In this document: one piece after another, positions 1 through 64,000 of the stretch
Position numbering within the stretch: position 1 is the stretch's first letter
Layout of the letters: every line of letters begins with the position of its first letter
Notes under the pieces: model-generated
Told to the model about the DNA's origin: nothing
What the model saw: the letters and a program-made list of their open reading frames with translations, nothing else
Database searches by the model: none
Made by a program: the position numbers and the translations under genes
Source of the DNA: Pseudanabaena sp. lw0831
Lineage (GTDB): Bacteria; Cyanobacteriota; Cyanobacteriia; Pseudanabaenales; Pseudanabaenaceae
Reading direction: 5' to 3'
Assembly: GCF_016584665.1 (NCBI RefSeq)
Contig: NZ_BBJB01000118.1
Coordinates: 1 to 64,000, forward strand
DNA: 64,000 nucleotides

Positions 1-24
1 CGCCGCAACTCTCTTTTGGGTTTT
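1..24. repeat. Partial palindromic repeat, family A
   Basis: The window opens inside the right arm of a family A palindrome: its last bases match the right halves of the elements at 11749-11801 and 50614-50666 (ending CTCTTTTGGGTTTT). A tail with TTTTTGTCCT and CTATAGCTATA follows, which also trails other family A copies. The left half lies outside the window. Confidence 0.75.
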
Positions 25-70
25 GTTTTTGTCCTAACATAAGTGTCTATAGCTATATCACCTAAAAATT

Positions 71-1195
71 ATGGATCAAAACAATCAATTCGATAAATCT
101 GATAAATCGCAAATTATGACGATCGCTCAAAAGTTCTCTGCTCAAAAACAAGTTGCTGACATTCAACCATTTGGCAGTGGCAATATTAACGATACTTTTT
201 TAGTTTCTTTGCAAGAAGAATCTGCTCAATCTTTTATTTTACAGCGTATAAACACGAAGGTTTTTCGCGAACCAAAGTTAGTAATGCAAAATATGCGAAC
301 CTATGCGAATCATGTACGCGATCGCATTCAAGACTCGCCACTAGATAGGCGATGGGAGATCCCGCAAGTATTGCAAACTGATCGAGGTCAAGACTATTGG
401 CAAACTGAAAGTGGAGAGTTTTGGCGATCGCTTAGTTTCATTGCAGATTCGCAATCTTTTGATGTGATGGAAAGTATTGAGCAAGTGCGAGAAGTTGGCT
501 ATGCGTTGGGAACGTTCCATCATTTGACTAGCGATCTAGTGCCAGAGAGATTAGCGGATACTTTGGAGGGTTTTCATATTACGCCGCGCTATTTTTGCCA
601 GTATGAGGAAGCTCTTGCAAGAAGCAATTTTAAGCGATCGCCTGAAGTCGATTATTGCCTGAAATTTGCAAGAGATCGTCAAGGCTTAGCACATATTTTA
701 GAAGAGGCGAAAGCGGCGGGGAAATTACCATTGCGGACAATGCATGGCGATCCCAAGGTGAATAATATTTTGTTTGATCGACAGACGAAACTAGCAGTGA
801 GTGTAATTGATCTTGATACTGTAAAATTTGGATTAGTGCATTATGACATTGGTGATTGTCTGCGATCGGGATGTAATCCTGCTGGTGAAGAGACTGAGCA
901 ATGGCAGGAAGTTGAGTTCGATACGGAACTCTGTCAGGGGATTTTGCAGGGATATCTCTCAACGGCGCGATCTTTTCTTACAGAATATGATTATGCTTAT
1001 ATTTATGATGCAGTTCGCGTGATTACCTTTGAGTTAGGGTTGCGCTTTTTTACCGATTATTTAGCTGGAAGCATCTACTTTAATGTTAAATATCCTGAAC
1101 ATAATCTATTACGATCGCTTGTCCAGTTTCGTCTAGTGGAGAGCATCGAATCTCAACAGTCAGCTATCAATAAAATCATTAAAGATATAAGATGA
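71..1195 (+). CDS. Phosphotransferase of the APH/N-acetylhexosamine kinase-like family
   Basis: This is a protein-kinase-like small-molecule kinase of the aminoglycoside phosphotransferase (APH) superfamily. The Brenner-type catalytic loop is visible as MHGDPKVNNILF near residue 225 and is followed by IDLDT, the metal-binding aspartate region. The N-terminal GSGNINDTFLV is the glycine-rich nucleotide loop. At 374 aa with this loop pattern it resembles NahK-type kinases, which phosphorylate N-acetylhexosamines at C1, but the substrate cannot be read from sequence. It is a cytoplasmic, stand-alone gene. Its stop codon lies inside a perfect hairpin (1191-1221) that also covers the next gene's nominal start. 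Family call is firm; substrate is not. Confidence 0.8.
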   Translation: MDQNNQFDKSDKSQIMTIAQKFSAQKQVADIQPFGSGNINDTFLVSLQEESAQSFILQRINTKVFREPKLVMQNMRTYANHVRDRIQDSPLDRRWEIPQVLQTDRGQDYWQTESGEFWRSLSFIADSQSFDVMESIEQVREVGYALGTFHHLTSDLVPERLADTLEGFHITPRYFCQYEEALARSNFKRSPEVDYCLKFARDRQGLAHILEEAKAAGKLPLRTMHGDPKVNNILFDRQTKLAVSVIDLDTVKFGLVHYDIGDCLRSGCNPAGEETEQWQEVEFDTELCQGILQGYLSTARSFLTEYDYAYIYDAVRVITFELGLRFFTDYLAGSIYFNVKYPEHNLLRSLVQFRLVESIESQQSAINKIIKDIR

Positions 1196-1221
1196 AGACA
1201 TTGCAAAGCAATGTCTTCATC
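1191..1221. terminator. Perfect hairpin at gene end, no U-tract
   Basis: A 31-base perfect palindrome (GATGAAGACATTG, AAA-type loop, then the complement) covers the stop codon of the upstream kinase gene. No T-run follows, so it is either a weak terminator or an mRNA-end stabiliser. It overlaps the first possible ATG of the next gene. Confidence 0.5.
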
Positions 1222-1234
1222 GTCGCAAACATAT

Positions 1235-1864
1235 ATGGAATCACCACAACAAATTCTAGAATTTCTTGATCGCCGTTTTGATGCGATTGATATGCCTTGT
1301 TTTGGCAATATGAATATTGACTATATTTCTTCCAGATTACTTGCTTTTCGAGATGATAGCCGATGGTTAATTCTATTTAACTCGATTGCTTGGTGGCCAT
1401 CGGGCGAAGGATTAGTGACTATATTGGAATGCGTTGGTAACTGCGTACAAGGGAAACAAGGATTTGATAGCGATCGCTCTCTAATTACAGGACGCATTAA
1501 ATACGATGAAATGCCCAATGACTATCATGTAACTGTTCGTGGTAAGAGCATTCCTTTATCAGAGTTGAATATTATTTCGCATCCAGATTTATTTTCTGAG
1601 CATGAGCTAAATATTGCGATCGCATTATTAGAAGACTATCGTGAAGAGTTACTTGCTAATCGAGAAGAATATGGAAAGTTTATCCCCGATGGATTGACTG
1701 AGGTTTTAGCCCTTGATGAATGGCATCATCCAAATTGGGATTGTCTACCGAGCCAGACGGAGAGCTTCCCTCTGATTGCTAAAGTTCTATTCACAGGTAA
1801 TCCTAATTTGTATAAACCGCTAACAAATCCCAATACTGACTGGAGATTTTGGTTCCCAAAATAA
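1235..1864 (+). CDS. Conserved hypothetical protein
   Basis: I do not recognise this family. The protein is about 209 aa, soluble, without signal peptide or membrane segment. It has an aromatic-rich centre (WLILFNSIAWWPSGEG) and an acidic C-terminal half ending in WRFWFPK. An earlier in-frame ATG at 1211 would lie in the 3' arm of the hairpin at 1191-1221, so the ATG at 1235 (MESPQQILEFLD) is the more likely start. It is co-directional with the upstream kinase and could share its transcript. Hairpins follow at 1863-1903 and 1928-1982, the second against the convergent ABC1 kinase gene. Confidence 0.6.
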   Translation: MESPQQILEFLDRRFDAIDMPCFGNMNIDYISSRLLAFRDDSRWLILFNSIAWWPSGEGLVTILECVGNCVQGKQGFDSDRSLITGRIKYDEMPNDYHVTVRGKSIPLSELNIISHPDLFSEHELNIAIALLEDYREELLANREEYGKFIPDGLTEVLALDEWHHPNWDCLPSQTESFPLIAKVLFTGNPNLYKPLTNPNTDWRFWFPK

Positions 1865-1903
1865 CAAACGAGTGGCGGTGCTTTGCGCCGCCACTCGTTT
1901 GTT
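1863..1903. terminator. Hairpin between convergent genes
   Basis: An almost perfect 41-base inverted repeat begins AACAAACGAGTGGCGG and has a GCTTTGC centre. It starts at the stop codon of the upstream gene. It lies between two convergent genes and could terminate either. Confidence 0.6.
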
Positions 1904-1927
1904 ACAGCAATTTTCGACCAAACTAAC

Positions 1928-1982
1928 CAGAATAAATTTTTTGAAAGTGTTGCTTTGCAACACTTTCAAAAAATTTATTCTG
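1928..1982. terminator. Perfect 55-base hairpin, bidirectional terminator candidate
   Basis: This perfect palindrome starts CAGAATAAATTTTTTG, has a GCTTTGC centre, and carries an A-run on one arm and a T-run on the other. It could therefore act as a factor-independent terminator on both strands. It sits just past the stop of the ABC1 kinase gene. Confidence 0.65.
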
Positions 1983-1991
1983 CACAGGTAC

Positions 1992-3683
1992 TTATTGTTC
2001 CGCAATATTATCAATTTTTTCGCGGATTGATAGCTGGACTAGAGCGCGAATGAGCGAAAATCCACAGAAAAAAGAACCTATAAATGCAGCGATCGCCCAG
2101 CCAGTGTAAGCCGTCGTACCGACTAATAGTACGGCTCCAGCTAGGGCAAAGAAACCCGTTAAGCAGGCATAGATTAGAGCTTTAACCGCAATGTTAATCC
2201 GTTTGAGGGTGCGATCGCTTTCGGAAGACTTGACCTGAATCATCAACTCACCGCGCTCGATCCTCTCTTCCAACCGTTCAAGCAAAATCTCCATGCGACT
2301 AGGCTTATTAAGTTGATAAACCAGAAAATCCTTCGCTTGTTGCGCCAAGGCTCCCAAGGTATTTCCCCGACCTTTGGTTAAGACAATGCTTTTCACAAAT
2401 GGTTGGGCAGCCGTAGTGAAGTTATATTCTGGGTCGAGAATTCTAGCAATGCCATCAAGGGTGGTTAGGGACTTGAGCAAATAGGTCATTTTTGGAGGTA
2501 AGCGGAAAGGTTGTTTCTCAAAGATGGCGACCACTTCCCCTTTAATCTGCTCAAACTCATGAACATTTACAGGTCTTTCGGTGAAACGATCCAAAACAAA
2601 TTTTAACATGCGTTTGATCGGACTCATATCAGCAACTGGTTCGATGAAACCCATGCTCATTAAAGTGTCAACGACTTCATTTGTGTCTTTACGCAACACA
2701 GCAAAGAAGGTTTTCACCATTTGATCCTTTGCCATGGTTTTGACCTCTGCCATCATGCCATAGTCGTAGAAAATTAAGCTTCCACTAGGGCTAACTGCTA
2801 AATTTCCAGGGTGCGGATCGGCGTGAAAGAATCCATCTTGAAGCAGTTGTTTGAGATAGCAACAAATTCCTAATTGATTAATTTCTTTGGGATTTAATCC
2901 ACAGGCTTCAAGGGCTTGGCGATCGTCAATTTTAATGCCAGGCACATATTCCAAAGTCAAAACCATCGAGGTGGAGTATTCCCAATAAATTTTTGGTACA
3001 ACTATGCGTGGATAGCCTTCAAAATTTTTGCGGAAGCGATCGGCATTACTTCCTTCGATCGCATAGTCAATTTCTTGATAGAGGATCGTAAAAAATTCTT
3101 CAAAGATACCTTCGAGATTATATCTGCGCGTCCAAGCAAAATAGCGCCGAAAGACCTTGAGGAGTTTGCCAACAGTGAGCAAATCTAGATCGAATAGCTT
3201 TCTTAAACCAGGACGTTGCACCTTGACAACAACTTCTTCGCCAGTATGTAGCGTGGCGCGATGCACTTGTCCAAGACTGGCTGCTGCTAACGGAATCTCA
3301 TCAAAATCTCGGTAAATGGTGTAAAGAGATTTACCGAGTTCGAGTTCGATGATGTCCCTAGCTTCCTTGACGCTAAAAGCAGGCACTTTATCTTGGAGTT
3401 GCGCCAAATTAACAATGTATTCGGGCGGCAATAAATCAACCCGCGTTGACAGTGATTGACCAACTTTGATAAATGTCGGACCTAGTTCGAGCATATTGCG
3501 GACTAGCCATTCGGCTCTTTTGCTGCGAGTACTAGATGTTTCGTTTTTCCAAAACTTATCCCACCAGATAAAAAACAGAAATGTAAATGAAGCTAAAAAC
3601 ACCTCGCGTTGGCGGGCAAATGAAGAAATTTTGTTTCTCTGCCAGCGTAGCTTTTTGTATGGTAATTGGGCGATCGCAGACAT
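1992..3683 (-). CDS. ABC1/AarF/UbiB-family atypical kinase
   Basis: This is a membrane-associated ABC1 (ADCK/UbiB) kinase-like protein. Members act in quinone or other lipid metabolism in cyanobacteria and plastids. The family-diagnostic KxGQ motif is seen as FIKVGQSLSTR near residue 75. The alanine-rich loop AAASLGQVHRA, the catalytic-loop HADPHPGN and the metal-binding DYGMM follow in order. The C-terminus (about 505-555) has two hydrophobic segments, as is usual for the family. At 563 aa it is normal length. Cyanobacteria carry several paralogues, so the exact substrate pathway is unknown. It converges with the unknown gene at 1235-1864, the two being separated by two hairpins. Confidence 0.92.
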   Translation of the reverse strand: MSAIAQLPYKKLRWQRNKISSFARQREVFLASFTFLFFIWWDKFWKNETSSTRSKRAEWLVRNMLELGPTFIKVGQSLSTRVDLLPPEYIVNLAQLQDKVPAFSVKEARDIIELELGKSLYTIYRDFDEIPLAAASLGQVHRATLHTGEEVVVKVQRPGLRKLFDLDLLTVGKLLKVFRRYFAWTRRYNLEGIFEEFFTILYQEIDYAIEGSNADRFRKNFEGYPRIVVPKIYWEYSTSMVLTLEYVPGIKIDDRQALEACGLNPKEINQLGICCYLKQLLQDGFFHADPHPGNLAVSPSGSLIFYDYGMMAEVKTMAKDQMVKTFFAVLRKDTNEVVDTLMSMGFIEPVADMSPIKRMLKFVLDRFTERPVNVHEFEQIKGEVVAIFEKQPFRLPPKMTYLLKSLTTLDGIARILDPEYNFTTAAQPFVKSIVLTKGRGNTLGALAQQAKDFLVYQLNKPSRMEILLERLEERIERGELMIQVKSSESDRTLKRINIAVKALIYACLTGFFALAGAVLLVGTTAYTGWAIAAFIGSFFCGFSLIRALVQLSIREKIDNIAEQ

Positions 3684-3785
3684 ATTTTGCTAATAGTAGC
3701 TATGCCAACTAGCATTGCTAAGTTTATATTACCCAAATTAATGCCGAAAATGTAGTGGGGATCGCAAAGCAATCTTTTACATCAA

Positions 3786-3838
3786 ATCCAATTTAGGGAG
3801 TTTCAGTACCGTAGTCGCTGAAACTCCCTAAATTGGGT
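3786..3838. repeat. Palindromic repeat, family D-like
   Basis: A 53-base imperfect palindrome has arms of the form CCAATTTAGGGAGTTTCAG and centre TACCGTAGTC. The flanks TACATCAAA and TTCATAAGTAGAATTGCT resemble family D ends (TTCATAATGAGAATTGCT). The rest of the 312-base gap 3684-3995 holds nothing I can name apart from the leader of the next gene. Confidence 0.6.
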
Positions 3839-3995
3839 TCATAAGTAGAATTGCTGGCACTCTTCTCAAAATACAGCAAAAATGGCAAGACTTTGCTATG
3901 GTTATGTGTATTGGCTATCGCCAAAGACCTCATGCGTATTCAAGCCTTGAGGCTAAAACTTTATATCTGTTCAAATCAGTCCTAGAGGTAACCTA

Positions 3996-4691
3996 ATGGG
4001 TGAAATCACCAGAGATGAGATCCGCGAACGTTTAGGCAATATCGATCAAATTCGCGATATCATTTTCGGCGCACATTTGCGCGAATACACGAGTCGGCTA
4101 GATAAGGCAGAGTCGGATATTTCCGCTATGCAGCAAGATGTCCGCGATCGCCTTAGCGACTTAAAATCAGTTTTAGCAAGTGAGTTACGAGCTGCGGTTG
4201 AGTCCATTGATAAGCGACTAAAATCGATTAGTGCATCAACTCAAGAAGAAGCCGCTGACCTTCGTCAACAGTTTGAGCGCATCAACCGTAAGTTTACAAG
4301 TAGTATTGAAACCCTTGATGAGACTGTTGAGGCTCAACGGGTATCGTTGCGGGAAGAACTCGCTCAAACTAGAGATAATTTGCAAAATGATAATCGTGAA
4401 TTGCGATCGCTAGTTTTTGAAGAGCTAGACCGTCATTTCTCGATTCTTCGTGAAGACAAACTCTCTAAGGACGATATGGCTGAGTTGCTATTTGAGCTAG
4501 GTATGAGACTCAAAGGTTCTGAGTTTGTGCCTGAACTGCGCGAAGCAGCTGAAGAAAAGGTCGAAGAGAAGTACGAGCGAGTCAACATACTTGATTCTGA
4601 GCCAAAAACCGAACGATCGACTGCATCTAGCACTGACACTGTCAGTACTTCCACTAGATCCACAGCGCGAGCTACTAAAGCTAAGACATAG
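3996..4691 (+). CDS. Coiled-coil protein of unknown function
   Basis: The 231-aa protein is almost entirely charged and helical. Residues 25-150 show heptad-like spacing typical of a long coiled coil (for example RLDKAESDISAMQQDVRDR). A conserved-looking segment DKLSKDDMAELLFELGMRLKG lies at about 152-172, and a Ser/Thr-rich disordered tail ends the protein. There is no signal peptide or membrane segment. It lies upstream of and co-directional with the OmpA-type protein, GTPase and hybrid kinase, but a 272-base gap containing hairpins and a MITE separates them. Any functional link is an inference. The start has GAGGTAACC just upstream as a ribosome-binding site. Confidence 0.7.
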   Translation: MGEITRDEIRERLGNIDQIRDIIFGAHLREYTSRLDKAESDISAMQQDVRDRLSDLKSVLASELRAAVESIDKRLKSISASTQEEAADLRQQFERINRKFTSSIETLDETVEAQRVSLREELAQTRDNLQNDNRELRSLVFEELDRHFSILREDKLSKDDMAELLFELGMRLKGSEFVPELREAAEEKVEEKYERVNILDSEPKTERSTASSTDTVSTSTRSTARATKAKT

Positions 4692-4730
4692 ATTCAAAAC
4701 TACAGCACTTTGTGCTGAAACCCAAACCAA

Positions 4731-4777
4731 TAAAGTTTTTTGAAATTGCTGCAAAGCAGTAATTTTAAAAAACTTTA
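4731..4777. terminator. Hairpin downstream of the coiled-coil gene
   Basis: A long inverted repeat (TAAAGTTTTTTGAAATTGC, loop AAAG, near-complement) lies 40 bases past the coiled-coil gene stop. Its arms contain A/T runs. It abuts the MITE that starts at 4777. Confidence 0.5.
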
Positions 4778-4867
4778 GGACTTACGCATTAACCATGATT
4801 CGTAGAGGCAATTCATGAACTGCCCCTACGATGTAATAAGGTTTTCAAGGCGTTTTGCGTAAGTCCT
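4777..4867. mobile_element. MITE with AGGACTTACGCA terminal inverted repeats
   Basis: A 91-base element is bounded by perfect 12-base inverted ends, AGGACTTACGCA and TGCGTAAGTCCT. Inside is a smaller palindrome around GGCAATTCATGAACTGCC. The ends sit in TTTA/TAAA context, compatible with TA target duplication of IS630/Tc1-type elements. Ends of this kind are widespread in cyanobacterial MITEs. No transposase is present. Confidence 0.75.
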
Positions 4868-4891
4868 AAAATTTATTGAATTTCGTTTATA

Positions 4892-4917
4892 AAACAAGAG
4901 GCTTATGCCTCTTGTTT
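4892..4917. terminator. Small perfect hairpin upstream of the OmpA-type gene
   Basis: The arms AAACAAGAGGC and GCCTCTTGTTT enclose a TTAT loop and are followed by CTT. It lies 47 bases before the start of the OmpA-type gene, so it could terminate upstream transcription or act in the leader. Confidence 0.5.
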
Positions 4918-4963
4918 CTTCATATTTGCTATAGTACAAAACATTGTCATTACGCTAAATATT

Positions 4964-7747
4964 ATGTCGGAGCGAAAGGGTGATTCTCAAAATAATTCTA
5001 TCAGCGATGTTGAGAAGTTTTTGCTCCTGCTCTCTGAGCTAAATATTATTGATTCTGAAAAGTCTAAGATCTCCCAAAAGCAACAACAGAAAGATAATGC
5101 AAGCCTGTTAAATATTGACAATAAATACCATAAAAATGGAGAACTTCAGCCTAGATTGAGATTGGTAGAAATCGAACAGAACTTATCGGTTAAACCAAGA
5201 CAAAAAACTTCTGACGAAGAAGTTTTAGATATAGCGCGATCGCCTTCCGTATACCCTTTTCCCAATCTGTTAGATGAGTTACCATTTTTAAGAGATATTC
5301 AGCCTGCTAATCTAAATGGGTTTGATCAGAATCACGATCAAGATCGATATCATGAAAATTTAAATCTCTCCAATCATAGTGACGATGCAATCTCAGAAAA
5401 AATCGAATCTTCAAAAATAGAAGAAATAGAGACTGTAAATCTGATCCAAGAGCTTCTTTTCGGCAGTGAAAAAGTCCAAATAGCATCGCCTCAGATTCCT
5501 CAAATAGTGCCACTCCCAGATCCTCAGAAAACATCTCAGCCCATTATTCAATCACCTTCTCAAGCGATTTCTCAGATCCCATCTCCATATGTTACGCCTC
5601 CCCAATCAAATTCACAAAGCACCTATTTAGAGGGATTGTCAGAGGAGGATGATAAAGCAATTCATATGTTACAGGATATTCTGGTTGTTCCAGAGCTAGA
5701 AGATTTGCGAAACTTCAAAATTGCAGTTGAGCAAAAGCTCGGAATTGTCGAAAGTCAGGTTAATAATCCTGCAATCATGAACAAAATTGAGGGATTGGAA
5801 AGTTTACTGCAAAATGCTTCTCGCCGACTTTCAGCAATGGACGATGAAAAGAGCAATATCCCGATGGAGATTGACAAGGTTAGCGATCGCGTTGCTCAGT
5901 TAGAAAATCAAATTAATGAACCAGCAGAATTAGTTCAGCTTTTGTTGCCAATTATTGCTGAGCTGCTCAGTCTCAAAGCCGATCAAGCCAGAGAGGAGAT
6001 GTGTCAGGCGATTACACCAATTATTGCTGAGGTAATCTTTGAGCGATCGCAACTAGATCGAGTGTCAATGAGCCATGCGATCGCCGATCTATTACCGAAT
6101 GCGATTAGTGAACAAATCCGTAATAACCCTGCGCAAATTGCTAAAGCGCTGGGTCCAGAAGTTGGTGCAGCAATTCGCGAACAAATTCGGCTCGATCGCG
6201 ATGAAATCGTTGATGCTCTTGCGCCAGAAATGGGAGCTGCTATTAAGCAACAGATCGTGCTCGAACGTGATGCAATGGTTGATGCGCTCTATCCAGTAAT
6301 TGGGAATACGATCGCTAAATATTTTGCTGAAGCAATCCGCTCCATCAACCAAAAAGTCGAACAAACATTTAGTGTAGAAGGTGTACAGCGAAAATTTCGC
6401 GCAAAAATGCAAGGTGTGTCTGAAGCTGAGTTAATCCTCAAAGAATCCGTTCCCTTTGAAATTCAAGCCATATTTCTAATCCATAATCTGTCGGGATTAG
6501 TAATGATCGACATCCAAAAAAGCGATCTTGATTCTTTAACCGATCCCATTGACTCAGATATGCTAGCAGGTATGTTGACAGCGATTCGCAGCTTTGCTAA
6601 CGAATGTATGTCCAGAGCGGAAAGCACAACTGAACTTGATGCGATTAACTATAGTGGCTCCAAAATATTGCTGGAAGTTGCAGGATATTGCTATCTCGCA
6701 GTGATAATTCGTGGAGAACCTGACGCTGCTTTGGTAACCAAAATTCGCGATGTATTTGGTCGGATTGTGCAAGTCTATGGCGATGGCTTCAAAGAATTTG
6801 ACGGCGATCCCAGTACGGTTCCAATGGAGGCTGAAATTGAACTCAAGACCTTAATGGAATTTGAGCAGGCTAAAAAATCAAAACAATCACCCAAAACTTT
6901 GATTTTCATGAGTTTAGCCATATTTGCCCTGATTTTTGTGCCAATAGGGATTTTTCAATATCAAGCTAATCGAGATCGCCAACTTGAAGCTAAAGTTTTA
7001 GAAGCCTTCGCCAGTACGCCCGAACTTGCCGTCTATCGGCTTAATGTTAATGCCGATGGCGATCGCCTTAAATTAACTGGTAAATTACCAAATCAATATT
7101 TACGCGATCGCGCCCTCCAAGTGGCGATCGTATCTACAAAATCAGAAATAGCCAACAGTAAAATTAACAATAATATTTATACTGTTAACATGCCGCCCGA
7201 TCCCGAACTCGTAGCGATCGAAGTCCAGCGACTTACTAAAGCACTAAATTATACTCAGGGGGTAAACATTCAGAGCCAATTTAAAGATGGGCAAGTAACT
7301 ATTACAGGACAGATTGAACAGCCGAGCATGATTCCAAAAATTACGCAAGCATTCACTCAAATTGCAGGCATTACTATAGTTAGCAATGGGGCAACAATCT
7401 TGACACCGAAGTTGTCAACGCGCATTTACTTTCCTCTGTGGGTGACAACCTTAGAACCAACCGACACCGAAAAGCTAATAGAAGTTCAGTCTTTTCTAGA
7501 TCTTTATCCAGATTACAATATTAAGATTTTTGTCAAAAATGATAACATTGGAGATCGTGCGATCAACTCCCAGCTAGGAATGAAACGCGCTCAAACGGTT
7601 CGAGATGCCTTACTACAAAGAGGCGTAAATGCTAAACGCTTGCATATTTCTGGGATAATAGATATATCTATTCAGCAACCCTCTGACCAAATGTTAAGGT
7701 GGGTAGAGTTTCAACCGATTTTAAAGTCAATGTCCGTATCTAATTAA
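4964..7747 (+). CDS. Inner-membrane OmpA-type protein with helical-repeat and longin/roadblock-like cytosolic domains
   Basis: The 927-aa protein has a readable order of parts. Residues 1-215 are low-complexity and Gln/Ser-rich. Residues 250-470 are helical, with internal repeats of the form PxxAxLLxLKADQAR and DALAPEMGAAIKQQI. Residues 495-610 look like a longin/roadblock fold: QAIFLIHNLSGLVMI, then SDMLAGMLTAIRSF, then YLAVIIRGEP. One membrane segment lies at about 645-665. BON-like modules follow, and an OmpA-type peptidoglycan-binding domain at about 820-905 keeps NSQLGMKRAQTV with the conserved Asn and Arg. A large cytosolic half, one TM and a periplasmic wall-binding end are inferred. 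The next base after its stop begins a Rab-like GTPase, so the longin-like part may bind that GTPase. Longin assignment is by pattern only. Confidence 0.8.
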   Translation: MSERKGDSQNNSISDVEKFLLLLSELNIIDSEKSKISQKQQQKDNASLLNIDNKYHKNGELQPRLRLVEIEQNLSVKPRQKTSDEEVLDIARSPSVYPFPNLLDELPFLRDIQPANLNGFDQNHDQDRYHENLNLSNHSDDAISEKIESSKIEEIETVNLIQELLFGSEKVQIASPQIPQIVPLPDPQKTSQPIIQSPSQAISQIPSPYVTPPQSNSQSTYLEGLSEEDDKAIHMLQDILVVPELEDLRNFKIAVEQKLGIVESQVNNPAIMNKIEGLESLLQNASRRLSAMDDEKSNIPMEIDKVSDRVAQLENQINEPAELVQLLLPIIAELLSLKADQAREEMCQAITPIIAEVIFERSQLDRVSMSHAIADLLPNAISEQIRNNPAQIAKALGPEVGAAIREQIRLDRDEIVDALAPEMGAAIKQQIVLERDAMVDALYPVIGNTIAKYFAEAIRSINQKVEQTFSVEGVQRKFRAKMQGVSEAELILKESVPFEIQAIFLIHNLSGLVMIDIQKSDLDSLTDPIDSDMLAGMLTAIRSFANECMSRAESTTELDAINYSGSKILLEVAGYCYLAVIIRGEPDAALVTKIRDVFGRIVQVYGDGFKEFDGDPSTVPMEAEIELKTLMEFEQAKKSKQSPKTLIFMSLAIFALIFVPIGIFQYQANRDRQLEAKVLEAFASTPELAVYRLNVNADGDRLKLTGKLPNQYLRDRALQVAIVSTKSEIANSKINNNIYTVNMPPDPELVAIEVQRLTKALNYTQGVNIQSQFKDGQVTITGQIEQPSMIPKITQAFTQIAGITIVSNGATILTPKLSTRIYFPLWVTTLEPTDTEKLIEVQSFLDLYPDYNIKIFVKNDNIGDRAINSQLGMKRAQTVRDALLQRGVNAKRLHISGIIDISIQQPSDQMLRWVEFQPILKSMSVSN

Positions 7748-8302
7748 ATGCATTCTCCTGCCAAAGTAATTTCTCAAAAAATATGTCTTATCGGTGATTT
7801 TGGCGTTGGGAAAACCAGCCTAATCCGTCAGTTTGTTGATCGGCAATTTAGTGATAAATACTTGTCAACAGTTGGTGTAAAGATATCTCGCAAATTAGTG
7901 TCTATTAACAACTTGTCAGATAATACTCCAATAGAACTAAAGCAATTACAATTAATTATCTGGGATATTGAAGGGAGTACAAGATTTAAGGCGATCGCTC
8001 CTAGCTATTTACAAGGAGCAAAGGGAACGCTAATAGTTGGGGATGTAACAAGGCAATCAAGTATGCAAAGCCTCAAAGATCATGTGCAACTTTTTCAATC
8101 AATTAATCCTACATCTAGTTTGATTGTTGTCTTAAATAAAATTGATTTAATCGAAAGTAATGAAAGAGAAAATATATTGCAATCTATCCCAACTGAATTT
8201 ACTAGCCTCAACATATCTATACATACCACATCAGCTAAAACAGGTGAAGGTGTTGATGAAACATTCCAAAAACTAGCGCGCCAAATGCTAATGCTAGAAT
8301 AA
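7748..8302 (+). CDS. Rab/Ras-like small GTPase
   Basis: The 184-aa protein has all five G motifs of a Ras-superfamily GTPase: G1 GDFGVGKTS (16-24), G2 threonine T41 (STVGV), G3 WDIEGS (71-76), G4 NKID (129-132) and G5 TSAK (160-163). The position equivalent to Ras Gln61 (WDTAGQ) is Ser76, so intrinsic hydrolysis is probably low and a partner may be needed. There is no C-terminal prenylation cysteine and no membrane segment. The ATG directly follows the stop codon of the OmpA-type gene (zero spacing), implying translational coupling. A hybrid histidine kinase gene starts 42 bases downstream. Identity as a GTPase is very secure; the cellular role is unknown. Confidence 0.93.
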   Translation: MHSPAKVISQKICLIGDFGVGKTSLIRQFVDRQFSDKYLSTVGVKISRKLVSINNLSDNTPIELKQLQLIIWDIEGSTRFKAIAPSYLQGAKGTLIVGDVTRQSSMQSLKDHVQLFQSINPTSSLIVVLNKIDLIESNERENILQSIPTEFTSLNISIHTTSAKTGEGVDETFQKLARQMLMLE

Positions 8303-8344
8303 TATTCTCTAACAATTCGGTATCCTTTTATATCAGGAGATGCT

Positions 8345-10828
8345 ATGAAACAGTCACAACTTCTCAAAAAACTTCTTACTGCTTCAGAGCGATCATTCAT
8401 TATGATTGATCGCCAGTTTTTGATCACTGATAGTTCCTACGGAGCCGAAAGATTTTCTGAATATCCCTACGAGTCCTTGTTAAATAAAGATATTCGACAT
8501 GCATTTCCAGAAACAATTGGATTAGAAGAATCTTTTAATAATATTTGGCACAACCAACTTACAAGTTTTGAAATTAAAGGAGTATCTCGTTCGGCAAGCC
8601 ATCAAAACCCTCTCTACTTTAACTTCTATATAATTGGGACAAATGAGTTAGAAGAGGAAGACAAAAATATTATGATCTGTATTGAAGATGCTACAGATAT
8701 GATGATCATGTCTCAGGCATTGATGCAAAGAGCGAATGAGTCTGAGCTACTCGCTAATGCTTTACTAAGGTCAAATGAATATATTGATAAAATTATTTCT
8801 GCGATGGCGGATGCGTTGATCGTCACCGATCATCAAGGGCTAATTAAAACTGTAAATCATGCAGCAATCAATTTGTTTGGTTATACTCAGGAAGAGCTAG
8901 TTGATTGGTCGATCGCTTCATTATTTAAAAATCCAAATCAACTAGATCTAATTCATCATAATTATCTTGAAAATCAATCAGCTAATGAACAATCTCTAGA
9001 TAGCGAACCCTATTTTATAAATATTGAAATATTATGTCTGTCAAAAAATAAAGAAGAGGTTTTGATCGCATTTTCTTGCTCAACTATACAGAATCAACAA
9101 ATCGAATATAATACTGAACCAAATAATAGACCAAATAATAGTTTTGTTTATGTTGGTCGTGATGTTACAGAACTAAAGCGTAAAGAACAAGAGTTATTAG
9201 CTGCCAGACAATTTGCCGAGCAATCTGCCAAAGAAAAAAGTATTTTCTTGGCAAATATGAGTCATGAAATTCGCACTCCCATGAATGGTGTTTTGGGAAT
9301 GACTGATCTATTGCTTGGAACATCTCTGGACGACCGCCAGCAGGATTTTGTAGAAAATATTCGACTGAGCGGAAATCTATTACTGAGTTTGATTAATCGT
9401 ATTTTGGATTTATCAAAATTAGAAGAAGGGGAATTGAAATTAGAAAATTTGCCATTTAATTTAGAGCAATGTGTAGAAGAAATTCTTGAACTTTTCGCAT
9501 TGCAAGCGCATAATCAGGGATTGGAACTCAATGCCTGTTTTGAAGAAGGTTTGCCTAATTTTCTAATGGCAGATACAGTTAGATTTCGGCAAATCCTGAT
9601 GAATTTAATTGGTAATGCCATTAAGTTTACTGCCGGAGGTGAGATCATTGTGCGAGTTGAACACGATCGCGCTTTTGAGCAGACTTTAACAATTTCACAA
9701 ACTCAAATCTATTTACGGTTCTCTGTTATCGATACAGGTATTGGCATTGATATCACCAATCAGGACAAACTTTTTAAACCATTTTCGCAAGTTGATACTT
9801 CCACGAATCGTCGTTTTGGGGGGACTGGATTAGGATTAGCGATTAGTCGCCAGTTGGTAGAGCTAATGCAAGGAGAGGTCGGTGTATCTAGTCCAGTTGC
9901 AGATGGAAAAGGTACTTGTTTTTGGTTCAGAATTCCTTTTACTCTCCAGCCAACCCAATCTTTGGATTATGATTCCCAAGCTTTAAGTAATCGAAATATC
10001 CTAGTAATTGATGCAAATCAACATTCTCGTTATGCAATTCGTCATTACCTCACTAAACTAGGTGCAGAAATTTATGAAGCATCTAATATTATTGAAGCGA
10101 TCGCTTATTTAGACTCAAAAGAGCAAGTTGATGTGGCATTAATCGATTGGAGTTTAACAGGTTTTAATGGATCTGGATTAGCTAAACAAATTCATGGGAG
10201 CGAGAAATTTGCTGACTTACCCCTTATTGCGATGTTGACTGCAAATCGCCAAGGTGAAATCGAAACAGTCATTAATCAGGGCTTTTACGGATATGTGACA
10301 AAACCTTTTAAAAAGCAACGACTATTAAAATCTGTATGTTTATCTTTGGGAATTGACCTTCCTGCTTTTGTGAATGATTCTCTCTCTTCTAGTCCAGTTG
10401 TTCCTAGTCTTCGCCGTAATCCCAAAGAGAATGGGGGCTTAGAAAAGTTGAAAAACTTAAAAGTTCTATTGGCAGAAGACAATATTGTTAATCAGAAAGT
10501 TATAATGACGTACCTATCGCAACTGGGCTGTCAAGCAGACTTAGCTGAGAATGGCGAACAGGTATTGCAGTTAATGCAGACTAAAGATTACGACATTGTT
10601 TTAATGGATTGTCAGATGCCCTTATTGGATGGATATGAGACTACTGAGACCATCCGCCAACTCGAAGCTACTGCTGAATTATCTAACCATGTAGTGATCA
10701 TCGCGATGACCGCTAATGCTTTTACAGAAGATCGCGATCGCTGTTTAGCCGTAGGAATGGATGATTTCCTGAGTAAACCGATCCGCAGGCAACAACTTAA
10801 GGAGACTCTGGAAACTTGGATCTCATAA
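8345..10828 (+). CDS. PAS hybrid sensor histidine kinase with two receiver domains
   Basis: This 827-aa kinase starts with a divergent PAS-like segment (about 15-110), then a clear PAS domain (about 145-275) with VGRDVTELKRKEQEL. The HisKA box has the phosphorylated His at about 307 (MSHEIRTPMNG). The HATPase part has NLIGNAIKFT, DTGIGI and GGTGLGLA. Receiver 1 (about 552-665) has the acceptor aspartate D601 (LIDWSL) and TKPF but only VIDAN instead of an acidic pair, so it may be atypical. Receiver 2 (about 705-825) is canonical: LLAEDN, D755 (LMDCQMP) and SKPI. No membrane segment is seen, so it is probably cytosolic. AGGAG lies about 6 bases before the ATG. It lies 42 bases after the GTPase gene. 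Its end overlaps the cobK reading frame. Confidence 0.93.
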   Translation: MKQSQLLKKLLTASERSFIMIDRQFLITDSSYGAERFSEYPYESLLNKDIRHAFPETIGLEESFNNIWHNQLTSFEIKGVSRSASHQNPLYFNFYIIGTNELEEEDKNIMICIEDATDMMIMSQALMQRANESELLANALLRSNEYIDKIISAMADALIVTDHQGLIKTVNHAAINLFGYTQEELVDWSIASLFKNPNQLDLIHHNYLENQSANEQSLDSEPYFINIEILCLSKNKEEVLIAFSCSTIQNQQIEYNTEPNNRPNNSFVYVGRDVTELKRKEQELLAARQFAEQSAKEKSIFLANMSHEIRTPMNGVLGMTDLLLGTSLDDRQQDFVENIRLSGNLLLSLINRILDLSKLEEGELKLENLPFNLEQCVEEILELFALQAHNQGLELNACFEEGLPNFLMADTVRFRQILMNLIGNAIKFTAGGEIIVRVEHDRAFEQTLTISQTQIYLRFSVIDTGIGIDITNQDKLFKPFSQVDTSTNRRFGGTGLGLAISRQLVELMQGEVGVSSPVADGKGTCFWFRIPFTLQPTQSLDYDSQALSNRNILVIDANQHSRYAIRHYLTKLGAEIYEASNIIEAIAYLDSKEQVDVALIDWSLTGFNGSGLAKQIHGSEKFADLPLIAMLTANRQGEIETVINQGFYGYVTKPFKKQRLLKSVCLSLGIDLPAFVNDSLSSSPVVPSLRRNPKENGGLEKLKNLKVLLAEDNIVNQKVIMTYLSQLGCQADLAENGEQVLQLMQTKDYDIVLMDCQMPLLDGYETTETIRQLEATAELSNHVVIIAMTANAFTEDRDRCLAVGMDDFLSKPIRRQQLKETLETWIS

Positions 10829-11625
10829 ATAAAATTTTTTATAGCGCGGCTTCAGCGCGCTATAAAGTTGTAAAAAAAGTTCTCATTTTAGGTGGCACTG
10901 GTGATGCTGTTAAACTTGCTGCGAGACTTGCCACTATTCCCGAAATAGAAGTAATTAGTTCTCTTGCAGGACGCACCAAAAAGCCATCTGCCCTAGTTGG
11001 GCAAGTTCGTATTGGCGGATTCGGTGGGGCAGAAGGATTAGCTAACTACTTGCAAGAAAATGCGATAGATTTCCTGATCGATGCAACTCATCCTTGTGCG
11101 GGACAAATAACGATGAATGGCGCGATCGCAGTCAAAGCAGCTAACATTCACCATCTCATGCTCGTTCGTCCACAATGGGAGAAAGTATCTGGCGATAATT
11201 GGATTGAAGTGGAAAGTGTAGCGGCGGCAGCCCAAGCAATTCCTGCATCTATAAATCGAGTGTTTATCACATCAGGTAGACAGCAACTAGAGCCATTTTT
11301 ACAGCGATCGCAAATTTATCCAGAAACTTGGTATTTAATGCGCTCCATCGATCCTCCTGATATTGAATTACCTAATAGCGAAGTACTACTTGATCGCGGC
11401 CCATTTAGCTTAGAACAGGAACGGCAATTATTGCGAGACTATCAGATTCAAGCGATCGTTAGTAAGAATAGTGGTGGTGAGGCAACCTGCGCCAAAATTA
11501 TCGCGGCAAGAGAATTAGGAATCCCGATAATCATGGTGCAACGTCCAGCCAGCCCTGAAGGCGAAAAGGTGACAGGTATCGAAGATGCGATCGCATGGCT
11601 GCTTGAATCAAGAATCAATTTTTAG
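10816..11625 (+). CDS. cobK: Precorrin-6A reductase (cobK/cbiJ family)
   Basis: This enzyme reduces (cobalt-)precorrin-6A to 6B with NADPH in corrin-ring synthesis. The dinucleotide-binding start VLILGGTGDAVKLA, the SLAGRT motif, IDATHPCAGQ and SKNSGGEATCAKI are all family hallmarks. Only a TTG at 10816 opens the frame; it overlaps the hybrid kinase stop by 13 bases. No ATG or GTG lies before the VLILGG core. The frame between TTG and the core also spans a hairpin (10840-10864). A non-standard start nearer the core is possible but not visible. The 269-aa length is normal. A perfect palindrome spans its stop codon. Confidence 0.88.
   Translation: MDLINKIFYSAASARYKVVKKVLILGGTGDAVKLAARLATIPEIEVISSLAGRTKKPSALVGQVRIGGFGGAEGLANYLQENAIDFLIDATHPCAGQITMNGAIAVKAANIHHLMLVRPQWEKVSGDNWIEVESVAAAAQAIPASINRVFITSGRQQLEPFLQRSQIYPETWYLMRSIDPPDIELPNSEVLLDRGPFSLEQERQLLRDYQIQAIVSKNSGGEATCAKIIAARELGIPIIMVQRPASPEGEKVTGIEDAIAWLLESRINF
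10840..10864. repeat. Hairpin within the 5' end of cobK
   Basis: TATAGCGCG and CGCGCTATA arms enclose a short loop. It lies 12 bases after the hybrid kinase stop and inside the first 20 codons of the only available cobK frame. It could be a gene-end hairpin of the kinase or a translation-control element for cobK. Confidence 0.5.
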
Positions 11626-11660
11626 TGGCGTAGCCGCGTCACTAAAAATTGATTCTTGAT
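11608..11660. terminator. Hairpin spanning the cobK stop codon
   Basis: A 53-base inverted repeat, with arms ATCAAGAATCAATTTTTAGTG and complement around a GCGTAGCCGCG centre. The last codons and stop of cobK lie in the left arm. There are A/T runs in both arms. Confidence 0.6.
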
Positions 11661-11748
11661 TTCAAGTTGTAACGAACCTGACGCTAGCTATAATTAGTGA
11701 AACTTAATTTTAAGAATAAGTGGTAGTCAGTTATGTTAGAACGAACTC

Positions 11749-11801
11749 AAAACCCAAAAGAGAGTTGCGGCGCTTTGCGCCGCAACTCTCTTTTGGGTTT
11801 T
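11749..11801. repeat. Palindromic repeat, family A
   Basis: A perfect 53-base palindrome runs from AAAACCCAAAAGAGAGTTG through centre GGCGCTTTGCGCC to the exact complement. The same core occurs at 1-24, 16532-16586, 24616-24670, 46572-46640, 48205-48257 and 50614-50666. It stands upstream of hemH. Confidence 0.85.
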
Positions 11802-11862
11802 ATGTCTTCACATAATTGGCGATCGCTAAAAATCCAAATTATAAAGGGATATAACGATTGAC

Positions 11863-13017
11863 ATGGGGCGATTAGGCGTTTTACTGCTGAACCTCGGTGG
11901 ACCCGACAAACTAGAGGATGTCCGCCCATTTTTGTATAACTTATTTTCTGACCCAGAAATTATTCGCTTGCCTTCGCCATTACTGCAAGCACCTTTGGCA
12001 TGGTTGATTTCTACCCTTCGCGCCAAAAAATCTCAGGAAAACTACAAAAAGATTGGTGGAGGCTCCCCCCTACGGCGGATCACCGAGGCTCAAGGACAAG
12101 CATTGCGATCGCAGCTTCAGCAGCAGACAGGTCACGATGTAAATGTCTATATCGGAATGCGTTACTGGAATCCCTTCACCGAAGAAGCGATCGCCCAAAT
12201 CAAACGTGACAAAATCGAAGAATTAGTGGTTTTGCCTCTGTATCCCCAATTTTCAATCAGTACCACAGGCTCCAGCTTTAGATTACTAGATCGCATTTGG
12301 CAACGCGATCCAGAATTACAAAAAATTAAATATACAGTCGTGCCTTCTTGGTACGACAACGCAGGATATTTGCAAGCAATGGCAAATCTGATTGCCACCA
12401 AGCTCGATCAAGTTAAAAATCCTAGCGAAGCCTATATATTCTTTAGCGCCCACGGTGTACCTGTCAGCTACATCGAAGAAGCAGGCGATCCCTATCAAAA
12501 AGAGATCGAAACTTGCGCGGCTCTGATCATGCAAAAACTTAATCGCTCTAATCCCTATAAGCTCGCCTATCAAAGCCGCGTTGGTCCCGTCGAATGGTTA
12601 CAACCATATACTGATGTTGCGATCGTAGAGCTTGCAGAGCAAGGCGTAAAAGAATTAGTCGTAGTACCCATCAGCTTTGTCTCTGAGCATATCGAAACCC
12701 TCGAAGAAATCGATATGGAATACCGTGAAATTGCTGAACATGCGGGTATTGAAACCTTTGCCAGAGTTTCTGCTCCTGATACTGACCCTACTTTTATTCA
12801 AGCCTTAGCTGATATTGTGACGAAAGCTTTAAGCGATCGCCCCATTGCCTTTGCTGAAACTATCCAGCCTCAAAAAAATACTAAACTCTATCCTCAAGAG
12901 CGTTGGGAATGGGGAATGACCCAATCTGCCGAAGTATGGAATGGTCGCTTAGCAATGATAGGTTTTCTGATCTTGTTACTAGAGCTATGGCTAGGACGAG
13001 GGCAAATTTTTCAATAA
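11863..13017 (+). CDS. hemH: Ferrochelatase with C-terminal CAB-like domain
   Basis: HemH inserts Fe2+ into protoporphyrin IX to make heme. The body has [10 protein letters not shown], the metal-site histidine in FSAHGVP and the conserved glutamate region [13 protein letters not shown]. After residue 330 there is a linker, then one hydrophobic helix with the chlorophyll a/b-binding (CAB/HLIP) signature [12 protein letters not shown]. This tail is found in ferrochelatase of cyanobacteria and plastids and is reported to be involved in membrane association, pigment binding and regulation. At 384 aa it is full length. ATG at 11863 matches the family start. A bidirectional terminator follows, and heme oxygenase, which degrades heme, is encoded nearby on the other strand. 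Confidence 0.97.
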
Positions 13018-13060
13018 AAAAGGGAGACACGAAGTGTCGCCCTTTTTTATTGAAAAATTT
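13004..13060. terminator. Bidirectional terminator between hemH and a convergent gene
   Basis: Arms of AAATTTTTCAATAAAAAAGG type surround a GACACGAAGTGTC hairpin. Both outer arms give T-runs, so it can terminate hemH and the convergent small secreted protein gene. The left arm contains the hemH stop. Confidence 0.8.
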
Positions 13061-13082
13061 AGATTAAATAGCAGTTTTTTTG

Positions 13083-13556
13083 TTACTTAACACTAATTTT
13101 TTTAATGCTACCAGTACCGTCTAGCTTGCCATTTGAGTGAAACCACTTATATTGCAAACTTTCACCCGAAGTTTTCTCTAAAGTCACGGTTCCATAGTTA
13201 ACGCAGTTCTTTTTGCCATAGTCCAAGTTTTCAGATAGCTCTATAAATTGAGGACTAACGCGACGCAGTGTTAGCTTACCACCGCAAGAAAGTGATGGAT
13301 AAGCAAATGTGCCAACGATAGAATTAGGTTCTCCTGATGTTAGTGCCATTAAAATAGACCATCCCGATCCATTGTTTTGAGAACCTCTACCTTCCCATAC
13401 TCCTACATAAACAGAGGGTAAGTTTATAGACTGAGCATTCACTTCTGACTTGAGGTTATCAGAGAGTAAGGGCGCAAACAAGACTAAAAATCCAGTAGCT
13501 AAACTAATGGTTAAAATACGTAATCTAATCAGTTTATTTGGGAGCATTATAAACAC
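13083..13556 (-). CDS. Secreted or periplasmic hypothetical protein
   Basis: The 157-aa product has an N-terminal basic stretch (NKLIRLR) and a hydrophobic helix (about 13-33), then an Ala-rich site NAQS that suits signal peptidase I. The mature part, about 115 aa, is beta-rich: VYVGVWEGRGSQNNGSGWSI, then two cysteines near residues 91 and 117. The pattern WEGRG...GTF..LSCGGKL resembles small lipocalin-like or extracellular domains, but I do not recognise a named family. Met4 is an alternative start. It lies 50 bases downstream of ho1 on the same strand and might be read from the same transcript. Confidence 0.65.
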   Translation of the reverse strand: MFIMLPNKLIRLRILTISLATGFLVLFAPLLSDNLKSEVNAQSINLPSVYVGVWEGRGSQNNGSGWSILMALTSGEPNSIVGTFAYPSLSCGGKLTLRRVSPQFIELSENLDYGKKNCVNYGTVTLEKTSGESLQYKWFHSNGKLDGTGSIKKISVK

Positions 13557-13606
13557 CTTAAACTCTAATACAAGCTTTTAAGACCAAACTAGTAGTTTGC
13601 TAAAAG

Positions 13607-14344
13607 CTAACTAGCCGCTTTAGATTCACGACGAGACGAACTATTTTCTTTTGGTTCACCCTTGATCTTGGTGAGTAGTGAGTTCCAACCAAACTTAGTT
13701 AGAGCCACAAACCAGTTACCTTCTAGCTCACGGAACATTGCCATATTCATATGGAATGAAGCATTAGCTTCATCGACAATACGTTCAGCGGTGGCAGCAT
13801 CTACAGGCAAGGTGTCAAGAGCTTCGCGATAGCGTTTTTTGAATTCGCCATGATTACGAATGTCGTCAAATTCATAGAATGCAGTACCATTATCATCCTG
13901 TAAGCCCATCGCCTCTTTAGCAATTTTCTTCAGGATCTGACCGCCAGAAAGATCGCCCATATAGCGAGTGTAAGCATGAGCAACTAGCAACACAGGATCA
14001 TTAGCCGAGATTTCGCGGATACGAGCAAGATATTTTTCACAGGCAGGAGTAGGCTTAAACTCTTCGCGCCAATTGGCGCCGAAGTAGAACAGCATATCGA
14101 GTTCTAGACTCTTTTCGCGCCATAGTTCACGATAATAGAGCTTGCTAAGAACTGGATCATTTTTGTGGACTTCAAACTCAGCTTCGATCGCCTTATAAAC
14201 AAAGTAAAGGTTTCCGACAAGTCTGCTGTAGGAGGTCTTGTCAACCACGCCTTTTAAAAAGCATTTGATAAAATCGGTACTCTCTGCTGCTGAATGAGAT
14301 TTTTGTGTACCTACACGCAAGAGTGTCGCTAAACCTTGACTCAT
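13607..14344 (-). CDS. ho1: Heme oxygenase (biliverdin-forming)
   Basis: Heme oxygenase opens heme to biliverdin IX-alpha, CO and iron, using ferredoxin electrons; in cyanobacteria this feeds phycobilin synthesis. The proximal heme-ligand histidine is in the N-terminal QKSHSAAES (His17). The distal-helix signature YTRYMGDLSGGQILKKIA is intact. The 245 aa match the usual 240. AAACC/AGGAGAAACC precedes the ATG (TTTAGGAGAAACC on the minus strand), a good ribosome-binding site. Next to hemH this gives a local heme synthesis/degradation pair, though transcribed on opposite strands. Confidence 0.97.
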   Translation of the reverse strand: MSQGLATLLRVGTQKSHSAAESTDFIKCFLKGVVDKTSYSRLVGNLYFVYKAIEAEFEVHKNDPVLSKLYYRELWREKSLELDMLFYFGANWREEFKPTPACEKYLARIREISANDPVLLVAHAYTRYMGDLSGGQILKKIAKEAMGLQDDNGTAFYEFDDIRNHGEFKKRYREALDTLPVDAATAERIVDEANASFHMNMAMFRELEGNWFVALTKFGWNSLLTKIKGEPKENSSSRRESKAAS

Positions 14345-14733
14345 GGTTTCTCCTAAAGTTTTTTAATTATTTTTTAATTAGCGGTGATGTGATTGGTCAT
14401 GCGAGACAGTGCTTTGCACTACTTAACATGAATTTAAAATTAGTAGTAAAAACAGCAATAAAAACGATTCAAGAAATATATTCTGGGATAAATTAATCCA
14501 AATAATTGCAGGTGAATCAAGAAACTGCGATCGCGGCTAGAACCTCAAAATCATCAGCATTTGACATAAGTTTCAATTATATAAGCCAAGCCATAGAAAA
14601 ATTTCTAGTCTGTAACAAATTTTCATCTACCATCCCTCCCATATAATGTATCTAGGATCTCCTAATGAGTAGAAGAGCTAAGGTTCATCACAAATTAGAT
14701 TTTAGTCAAGCTAGCTTGAAGAGGTAATAAATT
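14345..14733. other. Intergenic region between divergent ho1 and ndhC
   Basis: This 389-base AT-rich gap must hold the promoters of ho1 (leftward) and the ndhCKJ operon (rightward). A small hairpin AGTGCTTTGCACT lies near 14406. A TATAAT box is seen at 14642-14647, about 87 bases before ndhC, with no convincing -35 sequence. Nothing else was recognised. Confidence 0.45.
14642..14647 (+). promoter_or_regulatory. Candidate -10 box of the ndhCKJ operon
   Basis: TATAAT is located about 87 bases upstream of the ndhC start, in correct orientation. The region 17 bases upstream (about 14619) does not resemble TTGACA, so the promoter may need an activator or be non-consensus. Confidence 0.3.
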
Positions 14734-15093
14734 TTGGTTTTAAGCGGATACGAATACTTACTGGTATTCATCATCGTTTGTACGCTAGTCCCTCTATCGG
14801 GGCTAGGACTATCTGCTCTGCTAAGCCCAAAACAGTCAGGAGCCGCAGGTCGTACCACCTACGAATCAGGCTGTGAACCCATTGGCGGAGCTTGGATACA
14901 GTTTAATATTCGTTATTATATGTTCGCTCTTGCCTTCGTTATTTTTGACGTAGAAACGGTATTTCTATACCCTTGGGCAGTTGCATTTAGTAAACTAGGC
15001 TTGCTTGCCTTTGTGGAAGCACTTATTTTTATTAGCATTCTTGTATTAGGTCTAGTCTACGCTTGGAGAAAAGGAGCCTTAGAATGGTCATGA
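14734..15093 (+). CDS. ndhC: NAD(P)H-quinone oxidoreductase subunit 3
   Basis: NdhC is a small hydrophobic subunit of the thylakoid NDH-1 complex, which takes part in cyclic electron flow, respiration and CO2 uptake. The 119-aa protein has three membrane helices. It has the conserved loop [12 protein letters not shown] with its cysteine, and [12 protein letters not shown] with the conserved acidic pair. The start is TTG at 14734; TAATAA stops lie directly upstream and GAGG at about 14721 is the ribosome-binding site. It overlaps ndhK by 10 bases, the usual ndhC-K-J order. Confidence 0.96.
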
Positions 15094-15830
15094 AATCCGA
15101 AAACGTTAGTTTGGACTTTAGTATCGAAGAACAAACACAACGCCTCATCAACCCTGTGGCAACACCACAAGTTACCCAAGACTTATCGAATAATGTCGTT
15201 TTAACGACTCTCAATGATCTCTATAACTGGTCGAGAATGTCTAGCCTATGGCCAATGCTCTATGGCACAAGCTGTTGCTTCATTGAGTTTGCAGCAATGA
15301 TTGGCTCCAGATTTGACTTCGATCGCTTTGGATTATTGCCCCGCTCTAGCCCTCGCCAAGCTGACCTGATCATCACCGCAGGGACAGTCACAATGAAAAT
15401 GGCTCCTGCGCTAGTGCGTCTCTACGAGCAGATGCAAGAGCCGAAATATGTAATTGCCATGGGCGCTTGCACGATTACGGGTGGTATGTTTAGCACCGAT
15501 TCTTACACGACAGTTCGCGGTGTTGATAAGCTAATCCCTGTGGATGTGTATATCCCAGGTTGCCCTCCTCGCCCTGAAGCGATTATGGACGCAATCATCA
15601 AATTGCGGAAAAAAATCGGTACTGAAGGTTTTAAAGAAAGAGCGAACCTTAATCGTACTCATCGCTACTATGCCGTTAAGCATGAAATGAAGGTGGTGAG
15701 TCCAATTCTGACTGGACAATACCTAGAAATGCCTAGCCGTATGTCTCCACCCAAGGAATTGGTGGAATCTGGTATTCCTTTACCCGCTTTGCAAATGGCT
15801 CAGAAGGAGGTAGAAACCGTTGGCAGATAA
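15084..15830 (+). CDS. ndhK: NAD(P)H-quinone oxidoreductase subunit K (iron-sulfur)
   Basis: NdhK carries the N2 [4Fe-4S] cluster that passes electrons to plastoquinone in NDH-1. The paired cysteines in [10 protein letters not shown], the cysteine of MGACTITGG and the one in PGCPPRPEA are all present. Start choice: the ATG at 15084 (MVMKSENV) has AAAAGGAG about 9 bases upstream, while the longer frame from TTG 15063 would bury this site. It gives about 248 aa. It overlaps ndhC at the start and ndhJ at its end. Confidence 0.97.
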
Positions 15831-16356
15831 TCAAGAAAACCAAGAAGCAGCCTTAGCTACAACTGAAGTAACTGCGCCAGTTTCGCAATGGTTAACTAGC
15901 AATGGCTTTGAACATGAGTTTTTGGGCTTGGATAAGCAAGGCGTTCCAATTCTAAAAATTGATCGCCAGTTTCTTCTCCCTTTCTCAACAGCGCTGTATG
16001 CCTATGGGTTTAACTACATGATGTGTCAATGTGGTTATGATGCTGGTGCTGGTGATAGTTTGGTGAGTATGTACCATCTTGCTAAGCTGACTGATGAGGG
16101 AATTAATAAAAGCGATCGCTTTGAAGAAGTCCGCATCAAAGTATTTCTCCCGCGCATCGATCCACGTTGTCCATCAGTATATTGGATTTGGAAAACTGCC
16201 GATTGGCAAGAGCGGGAAACCTTTGATATGTATGGCATCATCTATGAAGGACATCCCAATCTCAAGCGGATTTTGATGCCAGAAGACTGGATCGGCTATC
16301 CGATGCGCAAGGATTACGTCACACCAGACTTCTACGAGCTACAAGACGCATACTAA
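15820..16356 (+). CDS. ndhJ: NAD(P)H-quinone oxidoreductase subunit J
   Basis: NdhJ belongs to the 30-kDa subunit family (NuoC-like) of NDH-1 and sits in the peripheral arm. The signature [20 protein letters not shown] and the ending GYPMRKDYV are intact. The 178-aa length is normal. The start is TTG at 15820, inside the end of ndhK, with AAGGAGG at 15804-15810. This third gene completes ndhCKJ, and a clear intrinsic terminator follows 3 bases after the stop. Confidence 0.96.
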
Positions 16357-16358
16357 GC

Positions 16359-16385
16359 AAAAAAGCACCCAATGGGTGCTTTTTT
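16359..16385 (+). terminator. Intrinsic terminator of ndhCKJ
   Basis: AAAAAAGCACCC, a short AAT loop and GGGTGCTTTTTT form a classical GC stem with a T-run just past the ndhJ stop codon. Confidence 0.88.
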
Positions 16386-16407
16386 ATGTCTAAATCAATT
16401 TGCTAGA

Positions 16408-16511
16408 CAGCAATTCTCATATAGAAATCGGTTTTCAAAAAACCGATTTTGGTGTTTCCAGCGCCTTTGGCGCTGGAAACACCAAAATCGGTTTCATAAT
16501 GAGAATTGCTG
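16408..16511. repeat. Palindromic repeat, family D
   Basis: The ends CAGCAATTCTCAT and ATGAGAATTGCTG are inverted repeats. Inside, a longer stem GGTGTTTCCAGCGCC around TTT is flanked by AACCGATTTT arms. Related copies are at 25434-25568 and 50698-50882, and weaker ones at 59131-59260, 21040-21094 and 3786-3838. Confidence 0.8.
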
Positions 16512-16515
16512 GTTA

Positions 16516-16619
16516 CTATAGCAATGTAAATAAAACCCAAAAGATGGGTGGCGGTGCGAAGCACCGCCACCCATCTTTTGGGTTTTGATTTGTCCTATCT
16601 ATCTCTTACATTGCTATAG
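16516..16619. mobile_element. MITE-like family A element with 14-base terminal repeats
   Basis: This 104-base copy has perfect terminal inverted repeats CTATAGCAATGTAA (16516-16529) and TTACATTGCTATAG (16606-16619). Around the family A core (16532-16586, centre GGTGCGAAGCACC) it is the best-bounded copy in the window. The HAD phosphatase gene ends 7 bases to its right. Confidence 0.75.
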
Positions 16620-16625
16620 ATATTG

Positions 16626-17378
16626 CTATAGCAATAATTTTGCTAGCTCAGCGAAGCCTAAAAACTCTGATGCTTGAGTAACATACTTTGGGAGATGAGT
16701 CATTTTGTCTTGATAGTGCAAGATGTTGACAACACCCACCGACATAGGGAACTTATCAGGATCAAACATCGCCTCATCATTGGGACTATCCCCAACTGTT
16801 AGAACTTGATCTTGATTGAACTCTGGGAAATAGCGCTCTAACACTTTCGTTAAACCTATCGCTTTATCTTGATGAGCAAGTTTGATATGACATTGAACAG
16901 TACTGTAAGTAAATCCTAAACCCATTTCGCAGCATTTCCCTGCGATCGCACTAATATCATCAGCAGATAAATCATCCACATCAAAAGTCCAATCCGTAAT
17001 ACGGAACTGATTATCAGAAGATATTTTGAGACTGGGAAATCTATTTTGAATCTGACAGAAAGCATTCTCTAATAGAAGGCGATGTTCATTTATGTTAGGA
17101 ATGTTAGAAAGGAGATCTTGCTTACTATCTAGCTGCAAATAGAGTCCGCCATTTTCAGCGATCGCTGCTGTGATGGGTAGATAATTAACCAAAGCACTGA
17201 CCCAACCCGCTGAACGACCAGTCACCAAAAAGACTTTAATTCCTGCTGACTGAAGATCGAGGAGTGTATGGATGAAATTCGGAACAAATTTGCCATTCTG
17301 GGTAAGAGTACCATCGACATCAGAAGCAATTAAACGGATGTCGGACAAGTCAGCTTGATTGAGATTTAATAGATGCAT
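16626..17378 (-). CDS. HAD-superfamily phosphatase (Cof/SPP-like)
   Basis: This is a Mg-dependent phosphatase of the haloacid dehalogenase superfamily with a C2-type cap. The nucleophile motif I is SDVDGTLT near residue 20, motif II is VTGRSAG, and motifs III/IV include GDSPNDEAMF. The 250-aa length and layout fit Cof-type, mannosylglycerate/sucrose-phosphate phosphatase-like members; the substrate is unknown. Its stop lies next to a MITE-like repeat. Confidence 0.85.
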   Translation of the reverse strand: MHLLNLNQADLSDIRLIASDVDGTLTQNGKFVPNFIHTLLDLQSAGIKVFLVTGRSAGWVSALVNYLPITAAIAENGGLYLQLDSKQDLLSNIPNINEHRLLLENAFCQIQNRFPSLKISSDNQFRITDWTFDVDDLSADDISAIAGKCCEMGLGFTYSTVQCHIKLAHQDKAIGLTKVLERYFPEFNQDQVLTVGDSPNDEAMFDPDKFPMSVGVVNILHYQDKMTHLPKYVTQASEFLGFAELAKLLL

Positions 17379-17590
17379 AAAGTCTGATCGGTTGGCGTTA
17401 ATAATTATCGAGGCATTGGGTAATGCGATCGCTGATTTTTGGGGATGATGGCATTTTGCCTCGGTTTATGACAGCTCATTATCAGAGGTAGTAATTTTGG
17501 CTGTGTATCGAACAAGCTTGGGATTGATATAATTTAGAGAATTGAATAGCTAGTAAATAATGAATATTTACGGCTAAGGAATGAGTAAAG

Positions 17591-18430
17591 ATGAAACTTT
17601 ACATTTGGCGATCATTATTCCATTGTCCTAAATTGGTCTTTGCGACAGTCTTTTTTGTTGCAATTAGTTGGTGTGGACCAGCAACAGTGCAATCAAAGAA
17701 CAGTAGTTCTTATGGTTTAGGGATAGTTCAAAATCGATATTATGAAAGAGGAACGGTCAGATGTGGGAATTTAGGCAATCTTGTTGCTGTAGATCTTCTG
17801 GCTCCTGATGATGGTGCAAGAACACTTACTGCGCGTCCAACTTTTTATTGGTATATTGACCATAAATCACAAAACGAAATAAAAAACGAGAAAAGTTTTT
17901 ATATAGATTTCATTTTGAGGGAGGGTTTTGGTCTTAATGCTAAATCAATTTTTAGATCTCGCTCAGTAGGTATTCTTAAAGCAAGCTCTGGACTATATCG
18001 GTTTACGTTACCTCCAAATTCTCCTGCTTTGGAGATCGGCAAAACTTACGCTTGGCATATTCGCTATGTACAAGCTGATAGTGAATATGAAGCCCTAAAT
18101 AGTAGCAATCAAATTGACACCAGAGCAATCGTCAAGCGGGAAAGTAACTCATCAGTAATAGAGCAAGTAAGAGTAGCTTCAACAAATCTAGAGAAGGCGA
18201 GAATCTTTGCGGAAAATCTCTATTGGTATGACGCTCTAGATGAATACACTAAATGGATTGATGCAAATCCTCATGATAAGCAAGCTTCTCATGAGCGCCT
18301 GTTAATGTTAGATCAAATAATAGAACGGAATCCTAAGCTGAAATGTATTGATAAATATAAAGTAAACAATTCAAGCTTGATTAATTCTAAGCAATCAACA
18401 CCTCAAATTATGAAATTGCAATCACCATAA
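17591..18430 (+). CDS. DUF928-type secreted protein
   Basis: The 279-aa protein starts with a signal peptide: basic start, hydrophobic helix (about 12-30) and ATVQS-type cleavage region. The mature part has the pattern APDDGARTLTARPTFYWYI and GKTYAWHIRY, typical of the cyanobacterial DUF928 family, a beta-sandwich-like domain in exported proteins that often accompany CHAT or TPR proteins. A helical C-terminus (about 190-260), with NLYWYDALDEYTKWI, follows in TPR-like style. Function is unknown. A strong terminator follows. Confidence 0.72.
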   Translation: MKLYIWRSLFHCPKLVFATVFFVAISWCGPATVQSKNSSSYGLGIVQNRYYERGTVRCGNLGNLVAVDLLAPDDGARTLTARPTFYWYIDHKSQNEIKNEKSFYIDFILREGFGLNAKSIFRSRSVGILKASSGLYRFTLPPNSPALEIGKTYAWHIRYVQADSEYEALNSSNQIDTRAIVKRESNSSVIEQVRVASTNLEKARIFAENLYWYDALDEYTKWIDANPHDKQASHERLLMLDQIIERNPKLKCIDKYKVNNSSLINSKQSTPQIMKLQSP

Positions 18431-18461
18431 TGACTGGAAGTGCAAAGCGCTGTAATACCAG

Positions 18462-18514
18462 TGCTTATCATAAAAAAAATGCACCCGCAGGGTGCGCTTT
18501 TTTTATGATAAGCA
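18462..18514. terminator. Strong terminator after the DUF928 gene
   Basis: The nested stem TGCTTATCATAAAAAAAATG / GCACCC-GCA-GGGTGC / complement has runs of A and T on both sides, enabling termination in either direction. Confidence 0.8.
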
Positions 18515-18533
18515 TCCAAAAAAGAGATGATTT

Positions 18534-18638
18534 ATACTAATTCACGAAAGTGTTGTCACACTTTCGTGAATTAAAACCCAAACCCAGTAAGGGTTTTCAA
18601 AACTCAAAATGGCTACGCCATTTTGAGTTTTGGTATTA
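18534..18638. repeat. Palindromic repeat, family C
   Basis: The outer ends are ATACTAATTC and TTGGTATTA. Inside are two hairpins, one of ATTCACGAAAGTGT type and one with AAAATGGC...GCCATTTT. The same layout is found at 32442-32545, 43131-43235 and 59346-59449, with a variant at 49471-49560. The last three bases form the stop codon of the ComFB gene on the minus strand. Confidence 0.8.
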
Positions 18639-19682
18639 CGGAGTGTATGGATAGTTGTAATCGCTTCGTTTACGCCATTCCATTTCACTATTGACAACTT
18701 TAAGTAGACATTCCTCAACAATAAATGGTGCATTGCGCCAATTGATATCGTCGCGTTGCAAGATCCAACTCAGTTGCTCTAATGAGTCTTCTAGCTCCGC
18801 TTCAAAACGAGCTAAAGGCAAGGGGACTTTTTCTATATTTGGAGCCTCTACGCAAACAGCGATCGCCTCTTTGAGCGCTGCAACTACCTCCTTGCCGTAA
18901 ACTTCTCGCGCTCTCAGTCTTAAAGATTTGTAGCCTTTTTCTGAAGTTGCATACATTGGAGGGAGCCGATTTAATACATAGGCAGTTGCTTCACCGAGAT
19001 CTACTGTTTCCGCGATCGCAGGATGTAATTTCTGAATTTGATGATAGGCAAGCGACAGAACTAATTTTTCTAATACATTACTGAATTGATAATTAACATC
19101 AACCATGTAAGTCTGAAAATCTCTAGCTTTCTGCTGATCTTGGCTCGGATTGACTGAGGTTTGAACCTGCCTTCCTTTCCAAGAAATCTCAGGTTGTTTG
19201 CGTTCAAAAGCTGTTTCATCCCTTCCAGCATTTGCTTCTCTTTTACCCGTAACCAAGTAGGTATTACTCACAGCACTTTTGAGCTTAACTGTCAGCAAGG
19301 CATTCTCTAGAGCTGAGGGAATATCCTTCCAAGAGGCATTTTCTGCACCTAAAATTTGTTGGAGTGCGGCAAGGGAACGCGCATGACTAGCGACCTCTTG
19401 CGATGGTAGAGGTCTAGAGTCTCTTAATGCGTCAGGCTTAACACTGACTAGCGCTCGACGGACTGCGGATTCAATTTGCGATCGCATTTCAGTTGCAGCT
19501 TTTTTGCGTTGTCTCAACCAACCTAGTTTTGATGTAGCATACATCGGCGGCAGGCGGTTTAACGCATAGGCTGCAACTTCGCTTAAGTTAATTTGATCGC
19601 GGCGGTATTGAGGTAAATGAGAAATTTGTAAGTCAATTTCTGCAATTACCAATTCCTCTATTGCATTTTTGCAACTTTGCAT
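18636..19682 (-). CDS. Tandem ComFB-domain protein (c-di-GMP receptor family)
   Basis: The roughly 348-aa protein has two ComFB domains. Each has the family signature of the form AYALNRLPPMYATS followed by a basic helix (GWLRQRKKA in copy 1, GYKSLRLRAREVY in copy 2). The first is at about residues 5-95 and the second at about 185-275. ComFB proteins of cyanobacteria have been reported as cyclic-di-GMP receptors affecting cell size, motility and competence. Between the domains is a segment with a possible dimer or linker role. The ATG at 19682 is preferred; a TTG at 19697 would add five residues. A second tandem ComFB protein is at 47012-48109. The family C repeat provides this gene's stop codon. 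Confidence 0.85.
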   Translation of the reverse strand: MQSCKNAIEELVIAEIDLQISHLPQYRRDQINLSEVAAYALNRLPPMYATSKLGWLRQRKKAATEMRSQIESAVRRALVSVKPDALRDSRPLPSQEVASHARSLAALQQILGAENASWKDIPSALENALLTVKLKSAVSNTYLVTGKREANAGRDETAFERKQPEISWKGRQVQTSVNPSQDQQKARDFQTYMVDVNYQFSNVLEKLVLSLAYHQIQKLHPAIAETVDLGEATAYVLNRLPPMYATSEKGYKSLRLRAREVYGKEVVAALKEAIAVCVEAPNIEKVPLPLARFEAELEDSLEQLSWILQRDDINWRNAPFIVEECLLKVVNSEMEWRKRSDYNYPYTP

Positions 19683-19818
19683 ATCAAGCCGTCCCAAACC
19701 TAATATGAAATTGAAGTGTTTGTAAAGTTAAAAAATATTCAGTTTAGACTAAATTGCAAATTTTTTGAAATTGCAAAGAAATCAAAATTAAAATCATTTA
19801 GACATTATAGCAATGGAC

Positions 19819-19917
19819 TAAGTAGGTAGGCACAATTAAATATAAAACCCCAGAAGCTGAGCCGCTCGCTGCGCGGGCGGCTCCGCTTCTGGGGTTTTAC
19901 TTACTCCGAGACACTTA
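19819..19917. mobile_element. MITE-like element, family B
   Basis: The left end TAAGTAGGTAGGCACAATTA and right end TACTCCGAGACACTTA are imperfect inverted repeats around a stem centred on CGCTGCGCGGGCGG and a CCCCAGAAG/CTTCTGGGG hairpin. Other members are at 26262-26372, 35174-35276, 54744-54849 and 60203-60307. Confidence 0.75.
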
Positions 19918-19920
19918 CTT

Positions 19921-20166
19921 TTATTTTTTGCTGCGATCGATTCGATATAGCCATAGCATCAAGGCTAAAACCCCAATCTGCAAGGCAAAGCTTCCTAAAT
20001 TTGACTCTAGGTCGCCATTTCCAGCAATTAATCTTGCAAAAAAAACAACCGCGCCAATAAATCCCGATCCTGCAAAAGCAAGATAGATAAATATGCGAAG
20101 ACCGCGATAGGGTGATTTAGCTTCACGTCTGAGACGTTCGTACTGCTCAGGATTTAGTTTAGACAC
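19921..20166 (-). CDS. DUF3493 family membrane protein (LPA1 C-terminal-like)
   Basis: This small protein of 81 aa has the motif LNPEQYERLRREAKSPYRGL and two hydrophobic helices (IYLAFAGSGFIGAVVFFA and LQIGVLALMLWLY). It matches DUF3493, the domain shared with the plant Low PSII Accumulation 1 protein, and suggests a role in thylakoid or photosystem assembly (inference from family). GTG at 20166 is chosen because a longer frame to 20256 would run through a strong hairpin (20183-20217) and into pgl. It lies downstream of pgl on the same strand. Confidence 0.78.
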   Translation of the reverse strand: MSKLNPEQYERLRREAKSPYRGLRIFIYLAFAGSGFIGAVVFFARLIAGNGDLESNLGSFALQIGVLALMLWLYRIDRSKK

Positions 20167-20182
20167 GATTTTAATTAGCTTT

Positions 20183-20217
20183 AATATAAAGTGGGCGCGA
20201 AGCGCCCACTTTATATT
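20183..20217. terminator. Hairpin between pgl and the DUF3493 gene
   Basis: A perfect 35-base palindrome has arms AATATAAAGTGGGCGC, loop GAA, and complement. It may end the pgl message or protect its 3' end; there is a short T-containing tract in the arm. Confidence 0.65.
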
Positions 20218-20225
20218 ATTTGGTA

Positions 20226-20936
20226 TTATTTTGATTTCATCGCCGTGCGATCGCATAGCCAGATCGTATTCCCAGCGATCAATCGTGATGGATATTGATT
20301 GATATCGCCTTTGGGTGCTAACACCGCAGTTAAAGCTTTCGCTTTCGCAGCACCTTCGATCATGAAAATAATCACTTTGGATTGATTGATCAAAGGGACA
20401 GTCATTGTGATCCGAGGTTGTCCATCTTTTTCGCCGACGGTTACAAGACGATCAATAACTTTGAGCGCCTTGGTATGTGGAAATAATGAAGCCGTATGCC
20501 CATCATCACCCATTCCTAGCAACATCAAATCAAATTGAGGAATTTCTCCTGCACTAACACCAAAAAATTCTTGAATATGCTGCTCGTACTTTGCTGCCGC
20601 GATCGCAGGATCCTCAGCATCAGTTGGCACTGGATGAATATTTGCCGCAGGAATTGCCACGCGATCAAGCCATGCAGCACGAGTCATACCTTCATTACTT
20701 TGAGGATCGGTAACAGGTACATAGCGTTCATCTCCCCAAAAAACATGAACCTTTGACCAGTCCCATTCTTTATTTGCAAAGAGTTCATACAAGACACGAG
20801 GTGTGCTACCACCTGCGGCGACAATAGTAAATCTTTGACCTTTAGCGATCGCTTCATCATAGGCAAGCTGACACAATAACAATGCTCTTGAGGCAATTTC
20901 AGCGCGATCGTTCCAAATTTCTACCTGTCTAGCCAT
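20226..20936 (-). CDS. pgl: 6-phosphogluconolactonase
   Basis: Pgl hydrolyses 6-phosphoglucono-lactone in the oxidative pentose phosphate pathway, the main route for night-time carbon use in cyanobacteria. The sugar-phosphate isomerase-like fold is seen as VAAGGSTPRVLYELF, then VHVFWGDERYVP, then LLGMGDDGHTASLFP with the conserved His. The 236-aa length is typical of DevB-type enzymes. The ATG (MARQVEIWND) has GAGGTATTTTTT upstream as a ribosome-binding site. Confidence 0.95.
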   Translation of the reverse strand: MARQVEIWNDRAEIASRALLLCQLAYDEAIAKGQRFTIVAAGGSTPRVLYELFANKEWDWSKVHVFWGDERYVPVTDPQSNEGMTRAAWLDRVAIPAANIHPVPTDAEDPAIAAAKYEQHIQEFFGVSAGEIPQFDLMLLGMGDDGHTASLFPHTKALKVIDRLVTVGEKDGQPRITMTVPLINQSKVIIFMIEGAAKAKALTAVLAPKGDINQYPSRLIAGNTIWLCDRTAMKSK

Positions 20937-21039
20937 AAAAAATACCTCTGTTGCGAATAGGGAATGAACTAATGTTGCGGTTTGTATGTTTTTTGATAAA
21001 TATCGATTTGAGTAATATCAATCAATTGCAGCAATTATG

Positions 21040-21094
21040 AAACAGATTTTGAGGATTTCAGCACCGTAGGTGCTGAAATCCTCAAAATCTGTTT
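21040..21094. repeat. Palindrome, family D-like
   Basis: A perfect stem starts AAACAGATTTTGAGGATTTC and has centre GCACCGTAGGTGC. GCAGCAATTATG upstream recalls family D ends. It lies in the divergent gap between pgl and a small conserved gene. Confidence 0.65.
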
Positions 21095-21216
21095 TGATGA
21101 ATCAATCTTGCGGGAGGTGTCTTTTATTTCATTTTGTGTGATTTTTAACAATACTAACGAGTAAATGTACTAACCTATAAAATGTTAGAACATTATTAAG
21201 GTTAAGGTAAATCGTC

Positions 21217-21426
21217 ATGACACCTGCTATCATCCGCCTCTTCTGGGACTCAGTCAGTCAAGCCCAGCCAAATCTACTCTTAAATCTTGATGACGACGGT
21301 CTGATGAGTTGGTTGGTTGATCAAGTCCAGCAGCGCTCTTCACTCGATTCTCACCAGCAAAATGATCTCAGTGATTACATCAGTAATCGCCTACCTTTGA
21401 TTCGAGAAATGGCATATCAGAGCTAG
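21217..21426 (+). CDS. Small conserved hypothetical protein
   Basis: This 69-aa, acidic, probably helical protein has no membrane segment. Its pattern IIRLFWDSVSQAQPNLLLNL followed by LMSWLVDQV and ISNRLPLIREMA looks like a conserved small protein rather than chance coding. I know no function. A ribosome-binding site AAGGTTAAGG lies upstream. The remaining 278 bases to asnS show no further structure. Confidence 0.65.
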   Translation: MTPAIIRLFWDSVSQAQPNLLLNLDDDGLMSWLVDQVQQRSSLDSHQQNDLSDYISNRLPLIREMAYQS

Positions 21427-21704
21427 GTTGCTCGAAGGTTGGATGCTTCAAATTTGATTTTAAACTTGATTTAACTTTAATATTTTATTTAGACTTTGAC
21501 TATGCTTTATCACTTTTCAGGTATTACGACTTGATCGTTGAACAAGCAAAACTATAAATATTTGGGGAATTTTTCTAGAGGGGAAATAAGGTTTCTGACG
21601 ATCCTATGCTCCAAAATGTTAGGATACTTGCCTGAGCTATGTCATTGCTGATTTCATCGCTCTGCCAACTATTCACAGATATTTCTAGCGATTATTTCTA
21701 GCAT

Positions 21705-23105
21705 ATGGTATCTCCAAGAATTATTGACCTATTGCGTAGTGGTCAAACTAATGACTCATATATTGTTCGTGGTTGGGTACGGACAAAGCGCGAAGGCAAG
21801 GGGATATCCTTTTTAGAACTTAATGATGGGTCGTCGCTACAGGGATTACAAATCGTTTTACCACAGACAATTGATGACTATGAAACGCTAGTTAAGCAGA
21901 TAACTACAGGCACATCCATTGAGGTATCTGGAACTCTAGTTGAGTCTACGGGTAAAGGACAAAGGGTAGAAATGCAAGCGACAGCGATCGCGGTTTTTGG
22001 CACAGCCGATCCAGAGACTTATCCTTTACAGAAAAAACGTCACTCAATCGAATTTTTGCGCACGATTGCCCATTTGCGTCCTCGCACGAATATGTTTGGT
22101 GCTGTGTTTCGAGTGCGAAATGCCTGTGCATTTGCAATTCATAAGTTTTTTCAAGAACGTGGTTTTTTGTGGGTGCATACGCCGATTGTCACCGCTAGTG
22201 ATTGTGAAGGTGCAGGCGAGATGTTTGGTGTTACCACATTTGACTTAAATAAAGTCGCGGCAGCAGGTAAACCCGTAGATTTTTCGCAAGACTTTTTTGG
22301 AAAGCCAGCATTTTTGACAGTAAGTGGTCAGCTAGAAGCCGAAATTATGGCAAGTGCCTTTTCTAATGTCTATACTTTTGGCCCCACCTTTCGTGCCGAA
22401 AACTCGAATACTTCGCGCCACCTTGCTGAGTTTTGGATGATTGAGCCAGAGGTCGCCTTTTGCGATCTTGAAGGTGATGCTGATCTGGCTGAAGATTTTC
22501 TCAAATATATTTTTAATTATGTTTTGGAAACTTGTCCTGAGGATATGGAGTTTTTCCAAGAACGGGTAAACGATCAAGTGATGGTGAATGCTCGCAAAAT
22601 TGTCGATGAGCAATTTGAGCGGATTACCTATACAGAAGCGATCGCTATTCTCGAAAGGTGCAGCAAAACCTTTGAATTTCCGGTGTCGTGGGGATTAGAT
22701 CTTCAATCTGAACATGAAAGATTTTTAGCTGAAGAGCATTTCCAAAAGCCAGTAATCGTAATGGACTATCCACTTGGGATCAAAGCATTTTATATGCGTG
22801 TGAATGAAGATACTTTAAGCGATCGCCAAACTGTACGAGCTATGGATATTCTCGCCCCAGGGGTGGGTGAAATTATTGGCGGTTCGCAGCGGGAAGAGCG
22901 CCTTGATGTATTGGAAGCCAGAATTTGCAGTGTCGGTCTAAATCCCGAAGATTATTGGTGGTATCTAGATTTACGTCGTTATGGAACTGTTCCTCATGCT
23001 GGCTTTGGACTTGGTTTTGAGCGCTTAGTTCAGTTCATCACAGGCATGGGTAATATTCGCGACGTGATTCCATTCCCTCGTTTTCCTCAAAGTGCAGATT
23101 TTTAA
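21705..23105 (+). CDS. asnS: Asparaginyl-tRNA synthetase
   Basis: AsnRS charges tRNA-Asn with asparagine. The N-terminal OB-fold anticodon-binding domain (about 18-105, [20 protein letters not shown]) precedes a class IIb catalytic core. Motif 2 is [20 protein letters not shown] and motif 3 is [12 protein letters not shown]. The YPLQKKRHS segment marks the AsnRS subtype. At 466 aa it is full length. ATG at 21705 fits the family N-terminus. Confidence 0.97.
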
Positions 23106-23120
23106 CCCCGTCGGGACATA

Positions 23121-23173
23121 AAACCCAAAAATAAAGTGGCGGCGCGAAGCGCCGCCACTTTATTTTTGGGTTT
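23121..23173. repeat. Palindromic repeat, family A variant
   Basis: A perfect palindrome has arms AAACCCAAAAATAAAGTGG and centre CGGCGCGAAGCGCCG. It lies between the convergent asnS and guanine deaminase genes and may also terminate them. Confidence 0.8.
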
Positions 23174-24505
23174 CTAAAATTCTGCTTTTTCGCCCATGAT
23201 ATAAGTTGCAGCGATCGCGCGATCGTCACCCATGATGATTGTGGCAAATAGTTGATCGGATATTTCGGCAAGTGTAGGTAGATTAGCCGAATCAAATGAT
23301 TTATTTCTTAAAGCCATAATTGGCGTTGAGCGTAAATTTAGGACTACAAAATCTGCTTCTTTCCCAATTCCAAAATTACCCAATTTATCTTCAAGACATA
23401 AGGCTCTTGCGCCGCCCAAAGTAGCCAGAAACAATGCTTGAAAAGCTGATAATTTTTGCGATCGCAACTGAGCGACTTGATAGGCTGCGCTAGCGGTGTG
23501 TAAAATCGAGAAACTGGTTCCTGCGCCCACATCCGTTCCCAATCCCACTTTTACAGGGGTTTCTAGAGATTTTGCCTTTTCTATTTTGAAAAGTCCACTA
23601 CCCAAAAACAGATTAGATGTTGGACAAAAGGCGATCGCAGATTTTGCTTCTGATAATCTCGCAAATTCCTGATCTGTAAGCTGTACCCCATGTGCAAAGA
23701 CTGATCTCTCACCAACTAAACCTGCGCGATCGTAGACATCTAGATAACCTTCACTTTTTGGAAACTCGGCAGCCACCGCTTCTACTTCTTTCACATTCTC
23801 TGAAAGATGGGTGTGTAAATAAACATCAGGAAATTCTACTAAGAGGTTGCTGATATTAGTTAATTGCTCTGGTGTAGATGTAAGTGCAAATCTTGGTGTG
23901 ACTGCGTAAAGCAGGCGATCTCGCTTGTGCCATTTCTCGATTAATTGCTTAGTTTCTACATAGGAAGATTCAGCCGTATCTCTCAAAAATTCGGGAGCAT
24001 TGCGATCCATCATCACTTTGCCAGCAATCATGCGCAAATTGCGACGCTGTGCTTCTTCAAAAAAAGCATCCGCCGATTGGGGAAATACTGATGTAAAGAC
24101 TAATGCAGTTGTCGTTCCATTTCGCAATAATTCATCAAGAAAGATAGAAGCAATTTCCAGAGCATAATTGCGATCGGCAAACTTCCGTTCTGTTGGGAAT
24201 GTATAAGTACTCAGCCATTCTAATAATTGCTCACCATAGGAAGCAATCATCTCCGTCTGCGGAAAATGAATATGCGTATCGATAAATCCTGAGACTATCA
24301 ATCGATCTCGATAATCTGAGATCGGGATATCTGCATATTTAGTGTGTAACTTTTCGTAATCATCTAAATCTTTGACCTTGCCATTCTCAACTATCAGTAA
24401 ACCATCGGGGAAGTAGCGAATACAATCAGTTTCTGGTGTATAAAATGGATCGGCGATCGCATCTAGAAAACTGGCTCGAAACCCTTTAATAGTTTGATAT
24501 TGCAT
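23174..24505 (-). CDS. guaD: Guanine deaminase
   Basis: This amidohydrolase converts guanine to xanthine in purine salvage or catabolism. The zinc ligands appear as GFIDTHIHFPQ (about residue 72), HTHLSE, FAHGVQL and the metal-binding aspartate in GLGTDVGAG. The 443-aa length and FPQTEMIASYGEQLLEWL are characteristic of guanine deaminase as opposed to other amidohydrolases. Stand-alone; ends at a family A palindrome. Confidence 0.92.
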   Translation of the reverse strand: MQYQTIKGFRASFLDAIADPFYTPETDCIRYFPDGLLIVENGKVKDLDDYEKLHTKYADIPISDYRDRLIVSGFIDTHIHFPQTEMIASYGEQLLEWLSTYTFPTERKFADRNYALEIASIFLDELLRNGTTTALVFTSVFPQSADAFFEEAQRRNLRMIAGKVMMDRNAPEFLRDTAESSYVETKQLIEKWHKRDRLLYAVTPRFALTSTPEQLTNISNLLVEFPDVYLHTHLSENVKEVEAVAAEFPKSEGYLDVYDRAGLVGERSVFAHGVQLTDQEFARLSEAKSAIAFCPTSNLFLGSGLFKIEKAKSLETPVKVGLGTDVGAGTSFSILHTASAAYQVAQLRSQKLSAFQALFLATLGGARALCLEDKLGNFGIGKEADFVVLNLRSTPIMALRNKSFDSANLPTLAEISDQLFATIIMGDDRAIAATYIMGEKAEF

Positions 24506-24615
24506 AGTTTAGAAAATAGGAACAAGTCAGTAATAGGTAAAAAAGCTTTGTTTACAAGACCACACTTATTTTCCGCGCTTTTTGATCTTTACCGTAGTCG
24601 CAAAAAGTACAATTC

Positions 24616-24670
24616 AAAACCCAAAAGATGAGTGGCGGCGCGAAGCGCCGCCACTCATCTTTTGGGTTTT
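24616..24670. repeat. Palindromic repeat, family A
   Basis: The core AAAACCCAAAAGATGAGTGG around GGCGCGAAGCGCC is followed by TATGTCC and, farther right, TTGCATTGCTATAG, as in other family A copies. It occupies the 239-base gap between guanine deaminase and the exonuclease gene. Confidence 0.8.
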
Positions 24671-24744
24671 ATGTCCTAAGCAAAACTTGCATTGCTATAG
24701 ATATATAAAATATGGGTTGGTACTAAGAATAGTCTAAATTTTTA

Positions 24745-25368
24745 CTAATGGGCAAAAACATCCGCATACCCTAGTAAATCTAAATAAACAAGCGTTGGAA
24801 TATGTGCAAAACAAGCTTTTGCCAAGTCGTAGCGATTTTCTCGAATCAGCATATCAATCAACTTTCGATAAACCGCTAATAGATAGCGCACATCATTAGC
24901 AGCATAGTGTAGCTGATCTTCTGAGAGAACTTTGACATTCCCCCAGTCTGAAGACTGCGAAGTTTTGTCTAATTCAATTTTTTCAAGTTCGCGTACCAAT
25001 TCCTTTAAGCCATGTTTATCGGTATATGTCCTCGCCAGTTTGCTAGCGATTTTAGTACAAAAAATTGGATGAGTAGCAATGCTGAGATGCGCTTCTAGCA
25101 TCGCTACATCAAACCTTGCAAAGTGAAAAACTTTAATGACGTTGGGTGCTTCAAACAAATATTTGAGGTTGGGGGCTTCTTTGATTCCCTGCGTAATTCG
25201 GACTAAGCTGACGGTTTCATCGTCATTACAAATTTGGATTAAGCAAAGGCGATCGCGTCTGGGGATCAGTCCCATAGTTTCAGTGTCAACTGCGATCGCT
25301 TCACAGCCAAGATATTCTTGAAGAGTCTCAAAATCGATATCGTTATCAAAGATTTTAAAAGCTGGCAT
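24745..25368 (-). CDS. RNase D-like 3'-5' exonuclease (DEDDy)
   Basis: This DnaQ-superfamily exonuclease has the first acidic motif as VDTETMGL, the second as VFHFARFDVAML, and the third as YAANDVRYL with the DEDDy tyrosine. It lacks the HRDC domains of full-length RNase D (207 aa only), so it is the short form found in cyanobacteria. Role is probably 3' trimming of tRNA or other small RNAs. Confidence 0.88.
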   Translation of the reverse strand: MPAFKIFDNDIDFETLQEYLGCEAIAVDTETMGLIPRRDRLCLIQICNDDETVSLVRITQGIKEAPNLKYLFEAPNVIKVFHFARFDVAMLEAHLSIATHPIFCTKIASKLARTYTDKHGLKELVRELEKIELDKTSQSSDWGNVKVLSEDQLHYAANDVRYLLAVYRKLIDMLIRENRYDLAKACFAHIPTLVYLDLLGYADVFAH

Positions 25369-25433
25369 CTTAGTTTTTGGGTTAGATTCTTAAATTGTCT
25401 CTAGCAGTTATACAGCTTTTACAAAACAAAATT

Positions 25434-25568
25434 CAGCAATTCTCATTATAAAAGTTGGTCTTGAGATAAAGTTAGCTGACTGCAAAAATTTAATAAAAAC
25501 CAATTTGGGGTTTGTTTCGCTATAGGCGAAGCAAACCCCAAATTGGTTTTTGATAATGAGACTTGCTG
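25434..25568. repeat. Palindromic repeat, family D
   Basis: The ends CAGCAATTCTCATTAT and ATAATGAGACTTGCTG enclose a strong stem AAAACCAATTTGGGGTTTG around a short GCTATAGGC centre, with about 45 unpaired bases on the left. A 66-aa reading frame on the minus strand here is a by-product of the repeat. Confidence 0.75.
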
Positions 25569-26261
25569 CAAAAAATCATTTCTGTAGGCAGTACTGACCA
25601 AATCAGTCACCTTTTTTAAGGATGGCAGAAATCTAAAGATTTTCACCTTGCGAAGGTATATTTAGCGATATAGAGGACTTTTTAAGTACGCTATTTGTAG
25701 AATTGACAAACTAGACTCTTAAAGCAAAAATGAGCAGTCCTCACGCCCATTTTAATTTTTAGATCATTTCTATAAATAAATTTAGTGAACAATTCTTAAA
25801 ATAAGCGTTTAGTATCATGTCCCTATTTTACAAAGCTTATATAATGAACCTAAGCCCAAACTAGTAATATTGAGTAAAAAATCTTATTGTTTAAAACAGC
25901 GTTGATCAGAGTCTAATACAAACAACACTGCGGCAATGAGGTTTTTTAGGCAACTCAGTATCCAGATAACAAACATCTCATATCCATAATGAGAGTCGCT
26001 AAATATTTATGTAAATCTCGCTAAAAACGTCGGCGACAGTTATTGATCGAACTCATTACCAAAGTAAATCTAACAGTCCATAGCCCAGCAACGGGTTTTA
26101 TGTTTTTGTCTCTGGTGAGTTTGGTAGTAAATTGCTGTAACTATTTGGACAATTGACTTTTTTAACTGAATTAAAAGCCCACTTAGTTAGAAAAACTTCT
26201 CAGCAACAATAAGTTGTTTACTGAAGTCACACTTAGAATAATTTTTTTGTTGATTAGTAAG
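25569..26261. other. Long AT-rich region without recognisable genes
   Basis: About 690 bases contain no open frame of note, no tRNA pattern and no clear palindrome. It holds short T-runs and an AGTCCTCACGCCC stretch near 25736 that faintly recalls an unpaired cyanobacterial sRNA motif, without flanking stems good enough to call. It is the largest unexplained gap in the window. Confidence 0.5.
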
Positions 26262-26372
26262 TAAGTAGGCGTAATTAAATATAAACCCCAAAAACCTGTA
26301 CTACTCATGTACCATTCGTGCAACAGGGAGTACAGGTTTTGAATCTGAGCTTTAATTACACCGAGGCACTTA
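26262..26372. mobile_element. MITE-like element, family B
   Basis: The left end TAAGTAGGCGTAATTAAAT and the right end TTTAATTACACCGAGGCACTTA are inverted repeats. The centre has a CCTGTACT...AGTACAGG stem with a degraded loop. It lies just upstream of the next gene. Confidence 0.7.
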
Positions 26373-26428
26373 TAATCTAGTCAAATTTGAAATTCAAGAT
26401 TTTTGCTATTGTTCATGAAAATATTGAT

Positions 26429-27796
26429 ATGGCACAGTTTTACAATCAAAATCAATCTAACAGATTTTCTGAACAAGTTACCGATATAACTGCTGGTAGC
26501 ATTGAGAAAGCTCAGCAACATATCTATAATTTCTTTTTAGAAATTATCAAGCGTTATGAATCTGAAGTAATTTTAAATCAATTTGAAAAACTATTTATTA
26601 AGTATGAAGAAATTGACAATGTTAGTGCTTATTACGCTCTAGGCGAAATTATATTTCACAATAAAGAAAGTGAGTTTAAGTATACACTTTTACGCTGTTG
26701 CTATATTCTCAATAACAACTGGGCAATCAATGGAAATATTAGCGCTTGCCAGAAGTTAGTTGACCTTTTTTTAGCAGATTCTATTGGCATTCCTACGCGG
26801 ATTTACAAATTAAAAAAGCTAAGACAGTGGTTGCAAAGCTTTGCACAATCTGAAGAATATAGTACTTTGCGATCGCTGTCAGGTAGACCTGGGGTTCGTA
26901 AAATCTATCATAATTGGAGCGAACGCTTTTCTTCTTATCTATTGATATCAGAATATGCCGATCCAAGAAAACCATTTGAACAACGCCAATATGCGGAGAA
27001 TTTATCTCGCAAGATCAAAAAACAATTTAAGTTCGATCTTGCAATGTATACCGCTCGTATTGATTCAAAGTTAGGCGCAAATCCTCAGCGTCAAAATCCA
27101 ACTAATTTAGGAGATGGTGTATTACTTCTAATTAAAAGAGTGCTGAATAAGCAAGGCAATGAAAACTATCGAAAAGCTGCTAGAAATCTTTACGATCAAT
27201 CTCATAGTATAACTTTCGTAGAATTTAAATCCAGACTACTCGCATATTTAGGGATATCAGAAGATGACTTGGAAATCTCAGAAGTATTCCGTTTGACGGT
27301 TGTACAGAAATTAAAACATTTCCAAGAACATCGTGATGATGAGTTAATGACTCTTAGCTTATTATATGTAACTTGCAATCGAGTTTTGCAATATCTATTA
27401 TTAAGTGAGCGACGTAAGCCATCTGAATTTCTAGAATTATCATTAGAATATGATAATTTCCTCAACCCTATAATTTTGTTGCTAAAGATTGTATTAATTC
27501 AGCCACATATTCGCTTTTATTTAGAAGGATATGTGGCTGAATTAATCAAGTTTTATAGTGTCTATGAAGAAACCGAATGTCAAGCCTTCATTAATTTTCT
27601 TGATGTGTTGAATGTCACGCTAGCAATTTTTGATGAGGATACAGACTATAGTCTGATTAAAATGAAAAATATTGAGAATGATTTGACAGATATCAATTTA
27701 GATAACTATCGTGTTTTCTCACAATTAAAGAGGCTGGTAGATAGAGGTAAGAAACCAGTTGATCCAGAAGATACAACCGAAACCTTAAATTTTTAG
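26429..27796 (+). CDS. Conserved hypothetical helical protein
   Basis: The roughly 455-aa protein is predicted here to be nearly all helical and soluble, with many aromatic and leucine positions (for example YYALGEIIF, LLRCCYILNNNWAING). It could form an armadillo/HEAT-like stack. I do not recognise catalytic motifs. A short conserved-looking patch is SGRPGVRKIYHNW. The ATG at 26429 (MAQFYNQNQ) is favoured; the frame can be extended upstream only to a TTG at 26387. A long hairpin follows the stop. Confidence 0.65.
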   Translation: MAQFYNQNQSNRFSEQVTDITAGSIEKAQQHIYNFFLEIIKRYESEVILNQFEKLFIKYEEIDNVSAYYALGEIIFHNKESEFKYTLLRCCYILNNNWAINGNISACQKLVDLFLADSIGIPTRIYKLKKLRQWLQSFAQSEEYSTLRSLSGRPGVRKIYHNWSERFSSYLLISEYADPRKPFEQRQYAENLSRKIKKQFKFDLAMYTARIDSKLGANPQRQNPTNLGDGVLLLIKRVLNKQGNENYRKAARNLYDQSHSITFVEFKSRLLAYLGISEDDLEISEVFRLTVVQKLKHFQEHRDDELMTLSLLYVTCNRVLQYLLLSERRKPSEFLELSLEYDNFLNPIILLLKIVLIQPHIRFYLEGYVAELIKFYSVYEETECQAFINFLDVLNVTLAIFDEDTDYSLIKMKNIENDLTDINLDNYRVFSQLKRLVDRGKKPVDPEDTTETLNF

Positions 27797-27814
27797 TATG
27801 CTGCTTTCTCAGCG

Positions 27815-27874
27815 AATCTCCAGCATAAGCAGCTTTGCCAGCTTAGTGGGTAAAGCTGCTTATGCTAGAGATTC
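27815..27874. terminator. Bidirectional hairpin between convergent genes
   Basis: The arms ATCTCCAGCATAAGCAGCTTT and AAAGCTGCTTATGCTAGAGAT enclose about 20 bases. The right arm includes the last codons and stop of the convergent hydrolase gene. Confidence 0.65.
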
Positions 27875-28915
27875 TATCCATTCAAAAATGCGATTCCATG
27901 CCCACCATCGATCGCGATCTTCATATTGGTTTTGGCATTTTTTGCTGCTGACATAGCCAACATGACCGCCGTGCTGTGTAACCATTAGTTTTATCGCAGG
28001 GTTGTCTTGAGCAATTTTTTCTAAGTCTGAAATAATCGCTGGATCAAACATCGGATCGTCTGCAGCATAAAGAATAAAGGTTGGCTTTTGCAAATGTGGC
28101 ATGAAATATAACGGACAACTAGCATCGTAATATTCCTCTACCGAGTCAAAGCCTAATTTAGCGATCGTCAATTCGTTATCAAATCCCCAAATACTGTTAG
28201 CTCGTTCCACGGCTTCACGATCAATCGCTTCAGGATGCATTTTCGCCATCCTGCGTCCTAGTTTCTTTAATTCACGAGCGATCGCCTTTTCGAGAAATTT
28301 CCCCAGTTCGTCTTTGACTAAATAAGTAAGCGATCGATTGGAGTCAACACTAGGACAGATTACCGCCCCACCCGCAATATCAGCCGATGTAATTTCTAGA
28401 TCGTTACCCCATTCAGCGATCGATTCTCCTGCCTTAATTCCCCATAAAGCCAATTGTCCGCCGAGGGAGTATCCAGTTAGCCAAAAAGGTGCGGGACATC
28501 CCAATTGTTTGGCGGTATTAGCAATACGAATAAAATCTTCGCCTTCATACAGTCCATCTGAGGTCAGTGCTGGTGAAAGCTCGGCAGTTTTGCCATGCGC
28601 TCGCCAATCAAATAATACGACGGCATATCCTTTTGAGATCGCCTTCCGCCCCAGAATTTTGAGAAACCATTGATTATCTAAATCCCCTGTAATTCCGTAG
28701 GTTCCAACAATTGTCCCTTTATTTTTTTGATGGGATGCGTCTGGAATTACATATTTACCAAAGATGGGAACGCCATGTGCACCTGTAAAAATATGCTCCT
28801 GATAAATGGGTTCTGGTTCGACCGTGAAGTTTTCCCATTTTTGACTCACCTGCAAAGCAGTATAAAGGGTCATTAGCAGCCCATTAGTGAGATGCCAAGG
28901 TGGTGAATAGGTCAT
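27860..28915 (-). CDS. Alpha/beta hydrolase, YheT-like
   Basis: The 351-aa enzyme has the alpha/beta-hydrolase nucleophile elbow GYSLGGQLA (Ser at about 150), an upstream oxyanion region GTYGITGDLDN, and DWRAHGKT. The acid is likely in YAADDPMFDP and the His in TQHGGHVGYVS. This order matches the YheT/EMB8 group of esterase-like hydrolases, whose substrates are largely unknown. There is no signal peptide. Confidence 0.88.
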   Translation of the reverse strand: MTYSPPWHLTNGLLMTLYTALQVSQKWENFTVEPEPIYQEHIFTGAHGVPIFGKYVIPDASHQKNKGTIVGTYGITGDLDNQWFLKILGRKAISKGYAVVLFDWRAHGKTAELSPALTSDGLYEGEDFIRIANTAKQLGCPAPFWLTGYSLGGQLALWGIKAGESIAEWGNDLEITSADIAGGAVICPSVDSNRSLTYLVKDELGKFLEKAIARELKKLGRRMAKMHPEAIDREAVERANSIWGFDNELTIAKLGFDSVEEYYDASCPLYFMPHLQKPTFILYAADDPMFDPAIISDLEKIAQDNPAIKLMVTQHGGHVGYVSSKKCQNQYEDRDRWWAWNRIFEWIESLA

Positions 28916-29108
28916 ATAGCAATCCGTAAATCACATTTGTTATATTTCGTTACGCTCACTATTTTATCTCTATGTATAGATACATGAATCTGGGTTGTAT
29001 ATTTCAAACTAGCGTGACACACTAATATTCAGTGGCTTATTTCTAGTTTTTTAATGTAAAGCAAAGCTAGTTGCATTTCCTACGTTACAGTTTAAGGAGG
29101 AAGCAAAG

Positions 29109-30854
29109 ATGTTTTATGCAAGTAGACGGGTAACTCACTTCGCGCCCAATTATTTTTTATCTTCTCTGCAATGGATATTATGTAGTGGGGTTGCTCTAAC
29201 AGGGTTTGCTACAGATGTGATCGCGCAATCTCGCATTACACCAGTTAGCCCTGAAGTGAAATCGGATCAGAATGTTAAAGAAACTCTACAAAATATTCGC
29301 ACTCTTTCACCCACAAAGCCCAAAGTTGCGGAGTCAGTAACATCGGTTTCACAATTGAGTGATGTGAGATCGACCGATTGGGCTTTTACCGCCTTGCAAT
29401 CTTTGGTCGAGCGCTACGGGTGTATTGCTGGTTATCCCGATCGCTCATTTCGTGGCAGACAAGCAGTTTCGCGGTACGAATTTGCGGCAGGGCTAAATGC
29501 CTGCTTGGACAAAATCAATGAAATTATCTCTACAGGTTTAGCCGACAAAGTCAGTAAAGAAGATCTTGCTACCATCCAAAAACTTCAAGAAGAGTTTGCG
29601 GCTGAATTAGCTATATTGCGCGGTCGAGTGGATACATTAGAAGCAAAAACCACCAAATTGGAAGCGCAGCAGTTTTCAACAATAACCAAACTGTATGGAC
29701 AGGCAATATTTGGCTTGCAGGGACGGTTGCGTAACTCGGCAGATCTAGCTCCTCGCAATGGCATCCTGACTGCTAATGAAGCTGATACCGCAACAAATCT
29801 CACATTGGGCTACGATCTGCAACTCAATTTACTCACACAATTTGATTTTCATAATCGGAGCTTACTCTTAGTCGGTTTACGCGCTGCAAATCTGACCACA
29901 GGTTCAGGCAATATTTTTCAAGACAACTTTACTCGTCTTGGCTATGAGGCTAATTCGGCTAATACATTCTTTCTTTCTGATTTGTCCTATCGCTTTATGG
30001 TGGGAGATAATGCTGTATTTATCGTTGGGACTGAAGGTGTAAATCCAGTAACCGTTTTTCGCGGTCCTAATCGAGTAGAGAGTGCTGGTTCGGGACCACT
30101 TTCAGCTTTTGCTCAGCGCAATCCGATTTTGGAACTTGGACGGAGTCGCGCAGGTGTTGGCTTTGATTGGCAGATCGCCGATCGCATCAGTTTGCAGGGT
30201 GTATATGCCGCAGGCGATCCCGCGAATCCAACCACATTAGGCAATGGTGGTGGTTTGTTCGGTAGTGATTACACATTAGGAGGGCAGCTAACACTTACTC
30301 CGACTGATGCGATCGATGTCGCCTTGTATTACCTTCATGCTTATACGACAGGTGGTTCTTTAAAAATATCCTCTGGTGATAGTTTGATCAGCAATGGCGG
30401 TGCGAATTTTCTGACTGATGCGATTGGGGCAACGCTCAACTGGCGGCTTAGTCCCTACCTCACGCTTGGCACGTGGGGCGGTTATACAAAATCCAATGCT
30501 GTCAATGGTGCAAATGGAACTGTAGAAACGACAAACTGGATGGTCTATCTCAATTTGCCCGATTTGTTTGGGCGTGGGAATCTTGGCGGCATCTATGTTG
30601 GACAACCACCCAAAATCGTCAGCAGCAATCTCTCCTTTGGTAACGTTCCTAGTGCAATTGGATTGAATGGTGTTGCCTTTGGTTCAGTGGGTTCTCAGCC
30701 CGCTAGTACAACTCATGTGGAACTGTTTTATCGCTATCGAATTTCTGACAATATCAGTATCACACCAGGAGTAATCTTTCTATTTAATCCCGTCCACACA
30801 TCCACAAGTGACACAATTACAATCGGCACAATTCGCACCACTTTTACGTTTTAA
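29109..30854 (+). CDS. Outer-membrane porin with SLH domain (OprB/iron-uptake porin family)
   Basis: This 581-aa major outer-membrane protein type of cyanobacteria has a signal peptide (to about residue 38). A periplasmic SLH domain (about 65-125: LSDVRSTDWAFTALQSLVERYGCIAGYPD) anchors to pyruvylated cell-wall polymer. A coiled coil (about 140-185) follows. A C-terminal OprB-type beta-barrel ends in phenylalanine (TIRTTFTF), the usual outer-membrane insertion signal. AAGGAGG precedes the ATG. Such proteins pass inorganic ions. A CHAT-domain gene follows after 56 bases on the same strand. Confidence 0.93.
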   Translation: MFYASRRVTHFAPNYFLSSLQWILCSGVALTGFATDVIAQSRITPVSPEVKSDQNVKETLQNIRTLSPTKPKVAESVTSVSQLSDVRSTDWAFTALQSLVERYGCIAGYPDRSFRGRQAVSRYEFAAGLNACLDKINEIISTGLADKVSKEDLATIQKLQEEFAAELAILRGRVDTLEAKTTKLEAQQFSTITKLYGQAIFGLQGRLRNSADLAPRNGILTANEADTATNLTLGYDLQLNLLTQFDFHNRSLLLVGLRAANLTTGSGNIFQDNFTRLGYEANSANTFFLSDLSYRFMVGDNAVFIVGTEGVNPVTVFRGPNRVESAGSGPLSAFAQRNPILELGRSRAGVGFDWQIADRISLQGVYAAGDPANPTTLGNGGGLFGSDYTLGGQLTLTPTDAIDVALYYLHAYTTGGSLKISSGDSLISNGGANFLTDAIGATLNWRLSPYLTLGTWGGYTKSNAVNGANGTVETTNWMVYLNLPDLFGRGNLGGIYVGQPPKIVSSNLSFGNVPSAIGLNGVAFGSVGSQPASTTHVELFYRYRISDNISITPGVIFLFNPVHTSTSDTITIGTIRTTFTF

Positions 30855-30919
30855 GCTGCGTCATGGATCAGAATGCTTTTTAGTACAGGAATTTTTGTAA
30901 GAGAAAGAGAGTGAAGTTT

Positions 30920-32389
30920 ATGAAAATGCGATCGCTTAGTTGGAAAGTTTTGCTAGTTCTACTTTTAAGTGGAATAGGCGCTTTGGATTACCACAATTCA
31001 GCATTAGGTCAATCAACATCAAGTTCATCATCAAGTTCTTCTAGCAATCAATCAGAGCAGCCCTATCATGACAATATTTTCCCAAATGGCGGTGGGCTAA
31101 GGGATCGATTGCTGGGTGTATTAGGTAACCAATTTAGCAAAGTACCAGCAGGATTGAACTCCCATCGGCGAGCAGGAGATTATTTCAATCGAAATCAATT
31201 GGAAGATGCGCAATATGCGATCGAACAATCTTACAATGATGAGCATCGCTATTATAGCAATGGCAATCTTACTCCTAGTCCTATGAGCCTTAGTGTGGCT
31301 CAGATTGCTTTACTCCGCTCTGAGCGAATTACCGACAGTGCAACAGCTTTAGTTTATCCCGTGATTTTTCCCGATCGTTTAGAGATCCTAGTCATCCCTT
31401 CATCAGGAAAACCGATTCATAAAGTTGTTACTGAAGCCCAAGAAGTGGAGATCTTGCGTGAGGCTCAAGATTTTGTGAGTAATATTCGGGATGTAAGCTC
31501 GACAGACTATTTAGACTCTGCTCAAACTCTATACAATTGGATAATTCGTCCAATTGATGCTGATTTACAAGCTGCCAACATCAAAACACTGGTCTTTGTA
31601 ATGGATGGTCCATTACGGGTAATTCCGATCGCCGCCTTACATGATGGCAAAGACTTTTTAGTTCAGAAATATGCGATCGCGACTGTGCCATCTATGGGAA
31701 TGGCGAATCTGAAATTACGAGATCGACGACGCAACAGCATTCTGGTAATGGGTCTCACCGATGCTATGCAAGGATTGTCGGCGCTACCTAGTGTCGAAGT
31801 GGAAGTTAATGGAATTGCCACACAAGTTTTACAGGGCGATGCTTTTCTCAACCAAGGCTTTACAATTGAGAATCTCAAGACCCAACAAAAAAAGAATAAC
31901 TATGGCATCGTGCATCTAGCTAGCCATGCCAAATTTGTGAGTAACACTATTAATGGTGCATTCATTCAAATGTGGAATGAGCGGCTATATATCGATCAAC
32001 TTAGATCGCTTAACCTCGGTTCGGAAGCAATTGAAATGTTGACGCTGAGCGCTTGTCAGACTGCTGTTGGCAAAAATCTCGGTTTAGGTGGTGTCGCTGC
32101 TCAATATGGCGCAAAAAGCGTGCTTGCATCTCTCTGGGTAGTAAGTGATGCTGGGACAGCGCCATTGATGCTATCTTTTTATCGCAATTACCCTACTGCT
32201 AAAAGTAAAGCGATCGCATTGCAGCAAACTCAAGTTGCGCTACTAACAGGAACTGTAAGAATTGAGGGTCAACAGATCCAAGGAATTCCCAATTTACCAG
32301 CAGTTCCCCTTAAGCAACTTAATCAAGCTATCGATCTGAAGCACCCATACTTTTGGGCTTCTTTTATCTTGGTTGGCAATTGGCTATAG
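30920..32389 (+). CDS. Secreted CHAT-domain (caspase-like) protein
   Basis: The roughly 489-aa protein has an N-terminal signal peptide (KVLLVLLLSGIGAL, ending near ALGQS) and a serine-rich linker. The C-terminal CHAT domain (about 215-485) has GPLRVIPIAAL, the catalytic histidine at about 336 in HLASHAKF and the cysteine at about 379 in LSACQTAVG. The dyad is intact. The usual long TPR array is missing; only a short helical part (about 65-110) precedes the protease. GTG at 30911 is an alternative start; ATG 30920 is preferred. It lies right behind the porin, suggesting an envelope-located role. Confidence 0.87.
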   Translation: MKMRSLSWKVLLVLLLSGIGALDYHNSALGQSTSSSSSSSSSNQSEQPYHDNIFPNGGGLRDRLLGVLGNQFSKVPAGLNSHRRAGDYFNRNQLEDAQYAIEQSYNDEHRYYSNGNLTPSPMSLSVAQIALLRSERITDSATALVYPVIFPDRLEILVIPSSGKPIHKVVTEAQEVEILREAQDFVSNIRDVSSTDYLDSAQTLYNWIIRPIDADLQAANIKTLVFVMDGPLRVIPIAALHDGKDFLVQKYAIATVPSMGMANLKLRDRRRNSILVMGLTDAMQGLSALPSVEVEVNGIATQVLQGDAFLNQGFTIENLKTQQKKNNYGIVHLASHAKFVSNTINGAFIQMWNERLYIDQLRSLNLGSEAIEMLTLSACQTAVGKNLGLGGVAAQYGAKSVLASLWVVSDAGTAPLMLSFYRNYPTAKSKAIALQQTQVALLTGTVRIEGQQIQGIPNLPAVPLKQLNQAIDLKHPYFWASFILVGNWL

Positions 32390-32441
32390 CGGTTTTCAGA
32401 TGAGTACGGTAGGTGCATCAGTTTCCATAAAATAGCCAATT

Positions 32442-32545
32442 ATACCAATTCACGAAAGTGTGACAACATTTTTGTGAATTAAAACCAAACCCAGTATGGG
32501 TTTTTAAAACTAGAAATGGCTATGCCATTTTTAGTTTTGATATTA
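32442..32545. repeat. Palindromic repeat, family C
   Basis: Starts ATACCAATTCACGAAAGTGT and ends TTTTGATATTA, with the internal AAATGGCTATGCCATTT hairpin. It lies between the CHAT gene and the convergent large TPR gene. Confidence 0.8.
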
Positions 32546-32637
32546 GATCTTTCAGTGCCAGAGAATTAATGAAAGTAGAGACGGCTAAACTACAAGCATG
32601 ACAGTTAAACATGATAGTCACACCAATTATTTTAGGT

Positions 32638-34677
32638 TTACTGCTCAAATTGTGGCATCTCTAGGGCAACTGGAACAAATTCTAGCTGAACAACGGCTTG
32701 TCGAACTTTGGCGGCGAAGGCGAGAGGATCGAGATCAAATTGCTCGAATAGCTCACGTCCTCGCAGACAGCGTAATTCAGGATTTTCGGCTGCGCCGCTT
32801 ACTACCCACAGCACAAAATCTTTGTTGCTACGGGCATTCTCAATCTCGATCGCAGAAATTGCAAAAGACTCGCGATCGCTAGTGAAGCTTTTAATCACCA
32901 CCGCTTCGCAAATGCCGTCTTTGGTGCATTCTAGATCGTATCCAACCTGAGATTTATCCACCGATCGCACCATCCAGCCATCGCGCATATATTGTGCCAT
33001 CACCGAAATCATCGCCAGTTTTTCAGCCGTACTCGGATCTTCAATGGAGAACGGAATTGGTTTCTCGACGACTTTCTCAACTACGCGATCGACAAACTTT
33101 TCGACTACGCGATCGACAACTCGCTCAACTTCAACAAATTTCTCAATCTCGACTATTTTTTCGACTTCAACAATCTTCTCGACCTCAACAATCTTTTCGA
33201 CTTCCACAATCTTTTCGACAATTTTCTCAACTTCCATAATCTTCTCGATCGCTTCAGTCAAATCCGATATCGCCTCTTCAGCTTTTGAGATAGCAACCTC
33301 ATTAGAAATTGCTTCTGTCGCAATAATCAGCTTGCTAGACTCCTCATCCCTATCATCAAGATCATCATTACTCGTAGCCATAGCTAGAGGGACTTCCGCA
33401 ACGATCGCTTCGGGAGTAGTATCTATAACTGAATCTGTTTCAGAAGCTGCGATCGCATAACTACTTCTTGGTCTTGCCTTAGGCAAAGAATCAATCGCAA
33501 GGGTTTCTAAAAATTCCTTAGCTTTTTTCGCCTTGTCAGGTTTACCCTGAGTTTGATATAGGACGATCGCCTTGCGTAAATCATCACCAGCAAGGGTCTC
33601 ATCGGCAATATCAGGTTGAGAATAGGTTAAGCCACGATAGTAGTAGGCATCAACATTACTGGGCTGCAATTCAATTGCATAGCTAAAGTCGCGAAGTGCT
33701 TCAGGAAATTCTTTGAGAATGTAATGCGATCGCCCTCGTCGAAATGCGGCTAAGTCAAGATTTGGGCTTAGCTCCATGGTGCGGCTATAGCAAGCGATCG
33801 CCTGCTCGTAACTCTTGAGCTTAAAGTATGTATTGCCAAGAGACATATGTGCATCAGCAAAATTTGGATCGATGGCGATCGATGCTTGGAAATCTGCCAT
33901 CGCTTGCTGAAGCTGCCCCAACAAAAAATTAATTTCGCCGCGCTTAAAATAAGCTAGACGCGCCTTGTCGGGACGCAAGGAAATCGCCTTGCCATAGTCA
34001 CCTACAGCTTTAGCATATTCGCGCAAACTTACATGAGCATCGCCCAAGCCCAGATATGCCTTGATAAAATTAGGATTGAGCTTCAGTGCTTGCCGAAAGG
34101 ACTCCAGCGCATCCTGTGGGAATCCTTGCTGAATATCCTCTAAGCCCCAACGGTAATACACATCAATTAAGCTAATCCCCTTGCCAGCCCGAAAAGCCTT
34201 TTGAGTTTGTTTCTCCCATTCGCGATCTAGCATCCGCACATATTCTTCGCGAAATACTCCCGCATCGGTTTGAGGTTCGAGGGGCATTCCTTGGAAATTG
34301 GGCAACTGCCGTAAATAATCTGTCCTGAGTGGCTCATCAAAGGTCACGCAAGCATCCCAAGCCACCCAGACCCGAAAGTTATTCGCCTCGGAGTCAATGT
34401 CATAGGCTTCGCTCAGTTCGCGATACCGCGCCGATCTCAGTTTGAGCTGATATTCGCGATCGGCTGGAACTATTGTCCCCGCTGCAAAATAGCCCTGATT
34501 GGCACTACCGATCCGCTTAAAGTAAGCGCGATCGCCCACCTTGAGAGTTTGAATATTGCCGCAGTTCCACGTAACGATATACTGCTCCCCCTCGGAGATA
34601 TCGGCGATCGCTTCACGAATAAAATCGCGAATCTCTGGCTCTGTCTGCTCGTTACACAGAAATATTCTTGTGACCAT
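32638..34677 (-). CDS. EVE/PUA-like + TPR + DUF3883 (PD-(D/E)XK-like) protein
   Basis: The 679-aa protein has four parts. Residues 1-150 look like an EVE/PUA-type reader: VGDRAYFKRIG, GYFAAGTIV, then PQTDAG as in the reader domains fused to HNH nucleases. Residues 165-390 carry about six TPRs. Residues 465-525 are a highly repetitive coiled coil (units like VEKIVEVE). The C-terminus (about 545-650) resembles DUF3883: GYDLECTKDG, EAVVIKS and NARSNKDFVLWVVS, with D, E and K in places expected for a PD-(D/E)XK nuclease-like core. A modified-DNA or RNA-sensing role is an inference. The TPR assignment is certain; the end domains are pattern calls. Confidence 0.75.
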   Translation of the reverse strand: MVTRIFLCNEQTEPEIRDFIREAIADISEGEQYIVTWNCGNIQTLKVGDRAYFKRIGSANQGYFAAGTIVPADREYQLKLRSARYRELSEAYDIDSEANNFRVWVAWDACVTFDEPLRTDYLRQLPNFQGMPLEPQTDAGVFREEYVRMLDREWEKQTQKAFRAGKGISLIDVYYRWGLEDIQQGFPQDALESFRQALKLNPNFIKAYLGLGDAHVSLREYAKAVGDYGKAISLRPDKARLAYFKRGEINFLLGQLQQAMADFQASIAIDPNFADAHMSLGNTYFKLKSYEQAIACYSRTMELSPNLDLAAFRRGRSHYILKEFPEALRDFSYAIELQPSNVDAYYYRGLTYSQPDIADETLAGDDLRKAIVLYQTQGKPDKAKKAKEFLETLAIDSLPKARPRSSYAIAASETDSVIDTTPEAIVAEVPLAMATSNDDLDDRDEESSKLIIATEAISNEVAISKAEEAISDLTEAIEKIMEVEKIVEKIVEVEKIVEVEKIVEVEKIVEIEKFVEVERVVDRVVEKFVDRVVEKVVEKPIPFSIEDPSTAEKLAMISVMAQYMRDGWMVRSVDKSQVGYDLECTKDGICEAVVIKSFTSDRESFAISAIEIENARSNKDFVLWVVSGAAENPELRCLRGRELFEQFDLDPLAFAAKVRQAVVQLEFVPVALEMPQFEQ

Positions 34678-34711
34678 AGGGCTATTATCTTAAGTTTGAA
34701 CTGATTGTACC

Positions 34712-34752
34712 GAGAAAATAGAGGGAGTGCGAAGCACTCCCTCTATTTTCTC
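34712..34752. terminator. Hairpin at the end of aroH
   Basis: A perfect palindrome with arms GAGAAAATAGAGGGAGTGC, GAA loop and complement. The right end includes the aroH stop codon. It precedes the large TPR gene on the same strand. Confidence 0.7.
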
Positions 34753-35131
34753 AAATTTGAGCGTAAACGAGGTCGGGACGCAAATCTCTAGCTCCGTTTA
34801 AGTAAATATGCTTAATCTGATGTTGCTCAAGCGGCGTATTCACATGAATTAATACCCTGATACAACGCTCTAAACTGCCCTTAACATACATTTGCTGCAC
34901 ATCTAAAAGCGGGACATTTTCCCATTGCGATCGCGATCGGGCGATTTTGGCAGGAAAGACCACATCAATATCTGTTGTTGCCGAAAAAGTAGCACTTACT
35001 ATTTCGCGCGGATCAATGTCATTTTGTGCCTCGATCTCCTCCATAAGCTCTAGCACAGCCCTCTCAAGGGCTTCGTATGTATTTGCCTCAACTGTTGTTG
35101 CACCACGAACGCCACGTACACGCCAACCCAC
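34751..35131 (-). CDS. aroH: Chorismate mutase, AroH type
   Basis: AroH rearranges chorismate to prephenate for Phe/Tyr synthesis. The 126-aa monofunctional enzyme shows the family start WRVRGVRGATTVEANT, FSATTDIDVVFPAK, VPLLDVQQM and VLIHVNT. Size and motifs fit the trimeric Bacillus-type AroH rather than the AroQ type. The end of the gene lies in a hairpin. A family B element is upstream. Confidence 0.95.
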   Translation of the reverse strand: MGWRVRGVRGATTVEANTYEALERAVLELMEEIEAQNDIDPREIVSATFSATTDIDVVFPAKIARSRSQWENVPLLDVQQMYVKGSLERCIRVLIHVNTPLEQHQIKHIYLNGARDLRPDLVYAQI

Positions 35132-35173
35132 GTTTTACACCATCCGTACTGTATGTAAGTGTTTTTGATGTTT

Positions 35174-35276
35174 AAAGTAGCTAGGCATAATTAAATATAA
35201 ACCCCTAAAATGTGTACCGCCCGCGCAGCGGGCGGTACACATTTTGGTTCTATTTTTTATTTATGCCGAGGTACTA
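35174..35276. mobile_element. MITE-like element, family B
   Basis: The left end AAAGTAGCTAGGCATAATTA and the right end TTATGCCGAGGTACTA are inverted. The centre is a GTACCGCCCGC stem around GCAGC. It sits between divergent aroH and a small membrane-protein gene. Confidence 0.75.
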
Positions 35277-35361
35277 ATCATATCCATCATTTATCAGATT
35301 ACCCCTAAAAAACAATGTTAAGTTAATTGCGATCGCCTAAAACATAAAATCCCTAGTGAAT

Positions 35362-35901
35362 ATGACCGATGTCTTTAAAGTTTCACCACTGATTCGCATT
35401 ACATTATTGCTGTTATATATTGCTCTCACTGCTCCTTTGCCATTTTTGAGCGACTTTACCCATGCCGCTATTCCTGCCTCATGGTTAAGTATTGGCTTAG
35501 CGATCGGTTTTATATTTTTGTACGGGGCGCTTAGCGATCGCCTAATTCTTGATAATCAAGGCATCAGCTTAGTCTATCCGCGCTGGTTCCCAACTTTTTT
35601 GCGTAAGGGTTGGTCACTGGCTTGGCAAGATATCAAGGCTCTTAAACCAAGAATTACGGGGCAAGGGGGCATCGTTTATTATTTTGTCAGTAAAGACTCT
35701 GAGCAAGCTTATTTATTGCCGATGCGGGTAGTTGGCTTTACGAGATTAGTAAAACGGGTTGAAGAACATACAGGTATTGACACAAGAGATATTCGTCCTT
35801 TGGCTCAACCTTGGATGTATCTGATTTTGCTGGTGTTTACTCTGTTATTACTACTAATGGATGGCTGGACGATTTACACGGCTCTAACGCTTCCACACTA
35901 A
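35362..35901 (+). CDS. Conserved membrane protein of unknown function
   Basis: The 179-aa protein has two N-terminal membrane helices (about 12-32 and 42-62) and one near the C-terminus (about 152-172). Between these is a soluble part with LILDNQGISLVYP and WSLAWQDIKALKP, as in bacterial PH-like membrane proteins. The family is unknown to me. ATG at 35362 is preferred over GTG at 35356. Confidence 0.65.
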   Translation: MTDVFKVSPLIRITLLLLYIALTAPLPFLSDFTHAAIPASWLSIGLAIGFIFLYGALSDRLILDNQGISLVYPRWFPTFLRKGWSLAWQDIKALKPRITGQGGIVYYFVSKDSEQAYLLPMRVVGFTRLVKRVEEHTGIDTRDIRPLAQPWMYLILLVFTLLLLLMDGWTIYTALTLPH

Positions 35902-35947
35902 ACTAAATCTAAAGGTCGATACTTAGCGTGTAATTGAGCATTAACTA

Positions 35948-36125
35948 TTACTCCCGTAATAATTTCCATAATGTTTGAGTAAGTTGATCGCGGAGAAATT
36001 GCAGATTATCTCGAATTGTTTTTGTGTTTAGATGATCGTTACCTAACGAAACTTCAAGAATTTTCAATGTTCGCGGATAGAGCTGTTCGGCTTCGCTGTA
36101 CGTCCCTTAAGATTCGTAAAGTTAC
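35948..36125 (-). pseudogene. Decayed C-terminal end of a kinesin-light-chain-type TPR gene
   Basis: Read on the minus strand, one frame gives LYES-stop-GTYSEAEQLYPRTLKILEV, then GNDHLNTKTIRDNLQFLRD and a stop at 35948. This is the end of a TPR protein like that at 36584-38788, whose unit is SEAEPLYLRxLEI. An in-frame TAA replaces the expected codon before GTYSE, and no upstream TPR sequence remains because hicB begins there. It is a fragment without a start and surely not functional. Confidence 0.8.
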
Positions 36126-36337
36126 GCGTACATCAACCGTCCTTTGGGCGTGGGAATGATTCTTCCTAGCATTTTTGCTGTTTCTATCCATTCTCGGATA
36201 ATAATTTCGGCGTTGGCTACGGCTTCGGCATAGCTCTGTCCATCTGCCATACAACCTGCAAGTTCAGGAACTTCAACGATGAAAGCTTCATCTGCTTCGC
36301 TCCAATAAACAATTAATTCGTATTTAATTGGTGTCAT
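36122..36337 (-). CDS. hicB: HicB-family antitoxin
   Basis: The 71-aa product has the HicB partial RNase-H-like fold: YELIVYWSEADEAFIVEVPELAGCMADG then YAEAVANAEIIIREWIE. This short form lacks an added DNA-binding domain, as is common in cyanobacteria. ATG at 36337 is chosen because the frame upstream runs through the hicA gene out of register. It overlaps the hicA end by 14 bases, the usual hicA-hicB coupling. Its toxin partner is frameshifted here, so it may be a free antitoxin. Confidence 0.85.
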   Translation of the reverse strand: MTPIKYELIVYWSEADEAFIVEVPELAGCMADGQSYAEAVANAEIIIREWIETAKMLGRIIPTPKGRLMYA

Positions 36338-36583
36338 TTTCTTTGAGTTTATATCTGAGGATTGCATTTCTGATTTGTTTGATTTGATAAGCTTTGGCTT
36401 TACCTTGCTTAGATTGTATATTGAGAATTTCGGGAATGTCATCTTTGGAGAAAATATGATGGCTACCGTTGATCCTTTCGCTAAAGCCGAGGCGTTTTAA
36501 AAATTGACAGAGGGTGTCAAAATCAATACTGTTGTCGCTGCCGCCATCAAGTAATTTTTGTCTGAATTTTCGTGTTTCCCCAT
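36324..36583 (-). pseudogene. hicA: HicA toxin gene with a frameshift near the start
   Basis: HicA is a small mRNA interferase. From the ATG at 36583 the frame reads MGKHENSDKN and soon stops. A one-base shift in the run of A after the fifth codon gives a complete HicA: FRQKLLDGG, DFDTLCQFLKRLGFSERING, then SHHIF with the catalytic histidine, and KAYQIKQIRNAI. The HicA frame itself has no ATG, GTG or TTG start before its core. Either one A has been lost (a natural knockout, or a sequencing error), or slippage on the A-run restores it. The ATG overlaps the region immediately after the TPR gene stop. Confidence 0.8.
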
Positions 36584-38788
36584 TTATTTATCCTTCATGG
36601 TTTCGCCCATAGTCTCATAATTTTGGCGGGCTGTGACTGTATTGTGATGATCGGAACCAAGGGCTTTTTCAAGAATTTGGATAGCTCGCAGAAAGAGAGG
36701 TTCGGCTTCGCTGTACTTCCCTTGCGATCGGTAAAGTCCTGCGAGATTGTTGAGACTGGTGGCGACATAGGGATGGTCTGCTCCTAGTTGGCGTTCCTTA
36801 ATTTCGATTGATCGCAGATAGAAAGGTTCGGCTTCGCTGTACTTCCCTTGCGATTTGTAAAGTAATGCGAGAGCGTTGAGACTGTAGGCGACATCGGGAT
36901 GGTCTGCTCCTAGTTGGCGTTCCCTGATTTCAAGCGTTCGCAGATAGAGAGGTTCGGCTTCGCTGTACTTCCCTTGCGATTCGTAAAGTTGTGCGAGATT
37001 GTTGAGACTGGAGGCGACATCGGGATGATATTCTCCATCATAGATGCGTTTATAGATTTCGAGTGATCGCAGCAAGAGAGGTTCGGCTTCGCTGTACCTC
37101 CCTTGCGCTCGATAAATTTGTGCGAGACCGTTGAGACTTTGAGCGACATCGGGATGGTCTGCTCCTAGTTGGCGTTCCTTAATTTCGATTGATCGCAGAT
37201 AGAAAGGTTCGGTGTCGCTGTACTTCCCTTGCGATTCGTAAAGTAATGCGAGATTGTTGAGGATTATAGGTGCATGGAGAGGGGCTATGCACTGTTCTTC
37301 TATGATTTCAAGCAATCGAATGCTGAGAGATTCTGCTTCGCAATAAATCCCTTGCGAACGGTAAAATTCTGCGAGATTGTAAAGGCTTATGGTAAAAGAG
37401 GGACAGAAAATAATTGTGTATGATTCATCAGATTTTAGTTGATGCCCTCTGATTTCGATTGCTCGCAGATAAAGGAGTTCGGCTTCGCTAAACTTTCCCT
37501 GAGATTTATAAAGGGCGGCAAGATTATTGAGACTCCAGACGACTGGGTCAGGATGTACTTCTGGTTGTCGTTGTCGTTCCCTGATTTCAAGCGATCGCAG
37601 ATAGAGCGGTTCGGCTTCGCTGTACTTCCCTTGAGATCGGTAACATTCTGCGAGATTATTCAGTCCATTAGCGGAATGTTGCTGCCCTCTAATTTCGAGC
37701 GATCGCAGGTAGAGCGGTTCGGCTTCGCTGTACTTCCCTTGCACTAGGTAAATTCCTGCAAGAGTATTGAGGATTCGAGAAACAAATTCATGATCTGCAC
37801 CATAAACTTGCTCCCAGATTTCGAGCCATCGCAAATAGAGAGGTTCGGCATTGCTGTACTTCCCTTGAGAATAGTAAATTAATGCGAGATTACTGAGTCT
37901 CTCGACAATAGAGTGTGGGTATGAATCTATTCGCTGTTCAGCGATTTCGAGCAATCGCAGATAGAGAGGTTCAGCTTCACGGTATTTACCTTGCGCACGA
38001 TAAAGTTCTGCGAGCTTGTTGAGACTGGAGGCGAGAATGGGATGGTGTGTGCCTATCTGCCGCTCGAAAAGCTCCAAATCTTTTTGATGAAGTTTTTCAA
38101 TTTTAGAATATGAAAATGAATTTACACCTAATAATTCTCTTTGGGCTCTGTCTATATCGCGCATAAGATTGTCTCGAAGAGGCGATTCAGGGTCTTGAGC
38201 GTTCAATTCATCCATTCGTTTTTGCAGTTCAACAGGAATTACAAATGGAGTTGGCGTTGGCAGCGGTTTACGCCGCTTCATGAGCAAAGTTATCGGCTGG
38301 GAGAAATCAAATACACCATTCCGCCAACTCCAAAAAACGGGAGCTTGTTTTGCCAGAGAGTTAGCGATCTCTGGAGTTAGCCAGATCAAAATAGAAAACG
38401 TAAATTCTTGCCATGATTTCAAAGTCCCTTGCAAAGAGGAATAGAATTGTTCTTCAGTGGATTTTGTCTCATCTAAGCGAATATTTGTTAGTGCATCTGC
38501 CACCATCACTGTAACCAACACAGCTGCATTTAATGAATTTAGCCCTGATTCACTCTCTACTAAATCTAGCAAGCACTTACTCAGACTAGGTTGCTGACTC
38601 GTTACATTGACGCGATGACAACTTACACCATTAGCATTCAATTCCGTCTCATAGTTAAAGATTATTTCATTACGAGAATTCTGATTGTCACAGATAGCTA
38701 CTAACAAGTTTAATTTCCCATGACTAGCTTGTACCGACTTGATCAACTGTCTCAAATCATTTTGGCCCTGACTATCTTGATCTTGCAT
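36584..38788 (-). CDS. Kinesin-light-chain-type TPR protein with N-terminal effector-like domain
   Basis: The 734-aa protein has about eleven 42-residue TPRs from about residue 240 on, built on units like SQGKYSEAEPLYLRSLEI and LGADHPDVA. The units are so alike that the DNA itself is repetitive. The N-terminal part (about 1-190) is alpha/beta without a Walker motif and has FWSWRNGVFDF; similar N-terminal parts head many cyanobacterial TPR or STAND-like proteins. It may serve as a protein-interaction scaffold. The stop codon is followed directly by the ATG of the damaged hicA. A TPR fragment on the far side of hicAB suggests the locus was rearranged. Confidence 0.85.
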   Translation of the reverse strand: MQDQDSQGQNDLRQLIKSVQASHGKLNLLVAICDNQNSRNEIIFNYETELNANGVSCHRVNVTSQQPSLSKCLLDLVESESGLNSLNAAVLVTVMVADALTNIRLDETKSTEEQFYSSLQGTLKSWQEFTFSILIWLTPEIANSLAKQAPVFWSWRNGVFDFSQPITLLMKRRKPLPTPTPFVIPVELQKRMDELNAQDPESPLRDNLMRDIDRAQRELLGVNSFSYSKIEKLHQKDLELFERQIGTHHPILASSLNKLAELYRAQGKYREAEPLYLRLLEIAEQRIDSYPHSIVERLSNLALIYYSQGKYSNAEPLYLRWLEIWEQVYGADHEFVSRILNTLAGIYLVQGKYSEAEPLYLRSLEIRGQQHSANGLNNLAECYRSQGKYSEAEPLYLRSLEIRERQRQPEVHPDPVVWSLNNLAALYKSQGKFSEAELLYLRAIEIRGHQLKSDESYTIIFCPSFTISLYNLAEFYRSQGIYCEAESLSIRLLEIIEEQCIAPLHAPIILNNLALLYESQGKYSDTEPFYLRSIEIKERQLGADHPDVAQSLNGLAQIYRAQGRYSEAEPLLLRSLEIYKRIYDGEYHPDVASSLNNLAQLYESQGKYSEAEPLYLRTLEIRERQLGADHPDVAYSLNALALLYKSQGKYSEAEPFYLRSIEIKERQLGADHPYVATSLNNLAGLYRSQGKYSEAEPLFLRAIQILEKALGSDHHNTVTARQNYETMGETMKDK

Positions 38789-38998
38789 GACAAATATCGC
38801 TTTATTGAGTAGTTTTTGTTTGAAAAAATCTATCGATATCGTATATATAACATAATTGTAAAGATCACCTTGCGTAAACCTTGGAGCCTATCGCCCCGAA
38901 CCACAAAGTTCGGCGATGTGCACATTGAAAAAGCTCTAAAGCCAAGCATTACTGATCAACTGAATCCAAGCTAAAGTATAAGTGGCAACGTTCTTTAG

Positions 38999-40777
38999 TT
39001 GGTTTCTGTGCAAGAAGATTTTCGGTTAATTGTTGATTTAGTAACTGTTCTTGCGGCTGCTTCCTTTGGCGGATTGCTGGCGGCGGCGCTGCGATTACCA
39101 GTTTTATTGGGTTACATCTTTGGCGGCATCGTCGTTGGCCCCACAGGTTTAGGGCTGATCAAAGAATTGATACAAGTAGAAACCCTCGCTCAGTTTGGGG
39201 TTGCCTTTTTACTGTTCGCCCTCGGCGTTGAGTTTTCACTGAAGCAATTAAATAAAGTCAGAGCGATCGCACTCGGCGGCGGCACTTTACAAGTCTTGCT
39301 CACGATCGCGCTCACCACAGCCGTATCAGTATTTGTAGGATGGGTCGAGACCCCAACCCAAGGAATCTTCTTAGGCGGGATTTTGTCGCTATCATCAACG
39401 GCGGTGGTGCTGCGAAGTTTGATGGAAACCAATGCTACTGAGTCTTCCCAGGGACAAGTGACGCTGGGGATGTTGATCATTCAAGATCTGGCGCTGGGAT
39501 TGATGTTGGCGGTGTTGCCTGCGCTGGATCATCCTGAGTCAGTGGGTATCGAAGTTATCAAGGCTTTGTCGGTGACGGCTTTATTTGCGGGCGGCGCGAT
39601 CGTAGCAGGGATTTGGATGATTCCGCCGTTTTTGCGATGGGTAGCGAGTACCGAGAGCCGCGAATTATTCTTGCTAAGTGTGATTGTGCTGTGCTTAGGG
39701 ATTGCGCTCCTCACCGAGTATTTAGGCTTGTCGATCGAAATGGGCGCATTCGTCGCAGGTTTGATGATTTCCGAGGTGGAATACGCCGATCAAGCGCTCA
39801 CCTATGTCGAACCGCTGCGGGATGTGTTTGCGACTTTATTTTTTGCCGCGATTGGGATGCTGATCGATCCTGTATTTCTGATTCAGAACTGGGAATTAAT
39901 TCTCAGTCTGGTTGCGATCGTTATGGTCGGTAAATTTTTGATCGTTGTGCCTTTAGTAAGTATTTTCCGATATCCTCTGCGGGTTGCCATTTTTGCAGGG
40001 CTAGGTTTAGCCCAGATTGGAGAATTTTCGTTTGTACTCGCTAGTGAAGGACAGAAGCTAGGTTTGGTTTCGCGTCGTGTGTACTTACTGATTTTGGGGA
40101 CAACTGCGGTAACTTTGGTGATTACACCGTTCTTGCTAAAGGCAACACCACAGATTTTAGAATTGCTCGAAAAAGTGCCATTCCTGAAAGCTTGGATGAA
40201 CAAGTTAGATATGCCTCAAGAGCTTTCCTCCAATGCCAAACTCCAAGATCATGTGGTTGTCTGTGGCTATGGGCGAATCGGTCAGGGGATCGTGTCTTTG
40301 TTGCAGTCCAAGGGCTATCCTGTGCTGGTAATTGAGGATGCTGAGTCTAAGGTGGAAATTCTGCGATCGCAAAATATCCCCTACCTATACGGCAATTGTT
40401 CAAGCCCTTTTGTGCTTGAAAAAGCGGAAATAGACCATGCGAGATCGATGTTAATCGCCATTTCCGACCCGATCGCCACTAGATTGGCTGTGCAGAGAGC
40501 AGTCTCCATTTCTCCAGCAATTGATATTGTAGTCAGAGCTGAAAAAGATGCTGATATCGATACGTTGTACCAACTTGGCGCTAAGGAAGTTGTGCATCCT
40601 ACCTTTGAGGCAAGCTTGGAGCTAACCACACATCTACTGCTATGTCTGGGCGAAAGTACTCAAGATATTCAGGCAGAAATCATCGCAGTGCGTCGTAGCC
40701 GCTATGCTAATTTCCGTCCTGAAATTGCCTGTGTATTGCCAGCGATCGTGCCTCTGTTGCCACCTAGTCCTAATTAA
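38999..40777 (+). CDS. CPA2 cation:proton antiporter with TrkA-N domain
   Basis: The 592-aa protein has an N-terminal membrane part of about 12 helices (1-385) of the KefB/CPA2 type, with LLFALGVEFSL and GLGLAQIGEFSFVLA. A cytosolic RCK/TrkA-N domain follows (about 410-525): VVVCGYGRIGQGIVSLL and the NCSSP region, which binds NAD(H). It is likely to exchange K+ or Na+ for H+. TTG at 38999 opens the frame; a GTG at 39008 is an equally plausible start. A perfect hairpin follows the stop. Confidence 0.92.
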   Translation: MVSVQEDFRLIVDLVTVLAAASFGGLLAAALRLPVLLGYIFGGIVVGPTGLGLIKELIQVETLAQFGVAFLLFALGVEFSLKQLNKVRAIALGGGTLQVLLTIALTTAVSVFVGWVETPTQGIFLGGILSLSSTAVVLRSLMETNATESSQGQVTLGMLIIQDLALGLMLAVLPALDHPESVGIEVIKALSVTALFAGGAIVAGIWMIPPFLRWVASTESRELFLLSVIVLCLGIALLTEYLGLSIEMGAFVAGLMISEVEYADQALTYVEPLRDVFATLFFAAIGMLIDPVFLIQNWELILSLVAIVMVGKFLIVVPLVSIFRYPLRVAIFAGLGLAQIGEFSFVLASEGQKLGLVSRRVYLLILGTTAVTLVITPFLLKATPQILELLEKVPFLKAWMNKLDMPQELSSNAKLQDHVVVCGYGRIGQGIVSLLQSKGYPVLVIEDAESKVEILRSQNIPYLYGNCSSPFVLEKAEIDHARSMLIAISDPIATRLAVQRAVSISPAIDIVVRAEKDADIDTLYQLGAKEVVHPTFEASLELTTHLLLCLGESTQDIQAEIIAVRRSRYANFRPEIACVLPAIVPLLPPSPN

Positions 40778-40784
40778 TTAGCAA

Positions 40785-40837
40785 ACCCAAACCCGTAAAG
40801 TTGCGACCCGCAGGGTCGCAACTTTACGGGTTTGGGT
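40785..40837. terminator. Hairpin after the antiporter gene
   Basis: A perfect palindrome with arms ACCCAAACCCGTAAAGTTGC and centre GACCCGCAGGGTC. It resembles the family A palindromes in its CCCAAA start but has a different core. Confidence 0.65.
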
Positions 40838-40881
40838 AATTTGTTTTGCCCAAGTACTTAAGGCTTCTTGAGGATGATGTT

Positions 40882-41925
40882 ATGAAACTAAAATTTAGAG
40901 AAATTTCTAGAATTACACTTACAGGGTTGCTCGCTTCTTCTGTTGTTGCTTGCCAAGGTTCAAATCTTGGCAGTTCATTGGAGGTGGCGATCGCTCCCGC
41001 CAGTCCATCAACTTCTGAGGCGATCGCAGAAAAACCCAATCAACCAACCGCGATCGCTACATCACCCGCCAGCTCAAACCCAACCGCAAAACCTGAACCG
41101 AAACCAACTAATTCTCCTACTAGTTCCGTTAATACTATTAACAGCGATCGCTTATCTACTCAAATGAAAGCGATCGCTCTTCAATCCTTGCCAAAGGAGT
41201 CAACCTCAGAAAAGAAATCACTTAAAGAAATTTTCTATGAACTTTTTTATATAAACTTTACTCATTCTAAGCCTCAATCTGGTGAATTTAGCGATCTAGA
41301 AACTGCACCTGCTCCTCTCAAAGCTTGGATTAAGGACTTAAACAAATTAGGAACGATCGCTCCGAAAATAAGGCAAGAATTTAAGCCGAATATATTAGTT
41401 GCGCGTCGTGAATATGCGCGATGGTTATTAGAAACCAATAATCGACTTTATAAAAACCAACCTAGCCGCCAAATTCGGCTTGCTCAACCAACCGATAGCA
41501 ATACTTTCCCTGATATTTCCCAAAGCCATCCTGACTTTGCAATTATTCAGGGCTTAGCCAATGCAGGACTGATCGGTGGAACAGGCGATCTCTTTCGTCC
41601 CAATGATCCGCTATTACGCGAAGAACTTGTGCAATGGAAGATCCCGCTTGATCTCAGACAACCTTTGCCCAGTGCCACATTAGAAACTGTTAGTCAATCA
41701 TGGGGATTTAAAGATAGCGATCGCATTAGCGAGAAGGCTCTAAGTGCGATCTTTGCTGATGCTCAACTGCGCGATATTTCTAACATTCGACGCAGCTTTG
41801 GATTTACGACATTATTACAACCTCAAAAGCCAGTTACTCGTGCCGAGGCAGCCGCTTCACTTTGGTATTTTGGCACTGCGGTAGATGGCATATCGGTTAG
41901 CAAGGTTTTAGAAACTGAGCGATAA
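40882..41925 (+). CDS. Lipoprotein with SLH-like domain
   Basis: The 347-aa product starts MKLKFREISRITLTGLL and has a lipobox SSVVAC, so it is probably a lipid-anchored envelope protein. A Pro/Thr/Ser-rich linker (about 30-95) follows. The C-terminal half has an SLH-type segment FPDISQSHPDFAIIQGLANAGLIGG with FRPNDPLLREELVQW, and a second weaker one near residue 270 (FADAQLRDISN, VTRAEAAASLW). ATG at 40882 places the signal peptide correctly; earlier codons (40846) lie in the repeat flank. Confidence 0.78.
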   Translation: MKLKFREISRITLTGLLASSVVACQGSNLGSSLEVAIAPASPSTSEAIAEKPNQPTAIATSPASSNPTAKPEPKPTNSPTSSVNTINSDRLSTQMKAIALQSLPKESTSEKKSLKEIFYELFYINFTHSKPQSGEFSDLETAPAPLKAWIKDLNKLGTIAPKIRQEFKPNILVARREYARWLLETNNRLYKNQPSRQIRLAQPTDSNTFPDISQSHPDFAIIQGLANAGLIGGTGDLFRPNDPLLREELVQWKIPLDLRQPLPSATLETVSQSWGFKDSDRISEKALSAIFADAQLRDISNIRRSFGFTTLLQPQKPVTRAEAAASLWYFGTAVDGISVSKVLETER

Positions 41926-41963
41926 TCAACGTTGAGGTCTATCTATAAAACGGGAGAAAAGCG

Positions 41964-42587
41964 ATGGTTCAAACTCTACAAGCTTCAAGGCTCAGCTTAT
42001 ATGATGTCAAAAACAAGTTTCACTTACAGCAAGATAGAAACGATACATTTTTTACTGATTTATTAGGTTCGGCTCCTGCGCTTAGTGAATTTGAGAAACA
42101 ACAATTGGATCGCACAAGGCAACAATACCTTTACCTTGCTGATCGCCCACTGTTAGAAGTAACCGTCAAGATGGTTACTTTGTCGCCATTGCTATCTCTA
42201 GCAGGTTTTTACGATCCACCTTTTTATACAACCTTAGAAGAATCCATTGAGTTAGTGTCTCAGGACGAGGTAGAAGTGGTGCGGGGACAGATAGATATCT
42301 TAGTGTTACAACAAGTAATCTGGGTATTGGCGATCGAAGCTAAAAGTATTCAATATGACGTGATGGTTGCGCTGCCACAAGCTTTGACCTATATGATTGC
42401 TAGTTCTAACCCCGCTCAAACTAGATTTGGACTAATTACCAATGGACGAGAGTTTCGCTTTATCAAACTAGATTCTGAAGTTGAACCAATTTATACCTTA
42501 TCCAGAGTCTTTTCATTGTCTGAAGTAGAAAACCATTTATATGTAGTGCTACAAATTTTAAAATCTCTCGGTCAGTTAGTTATATAG
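41964..42587 (+). CDS. HsdR N-terminal-like nuclease-domain protein (orphan)
   Basis: The 207-aa protein resembles the N-terminal domain of type I restriction R subunits. The PD-(D/E)XK core is visible as RGQIDILVL followed by WVLAIEAKS, and TRFGLITNGREFRFIKL follows. No helicase domain, HsdM or HsdS is nearby. Such orphans are common in cyanobacteria and their function is not known. A GGGAGAAAAGCG ribosome-binding site precedes the ATG. Two hairpins follow. Confidence 0.82.
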   Translation: MVQTLQASRLSLYDVKNKFHLQQDRNDTFFTDLLGSAPALSEFEKQQLDRTRQQYLYLADRPLLEVTVKMVTLSPLLSLAGFYDPPFYTTLEESIELVSQDEVEVVRGQIDILVLQQVIWVLAIEAKSIQYDVMVALPQALTYMIASSNPAQTRFGLITNGREFRFIKLDSEVEPIYTLSRVFSLSEVENHLYVVLQILKSLGQLVI

Positions 42588-42611
42588 CTGTTGCCATTTT
42601 AGTTAAAATAT

Positions 42612-42661
42612 AAATCCCAAAATGAGAGGCGGTGCGAAGCGCCGCCTCTCATTTTGGATTT
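42612..42661. terminator. Hairpin downstream of the HsdR-N-like gene
   Basis: The arms AAATCCCAAAATGAGAGGC and complement enclose GGTGCGAAGCGCC. Related to family A in its ends (AAxCCCAAAA), with a T-run at the right. Confidence 0.65.
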
Positions 42662-42682
42662 TAAGTGGCGACAGATGTGTAG

Positions 42683-42717
42683 AAATGAAAAACGGCGCTT
42701 TGCGCCGTTTTTCATTT
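42683..42717. terminator. Second hairpin in the same gap
   Basis: A perfect stem AAATGAAAAACGGCGC, T-loop, GCGCCGTTTTTCATTT with a T-run, about 66 bases before the DUF2997 gene. Confidence 0.6.
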
Positions 42718-42783
42718 TGCAATTTTTGATATAGAGAGGCTAGAATATTAGTAATTGTTATTGTTGAGAAAAATTAATACATC

Positions 42784-43002
42784 ATGTCTCAGTATCAACG
42801 TATCGAGTACTTAATTGGGAAAGATGGCAAAATCGTTGAACGGGCGGTTGATATGACTGGTAGCGAATGCGTTGCGATCGCTGCTGAAATTGAGTCGAAT
42901 TTAGGGAAAGTTGAAACTCGCCAATTATTACCTAATTATTACGAGACATCTGATCAAAATCTTGACTGCAATACGCATGAGCAAGTTCAGTTCGAGCAAT
43001 AA
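42784..43002 (+). CDS. DUF2997 family protein
   Basis: The 72-aa protein has the DUF2997 pattern: IEYLIGKDGKIVERAVDMTGSECVAI followed by AEIESNLGKVE and NYYE. This family often accompanies ycf35 (DUF1257) and a ferredoxin in cyanobacteria, but neither is next to it here. Function is unknown. ATG at 42784. Confidence 0.8.
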   Translation: MSQYQRIEYLIGKDGKIVERAVDMTGSECVAIAAEIESNLGKVETRQLLPNYYETSDQNLDCNTHEQVQFEQ

Positions 43003-43130
43003 ACCTAAGTTTCTGTAGGTACGTTTGCCATTTAGGTCGTATTAACGAACCTAATATTTTCTAAAACTTATTGGATTTACCTAATGTTTTAGGATTGCTA
43101 ACTTTCTTGATAGCAATGATTTTAGCATTT

Positions 43131-43235
43131 ATACCAATTCTCGAAAGTGTATTCGCACTTTCGAGAATTAAAAATCAAACCCAGCAAGGGTTTTAATCCC
43201 TCAAAATGGCAACGCCATTTTGAGTATTGATATTA
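43131..43235. repeat. Palindromic repeat, family C
   Basis: Starts ATACCAATTCTCGAAAGTGT and ends GTATTGATATTA, with the AAAATGGCAACGCCATTTT hairpin. The remaining parts of the 374-base gap 43003-43376 show no genes or clear promoters. Confidence 0.8.
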
Positions 43236-43376
43236 CAGGTAAATTAGGATTGGCTTGCCAGTGCACTAAGTTTGAGAAGTTGTTTCGATAAAAGTTAAGA
43301 TGATTGCCCTTATCTGGGTAAAATTGCGATCAAGAAATTAAGAATTGTTAAAGATTTGCTTATGTAGAGATTTGCC

Positions 43377-44075
43377 ATGGTAACTCAAACTCCATTATTG
43401 ATATCAGAATCGAGTGCAACCAGTAGGCTCCGAAAGGTTTTCTCGTCCGTCGATGCCGTGAGTTGTCCGCATAGGCTAAATTTCCATTTGCATACAGTGT
43501 ATTCTGACGGCAAGATGCAGCCTGTGGATTTAATCCAACAGGCGATCGCTTTGCGCATATCCGATCTTGCTATTACCGATCACCATGCGATCGCGGGCTA
43601 TTACATAGCTAAGAAGTACCTTGAGCAATCTATGAGTCAGTCTGCTGATCCCCGCTCTTTGCCAACTCTCTGGTCTGGGATCGAAGTTAATGCCAGTTTG
43701 ATTTTTACTGAAGTACATATTCTTGGCTATGGATTTGATCCCCAACATGAGGCGATGCATCCTTATTTGCAAGGCAAAACTACCGCAGGTCTGGACTATC
43801 AAGCAATTAGTGTGATCAAGGCGATGCATTTGGCTGGAGGCTTAGCAGTGCTTGCTCATCCTGCCCGATATAGGCGATCGCCTGAAGACTTGATCCCCGC
43901 CGCCGCCGCTTTAGGGATTGATGGCATTGAAACCTACTACGGATACGACAATAGCGACCCATGGAAGCCCAGTCCACGCCAAACCGAAGAAATTCGACAA
44001 CTTGCAGAATCATATGGATTAATGCATACCTGCGGGACAGACTCTCACGGGTTTAAAATCAGTAAAAGACTTTAG
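43377..44075 (+). CDS. PHP-domain phosphoesterase
   Basis: The 232-aa metal-dependent phosphoesterase has the PHP ligands in order: FHLHTVYSDG, ITDHHAIAGY, GIEVNAS, VLAHPARY and GTDSHGF. This order suits the TrpH/YciV-like group, some of which hydrolyse 3',5'-nucleoside bisphosphates or trim oligonucleotides 5'. The substrate is not readable here. It ends with a hairpin shortly before the oxidoreductase gene. Confidence 0.88.
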   Translation: MVTQTPLLISESSATSRLRKVFSSVDAVSCPHRLNFHLHTVYSDGKMQPVDLIQQAIALRISDLAITDHHAIAGYYIAKKYLEQSMSQSADPRSLPTLWSGIEVNASLIFTEVHILGYGFDPQHEAMHPYLQGKTTAGLDYQAISVIKAMHLAGGLAVLAHPARYRRSPEDLIPAAAALGIDGIETYYGYDNSDPWKPSPRQTEEIRQLAESYGLMHTCGTDSHGFKISKRL

Positions 44076-44080
44076 CCTCT

Positions 44081-44119
44081 CGGTGAAACAAACCTCGCAT
44101 AGCGAGGTTTGTTTCACCG
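44081..44119 (+). terminator. Hairpin after the PHP gene
   Basis: The arms CGGTGAAACAAACCTCGC and GCGAGGTTTGTTTCACCG enclose ATA. No long T-run follows. Confidence 0.6.
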
Positions 44120-44143
44120 AATCAAATTGCCGTTCAGAGAAAA

Positions 44144-45646
44144 ATGACAGAAAAACCAAAAGTAATCATCGTTGGCGCAGGTTGGGCGGGACTAGGTGCA
44201 ACTTATCAACTCACAAAACAAGGCTATGACGTAACCTTGCTAGAGGCGGGATCGCAAGCGGGTGGATTGGTAGCAGGATGGAAAACGCAAGGGGGAAGAT
44301 CAGTTGAAGCTGGCATTCATGGCTTTTGGTATCCCTACTGTAATATTTTTTCCTTAGTCAAAGAATTAGAGCTTGATCCATTTACGGCTTGGACGAGATC
44401 GGCTCAATACTCTCCCGCAGGCTTAGAAGTCGAGTCACCTATTTTTCAGGCCCTGCCGCGTTTGCCTTCGCCCCTTGGCACATTTGCCTATACTCAATTT
44501 AAAAGATTGCCCTTAAGCGATCGCCTTTCCGCCTTGCCATTGATGTATGCAATTGTGGATTTTGATAATTCTGACGATGCTTGGAAACGTTACGACGGGA
44601 TGACCGCCCGCGAACTATTTCGTCAATATGGGGTATCGGAAAGGCTATACCGCGAATCATTTGAGCCAATGCTGTTAGTCGGTCTTTTTGCCCCAGGGGA
44701 GCAATGCTCGGCAGCCGCAGCATTAGGAATGCTTTATTATTTCATCTTGGCGCATCAAGCAGATTTTGATGTGGTCTGGTGCCGCGGCACGGTCGGCGAA
44801 AAAATCTTTAAACCTTGGTGCGATCGCATTAAAGTACTAGGCGGTAAAATCCTCACCGATCGCCGTGTTAGTGATGTCCGCGTTGATGATTCTGGCAAAA
44901 TTACGGCGGTAATTTGTGGTGATGAAAGCTTTGAAGCTGATGCGGTGATCTTCTCCGTGGGCATTTCGGGAATGCAGAAAATTGTGGCGAATAGTCCTGC
45001 TTTGCAAAAGCGTAGCGAATTTCGTAACTTGATGAACTTGGGCGCGATCGATGTATTAGCAGTGAGGCTATGGTTCGATCGCAAAATCAATATTCCCCGT
45101 CCATCCAATGCCTGTTTTGGTTTTGACGTAACTACAGGCTGGACATTTTTTGATCTCAATGCGCTCCATGATGAATATGCTGATGAGACAGGATCAGTGA
45201 TCGAAGTCGATTTTTATCATGCAAATCAATTTTTGCCTCTTGATAATCAGGAAATTATTGCGATCGTCCAGAAATATTTGGCTTCATGTTTACCAGAATT
45301 TGAGACAGCCAAAGTTATTGATAGCAGCGTAATTCGCTTGCCTCGTGCGGTGACTCATTTTGCCCCTGGGAGTTATCAGCATTTGCTTAGATCTATTACC
45401 AGTTTCCCAAATTTATATATGAGTGGTGACTGGGTGATTACCAATCACGGCTCATGGTCACAGGAAAAAGCTTATGTCACAGGTTTAGAAGCTGCAAATC
45501 TAGTCATTCAACAATTTAGTCATGGCAACATGACTCAGATTTTGCCGATTGAAGCCGATGAACCTCATATCCAGATTGCGCGATCGCTCAATCAAACCCT
45601 AAGAAATATCGCAAAATCCTTGATTCCTAATTTCTCACTGCCATAA
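44144..45646 (+). CDS. FAD-dependent oxidoreductase, carotenoid desaturase-like
   Basis: The 500-aa flavoprotein starts with a Rossmann dinucleotide motif VIIVGAGWAGLGATYQL and an acidic residue at LLEAG. The pattern of the phytoene/zeta-carotene desaturase-related amine oxidases is present: GGLVAGWK, GIHGFWYPY, and near the C-terminus LYMSGDWV followed by GSWSQEKAYVTGLEAA. It differs enough from CrtP and CrtQ that I do not assign a step; it may act on carotenoids or another isoprenoid. A hairpin follows the stop. Confidence 0.82.
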   Translation: MTEKPKVIIVGAGWAGLGATYQLTKQGYDVTLLEAGSQAGGLVAGWKTQGGRSVEAGIHGFWYPYCNIFSLVKELELDPFTAWTRSAQYSPAGLEVESPIFQALPRLPSPLGTFAYTQFKRLPLSDRLSALPLMYAIVDFDNSDDAWKRYDGMTARELFRQYGVSERLYRESFEPMLLVGLFAPGEQCSAAAALGMLYYFILAHQADFDVVWCRGTVGEKIFKPWCDRIKVLGGKILTDRRVSDVRVDDSGKITAVICGDESFEADAVIFSVGISGMQKIVANSPALQKRSEFRNLMNLGAIDVLAVRLWFDRKINIPRPSNACFGFDVTTGWTFFDLNALHDEYADETGSVIEVDFYHANQFLPLDNQEIIAIVQKYLASCLPEFETAKVIDSSVIRLPRAVTHFAPGSYQHLLRSITSFPNLYMSGDWVITNHGSWSQEKAYVTGLEAANLVIQQFSHGNMTQILPIEADEPHIQIARSLNQTLRNIAKSLIPNFSLP

Positions 45647-45649
45647 TAA

Positions 45650-45690
45650 GTGTGAATTTTGTTACGCCGTAGGCGCAACAAAATTCACAC
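45650..45690. terminator. Hairpin after the oxidoreductase gene
   Basis: Perfect arms GTGTGAATTTTGTTACGCC (one mismatch) and complement around GTA. Located directly after the stop codon. Confidence 0.65.
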
Positions 45691-45760
45691 CTGAGCACAT
45701 AATTAGCCAGTAATCAATGTAAAATTGGATACGGTTAGACTAACCTAATAAAACTTTTTT

Positions 45761-46489
45761 ATGCTCTTAACAGAACAAGCTCCCTCGACTGCTAAAAACA
45801 CTGTCGGTTTTGTCTTAGTGGTGGAGGACGAAGCGATTATTCAAGAGGCGATCGCGCTAACTTTGAGTGAAGAAGGTTACAGTATTTTATTGGCTGAAGA
45901 TGGCTACAGCGCTTTACAAATTGCTAAAACTGCGGCAAGGCTTGATTTAGTAATTTTAGATGTGATGTTGCCATCAATAAATGGACTAGATTTTTGCCGC
46001 ATTTTGCGCCACGAAGGCAATAATGTCCCTGTATTGATGATTAGTGCTAGAGGTAATGAATCCGATCGCATTGTGGGCTTGGAAGTCGGAGCTGATGATT
46101 ATCTCAGCAAACCTTTTGGAATGAAGGAACTAGTGGCTCGTTGTCGAGCTTTGCTACGCCGTAGTCGTCGCGAATTTGTGGCAACAAATGCCACGGTTTA
46201 TAAATTTGGTGATATCACCATGTATCCCGATGAATGCCGCGTCACGATTAATGAAACTGAAATTAATCTTTCGCCTAAAGAATTTCGCTTGCTCGATCTA
46301 TTTATGAGTCATCCTCGCCGTGTCTGGTCACGGGAGCAACTTCTAGAAAAAGTTTGGGGCGTAGATTTCGTTGGTGATAGCAAAACTGTCGATGTACATA
46401 TTCGTTGGCTGCGCGAAAAAATCGAAGTCGATCCTAGCGACCCGAAGCATATTGTTACGGTTAGAGGCTTTGGATATCGCTTAGGCTAG
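45761..46489 (+). CDS. OmpR/PhoB-family response regulator
   Basis: The 242-aa regulator has an N-terminal receiver (about 17-130: VVEDE acid pair, phospho-accepting Asp in LVILDVMLP, Lys in LSKPFG). A C-terminal winged helix (about 148-240) has LSPKEFRLLDLFMSHPRRVW and VRGFGYRLG. It should bind DNA as a dimer. No kinase gene is adjacent, so the partner is unknown. A strong terminator covers the stop codon. Confidence 0.93.
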   Translation: MLLTEQAPSTAKNTVGFVLVVEDEAIIQEAIALTLSEEGYSILLAEDGYSALQIAKTAARLDLVILDVMLPSINGLDFCRILRHEGNNVPVLMISARGNESDRIVGLEVGADDYLSKPFGMKELVARCRALLRRSRREFVATNATVYKFGDITMYPDECRVTINETEINLSPKEFRLLDLFMSHPRRVWSREQLLEKVWGVDFVGDSKTVDVHIRWLREKIEVDPSDPKHIVTVRGFGYRLG

Positions 46490-46543
46490 TCAAAAAAAAG
46501 AGAGGTGGTGCAACGCACCATCCCTCTTTTTTTTGACTAGCCT
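46483..46543. terminator. Terminator covering the response regulator stop
   Basis: The outer arms AGGCTAGTCAAAAAAAAGAG and complement include an inner GGTGCAACGCACC stem. A and T runs lie in both arms, so it may act in both directions. The TAG stop at 46487 lies in the left arm. Confidence 0.75.
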
Positions 46544-46571
46544 CACATAGTGAGGCTTTAACCCAAGAAGT

Positions 46572-46640
46572 TAGTCCATAAAACCCAAAAGAGAGTTGAG
46601 TCGCTTTGCGACTCAACTCTCTTTTGGGTTTTATGGACTA
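46572..46640. repeat. Palindromic repeat, family A
   Basis: A perfect 69-base palindrome: TAGTCCATAAAACCC arms, a GAGAGTTGAGTCGC inner arm and a TTT loop. It is the longest perfect palindrome of the family in the window. Confidence 0.85.
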
Positions 46641-47011
46641 AAGCTATACAAATTTAAGCCATTCGCACAATTCTTTTATTTCAATTTATTGATACGTTGA
46701 ATTCAAGCAAAAAGTCTATCAAAAAAACTTTCCGAGACAAAATAAACAGGTTTTTCACTATACTGATAAAATCGAACTCGATATAATTAAATTACGAATA
46801 ATTAGCAATAAATAGTTAAATAATTCATGTATTAAACTAGTTATATATGCTCTCTAATGAAATTGATGAATCGGAAATGGGTTGCAGGGGATAAATATTT
46901 AAGTGGATCTCTTATAAGTTAGAAAAACCTAAACTAAACTAAATATAGACTTTATTGCTTGTTGAATATTGACCTTGTTGTTTGGTCTAATACTAATACA
47001 GGTATAAAGGA
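46641..47011. other. AT-rich leader of the second ComFB gene
   Basis: This 371-base stretch has no frame, hairpin or tRNA pattern that I can support. It ends with the ribosome-binding site TAAAGGA before the ATG at 47012. A promoter is expected but no box is convincing. Confidence 0.4.
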
Positions 47012-48109
47012 ATGCTTGGATTTGTCAACGTTTTAGAAGAGATACTGGTCAGAGAAACCTATATTCAAATCGAAGAACTTCGTCCAGAAATACAACCTAA
47101 AGTCAAAGTTGCAGAGGTGGTAGCCTATGCACTTAATCGTTTACCTCCATTATTTGCCACATCTATCAAGGGCTGGCAATATCAGTATGAATATGCTTTG
47201 AATGAATTACAACCTCAAATGACACAGTTAGTCAGGCAGGGGATTAAAACAGTCTTATTTGGCGATCCTCTACACGATCTAACGCCGCTACCTAATCATC
47301 TATTTACCAATAGTGCAGGAGTACTTTATCAGTTAAGTCGAATTTTAGGACGCAAAAATTTACGCTGGCGAGATGTCCCAGCCTTAGTTGAAGCTACGGT
47401 TAGTAAAACTACCTATGTAACTAAAATGAATAGTCAGACAGTAATTCAATCTGACCAAGAAACTGTTGTGCAAGATGTTAGTCATCTGAGCAGACATACA
47501 AAAGCATTGCTTTCCAGTTCAAAACGATTTATGGAAAAGCAAATTGCTCAAAAGCAACAGGAATTAAAGCGACAAGAATTATGTCTACAAGACTCTAGTC
47601 TTTTTGTTGCTCAAGGGCTGTCATATGGAAATTCTTGGGCTTATGATAAGAAAGCAAAGGATGCTGTTGAAATGGAATATAGAGCACTACAAGCCTACAC
47701 GCTACAAGCACAGTTAGGTCTGGTTAATGTCCTAGAGCATCTTGTATTTCGAGCTATGGAACGTATTGCGAAACCAGAGTTATATGAACGAATTAATCAC
47801 AATGAAGTAGCTGCCTATGCTCTAAATCGATTGCCTCCAATGTATGCAACTAGCGATCGCGGATTTAAGTATGTAAGGCAGAGAATCATTACAGAATTTG
47901 CACGCGAATTGATTGGCGCTGTGCGTACTGGAGTGATGAAAGTTCTGCAAGCTTCGTATGCAGATGTTCCTCCTATCTATGCCTATCAGTTTGAGCGGGA
48001 GTATGAACAATCAATGCAGGTTTTAAACAGTTTTTTTAAAAGAGACGATGTTTCATTCCACAATATTGTGCTAATTGTGCAAGATTTATTGGTGTGTCAA
48101 TCTGCATAA
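47012..48109 (+). CDS. Second tandem ComFB-domain protein
   Basis: The 365-aa protein again carries two ComFB domains. Copy 1 (about 1-90) has VVAYALNRLPPLFATSIKGW. Copy 2 (about 240-330) has VAAYALNRLPPMYATSDRGF. A charged helical linker (about 165-215, KQIAQKQQELKRQEL) joins them. The ComFB family in cyanobacteria is reported to bind c-di-GMP. It is similar in order and length to the protein at 18636-19682, so the two are probably paralogues. Two strong palindromes follow. Confidence 0.85.
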   Translation: MLGFVNVLEEILVRETYIQIEELRPEIQPKVKVAEVVAYALNRLPPLFATSIKGWQYQYEYALNELQPQMTQLVRQGIKTVLFGDPLHDLTPLPNHLFTNSAGVLYQLSRILGRKNLRWRDVPALVEATVSKTTYVTKMNSQTVIQSDQETVVQDVSHLSRHTKALLSSSKRFMEKQIAQKQQELKRQELCLQDSSLFVAQGLSYGNSWAYDKKAKDAVEMEYRALQAYTLQAQLGLVNVLEHLVFRAMERIAKPELYERINHNEVAAYALNRLPPMYATSDRGFKYVRQRIITEFARELIGAVRTGVMKVLQASYADVPPIYAYQFEREYEQSMQVLNSFFKRDDVSFHNIVLIVQDLLVCQSA

Positions 48110-48113
48110 TGAC

Positions 48114-48174
48114 AACATCGCTCCAAAGATGACATGCGGCGCTTTGCGCCGCATGTCATCTTTGGAGCGATGTT
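48114..48174. terminator. Hairpin after the second ComFB gene
   Basis: Arms ACATCGCTCCAAAGATGACA with a GGCGCTTTGCGCC centre and exact complement. The right arm ends near a TTTTA tract. Confidence 0.7.
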
Positions 48175-48204
48175 TTATAGCTGTCGCCAAATGGATCAAA
48201 ATAC

Positions 48205-48257
48205 AAAACCCAAAAGAGAGTTGAGGCGCGAAGCGCCTCAACTCTCTTTTGGGTTTT
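48205..48257. repeat. Palindromic repeat, family A
   Basis: Core AAAACCCAAAAGAGAGTTG with centre AGGCGCGAAGCGCCT, followed by TGATTTTGTCCT as in the copy at 16532. Confidence 0.85.
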
Positions 48258-48296
48258 GATTTTGTCCTAAACAGTAAGGCTTTTGATATTTATATT

Positions 48297-48542
48297 TTAA
48301 ACTGAGGCCTGCTCATCTTGTTTGGGTAAAAGTTCTGGAACAGGATCATAACCACCTATATTCCAAGGATGGCAACTACAAATCCGTTTTACAGATAGTC
48401 CCCCTCCTTTGACTAAACCAAAGCGATTGATCGCTTTGGCTGCATATTGCGAACAGGTCGGTTGAAATCGACATCTCGGCGGAAATAATGGCGAAATGCA
48501 CAATCGATAAAACTGAATCAATAAAATGACAAGTTTTTTCAT
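48297..48542 (-). CDS. yidD: YidD membrane protein insertion efficiency factor
   Basis: The 81-aa protein is a complete Yid[28 protein letters not shown] with the conserved cysteines, then [15 protein letters not shown]. It is a small amphipathic membrane-associated protein that helps YidC-dependent insertion. It stands alone here rather than in the rnpA-yidC cluster. Confidence 0.95.
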
Positions 48543-48616
48543 GGATTTTTACGTGACTGCGCTAGGCTATTGATAAAGCTATAGCCACATCTTAACGTTT
48601 TCATCCTAATACTCTG

Positions 48617-49471
48617 ATGTCATCCTCCAAAAACGTCGCGATCGCTGTTATTCAGGCATCCCTAAATGCTGATTTAGCTACTAATGTTGCTAAAATCTCC
48701 GACTTAGTGAGCAAAGCAGCCCATCAGGGTGCAAAGGTGATTTTGCCACCAGAATTGTTTGAAAGTCCTTATTTTTGTCGAGAAGAGCGCGATCGCTTTT
48801 TTGATTGGGCGCAACCTGTGAAAGATCATCCGACGATTGCTCATTTCCAAAAGCTAGCTCAAGAACTTAATGTGGTAATTCCTGTTTCATTTTTTGAGAA
48901 ATCAGGACAGGTCTATTACAACAGTTTGGCGATGGTTGATGCTGATGGTGCATTGCTTGGTATTTATCGCAAAAGCCATATTCCCGATGGACCTGGTTAC
49001 GAAGAAAAGTTTTATTTTCGAGGCGGCGATACGGGCTTTAAAGTTTGGGACACAGCTTTTGGCAAAATCGGCGTAGGCATATGTTGGGATCAGTGGTTTC
49101 CTGAATGTGCAAGAGCAATGGTATTGATGGGTGCAGAGATTTTGCTATACCCAACTGCGATCGGCTCTGAACCTGAAGAACCAAATCTAAATACTAAAGA
49201 TCCTTGGCAACGCGCCATGATTGGCCATGCCGTTAGTAATGTAATCCCTGTGGCAGCGGCAAATCGGATCGGCTTAGAGGGAAATCAAACTTTTTATGGT
49301 CATTCCTTTATTGCCAACCATCGCGGCGATAAGGTTGCAGAGTTTAATGACACCGAGGAAGGTGTAATTTTAGCCAGTTTTGATCTCGATCAAGTCCGAC
49401 TTAATCGAGCCTCCTTTGGATTTTTTCGCGATCGCCGTCCTGATTTATATCAGGTTTTGTTATCTCCCTAA
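48617..49471 (+). CDS. aguB: N-carbamoylputrescine amidase
   Basis: This nitrilase-superfamily enzyme hydrolyses N-carbamoylputrescine to putrescine in the arginine-agmatine polyamine path. The catalytic triad is seen: Glu in LPPELFESPYF, Lys in YRKSHIPDGPGY and Cys in GVGICWDQWFPE. The 284-aa length and FYFRGGDTGF, WQRAMIGHA and AANRIG are typical of AguB. It is followed by a family C variant repeat. Confidence 0.93.
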   Translation: MSSSKNVAIAVIQASLNADLATNVAKISDLVSKAAHQGAKVILPPELFESPYFCREERDRFFDWAQPVKDHPTIAHFQKLAQELNVVIPVSFFEKSGQVYYNSLAMVDADGALLGIYRKSHIPDGPGYEEKFYFRGGDTGFKVWDTAFGKIGVGICWDQWFPECARAMVLMGAEILLYPTAIGSEPEEPNLNTKDPWQRAMIGHAVSNVIPVAAANRIGLEGNQTFYGHSFIANHRGDKVAEFNDTEEGVILASFDLDQVRLNRASFGFFRDRRPDLYQVLLSP

Positions 49472-49560
49472 TACCAATTCCCGAAAGTGTAACTACACTT
49501 TTGGGAATCAAAAAACCTTACAAAATAGGCGGCACTTCGTGCGACCTATTTTGTTATACC
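49471..49560. repeat. Family C variant repeat
   Basis: Begins ATACCAATTCCCGAAAGTGT and ends TTGTTATACC. The inner stem is AAAATAGGCGGCAC with centre TTCGTG rather than the usual family C second hairpin, so it is a hybrid or diverged copy. It overlaps the end of the phosphatase gene by a few bases. Confidence 0.6.
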
Positions 49561-50327
49561 CAAGACCATCGCCGTTTTGGTGAATTGGTTTTGCCAACGT
49601 CTAGTCTTTGCGATCGCGTCGGCATTGGCTCAATCACAGTCGTGATATCCGATAGGGAATTTACCCTTAACTCATTAGTAAAAGTATTGCATTGATAAAC
49701 TGTTGCCGAATCGACATCCAACGCCGATAACCAACCACTCTTCGGATGATATCCACCAGTATCAATATCAAGCCAGCCCTTACCCAATACTAAATTCCCC
49801 GGCTTTACCCCTGGAAATACAAAGGTGATCGTATGTCCAGTAATAATAATTTTGTCTTCAAAGAAAGGCTCTGTGGCACTATGAAATTCTTCCCGAATCC
49901 AACAAAATTCCGCAGCACCCTGTAATTCGAGCGGTAAATTAGGATTTAAGCCTGCATGAACTAGCCATACATCGCCTAAATCCATATAGAGCGGTAATTG
50001 CTGCATCCACTCTAAATGTGCATCTGGTAAACGGCTTTCTCCATAGCTTGTCAATGTATTAGCACCACCATTTAGCAACCAACCTTTCCAGATTAATGAC
50101 GCTTCATTACTATTAAAGGCATCAAGACACATTTGCTCATGATTTCCCTTGAGGCAAGTGTGTCCATTGTCTATTACCCAGTTCACAACGTCAGCACTGC
50201 GCTCGCCGCGATCAATCAAGTCGCCCAAAAAAAACAGTTTGTCACTAGGACTACACTTAATGAAGTCAATTAACTTCATTAAGCCATCAAACTGACCGTG
50301 AATGTCTCCGAATACTAATCGAGCCAA
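49554..50327 (-). CDS. PPP-family metallophosphoesterase
   Basis: The 257-aa protein has the calcineurin-like metal ligands: FGDIHGQFDG at the start, GDLIDRGERS and KGNHEQMCL. Further ligands are in VHAGL and TGHT. It resembles bacterial PrpA/PrpE-type protein phosphatases and symmetrical Ap4A hydrolases; which one cannot be decided from the sequence. Its last codons overlap the family C variant repeat. Confidence 0.88.
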   Translation of the reverse strand: MARLVFGDIHGQFDGLMKLIDFIKCSPSDKLFFLGDLIDRGERSADVVNWVIDNGHTCLKGNHEQMCLDAFNSNEASLIWKGWLLNGGANTLTSYGESRLPDAHLEWMQQLPLYMDLGDVWLVHAGLNPNLPLELQGAAEFCWIREEFHSATEPFFEDKIIITGHTITFVFPGVKPGNLVLGKGWLDIDTGGYHPKSGWLSALDVDSATVYQCNTFTNELRVNSLSDITTVIEPMPTRSQRLDVGKTNSPKRRWSWV

Positions 50328-50613
50328 CTTATCTCACCCCATATCACAAATGGTGAAGGCAAAAAACATAAAGTATTGAAAGCTACCGATAGGCATGAAT
50401 GAGGTATAGCAGTCTAGAGTATTTTTCAAGACAGTTACAACTTTAAAGGAATTTTTCTTTTAACTACTATCTACATTTTATGACAGATTTTGCTTGCTTT
50501 AGTTTCATTTTGTATCCTGAAGTGATAAGCAAACCTCTAAATTATCATAATATTTGGCTAAGTTATCCCAATTTTTAAAATATAGCTATAGCCACAGAAG
50601 TTAGGACAAAAAT

Positions 50614-50666
50614 AAAACCCAAAAGAGAGTTGCAGCGCAAAGCGCCGCAACTCTCTTTTGGGTTTT
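50614..50666. repeat. Palindromic repeat, family A
   Basis: Core AAAACCCAAAAGAGAGTTGC, centre AGCGCAAAGCGC (one mismatch). The left flank AGCTATAGCCACAGAAGTTAG and the right flank CTAGTGTGACTACAGCTA look like extended imperfect ends, giving a longer element of about 115 bases. It lies in the 590-base gap between the phosphatase and truB, which otherwise contains only AT-rich DNA on the left. Confidence 0.8.
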
Positions 50667-50697
50667 ATGGCATAACTAGTGTGACTACAGCTACAAC

Positions 50698-50882
50698 CAG
50701 TAATTCTCATTATGAAAACACCTATTTTGGTTTCATAATGAGAATTACTGCAGCAATTCTCATTATGAAACTGATTTTGGTGTTTCCAGCGCCTTTGGCT
50801 CTGGAAACACCAAAATCAGTTTTTTGAAAGCCCGCCGTAGGCGGGCTTTCAAAAAACTGATTTTTATAATGAGAATTGCTGG
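50698..50882. repeat. Compound family D repeat upstream of truB
   Basis: Two or three family D units are nested or in tandem. One is short (TAATTCTCATTATGAAAACA to TTTCATAATGAGAATTA). The second (GCAATTCTCATTATGAAACTG to ATAATGAGAATTGCTGG) holds a GTGTTTCCAGCGCC stem plus an extra GCCCGCCGTAGGCGGGC hairpin. It ends about 35 bases before the truB start. Confidence 0.75.
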
Positions 50883-50917
50883 AATTACTGGTTGTAGCTG
50901 TAGTTTTCGCAATTTTT

Positions 50918-51844
50918 ATGATCAATGGATTTATTAGTATTGATAAGCCACCAAATATTACGGCTCATGACTGCATAAGTAAATTACGAAAACTGCTTAA
51001 GCAAAAGAAAATTGGTCATGGCGGTACGCTTGATCCAATGGCTACGGGGGTTTTACCGATCGCAGTTGGTAATGCCACAAGACTTTTAAGATTTTTGCCA
51101 GAAGGTAAAGCTTACGTTGCCAAGATTAGATTTGGGGTGGTGACGAATACCGATGATGTTACGGGTGAAATTTTAAGCGATCGCCCTTGTCCTGATTTAA
51201 CTCTTGAAGAAGTTGAAAAATTATTACCTTTATTTCAAGGCGAAATTACCCAGCGTCCGCCAGCCTTTAGTGCTATTCAAATTAATGGTAAACGTCTTTA
51301 CGATCTTGCTCGTAGAGGCGAGATCGTCGAATCTGATATTCCGATCCGCTCTGTGGAAATTACCGAAATTCGAGTTTTAAATTGGACGACGGGAGACTAT
51401 CCAGAATTAGATGTGGCGATCGCCTGTGGGTCAGGCACATATATTCGGTCGATCGCGCGGGACTTAGGAGAAAAGCTGGGTTGTGGCGCGACTTTATCGG
51501 GGCTAGTTCGCACTTATAGTAATGGTTTTGACTTAGATTCTAGTTTGACGTTTGATCAGGTTGAGGAGCTTTTGCGATTGCATAGTCTCGAAGTACTTGC
51601 ACCTGATCATGGCTTGCATTTTTTACCAATGATCACTCTTGACGAAGATCAGACAAAACGTTGGTGTATGGGACAAACAATTAAGGATGAATCTTTTCTT
51701 CTAACTAGTTCACCTGAAAAATCATCAACCTCAGAAATTTATAATTACATTCGTACTTATGGCTATGCTCAACAATTTTTAGGCGTGAGTGAAATGATCG
51801 GCTCAGATATTCAACCAATCGTGGTTTTACACCCGATTAACTAG
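50918..51844 (+). CDS. truB: tRNA pseudouridine(55) synthase
   Basis: TruB makes pseudouridine-55 in the T-loop of tRNAs. The start INGFISIDKPPNITAHDC and the catalytic motif HGGTLDPMATGVLP with its Asp are clear; GSGTYIRSIARDLG is the third motif. The 308 aa from ATG 50918 match the family; the frame could extend to 50876, but that would begin in the family D repeat. The C-terminal part (about 240-308) is a PUA-like tail. Confidence 0.95.
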   Translation: MINGFISIDKPPNITAHDCISKLRKLLKQKKIGHGGTLDPMATGVLPIAVGNATRLLRFLPEGKAYVAKIRFGVVTNTDDVTGEILSDRPCPDLTLEEVEKLLPLFQGEITQRPPAFSAIQINGKRLYDLARRGEIVESDIPIRSVEITEIRVLNWTTGDYPELDVAIACGSGTYIRSIARDLGEKLGCGATLSGLVRTYSNGFDLDSSLTFDQVEELLRLHSLEVLAPDHGLHFLPMITLDEDQTKRWCMGQTIKDESFLLTSSPEKSSTSEIYNYIRTYGYAQQFLGVSEMIGSDIQPIVVLHPIN

Positions 51845-51994
51845 AAATTACCCCTAATAACTCTGGTCTATACAAAATTCCAAACATAGTTATTAATATC
51901 TATCTCAACTGTAAAACTTAGAGACTGAGATAATTAGCCTGTTAGACTGAGTAATACAGATACTTTTTGTAGATATCAATTAAAAACAATAGCA

Positions 51995-52720
51995 ATGAGT
52001 TTTCCTCCAAATATCTCTGAGAAAGCCCTGCTAGATTGCGGTAGATGTTGCTGTATTTGCCACAAATTTTGTGGTTTTAAGATCGAGCTTCATCACATTA
52101 TCCAAAAGTCAGAAGGTGGAGAGGACTCCTACGAGAATTGTATTCCGCTTTGTTTAGATTGCCATGCTGAGGTGAAAGCTTATAATCCCAAACATCCAAA
52201 AGGTCGTAAATATAATGAATCAGAGCTAATAGGACACAGAAACAGATGGTATGAGAAAGTACAGAGTAAAAGTTTCTTACTGGTTCATCCAGAATGTATT
52301 GAGTTGGATCGAAAATTATTTCTTGAGCTTAAGAAAGTTCTTCCAGTAACAGGAGGCTCCATTAGTTTCATTCGTAACCATATCTATGGAAATCCTTGGT
52401 TGCTTGAGGTACATGAAGATTTAGTAGCCTATAGGTTAAGTTGCCAAAACCCCGAATTTGAGTTCATCGACATTGATCTAGAAATGCGTAGATGTCAACT
52501 AACGGAGAGTATAGATCAATACTTAAAAGTACTTTACACAGTAAGCTTTACTGTTGACAAAGTAGATTACAAAGGTTACATGGCAGTTTATCCTGAGCTC
52601 AAATATTCTAAGCACGAGGTATATTATCAAGCAATTAAAGATATTAGTAACGCAGCCGACAAAGTTTGCGCTACTTACGATGACTTAATTCGTCTTAGTC
52701 GGAGGAAATTAGCAATTTAG
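51995..52720 (+). CDS. HNH endonuclease-domain protein
   Basis: The N-terminal 75 residues form an HNH domain: CCCICHKF, then IELHHIIQKSEGG with the catalytic histidines, YENCIPLCLDCHAEV with the second cysteine pair, and NRW. The other 165 residues have no motif I recognise. The combination looks like a stand-alone HNH protein often found in mobile or defence-related settings, but there are no accessory genes next to it. A weaker codon bias toward AT-ending codons and a lack of HIP1 octamers in the gene would fit foreign origin. Confidence 0.82.
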   Translation: MSFPPNISEKALLDCGRCCCICHKFCGFKIELHHIIQKSEGGEDSYENCIPLCLDCHAEVKAYNPKHPKGRKYNESELIGHRNRWYEKVQSKSFLLVHPECIELDRKLFLELKKVLPVTGGSISFIRNHIYGNPWLLEVHEDLVAYRLSCQNPEFEFIDIDLEMRRCQLTESIDQYLKVLYTVSFTVDKVDYKGYMAVYPELKYSKHEVYYQAIKDISNAADKVCATYDDLIRLSRRKLAI

Positions 52721-52766
52721 TGGCTAAGCTCACTCACTACCTTTACTTTAAAGCAAAGCGGATAGT

Positions 52767-52800
52767 AAAAAAGTCAAGAACTACAGTTCTTGACTTTTTT
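52767..52800. terminator. Bidirectional terminator
   Basis: AAAAAAGTCAAGAACT, loop AC, AGTTCTTGACTTTTTT lies between the convergent HNH and htpG genes. A-run and T-run allow both directions. Confidence 0.82.
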
Positions 52801-52810
52801 CTGTAAAGTT

Positions 52811-54706
52811 TTAGATTTTGCTAGTCAGCTTAGTTAGTAACTGATTAGAGCGTTGCAAGAAGCCCTTCATGCTGTCAGCATCAAAGCTCTTCTGCGCCAT
52901 CAGTGCCAAGTCATAGACATGTGTACAAATCAAGTTAGTAAGATCCAATGATTCTGATTTGCCACCAACCAGAATTTGACTGCTATCAAGCTCGATCAGC
53001 TTTTCCATGAGCGGATGCGCTGTATTGACAAGCAACACATGATCTTCAGGAAAGCTCACCGTACCTTGCTGCATCAATGCCATCATTTCCTGCATTCGTC
53101 GAGCTGACTCAGGCAGCAGAATGATCGCTGGTGGGGCAGAAGCCACATCTTCAGCTTTAATCGCCTCAGTGCGAATTACCAGTTTGGGCTTATTCAGCGC
53201 CGCACGGAAAATATCTTGGAGATGATCGCTCTTGGTTTTATTGGTTATGGGATCGACAATTTCGGTGTTCGAGCCCTTATCAACTAGACGATCATCAATT
53301 TCGGCATCCACACGGGCAAATTTAATATCTTTAAATTCGCGCTCAAGGAAATTAATGAAGTGACTATCAATAAACGCATCAAAAGTCAGCACTTCTAAGC
53401 CTTGGTTTTTATGCAATTCTACATAAGTACCTTGGGCGATCGGATCAGAAGTGTAGAAAACTTGGTTTTCATGCTCGGCTTTGTTTCGCTCTAGATAAGC
53501 CTGTAGAGTGGTGTAATTTCCGCTTTCACTCTTGACCTCATCAGATTCATTCGTGGTGGAATACACCAAAATCTCCTTGACTTGCTGATAAAACTTATCG
53601 CTGTTCATCGAGCCAAACTTCATAAATATGCTGATGTCTTGCCAGCATTTTAGAAATTCTTCACGGGAGTCACTGTAAAGAGCAGTTAGGCGATCGCCTA
53701 CTTTCTTCGCAATAAAATCTTGAATCTTGCGAACCTTGGGATCGCCTTGCAAGAAGCTACGTGAGACATTTAAAGGAATATCAGTGCTGTCGATCGCCCC
53801 ACGTAGAGGCATCAAAAACTTAGGGATCACATCATCGCAATTGTCGCTGACAAAAACGTGATTGCAGAAAAGTTTAATCTGTCCGCGATTTGGGTCAATA
53901 TCCGCCTTCATCTTCGGAAAATAAAGAATGCCCTTAATCACAAACGGATAATCTGTGTTCAGATGAATCCAAAACAACGGATCATCTTGGTAAGGATAGA
54001 GATAACGATAAAATTCTAAATATTCATCATTGGAAACAGACTTAGGCGACTTGTCCCACAGTGCTGTTTGTTTGTTAATGACTTCATCATTGAGCTTGAT
54101 CGGCACAGGCATGAAGTCGCAATAATTACGAATCATCCTCTTGATCGATGCTTCCTCTAGATATTCCTCAGCATCCTCTTGCAATGTCAGCGTAATAGTC
54201 GTCCCCACATTGGTGCGATCGCTATCATCGATCGTAAAAGTCGTCGAGCCATCACAAGACCAATGAACAGCTTCGGCTCCTTCTTTGTAGGAAAAGGTAT
54301 CGATCTCGACATTGCTCGCCACCATAAATGACGAATAAAAGCCTAAACCAAAATTACCGATAATTTGTTGATCGCCTGTGCCACTGCTTGCGTATTTAGT
54401 AGCAAATTCTTGGGCGCTAGAAAATGCAACTTGATTAATATATTTCTTTACTTCATCTGCTGTCATGCCGATGCCAGTATCTGCGATCGCTAGAGTTTTT
54501 TTCTCCTTATCAATCGTCACCACAATTTCGGGATCGGCGGAGTGATTTGTTTCACCAGCGTAGGAAACCATCTTAAGTTTACTGATGGCATCTACGGCAT
54601 TAGAGATCAATTCCCGCAAGAAGATATCTCGCTCTGAATATAAAGCCTTCTTGATAATGGGAAAGATATTCTCGGTATGAATGCTGATCGTTCCCTGCTC
54701 TTGCAT
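52811..54706 (-). CDS. htpG: HSP90-family chaperone HtpG
   Basis: HtpG is an ATP-dependent cytosolic chaperone. The GHKL ATP site is visible: RELISNAVDA, DTGIGMT and GNFGLGFYS. The middle domain has RGAIDSTDIPLNVSRSFLQ. At about 631 aa it is full length. ATG at 54706 (MQEQGTISIHTE) matches other HtpG starts and has AGGAG about 11 bases upstream, so the longer TTG start at 54715 is not used. Confidence 0.97.
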   Translation of the reverse strand: MQEQGTISIHTENIFPIIKKALYSERDIFLRELISNAVDAISKLKMVSYAGETNHSADPEIVVTIDKEKKTLAIADTGIGMTADEVKKYINQVAFSSAQEFATKYASSGTGDQQIIGNFGLGFYSSFMVASNVEIDTFSYKEGAEAVHWSCDGSTTFTIDDSDRTNVGTTITLTLQEDAEEYLEEASIKRMIRNYCDFMPVPIKLNDEVINKQTALWDKSPKSVSNDEYLEFYRYLYPYQDDPLFWIHLNTDYPFVIKGILYFPKMKADIDPNRGQIKLFCNHVFVSDNCDDVIPKFLMPLRGAIDSTDIPLNVSRSFLQGDPKVRKIQDFIAKKVGDRLTALYSDSREEFLKCWQDISIFMKFGSMNSDKFYQQVKEILVYSTTNESDEVKSESGNYTTLQAYLERNKAEHENQVFYTSDPIAQGTYVELHKNQGLEVLTFDAFIDSHFINFLEREFKDIKFARVDAEIDDRLVDKGSNTEIVDPITNKTKSDHLQDIFRAALNKPKLVIRTEAIKAEDVASAPPAIILLPESARRMQEMMALMQQGTVSFPEDHVLLVNTAHPLMEKLIELDSSQILVGGKSESLDLTNLICTHVYDLALMAQKSFDADSMKGFLQRSNQLLTKLTSKI

Positions 54707-54743
54707 ATCGCGCAAAGCTCCTAATTATTACTAAATGTATTGC

Positions 54744-54849
54744 TAAGTAGCTCGGCACAATTAAAAAAACCAGAGTCAAAATCCGTACCGCCCGCTGCGC
54801 GGGCGGTACGGATTTTGGGTTTTTATATTTAATTGTGGCGAGCTACTTA
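54744..54849. mobile_element. MITE-like element, family B (best-conserved copy)
   Basis: The left end TAAGTAGCTCGGCACAATTA and the right end TAATTGTGGCGAGCTACTTA are inverted with few mismatches. The centre is GTACCGCCCGC, a short GCGC, and complement, flanked by CAAAATCC/GGATTTTG. It lies just upstream of htpG. Confidence 0.8.
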
Positions 54850-54935
54850 AATGTTACTGAGTGTTATTCAAGCCTGATTATACCGAACCAACAGCAATAT
54901 CAAAGCCCTTGGGCTTGTCGCGTTCTCCGTACCTA

Positions 54936-54992
54936 CAAGCCCCAAATTTAAGAGGTGGCGCTTTGCGCCGCCTCTTAAATTTGGGGCTTGTC
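54936..54992. repeat. Long perfect-type palindrome
   Basis: ACAAGCCCCAAATTTAAGAGG with centre TGGCGCTTTGCGCCG and complement, one mismatch. It is not followed by a T-run. It shares the loop type of family A but has other arms. The rest of the 54716-55133 gap is AT-rich with no gene. Confidence 0.7.
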
Positions 54993-55133
54993 AAGACTAG
55001 CGAAGCACCGCATCTAATCTTGGGTTTGTGAAGGTTTGCAAAGCAAATCTATACATTTTTGTAACTCTAGTTGAAAAACCCGATTTGCTCATCTATTGTG
55101 ATATAAGCACTTTTGAATAAACTATCTACAGAT

Positions 55134-55394
55134 ATGGCGATCGCAGCAGTTATCTACATCTCGGTGTCTGTACTTTTAGTAATAAGTGCAGGTATATTTT
55201 TTATTAAAGCTATCCATTCTTTAATGGACAAATCTTCAAGAGACAAAAAGCAAACATCAAATTACAAGCGTGCAGAACAAGTAATGTTTTTACGCTCTAA
55301 ATCTAATGATCCCTTAGCGATTTCCTCCCGACGAGAAGAAATCATTGCTATGCTGGAACGGCAATTTGCTAGTAGCCCATCATCTGACTCCTAG
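55134..55394 (+). CDS. Small membrane-anchored hypothetical protein
   Basis: The 86-aa protein has one N-terminal membrane helix (AAVIYISVSVLLVISAGIFF) and a charged cytosolic tail. ATG at 55134 or TTG at 55113 could start it. It lies 24 bases upstream of ftsQ on the same strand, so it may belong to the cell-division operon. Its function is unknown. Confidence 0.65.
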   Translation: MAIAAVIYISVSVLLVISAGIFFIKAIHSLMDKSSRDKKQTSNYKRAEQVMFLRSKSNDPLAISSRREEIIAMLERQFASSPSSDS

Positions 55395-55418
55395 CACTAT
55401 GAACTAGTAGGAGCAAAG

Positions 55419-56231
55419 ATGACGGTTGAATTCCCTATCTCCACTGGAGAGGCAGACTATGTGGGTCGCCGCAAACAATTGCGAAAACAACGCCGCCTTC
55501 GCATCTTTCAACGTATTTGGCAGTTAACATTCATAACAGGACTTACGGGCGCGATGCTTTGGGTAGCCATGCTCCCAGAGTGGCAGCTACGTAGTGCTAA
55601 CCAAATTGAGATTGAGGGTAACAATCTCCTTTCCAAAGAAACCATAAAAAAATCTCTAGCGATTCAATATCCTCAGTCGATTTTTCAAATTCAGCCTCAA
55701 TTGATCGCTACCCAACTTGAGGCATCTGCTCCGGTTTCTAAGGTTTTAGTTTCGCGTACTATTTTTCCGTCAAAGTTGACCATTCAAGTCCAAGAGCGTT
55801 TGCCGATCGCTAAGTCTACACGCAAAGGTCAGCAAGGATTTCTCGATGCTGAAGGCATATGGGTATCCGCTAAAGCTTATCCATCGAATATTAATAAACC
55901 TAATCTCGTGGTCTTAGAGCCAAATAATCGGGTGATCGGTCAATGGTCAACCCTTTATCGCCAAATTAGCCAGAGTCAGATCAAAATTTCGCAAGTAGAT
56001 GCCAGAGATGAATCAAATCTTATTTTGACTACAGAGCTTGGTCTGGTATATTTTGGCACATACAAGCCATCACTGTTTACTACACAGTTAGAGACACTTG
56101 ATCGATTAAGAACATTGCCCGAAAGACTGAAATCAAATAGTTTTAACCACATTGATATCAGTCAGCCCAGTAATCCAATTTTGGAAATGAATGTGCCATC
56201 AAAAGATAAATCTTCTGAAACAAAATCCTAA
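55419..56231 (+). CDS. ftsQ: Cell division protein FtsQ
   Basis: The 270-aa bitopic protein has one membrane helix (about 35-55). A POTRA domain follows (about 65-135): IEIEGNNLLSKETIKKSL, then VSRTIFPSKLTIQVQERLPIA. An FtsQ beta domain comes after it. It links early and late divisome proteins in the periplasm. ftsZ follows after 139 bases, the conserved cyanobacterial order. Confidence 0.93.
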   Translation: MTVEFPISTGEADYVGRRKQLRKQRRLRIFQRIWQLTFITGLTGAMLWVAMLPEWQLRSANQIEIEGNNLLSKETIKKSLAIQYPQSIFQIQPQLIATQLEASAPVSKVLVSRTIFPSKLTIQVQERLPIAKSTRKGQQGFLDAEGIWVSAKAYPSNINKPNLVVLEPNNRVIGQWSTLYRQISQSQIKISQVDARDESNLILTTELGLVYFGTYKPSLFTTQLETLDRLRTLPERLKSNSFNHIDISQPSNPILEMNVPSKDKSSETKS

Positions 56232-56370
56232 ACTGTCGTTTTAAGGCTATTATTATTTTTTTCTGGTAGGTTTAAACTGCTACTCGAACTTCTGACTCGA
56301 ATGGGGTTTAAGCTTAGTAAAATCTAGAGAGCATCAGTAAAACGATTCTATTTATGACATCCTTTGATAA

Positions 56371-57654
56371 ATGACATCTAAAAATGACTGGTCAGATTTG
56401 AACTCAAATGGTTCGGAAAACGGAGAGGTAGACGTGCAAATGGATGAACTTTCTGAGTTTTCAAATAACTCTAGACTACACCTAAGTCACTCTCAAAATC
56501 GTATGAAGCAGCAGTTAGGCGTTGATGCAAAAGCGGATAATATCATGTTGGGCAGTGTTGCAAAAATTAAGGTAATTGGTGTTGGTGGTGGCGGCGGCAA
56601 CGCTGTAAATCGCATGATCGCGAGTGATGTGGTCGGTGTAGAGTTCTGGTCGTTTAATACCGACGCTCAAGCATTGCTACAATCATCCGCCTCTAAACGC
56701 TTTCAGATGGGTCAGAAATTGACTCGAGGTTTGGGTGCTGGTGGTAATCCTGCGATCGGGCAGAAGGCTGCCGAAGAGTCACGTGATGACATCGCCGCCG
56801 CTGTCGAAGGAGCCGACTTAGTATTTATTACCGCAGGTATGGGTGGTGGCACTGGCACTGGAGCCGCACCAATTATTGCTGAGGTAGCCAAAGAGGCAGG
56901 TGCTTTGACGGTTGGTATTGTTACCCGCCCTTTTACCTTTGAAGGTAGACGACGCGGACAGCAAGCCGAAGAAGGAATTGCAGGTTTGCAGAGTCGCGTT
57001 GACACTTTGATTGTGATCCCCAACGATAAGTTACTCTCGGTGATTTCCGAGCAAACCCCAGTCCAAGAGGCATTTAGGGTAGCTGATGATATCCTGCGTC
57101 AGGGAGTACAGGGTATATCTGACATTATTATGATTCCTGGTCTGGTTAATGTTGACTTTGCCGATATTCGCGCAATTATGGCTGATGCAGGATCAGCAAT
57201 GATGGGCATTGGCATCGGTTCAGGCAAATCCAGAGCTAGGGAAGCAGCTATGACCGCTATTTCTTCACCCTTACTAGAAACCTCAGTCGAAGGGGCAAGT
57301 GGAGTTGTCTTCAACATCACGGGTGGCGAAGATATGACGCTGCATGAGGTCAACGCCGCCGCAGAAACAATTTATGAAGTTGTTGATCAAAATGCCAATA
57401 TTATTTTTGGGGCAGTGATTGATCCCAAGATGGATGGTGAGATTCGGATTACGGTAATTGCGACGGGTTTTGCTCCCAAATCACATCCAGCAATCCCCCC
57501 ACAAATTTCTAAAAAAGTTCAACCTCTGCCTCCTAGCCCGACAACTAGAACATCAACTTCTTCGATGCCAAGTACATCACAGTCTGAAATTAAGCTTAGT
57601 AAGCCAGGGCTAGATATTCCCGATTTTTTACAACGTCGCCGCCCACCTAAATAA
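56371..57654 (+). CDS. ftsZ: Cell division protein FtsZ
   Basis: FtsZ is the tubulin-like GTPase that forms the division ring. The nucleotide site has [12 protein letters not shown] and the tubulin signature [10 protein letters not shown]. The synergy/T7 region is [12 protein letters not shown]. An N-terminal extension of about 60 residues before the core (MTSKNDWSD onwards) and a Pro/Thr-rich linker with a short C-terminal [11 protein letters not shown] peptide are typical of cyanobacteria. It is 427 aa. A strong bidirectional terminator covers the stop. Confidence 0.98.
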
Positions 57655-57699
57655 AAGCCACAAATTAGAGGTCTTACTTCTAATTTGTGGCTTTTATTT
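57649..57699. terminator. Terminator after ftsZ
   Basis: AAATAAAAGCCACAAATTAG, loop, and CTAATTTGTGGCTTTTATTT. The ftsZ stop codon lies in the left arm; a T-run follows the stem. Confidence 0.82.
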
Positions 57700-57815
57700 C
57701 CTTCTGGATAAAAAATGGCTGAAAAAACATCTAATTTAATCATAAACAGATAGTGCGAATAGCTGATTAAGCCTGACAATAGAATGATGGCTATGTTACC
57801 TCCTGATAAATTGCA

Positions 57816-58814
57816 GTGACACACTTAACGACTACTAGGCATGGACTTCACCGACTACCTTCTTTAAATAGTGGTGAAGACCGACTTAGGCTGTTTGCTG
57901 GCTCAGCAAACTTGCCACTTGCCCAAGAGATTTCCCGTTATTTAGGTATCGAACTAGGGCCTATGGTGCGAAAAAACTTCGCTGACGGGGAAGTCTATGT
58001 GCAAGTACAGGAATCGATTCGGGGTTGCGATGTTTATCTAATCCAACCGACGTGTCGCCCTGTGAACGACCATTTGACTGAATTATTGATTATGATTGAT
58101 GCCTGCCGTCGTGCATCGGCAAGACAGATCACCGCAGTGATGCCCTATTACGGCTATGCACGCGCCGATCGCAAAACCGCAGGACGAGAGTCTATCACCG
58201 CGAAATTAGTTGCTAACTTAATCGTGCAGTCTGGAGCTGATCGCGTGATTGCGATGGACTTGCACTCAGCCCAGATTCAAGGATATTTTGATATTCCTTG
58301 CGATCATGTTTATGGCTCACCAGTTTTATTTGACTATCTCAATGAAAAGAAGTTACCTGACTTAGTGGTGGTTTCACCAGATGTAGGGGGAGTCGCTCGT
58401 GCTCGTGCTTTTGCCAAAAAACTTGGCGATGCTCCTTTAGCAATCATTGATAAGCGTCGCCAGAGTCATAATGTGGCTGAGGTGATGAATGTGATTGGAG
58501 ATGTGTCGGGTAAAACTGCTGTTATTGTCGATGACATGATTGATACGGCTGGAACAATTTACGAGGCGGCTAAACTGTTGAGAAAAGAGGGGGCGCGGCA
58601 GGTTTATGCTTGTGCAACCCATGCTATTTTTTCACCGCCAGCGATTGATCGGTTATCAAGTGGTGTGTTTGAAGAAGTAATCGTTACCAACTCAACACCC
58701 GTAAGACAGGAGAACTACTTTCCTCAATTGCGGGTACTATCGGTTGCTGACCTCTTAGGTGAGACAATCTGGCGAGTTCACGAAGATACTTCGGTAAGCA
58801 GCATGTTTAGATAG
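57816..58814 (+). CDS. prs: Ribose-phosphate pyrophosphokinase
   Basis: PRPP synthase makes the precursor for nucleotides, His and Trp from ribose 5-phosphate and ATP. The ATP-binding flexible loop RADRKTAGRESITAK, the segment VVVSPDVGGVARA and the PRPP-binding VIVDDMIDTAGT are intact. GTG at 57816 is used; it gives 332 aa, with a short cyanobacterial N-terminal extension. Confidence 0.97.
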   Translation: MTHLTTTRHGLHRLPSLNSGEDRLRLFAGSANLPLAQEISRYLGIELGPMVRKNFADGEVYVQVQESIRGCDVYLIQPTCRPVNDHLTELLIMIDACRRASARQITAVMPYYGYARADRKTAGRESITAKLVANLIVQSGADRVIAMDLHSAQIQGYFDIPCDHVYGSPVLFDYLNEKKLPDLVVVSPDVGGVARARAFAKKLGDAPLAIIDKRRQSHNVAEVMNVIGDVSGKTAVIVDDMIDTAGTIYEAAKLLRKEGARQVYACATHAIFSPPAIDRLSSGVFEEVIVTNSTPVRQENYFPQLRVLSVADLLGETIWRVHEDTSVSSMFR

Positions 58815-58891
58815 CGATCGCCCTTCATCTCTAGAACAGGTCAGCTTTTATTTCGTAATTATTTTCAGAATCATACTTAATTCAAGAAAAT

Positions 58892-58905
58892 GTACAGTAT
58901 GATAC
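58892..58905 (+). promoter_or_regulatory. Candidate NtcA-binding site 1
   Basis: GTACAGTATGATAC is a perfect GTA-N8-TAC match, the NtcA consensus, 595 bases upstream of the ntcA start. A TAAGTT (TA-N3-T) lies 17 bases downstream, nearer than the usual 22, so if used it may not be a standard class II activator site. Confidence 0.4.
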
Positions 58906-59110
58906 AAATTGTAATTATGTAGTAAGTTTAAGTGAGAATACTCATTTCTATTTCTAGACAAAATTTTTTAAGTTGTGACCTGTTTTGACGAATCAAAGGA
59001 TTTTTCACGGCGTACTAAGGTCATGACTTTTAAGTCAATGTAATGTGAAAATACCTATGTTTTTACTATGTACATATGGTGGAAAATGACATGTGTCACT
59101 TAACTTGATT

Positions 59111-59124
59111 GTACGGTGGCATAC
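59111..59124 (+). promoter_or_regulatory. Candidate NtcA-binding site 2
   Basis: GTACGGTGGCATAC is a second perfect GTA-N8-TAC match. TATAAA at 59143 and TAAAAA at 59145 lie 18-20 bases downstream, close to the spacing of an NtcA-activated promoter. This would make the ntcA gene autoregulated, as known in other cyanobacteria. Confidence 0.5.
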
Positions 59125-59130
59125 TTACCT

Positions 59131-59260
59131 AGCAATTGTCATTATAAAAATTAGTTGTGATGAAAACCCACTATAAAATAGGTTCTCATCACGAACAATT
59201 TTGAGATATTCAGCACCGCTGGCGCTGAATATCCCAAAATTGGTTTCACAATTAAAGGTA
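59131..59260. repeat. Degenerate family D repeat in the ntcA leader
   Basis: Begins AGCAATTGTCATTATAAAA and contains the stem GATATTCAGC-ACCGCTGG-CGCTGAATATC with TTTTGAG/CCAAAA flanks; the right end TTTCACAATTA is eroded. It covers the possible -10 region of NtcA site 2. Confidence 0.65.
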
Positions 59261-59345
59261 CTGATACTTTCCTGAAGATTAGTGATCGCGATTGATTGCG
59301 ATTTTTGATTGCTTGTCTGTTTTCTAGTCTGAATAATAAGATCTA

Positions 59346-59449
59346 ATACCAATCCTCGAAAGTGTAGTTACGCTTTCAAGAATTAAAAATCAACCCCAGT
59401 GAGGTTTTTGGATTCTAAAAATGGCAACATCATTTTTAGAATTGGTATA
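59346..59449. repeat. Family C repeat in the ntcA leader
   Basis: Starts ATACCAATCCTCGAAAGTGT and ends AGAATTGGTAT, with internal AAAAATGGC...CATTTTT hairpin. It ends about 50 bases before the ntcA start. The 685-base gap 58815-59499 otherwise has the two NtcA sites only. Confidence 0.8.
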
Positions 59450-59499
59450 AATGATACTTTATATATTGTTTTGTTTTTGGTTAAAGAGGATATATAAGA

Positions 59500-60162
59500 T
59501 TGGCTGACCGTGCTCTTGTTGAAGTCTTTCGCGAAATGAATGGGGGAATGTTCCCACCCATGACAGAAACGTTTGAACGCGGTAAGACGATTTTTTTTCC
59601 TGGGGATCCTGCGGAGCGTTTTTACTTTTTAGTTAAAGGCGCGGTAAAACTTTCTAGAGTTTACGAAGCAGGTGAAGAAATTACTGTCGCCCTATTACGC
59701 GAAAATAGTGTGTTTGGTGTTTTGTCTTTGATTACAGGTAATCGCTCCGATCGCTTTTATCACGCAGTCGCATTTACGCCTGTTGAGCTGCTTTCTGTAC
59801 CGATTGATCAGGTTGAAAAGGCACTGAAGGAAGATCCTGAATTACCGATGGTGTTATTGCGTGGATTGTCATCGCGGATTTTGCAAACAGAGATGATGAT
59901 TGAGACGCTAGCCCATCGCGACATGGGATCAAGACTAGTCAGCTTTTTGCTAATTCTTTGTCGTGATTTTGGTTCGCCTTCGACTGATGGCGTAACGATT
60001 GATTTGAAGTTATCCCATCAGGCGATCGCAGAAGCGATCGGCTCCACGCGAGTAACGGTAACTCGATTGCTTGGCGATTTGCGGAAGCAAAAGATGATCG
60101 CGATTTCAAAAAAACGGATTACAGTACATAACCCAATTGAGTTAGGGCAGCAATTTGCTTAA
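59500..60162 (+). CDS. ntcA: Global nitrogen regulator NtcA
   Basis: NtcA is the CRP/FNR-type activator of nitrogen-assimilation genes, sensing 2-oxoglutarate. The effector domain has [22 protein letters not shown]. The dimerisation helix follows. The winged helix-turn-helix is [22 protein letters not shown], essentially the canonical NtcA recognition helix. TTG at 59500 with AAAGAGGA about 10 bases upstream starts a 220-aa protein, close to other NtcAs. A perfect hairpin covers the stop. Leader: two GTA-N8-TAC sites and two palindromic repeats. Confidence 0.97.
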
Positions 60163-60206
60163 AGAAAGTAGATGCGTTGCTTGGCAACGCATCTACTTTC
60201 TTTAAG
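60158..60206. terminator. Hairpin at the end of ntcA
   Basis: CTTAAAGAAAGTAGATGCG, TTGCTTGGCAA, complement. A near-perfect 49-base palindrome with the ntcA stop in its left arm; it runs straight into a family B element. Confidence 0.75.
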
Positions 60207-60307
60207 TAACTCAGCATAATTAAAAAACTAGGGTCAAAATCTGTAACGCTCGCTTAGCGAGTGGTACAGATTTTAGGGTTTTATATTTAATTTTGCTTAG
60301 CTACTTA
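60203..60307. mobile_element. MITE-like element, family B
   Basis: Ends TAAGTAACTCAGCATAATTA and TAATTTTGCTTAGCTACTTA, centre around CGCTCGCTTAGCGAGTGG. Same length (105 bases) and layout as the copy at 54744-54849, with a few mismatches. It separates ntcA from secG. Confidence 0.78.
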
Positions 60308-60359
60308 GTAGATGCGTTAAGCTGTTTATAGAAAACCATATAAAGAAAACTATCTAAAA

Positions 60360-60713
60360 ATGTACGAAACTTTAAAAATAGTCTGGTCTATTGTTGCTAT
60401 TTGCTTAGTGGTCTTAATTCTATTACATAGTCCTAAAAGTGATGGCTTGGGAGGCTTTAGTGGTCAAGCTCAATTGTTCTCAAGTACCAAAAGTGCAGAA
60501 ACCGCACTGAATCGAGTCACTTGGTTCTTAACCGCAGCTTTTTTGGGCTTAACAGTGATGCTTAGTGGTGGTTGGCTTACTAAGGCAACGGTAACGGCTC
60601 CGATTCCAGCGCAAGTTTCTCCTGCAACTCAGACTGTACCCAATGCACAACCGATTCCCTTAAATTTACCAGCACCAGCACCAGCGACAACTCCAGAAAA
60701 ACCTCAGCAATAA
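60360..60713 (+). CDS. secG: Protein translocase subunit SecG
   Basis: The 117-aa protein has two membrane helices (VWSIVAICLVVLILLHS and WFLTAAFLGLTVMLSGGW) joined by the SecG loop GLGGFSGQAQLFSS. The C-terminal Pro/Ala-rich tail is common in cyanobacterial SecG. It stabilises the SecYEG channel. ATG at 60360. Confidence 0.93.
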   Translation: MYETLKIVWSIVAICLVVLILLHSPKSDGLGGFSGQAQLFSSTKSAETALNRVTWFLTAAFLGLTVMLSGGWLTKATVTAPIPAQVSPATQTVPNAQPIPLNLPAPAPATTPEKPQQ

Positions 60714-60714
60714 C

Positions 60715-60877
60715 ATGACGGCTATTCTGCCTAAATCTAGCGATCGCGCAAGTAATCATATATTGCTGCCATCGATCAGGTGGGAGACATATCGTGTGAT
60801 CGCCGATGATTTAGAAGCTCAAAGAAAATGCTTTGATTCGGCAAGTACGTGAATGGGCGATATCAACTCACGTTTAA
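60715..60877 (+). pseudogene. Probable Uma2-family (DUF820) remnant
   Basis: From the ATG at 60715 the frame reads HILLPSIRWETYRVIADDLE, like the start of Uma2 proteins in cyanobacteria (xxWETYxALLxDL). It stops at 60852. A second frame over the end reads LIRQVREWAIS, like a Uma2 C-terminus. The middle 120 or so residues are missing, so an internal deletion with frame change is likely. It overlaps the convergent coaE end. Assignment is by short patterns only. Confidence 0.45.
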
Positions 60878-61471
60878 AAATATACCGACCGGAGAGTTAA
60901 GCAGAGCCTGATCAACTTGAAAGAATAGCTCTTCGGTATTGTCTGAGTTAACTATTACTACATCAGCTAATTCAATTTTTTCAGATTGAGACATTTGACT
61001 TGAGATTCTCTGTAATGCTTCGGATTCTGAAAGATGATTGCGGTTAATTAGTCTTTGCAACTGTTGTTGGGGATCGCAAGCGATCGCCCAAGTCTCAGTC
61101 ACTAGATCCTCCATTTTCGCCTCAAACAGCAATGGGATCACCATTACCACTGTTGATGGCTCTAAGTGTTTTGCTTCAGAAATCAAGCATTCTTGGACAT
61201 AGGGATGGATTAGCCCTTCCAGCCATTGACGCTCGATTTCGCTCTCAAATACGATCGCGCCCAACTTGCGGCGATCGAGGTTGCCTTGATCGTCAAATAT
61301 TAATTTGCCATAGCGATCGCGGAGTTTTGCAAGGCGATCGTCTGTTAAAGCTTGTCTAGCATATAAATCAGCATCAAGAATTGGCAGTCCATAGGTCTGA
61401 TGCAAATAATCAGAGACAGTGGTTTTACCTGTGGCAATGCCTCCTGTGATGCCGATGATGCGCTGAGTCAT
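60863..61471 (-). CDS. coaE: Dephospho-CoA kinase
   Basis: CoaE phosphorylates dephospho-CoA in the last step of CoA synthesis. The P-loop is GITGGIATGKTTVS at the start; LDADLYARQAL and VIPLLFEAKM are typical. ATG at 61471 (MTQRIIGITGG) gives 202 aa; the longer frame to 61513 would run through a perfect hairpin at 61485-61521 and is rejected. The gene overlaps the Uma2-like remnant end. Confidence 0.93.
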   Translation of the reverse strand: MTQRIIGITGGIATGKTTVSDYLHQTYGLPILDADLYARQALTDDRLAKLRDRYGKLIFDDQGNLDRRKLGAIVFESEIERQWLEGLIHPYVQECLISEAKHLEPSTVVMVIPLLFEAKMEDLVTETWAIACDPQQQLQRLINRNHLSESEALQRISSQMSQSEKIELADVVIVNSDNTEELFFQVDQALLNSPVGIFLNVS

Positions 61472-61484
61472 GTGTTTTAATTCT

Positions 61485-61521
61485 AATTTGGGATGTCCTG
61501 TGGAGCAGGACATCCCAAATT
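61485..61521. repeat. Perfect hairpin between divergent coaE and SemiSWEET genes
   Basis: AATTTGGGATGTCCTG, TGGAG-type centre, CAGGACATCCCAAATT. It lies only 14 bases upstream of the coaE start on one side and 18 bases before the SemiSWEET start on the other, a place where a terminator is unexpected. Confidence 0.65.
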
Positions 61522-61539
61522 ATCCTATTTATTGAACTC

Positions 61540-61794
61540 ATGGATTTCACCAATATTCTTGGATTTACGGCTGCATCTCTGACAACTATTGCTTTTTTGC
61601 CCCAAGTAATTAAGGTTTGGCGATCGCGATCGACTAAGGATATCTCTCTACCGATGTTGGTTACTTTTATTGCAGGGATCACGCTCTGGCTAATTTATGG
61701 CTTATTGGTTAATGCCGCGCCGATCTACCTTGCTAATGGGCTTACCTTGATTTTAAACCTACTGATTTTACGCTTTAAACTTAAATATGGATAA
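61540..61794 (+). CDS. SemiSWEET-type (MtN3/PQ-loop) transporter
   Basis: The 84-aa protein consists of three helices with the PQ motif FLPQVIKVWRSRSTKDISL, the unit that dimerises to form a sugar transporter. Sequence fits bacterial SemiSWEETs; the substrate, likely a small sugar, is not determined. A small hairpin follows the stop and separates it from the Z-ISO-like gene. Confidence 0.88.
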   Translation: MDFTNILGFTAASLTTIAFLPQVIKVWRSRSTKDISLPMLVTFIAGITLWLIYGLLVNAAPIYLANGLTLILNLLILRFKLKYG

Positions 61795-61797
61795 ACT

Positions 61798-61829
61798 AGT
61801 GAGGGCGGTGCTTTGCACCACCCTCACTA
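61798..61829. terminator. Hairpin after the SemiSWEET gene
   Basis: TAGTGAGGG and CCCTCACTA outer arms with a GGTGCTTTGCACC inner stem. It lies before the ATG at 61847, which rules out the longer reading frame starting at 61787. Confidence 0.6.
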
Positions 61830-61846
61830 AAGTTAATAGTTTTAAT

Positions 61847-62572
61847 ATGACCTCTCTTAGCGACTTCTTCTCGACTTATTTCAGCCATTTTGTAATGCTG
61901 GGTCTAATTTTGACCTTTGCGATCGCCCATAGTGGGCTTGCTGAATTACGGATGTGGGCTGAGGAGCGGATTGGAGCAAGGCTATATCGGGTAATTTTTG
62001 CACTAGTTAGCATTCCCCTTGCCGTAGTACTACTTATTTATTTCTTCAACCATCGTTATGACGGGGCGCAGTTGTGGAATGTGCAAGGAGTTACGGGCAT
62101 AAGGGAGTTTGTCTTGATTCTTTCAGCAATTTCCTTTCTTTTTCTCTATCCTGCTACGTTTAACTTGAATGAAGTTGCCGCGATCAAAAAACCAGAGGTA
62201 CATTTATTTGAAACGGGAATCATTCGTATTTGTCGCCATCCACAGATGATTGGTCAATGCCTTTGGGGCATAGCTCATGCTCTTTGGTTAGGAACCTCTT
62301 TTACATTGGTAACAGCGATCGCTTTGGTTGTTTATCATTTATTCGCTGTATGGCATGGCGATCAGCGTTTGTTTAAGCGATATGGAGATGCCTTTTTGGC
62401 TGTGAAGGAGCGTACTTCAGTATTGCCATTTCTTGCGATCGCCCAAGGTCGTCAGCAATTAGTTTTAAAAGAATTTGTCCGCCCTGCTTATATCGGTGTT
62501 GCCATCACAATTGTTTTATTTAGATGGCTACATCCGATCGCAATTACTGCTTCTGCAAATGTAAATTGGTAA
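61847..62572 (+). CDS. NnrU-family protein, 15-cis-zeta-carotene isomerase-like (Z-ISO)
   Basis: The 241-aa integral membrane protein has about six helices and the NnrU/Z-ISO histidine motifs AIAHSGLAELR, ICRHPQMIGQCLWGIAHALW and FAVWHGDQRLFKRYG. In plants and cyanobacteria, heme-binding Z-ISO isomerises 9,15,9'-tri-cis-zeta-carotene, with His ligands. Identity with Z-ISO is probable but NnrU paralogues exist. ATG at 61847 is chosen because earlier codons lie in a hairpin. Confidence 0.82.
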   Translation: MTSLSDFFSTYFSHFVMLGLILTFAIAHSGLAELRMWAEERIGARLYRVIFALVSIPLAVVLLIYFFNHRYDGAQLWNVQGVTGIREFVLILSAISFLFLYPATFNLNEVAAIKKPEVHLFETGIIRICRHPQMIGQCLWGIAHALWLGTSFTLVTAIALVVYHLFAVWHGDQRLFKRYGDAFLAVKERTSVLPFLAIAQGRQQLVLKEFVRPAYIGVAITIVLFRWLHPIAITASANVNW

Positions 62573-62577
62573 AATAC

Positions 62578-62618
62578 TAAACAAAAAAGAGGGCGTAGAA
62601 CCCCCTCTTTTTTGTTTA
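62578..62618. terminator. Bidirectional terminator between Z-ISO-like gene and sasA
   Basis: TAAACAAAAAAGAGGG, loop, CCCTCTTTTTTGTTTA: A- and T-runs on each side allow termination of both convergent genes. Confidence 0.85.
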
Positions 62619-63728
62619 ATAAACGGGCAGCGTAAATCGAAAACAACTGCCTTTTTTGCCGATCGCGTCATCGACCCAGATATGACCATAGTGAGCGGTG
62701 ATAATGCGGCGACAGAGTGATAAGCCAATACCATAGCCATCTGCCTCGTCGTCGCGCTCTAGCCGATAGCGCTCCTCAAATACGCGATCGCGCATTTCTG
62801 CAGGAATCCCAGGTCCGTTGTCAGTAATGCTAACTTCAATCTTTTGGGCAGTGCGATGCATGACTGTTAGCTCGATTTTGCCGCCTTCGGGCGTGTATTT
62901 AGTAGCGTTGCCTAAGAGATTGATTAAAACTTGACGAATTTTTTCTTGATCGACATACACGGGTGGTAAATCGTTAGGAATATCCTTGACTAATTTTTGG
63001 TGCTTCCCCTCCAGACATTTGTGAAAGTAAAAATCGCTGATGACACTATGACAAAGTTGATCGAGTTGAATTTTTTGGCGTTGAGTACGAAATTTGGCAT
63101 TAGCCCCCCGTCCTGCTTCGAGAATGTCGGTAATCATGCTATCGGCATCACGCGCTTTGTTACGAGCATGTTTGAGCAGACGAGACACCATTTGTGGATC
63201 GATTTTGTCGCCGCTTTTTTCGATGGTGTCGATCGCTAATAAAATTGCGGTTAAAGGATTTCGCAGATCATGGGCGAGCATTCCTAACACGCGATCCTTA
63301 AAACGAATTTGCTCCTCAATCTCAGATTTTTCTTGTGACAGCCTAAACACATCATCAGCAAGACGTGCAACTTCATTCATATAGTCAATATTTTGAGCAA
63401 GTTCGGGTGGATGGTTAGTAGTTTTGTCTAATACTTGCTGTTTCCAAGTATCTAAACTGTTTTCTAGCTGTTTGAGTATGTTTTTCCCCGCGATCGTTTG
63501 TCTTGGTAAAGGTGATAATTTGAGCAAGGCTGGCGACATGACCACTTTAAATAGTTCGGCAAGTTGTGGCTGACTGGCGACATTAATAATTTGCAATTCG
63601 GATCGACAATCACTTTCACGTTGCAAAAAATCCTCCACATCCTTGACTAAATCTTTTGCCTTGGGGCGATCGTCAATAAATAGTAAGAGTTGTAGGGTTG
63701 ATTCAGGTAATGTTGGAATAGTCCTCAT
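62616..63728 (-). CDS. sasA: Circadian clock output histidine kinase SasA
   Basis: SasA receives timing from KaiC and phosphorylates RpaA. The N-terminal about 95 residues form a thioredoxin-like, KaiB-related domain (LQLLLFIDDRPKAKDLVKDV, INVASQPQLAELFKVVMSPAL). The HisKA box is LGMLAHDLRNPLTAI, and the ATPase part has NLLGNATKYTP, DNGPGIP and GYGIGLSLCRRI. The 370-aa length is typical. kaiABC is not in this window. Confidence 0.95.
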   Translation of the reverse strand: MRTIPTLPESTLQLLLFIDDRPKAKDLVKDVEDFLQRESDCRSELQIINVASQPQLAELFKVVMSPALLKLSPLPRQTIAGKNILKQLENSLDTWKQQVLDKTTNHPPELAQNIDYMNEVARLADDVFRLSQEKSEIEEQIRFKDRVLGMLAHDLRNPLTAILLAIDTIEKSGDKIDPQMVSRLLKHARNKARDADSMITDILEAGRGANAKFRTQRQKIQLDQLCHSVISDFYFHKCLEGKHQKLVKDIPNDLPPVYVDQEKIRQVLINLLGNATKYTPEGGKIELTVMHRTAQKIEVSITDNGPGIPAEMRDRVFEERYRLERDDEADGYGIGLSLCRRIITAHYGHIWVDDAIGKKGSCFRFTLPVY

Positions 63729-63788
63729 TAGTTTTCGGACTCGTAACGGATTTTTTAAGACATTCTTAATAATTATATTATTGTTTTC

Positions 63789-64000
63789 ATGCTTTTACCT
63801 CAACAGCGATGGCAGATTTTCTCTCCACAGTCAGATTTGTCACAAGAGATCGCTGATTCTACGGGACTTTCTCCCATAATTGCGCAGGTTTTGCTAAATC
63901 GCGGTATTAATACCCCTGAAGCTGCCAAAGTTTTTCTCGATCCCGAACTAGAAGATTTGCCCGATCCTAAACAAGAATTTCCTGACTTAATTAAGAGTAT
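63789..64000 (+). CDS. recJ: Single-stranded-DNA exonuclease RecJ, N-terminal part
   Basis: The frame from ATG 63789 runs off the window end after 70 codons. MLLPQQRWQIFSP, then LSPIIAQVLLNRGINTPEAAKVFLDP and LPDPKQEF, is the N-terminal region of RecJ. The catalytic DHH part lies outside. It is divergent from sasA. Confidence 0.88.
   Translation, partial: MLLPQQRWQIFSPQSDLSQEIADSTGLSPIIAQVLLNRGINTPEAAKVFLDPELEDLPDPKQEFPDLIKS

What the first reader, a model, noticed from the sequence alone, without database searches (positions are those of the whole stretch)
32638..34677. Reader-TPR-nuclease-like fusion (EVE/PUA-like + TPR + DUF3883)
An N-terminal EVE/PUA-like part with PQTDAG, and a C-terminal DUF3883 part with GYDL, EAVVIKS, flank TPRs and a repetitive coiled coil. 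EVE/PUA readers joined to PD-(D/E)XK or HNH domains occur in modification-dependent restriction. This may be an undescribed single-gene sensor of modified nucleic acid, in a genome rich in HIP1 sites that are methylation targets in many cyanobacteria.
Basis: inference. Interest (0 to 1): 0.65.

Follow-up and report, generated by a model that had tools for sequence, protein, structure and literature searches.

The report
Modified-base reader with dead nuclease
A gene carried by every Pseudanabaena genome searched joins a domain that looks built to recognise chemically modified DNA or RNA letters to a protein-docking repeat and a nuclease domain that has lost a catalytic residue, so it looks like a former defence enzyme kept by the cell for another job.

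Summary
The open reading frame is real: 679 aa, minus strand, 32638-34677. The N-terminus is an EVE/PUA-fold modified-base reader domain, followed by TPRs. The C-terminus is a DUF3883 (NOV_C) domain with a PD-(D/E)XK nuclease fold. The nuclease reading does not hold for this protein. The Glu of the D...ExK triad is Val or Ile in all 17 Pseudanabaena full-length orthologues aligned; Asp581 and Lys596 remain. In the rest of Pseudanabaenaceae every copy also lacks one triad residue, and a different one in one genus. Six Nostocaceae proteins of the same architecture keep an intact triad and are patchily distributed; one lies on a mobilizable plasmid near a cytosine methyltransferase. Sister proteins carry the same EVE-TPR sensor with an HNH nuclease instead. 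The Pseudanabaena gene is single-copy, in 26/26 genomes, next to aroH, and under strong purifying selection in both the EVE and the dead nuclease domain (dN/dS about 0.03). Best reading: a modification-dependent nuclease that was domesticated, lost catalysis and was kept as a nucleic-acid-binding reader/scaffold. The ligand is unknown. A link to HIP1 cytosine methylation is not supported by co-occurrence.

The parts
32638..34677 (-). EVE-TPR-DUF3883 protein, 679 aa
   Evidence: ORF; 26/26 same-genus genomes
34198..34677 (-). EVE/PUA-fold domain, residues 1-160; W37 (34567-34569) and Y85 (34423-34425) are invariant aromatics, PQTDAG at 34261-34278
   Evidence: AlphaFold model and structure matches; alignments; EVE PF01878 in relatives
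33523..34197 (-). linker helix plus TPR repeats, residues 161-385; the linker and first TPR are shared with the Nostocaceae EVE-TPR-HNH and EVE-TPR-DUF3883 proteins
   Evidence: Pfam TPR_1 1.8e-36; BLASTP 35% over 218 aa with L108; alignment
33322..33522 (-). fast-evolving low-complexity linker, residues 386-452
   Evidence: dN/dS 0.195, 63% mean identity
33034..33321 (-). VEK repeat stalk (EKIVEV hexads, then VDRVVEK units), residues 453-548; copy number varies; none in the relative L101
32698..33033 (-). DUF3883/NOV_C domain with PD-(D/E)XK fold, residues 549-660, catalytic Glu lost: D581 (32935-32937), V594 in place of Glu (32896-32898), K596 (32890-32892)
34751..35131 (-). aroH, chorismate mutase type I, conserved upstream neighbour in nearly all Pseudanabaena loci examined
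   Evidence: Pfam CM_1 3.5e-47; synteny

Best explanation
The protein descends from a single-gene, modification-dependent nuclease made of an EVE reader, a TPR module and a PD-(D/E)XK effector. In Pseudanabaenaceae the effector lost its catalytic triad and, in Pseudanabaena, the gene became a fixed core gene. It most likely now works as a non-cutting reader/scaffold. The EVE domain would flip and bind a modified base in DNA or RNA, using W37 and Y85 as aromatic walls. The TPRs would dock a partner protein. The flexible VEK stalk would hold the DUF3883 domain, which may still bind nucleic acid or dimerise. Shown: domain folds by model and homology, loss of the triad, fixation, purifying selection, and intact relatives elsewhere. 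Inferred: base binding, the partner, and absence of cutting (about 0.85 likely inactive). Unknown: which base, and DNA or RNA.
For: Folds: EVE/YTH-type readers for the N-terminus; PD-(D/E)XK for the C-terminus; DUF3883 homology. Triad: position 594 is V/I in 17/17 Pseudanabaena full-length orthologues, A in g8 and S in g6; g7 has the Glu but Lys in place of Asp. Six Nostocaceae proteins of the same layout have intact D-E-K and the five scanned hit PF13020 at 5.5e-10 to 8e-14. Their C-domains share the G.E.L..F.L.P tail with the Pseudanabaenaceae ones, so the whole protein is homologous. The tree of EVE plus first TPR groups all Pseudanabaenaceae copies (99/97), with g7 branching first (remaining 12 rows 88/80), so D loss and E loss are most simply separate events. 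dN/dS: EVE 0.027, TPR 0.042, C-domain 0.035, linker 0.195. Core gene: 26/26 genomes of the genus, 4/8 genera of the family, fixed next to aroH; rare elsewhere in the phylum. Intact relative on a mobilizable plasmid of Tolypothrix PCC 7712 near a cytosine methyltransferase. Precedent for co-option of an EVE-bearing restriction protein: PcdA (PMC10602043).
Against: No biochemical data. An acid elsewhere, for example the conserved Glu611 of the second helix (15 residues after K596) or Glu591, could substitute; NgoMIV/Cfr10I-type enzymes carry their second acid on that helix (own knowledge). The g7 state rests on one incomplete genome. Pocket assignment is by sequence alignment; no ligand-bound comparison was possible. 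The wedge Gln (Q135) is not conserved across the family.
Confidence: 0.62

Rival explanations
1. An active modification-dependent restriction nuclease, with catalysis rescued by another acid (Glu611 on the second helix or Glu591), that cuts modified phage DNA.
For: D581, K596 and E611 are invariant in the genus; the C-domain stays under strong purifying selection; relatives with an intact triad or an HNH domain exist.
Against: E611 is present in intact DUF3883 domains too, so it is not a new compensating residue. E591 should lie on the other face of the strand from K596. g7 lost the Asp instead. The gene is fixed and single-copy beside aroH, unlike restriction genes. Every Pseudanabaena genome encodes C5 methyltransferases, so a 5mC-triggered cutter would risk self-cleavage.
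Confidence: 0.13
2. An RNA-side reader: the EVE domain binds a modified tRNA, rRNA or mRNA base and the TPRs recruit an RNA-handling partner.
For: Structure matches include YTH RNA-binding domains such as Mmi1 and YTHDF2 and tRNA splicing endonuclease subunits for the C-domain; a housekeeping distribution suits a constant cellular ligand.
Against: The closest EVE-effector fusions found (EVE-HNH, EVE-TPR-HNH) look like DNA restriction enzymes. EVE, YTH and ASCH folds do not separate DNA from RNA.
Confidence: 0.17
3. An ordinary TPR scaffold whose two end domains are relics without nucleic-acid binding.
For: Pfam sees only TPRs in the window protein.
Against: The EVE domain is the most constrained part (dN/dS 0.027), and its two aromatic columns are kept across family members with different effectors.
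Confidence: 0.08

Closest known systems
EVE-HNH modification-dependent restriction endonucleases (VcaM4I, PDB 6yex; PMC7897488)
   Same: N-terminal EVE-fold reader joined to a C-terminal nuclease fold; fold match Z 9.1; EVE-HNH relatives align with the window EVE domain.
   Different: TPR module and VEK stalk between; effector is DUF3883/PD-(D/E)XK, not HNH, and lacks the catalytic Glu; core gene.
Nostocaceae EVE-TPR-DUF3883 proteins (e.g. WP_264268008.1, Tolypothrix PCC 7712 plasmid, annotated only as DUF3883 domain-containing)
   Same: Same domain order, 39.6% identity over the first 207 aa, homologous C-domain.
   Different: Intact D-E-K triad, at most one TPR match, no VEK stalk, patchy; one copy plasmid-borne.
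Nostocaceae EVE-TPR-HNH_2 proteins (L063, L106, L108)
   Same: Same EVE-linker-first TPR module, 35% identity over 218 aa.
   Different: HNH_2 effector in place of DUF3883 (PF13391 7.8e-15).
DUF3883/NOV_C domains of SNF2/DEAD helicases
   Same: Homologous C-domain, profile probability 98.6.
   Different: Helicase-linked copies keep IEVK; here VVIK.
PcdA of Staphylococcus aureus (PMC10602043)
   Same: EVE-bearing restriction-family protein turned to a cell function.
   Different: McrB AAA+ protein; no TPR or DUF3883.
CoCoNuTs and McrBC systems (PMC11090510)
   Same: EVE-superfamily readers joined to nucleases, often with coiled coils.
   Different: Multi-gene, GTPase-driven; no GTPase in this protein.

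Membership tests
EVE / PUA-like reader domains | PUA-like beta-barrel fold | tested here: met
   AlphaFold pLDDT 87.5; EVE, YTH and ASCH chains fill the top matches
EVE / PUA-like reader domains | Pfam EVE PF01878 above cut-off in the protein itself | tested here: not met
   No EVE hit among the 25 families shown for the window protein at E up to 1; the EVE-HNH relative L064 passes
EVE / PUA-like reader domains | aromatic walls of the base pocket | tested here: inconclusive
   W37 and Y85 invariant (W/W in EVE-HNH relatives) by alignment; not superposed on a ligand complex
EVE / PUA-like reader domains | binding of a modified base | not testable with these tools
   needs EMSA or a structure
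DUF3883 / NOV_C | PF13020 match or profile homology | tested here: met
   orthologues 2.5e-7 and 7.6e-4; hhalign 98.6
PD-(D/E)XK nucleases | alpha-beta-beta-beta-alpha-beta core fold | tested here: met
PD-(D/E)XK nucleases | D...ExK catalytic triad | tested here: not met
   V594 in place of Glu; 17/17 Pseudanabaena V/I
Modification-dependent (type IV-like) restriction enzymes | reader fused to an active nuclease | tested here: not met
   catalytic Glu absent; activity itself not tested
Modification-dependent (type IV-like) restriction enzymes | patchy, accessory, defence-like distribution | tested here: not met
   26/26 in the genus, fixed beside aroH; no PADLOC family beyond generic TPR models

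The most novel reading that the evidence does not exclude
Pseudanabaenaceae have turned a modification-dependent nuclease into a resident bacterial epigenetic or epitranscriptomic reader: a core, non-cutting EVE protein that binds the cell's own modified bases and recruits partners through TPRs, comparable in role to YTH or SRA readers of eukaryotes.
Probability: 0.3. Interest if true: 0.8.

Novelty: new variant of a known kind. Interest (0 to 1): 0.52.

Why it matters
Bacteria write many DNA and RNA modifications, but dedicated readers that do something other than cut are rarely identified. Here one conserved gene, in culturable cyanobacteria, offers a candidate with a clear evolutionary control: relatives that keep the nuclease triad, and a sister set with the same sensor and a different nuclease. 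That makes domestication of a restriction enzyme directly testable.

Tried and rejected
Tried: Pfam, NCBIfam and PADLOC on the window protein (TPR only). Sequence searches of the PDB with the EVE and C-domain profiles (nothing useful) and with the EVE-HNH relatives (only HNH-region hits). Viral contigs with the EVE-TPR profile (none). Plasmids (one, Tolypothrix). Rejected: a functional link to the neighbouring HindVP restriction-modification module seen in four Pseudanabaena genomes, because the same module sits elsewhere in four others and does not appear among the C5-methyltransferase hits of the window genome. Rejected: HIP1 methylation as the demonstrated ligand. Rejected: pseudogene decay, by dN/dS. 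Bell et al. 2020 (PMC7641849), the main survey of EVE contexts, does not mention TPR, cyanobacteria or DUF3883 in its main text; supplements were not readable.

Full report
Observation. The ORF 32638-34677 on the minus strand encodes 679 aa. Pfam finds only TPRs in it, so the two end domains were tested through relatives and models.

EVE domain. Distant relatives give the family: L064 is EVE (PF01878, 4e-5) plus HNH; L061 is EVE alone. An alignment of 22 relatives gave a good AlphaFold model. All leading PDB matches are PUA-fold readers: EVE proteins 2ar1 and 2eve, YTH domains, human THYN1 with 5mC DNA, and VcaM4I. Two aromatic columns are kept throughout, W37 and Y85; both are Trp in the EVE-HNH relatives. 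In VcaM4I the flipped cytosine is sandwiched by W82 and Y130, with Q128 as the wedge (PMC7897488). By alignment position Y85 is the likely W82 equivalent and Q135 of PQTDAG the wedge equivalent; this is inference.

C-domain. Orthologues from other genera hit NOV_C/DUF3883 PF13020, and the profile matches helicase DUF3883 domains. The model has a PD-(D/E)XK core, though single Z values are modest. Helicase and viral DUF3883 domains read IEVK (one reads VEVK); the window reads VVIK.

Loss of catalysis. Across 17 full-length Pseudanabaena proteins, D581 and K596 never vary and position 594 is Val or Ile (the 18th row of that alignment, L101, is genus g8). In genus g8 it is Ala, in g6 Ser with Arg for Lys; in g7 the Glu is present but the Asp is Lys. 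The EVE-TPR tree puts g7 first among the Pseudanabaenaceae copies, so two separate losses are the simplest reading.

Intact relatives. A search of 193 Nostocaceae genomes with a Nostocaceae EVE-TPR-HNH protein found 11 near-full-length EVE-TPR-HNH_2 proteins, and six more hits matched mainly the EVE-TPR part. Reading those six showed DUF3883 C-termini with complete D-E-K, confirmed by Pfam in the five scanned. The EVE, the linker and first TPR, and the DUF3883 tail all align with the window protein. One copy is on mobilizable plasmid NZ_CP063798 of Tolypothrix PCC 7712, beside an integrase gene and 1.4 kb from a DNA cytosine methyltransferase. That DUF3883 gene is listed among genes unique to PCC 7712 against PCC 7601 (PMC9679502). 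So the same sensor module is joined to two kinds of nuclease, and the intact forms look accessory.

Core status in Pseudanabaena. Single full-length copy in all 26 genomes of the genus, counting the window's own (one genome has an extra EVE-only paralogue, and one copy is split over two contigs), in 4 of 8 genera of the family, and rare in the rest of the phylum (8 of 386 sampled genomes including three of the genus). aroH lies upstream in nearly all loci. dN/dS is 0.027 for EVE, 0.042 for TPR, 0.035 for the C-domain, against 0.195 for the linker; NG86 with high dS, so the ratios are rough. The dead domain is therefore still used.

Methylation link. Every Pseudanabaena genome has C5 methyltransferases, one of them in 26/26. 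A live 5mC cutter would be risky there, which fits the loss of the Glu. But reader and that methyltransferase do not co-occur by genus (g6 reader only; g2, g4, g5 methyltransferase only), so host 5mC is a candidate ligand and not a shown one.

Conclusion. Domesticated, probably non-cutting descendant of a modification-dependent nuclease, kept as a reader/scaffold.

Noticed in passing
   Followed up: partly
window 1-64000: HIP1 (GCGATCGC) occurs 99 times in the window against 1 expected.
   Followed up: partly
window 35205-35247: A 20-pair hairpin followed by T-rich sequence, terminator-like.
   Followed up: no
window 29109-32389: OprB porin and CHAT-domain protein genes in tandem on the plus strand.
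   Followed up: no
window 36584-38788: 734-aa protein with at least ten TPR_10/TPR_12 repeats and a unique N-terminal part.
   Followed up: no
L146:1172-1738; L107:10001-10498; L147: Stand-alone EVE proteins of about 165-189 aa (open-frame lengths) in one Pseudanabaena genome and in Nostocaceae, a separate clade.
   Followed up: partly
L155:5277-7145: Helicase resembling type IV mREase and PbeA models near an intact EVE-TPR-DUF3883 gene.
   Followed up: no
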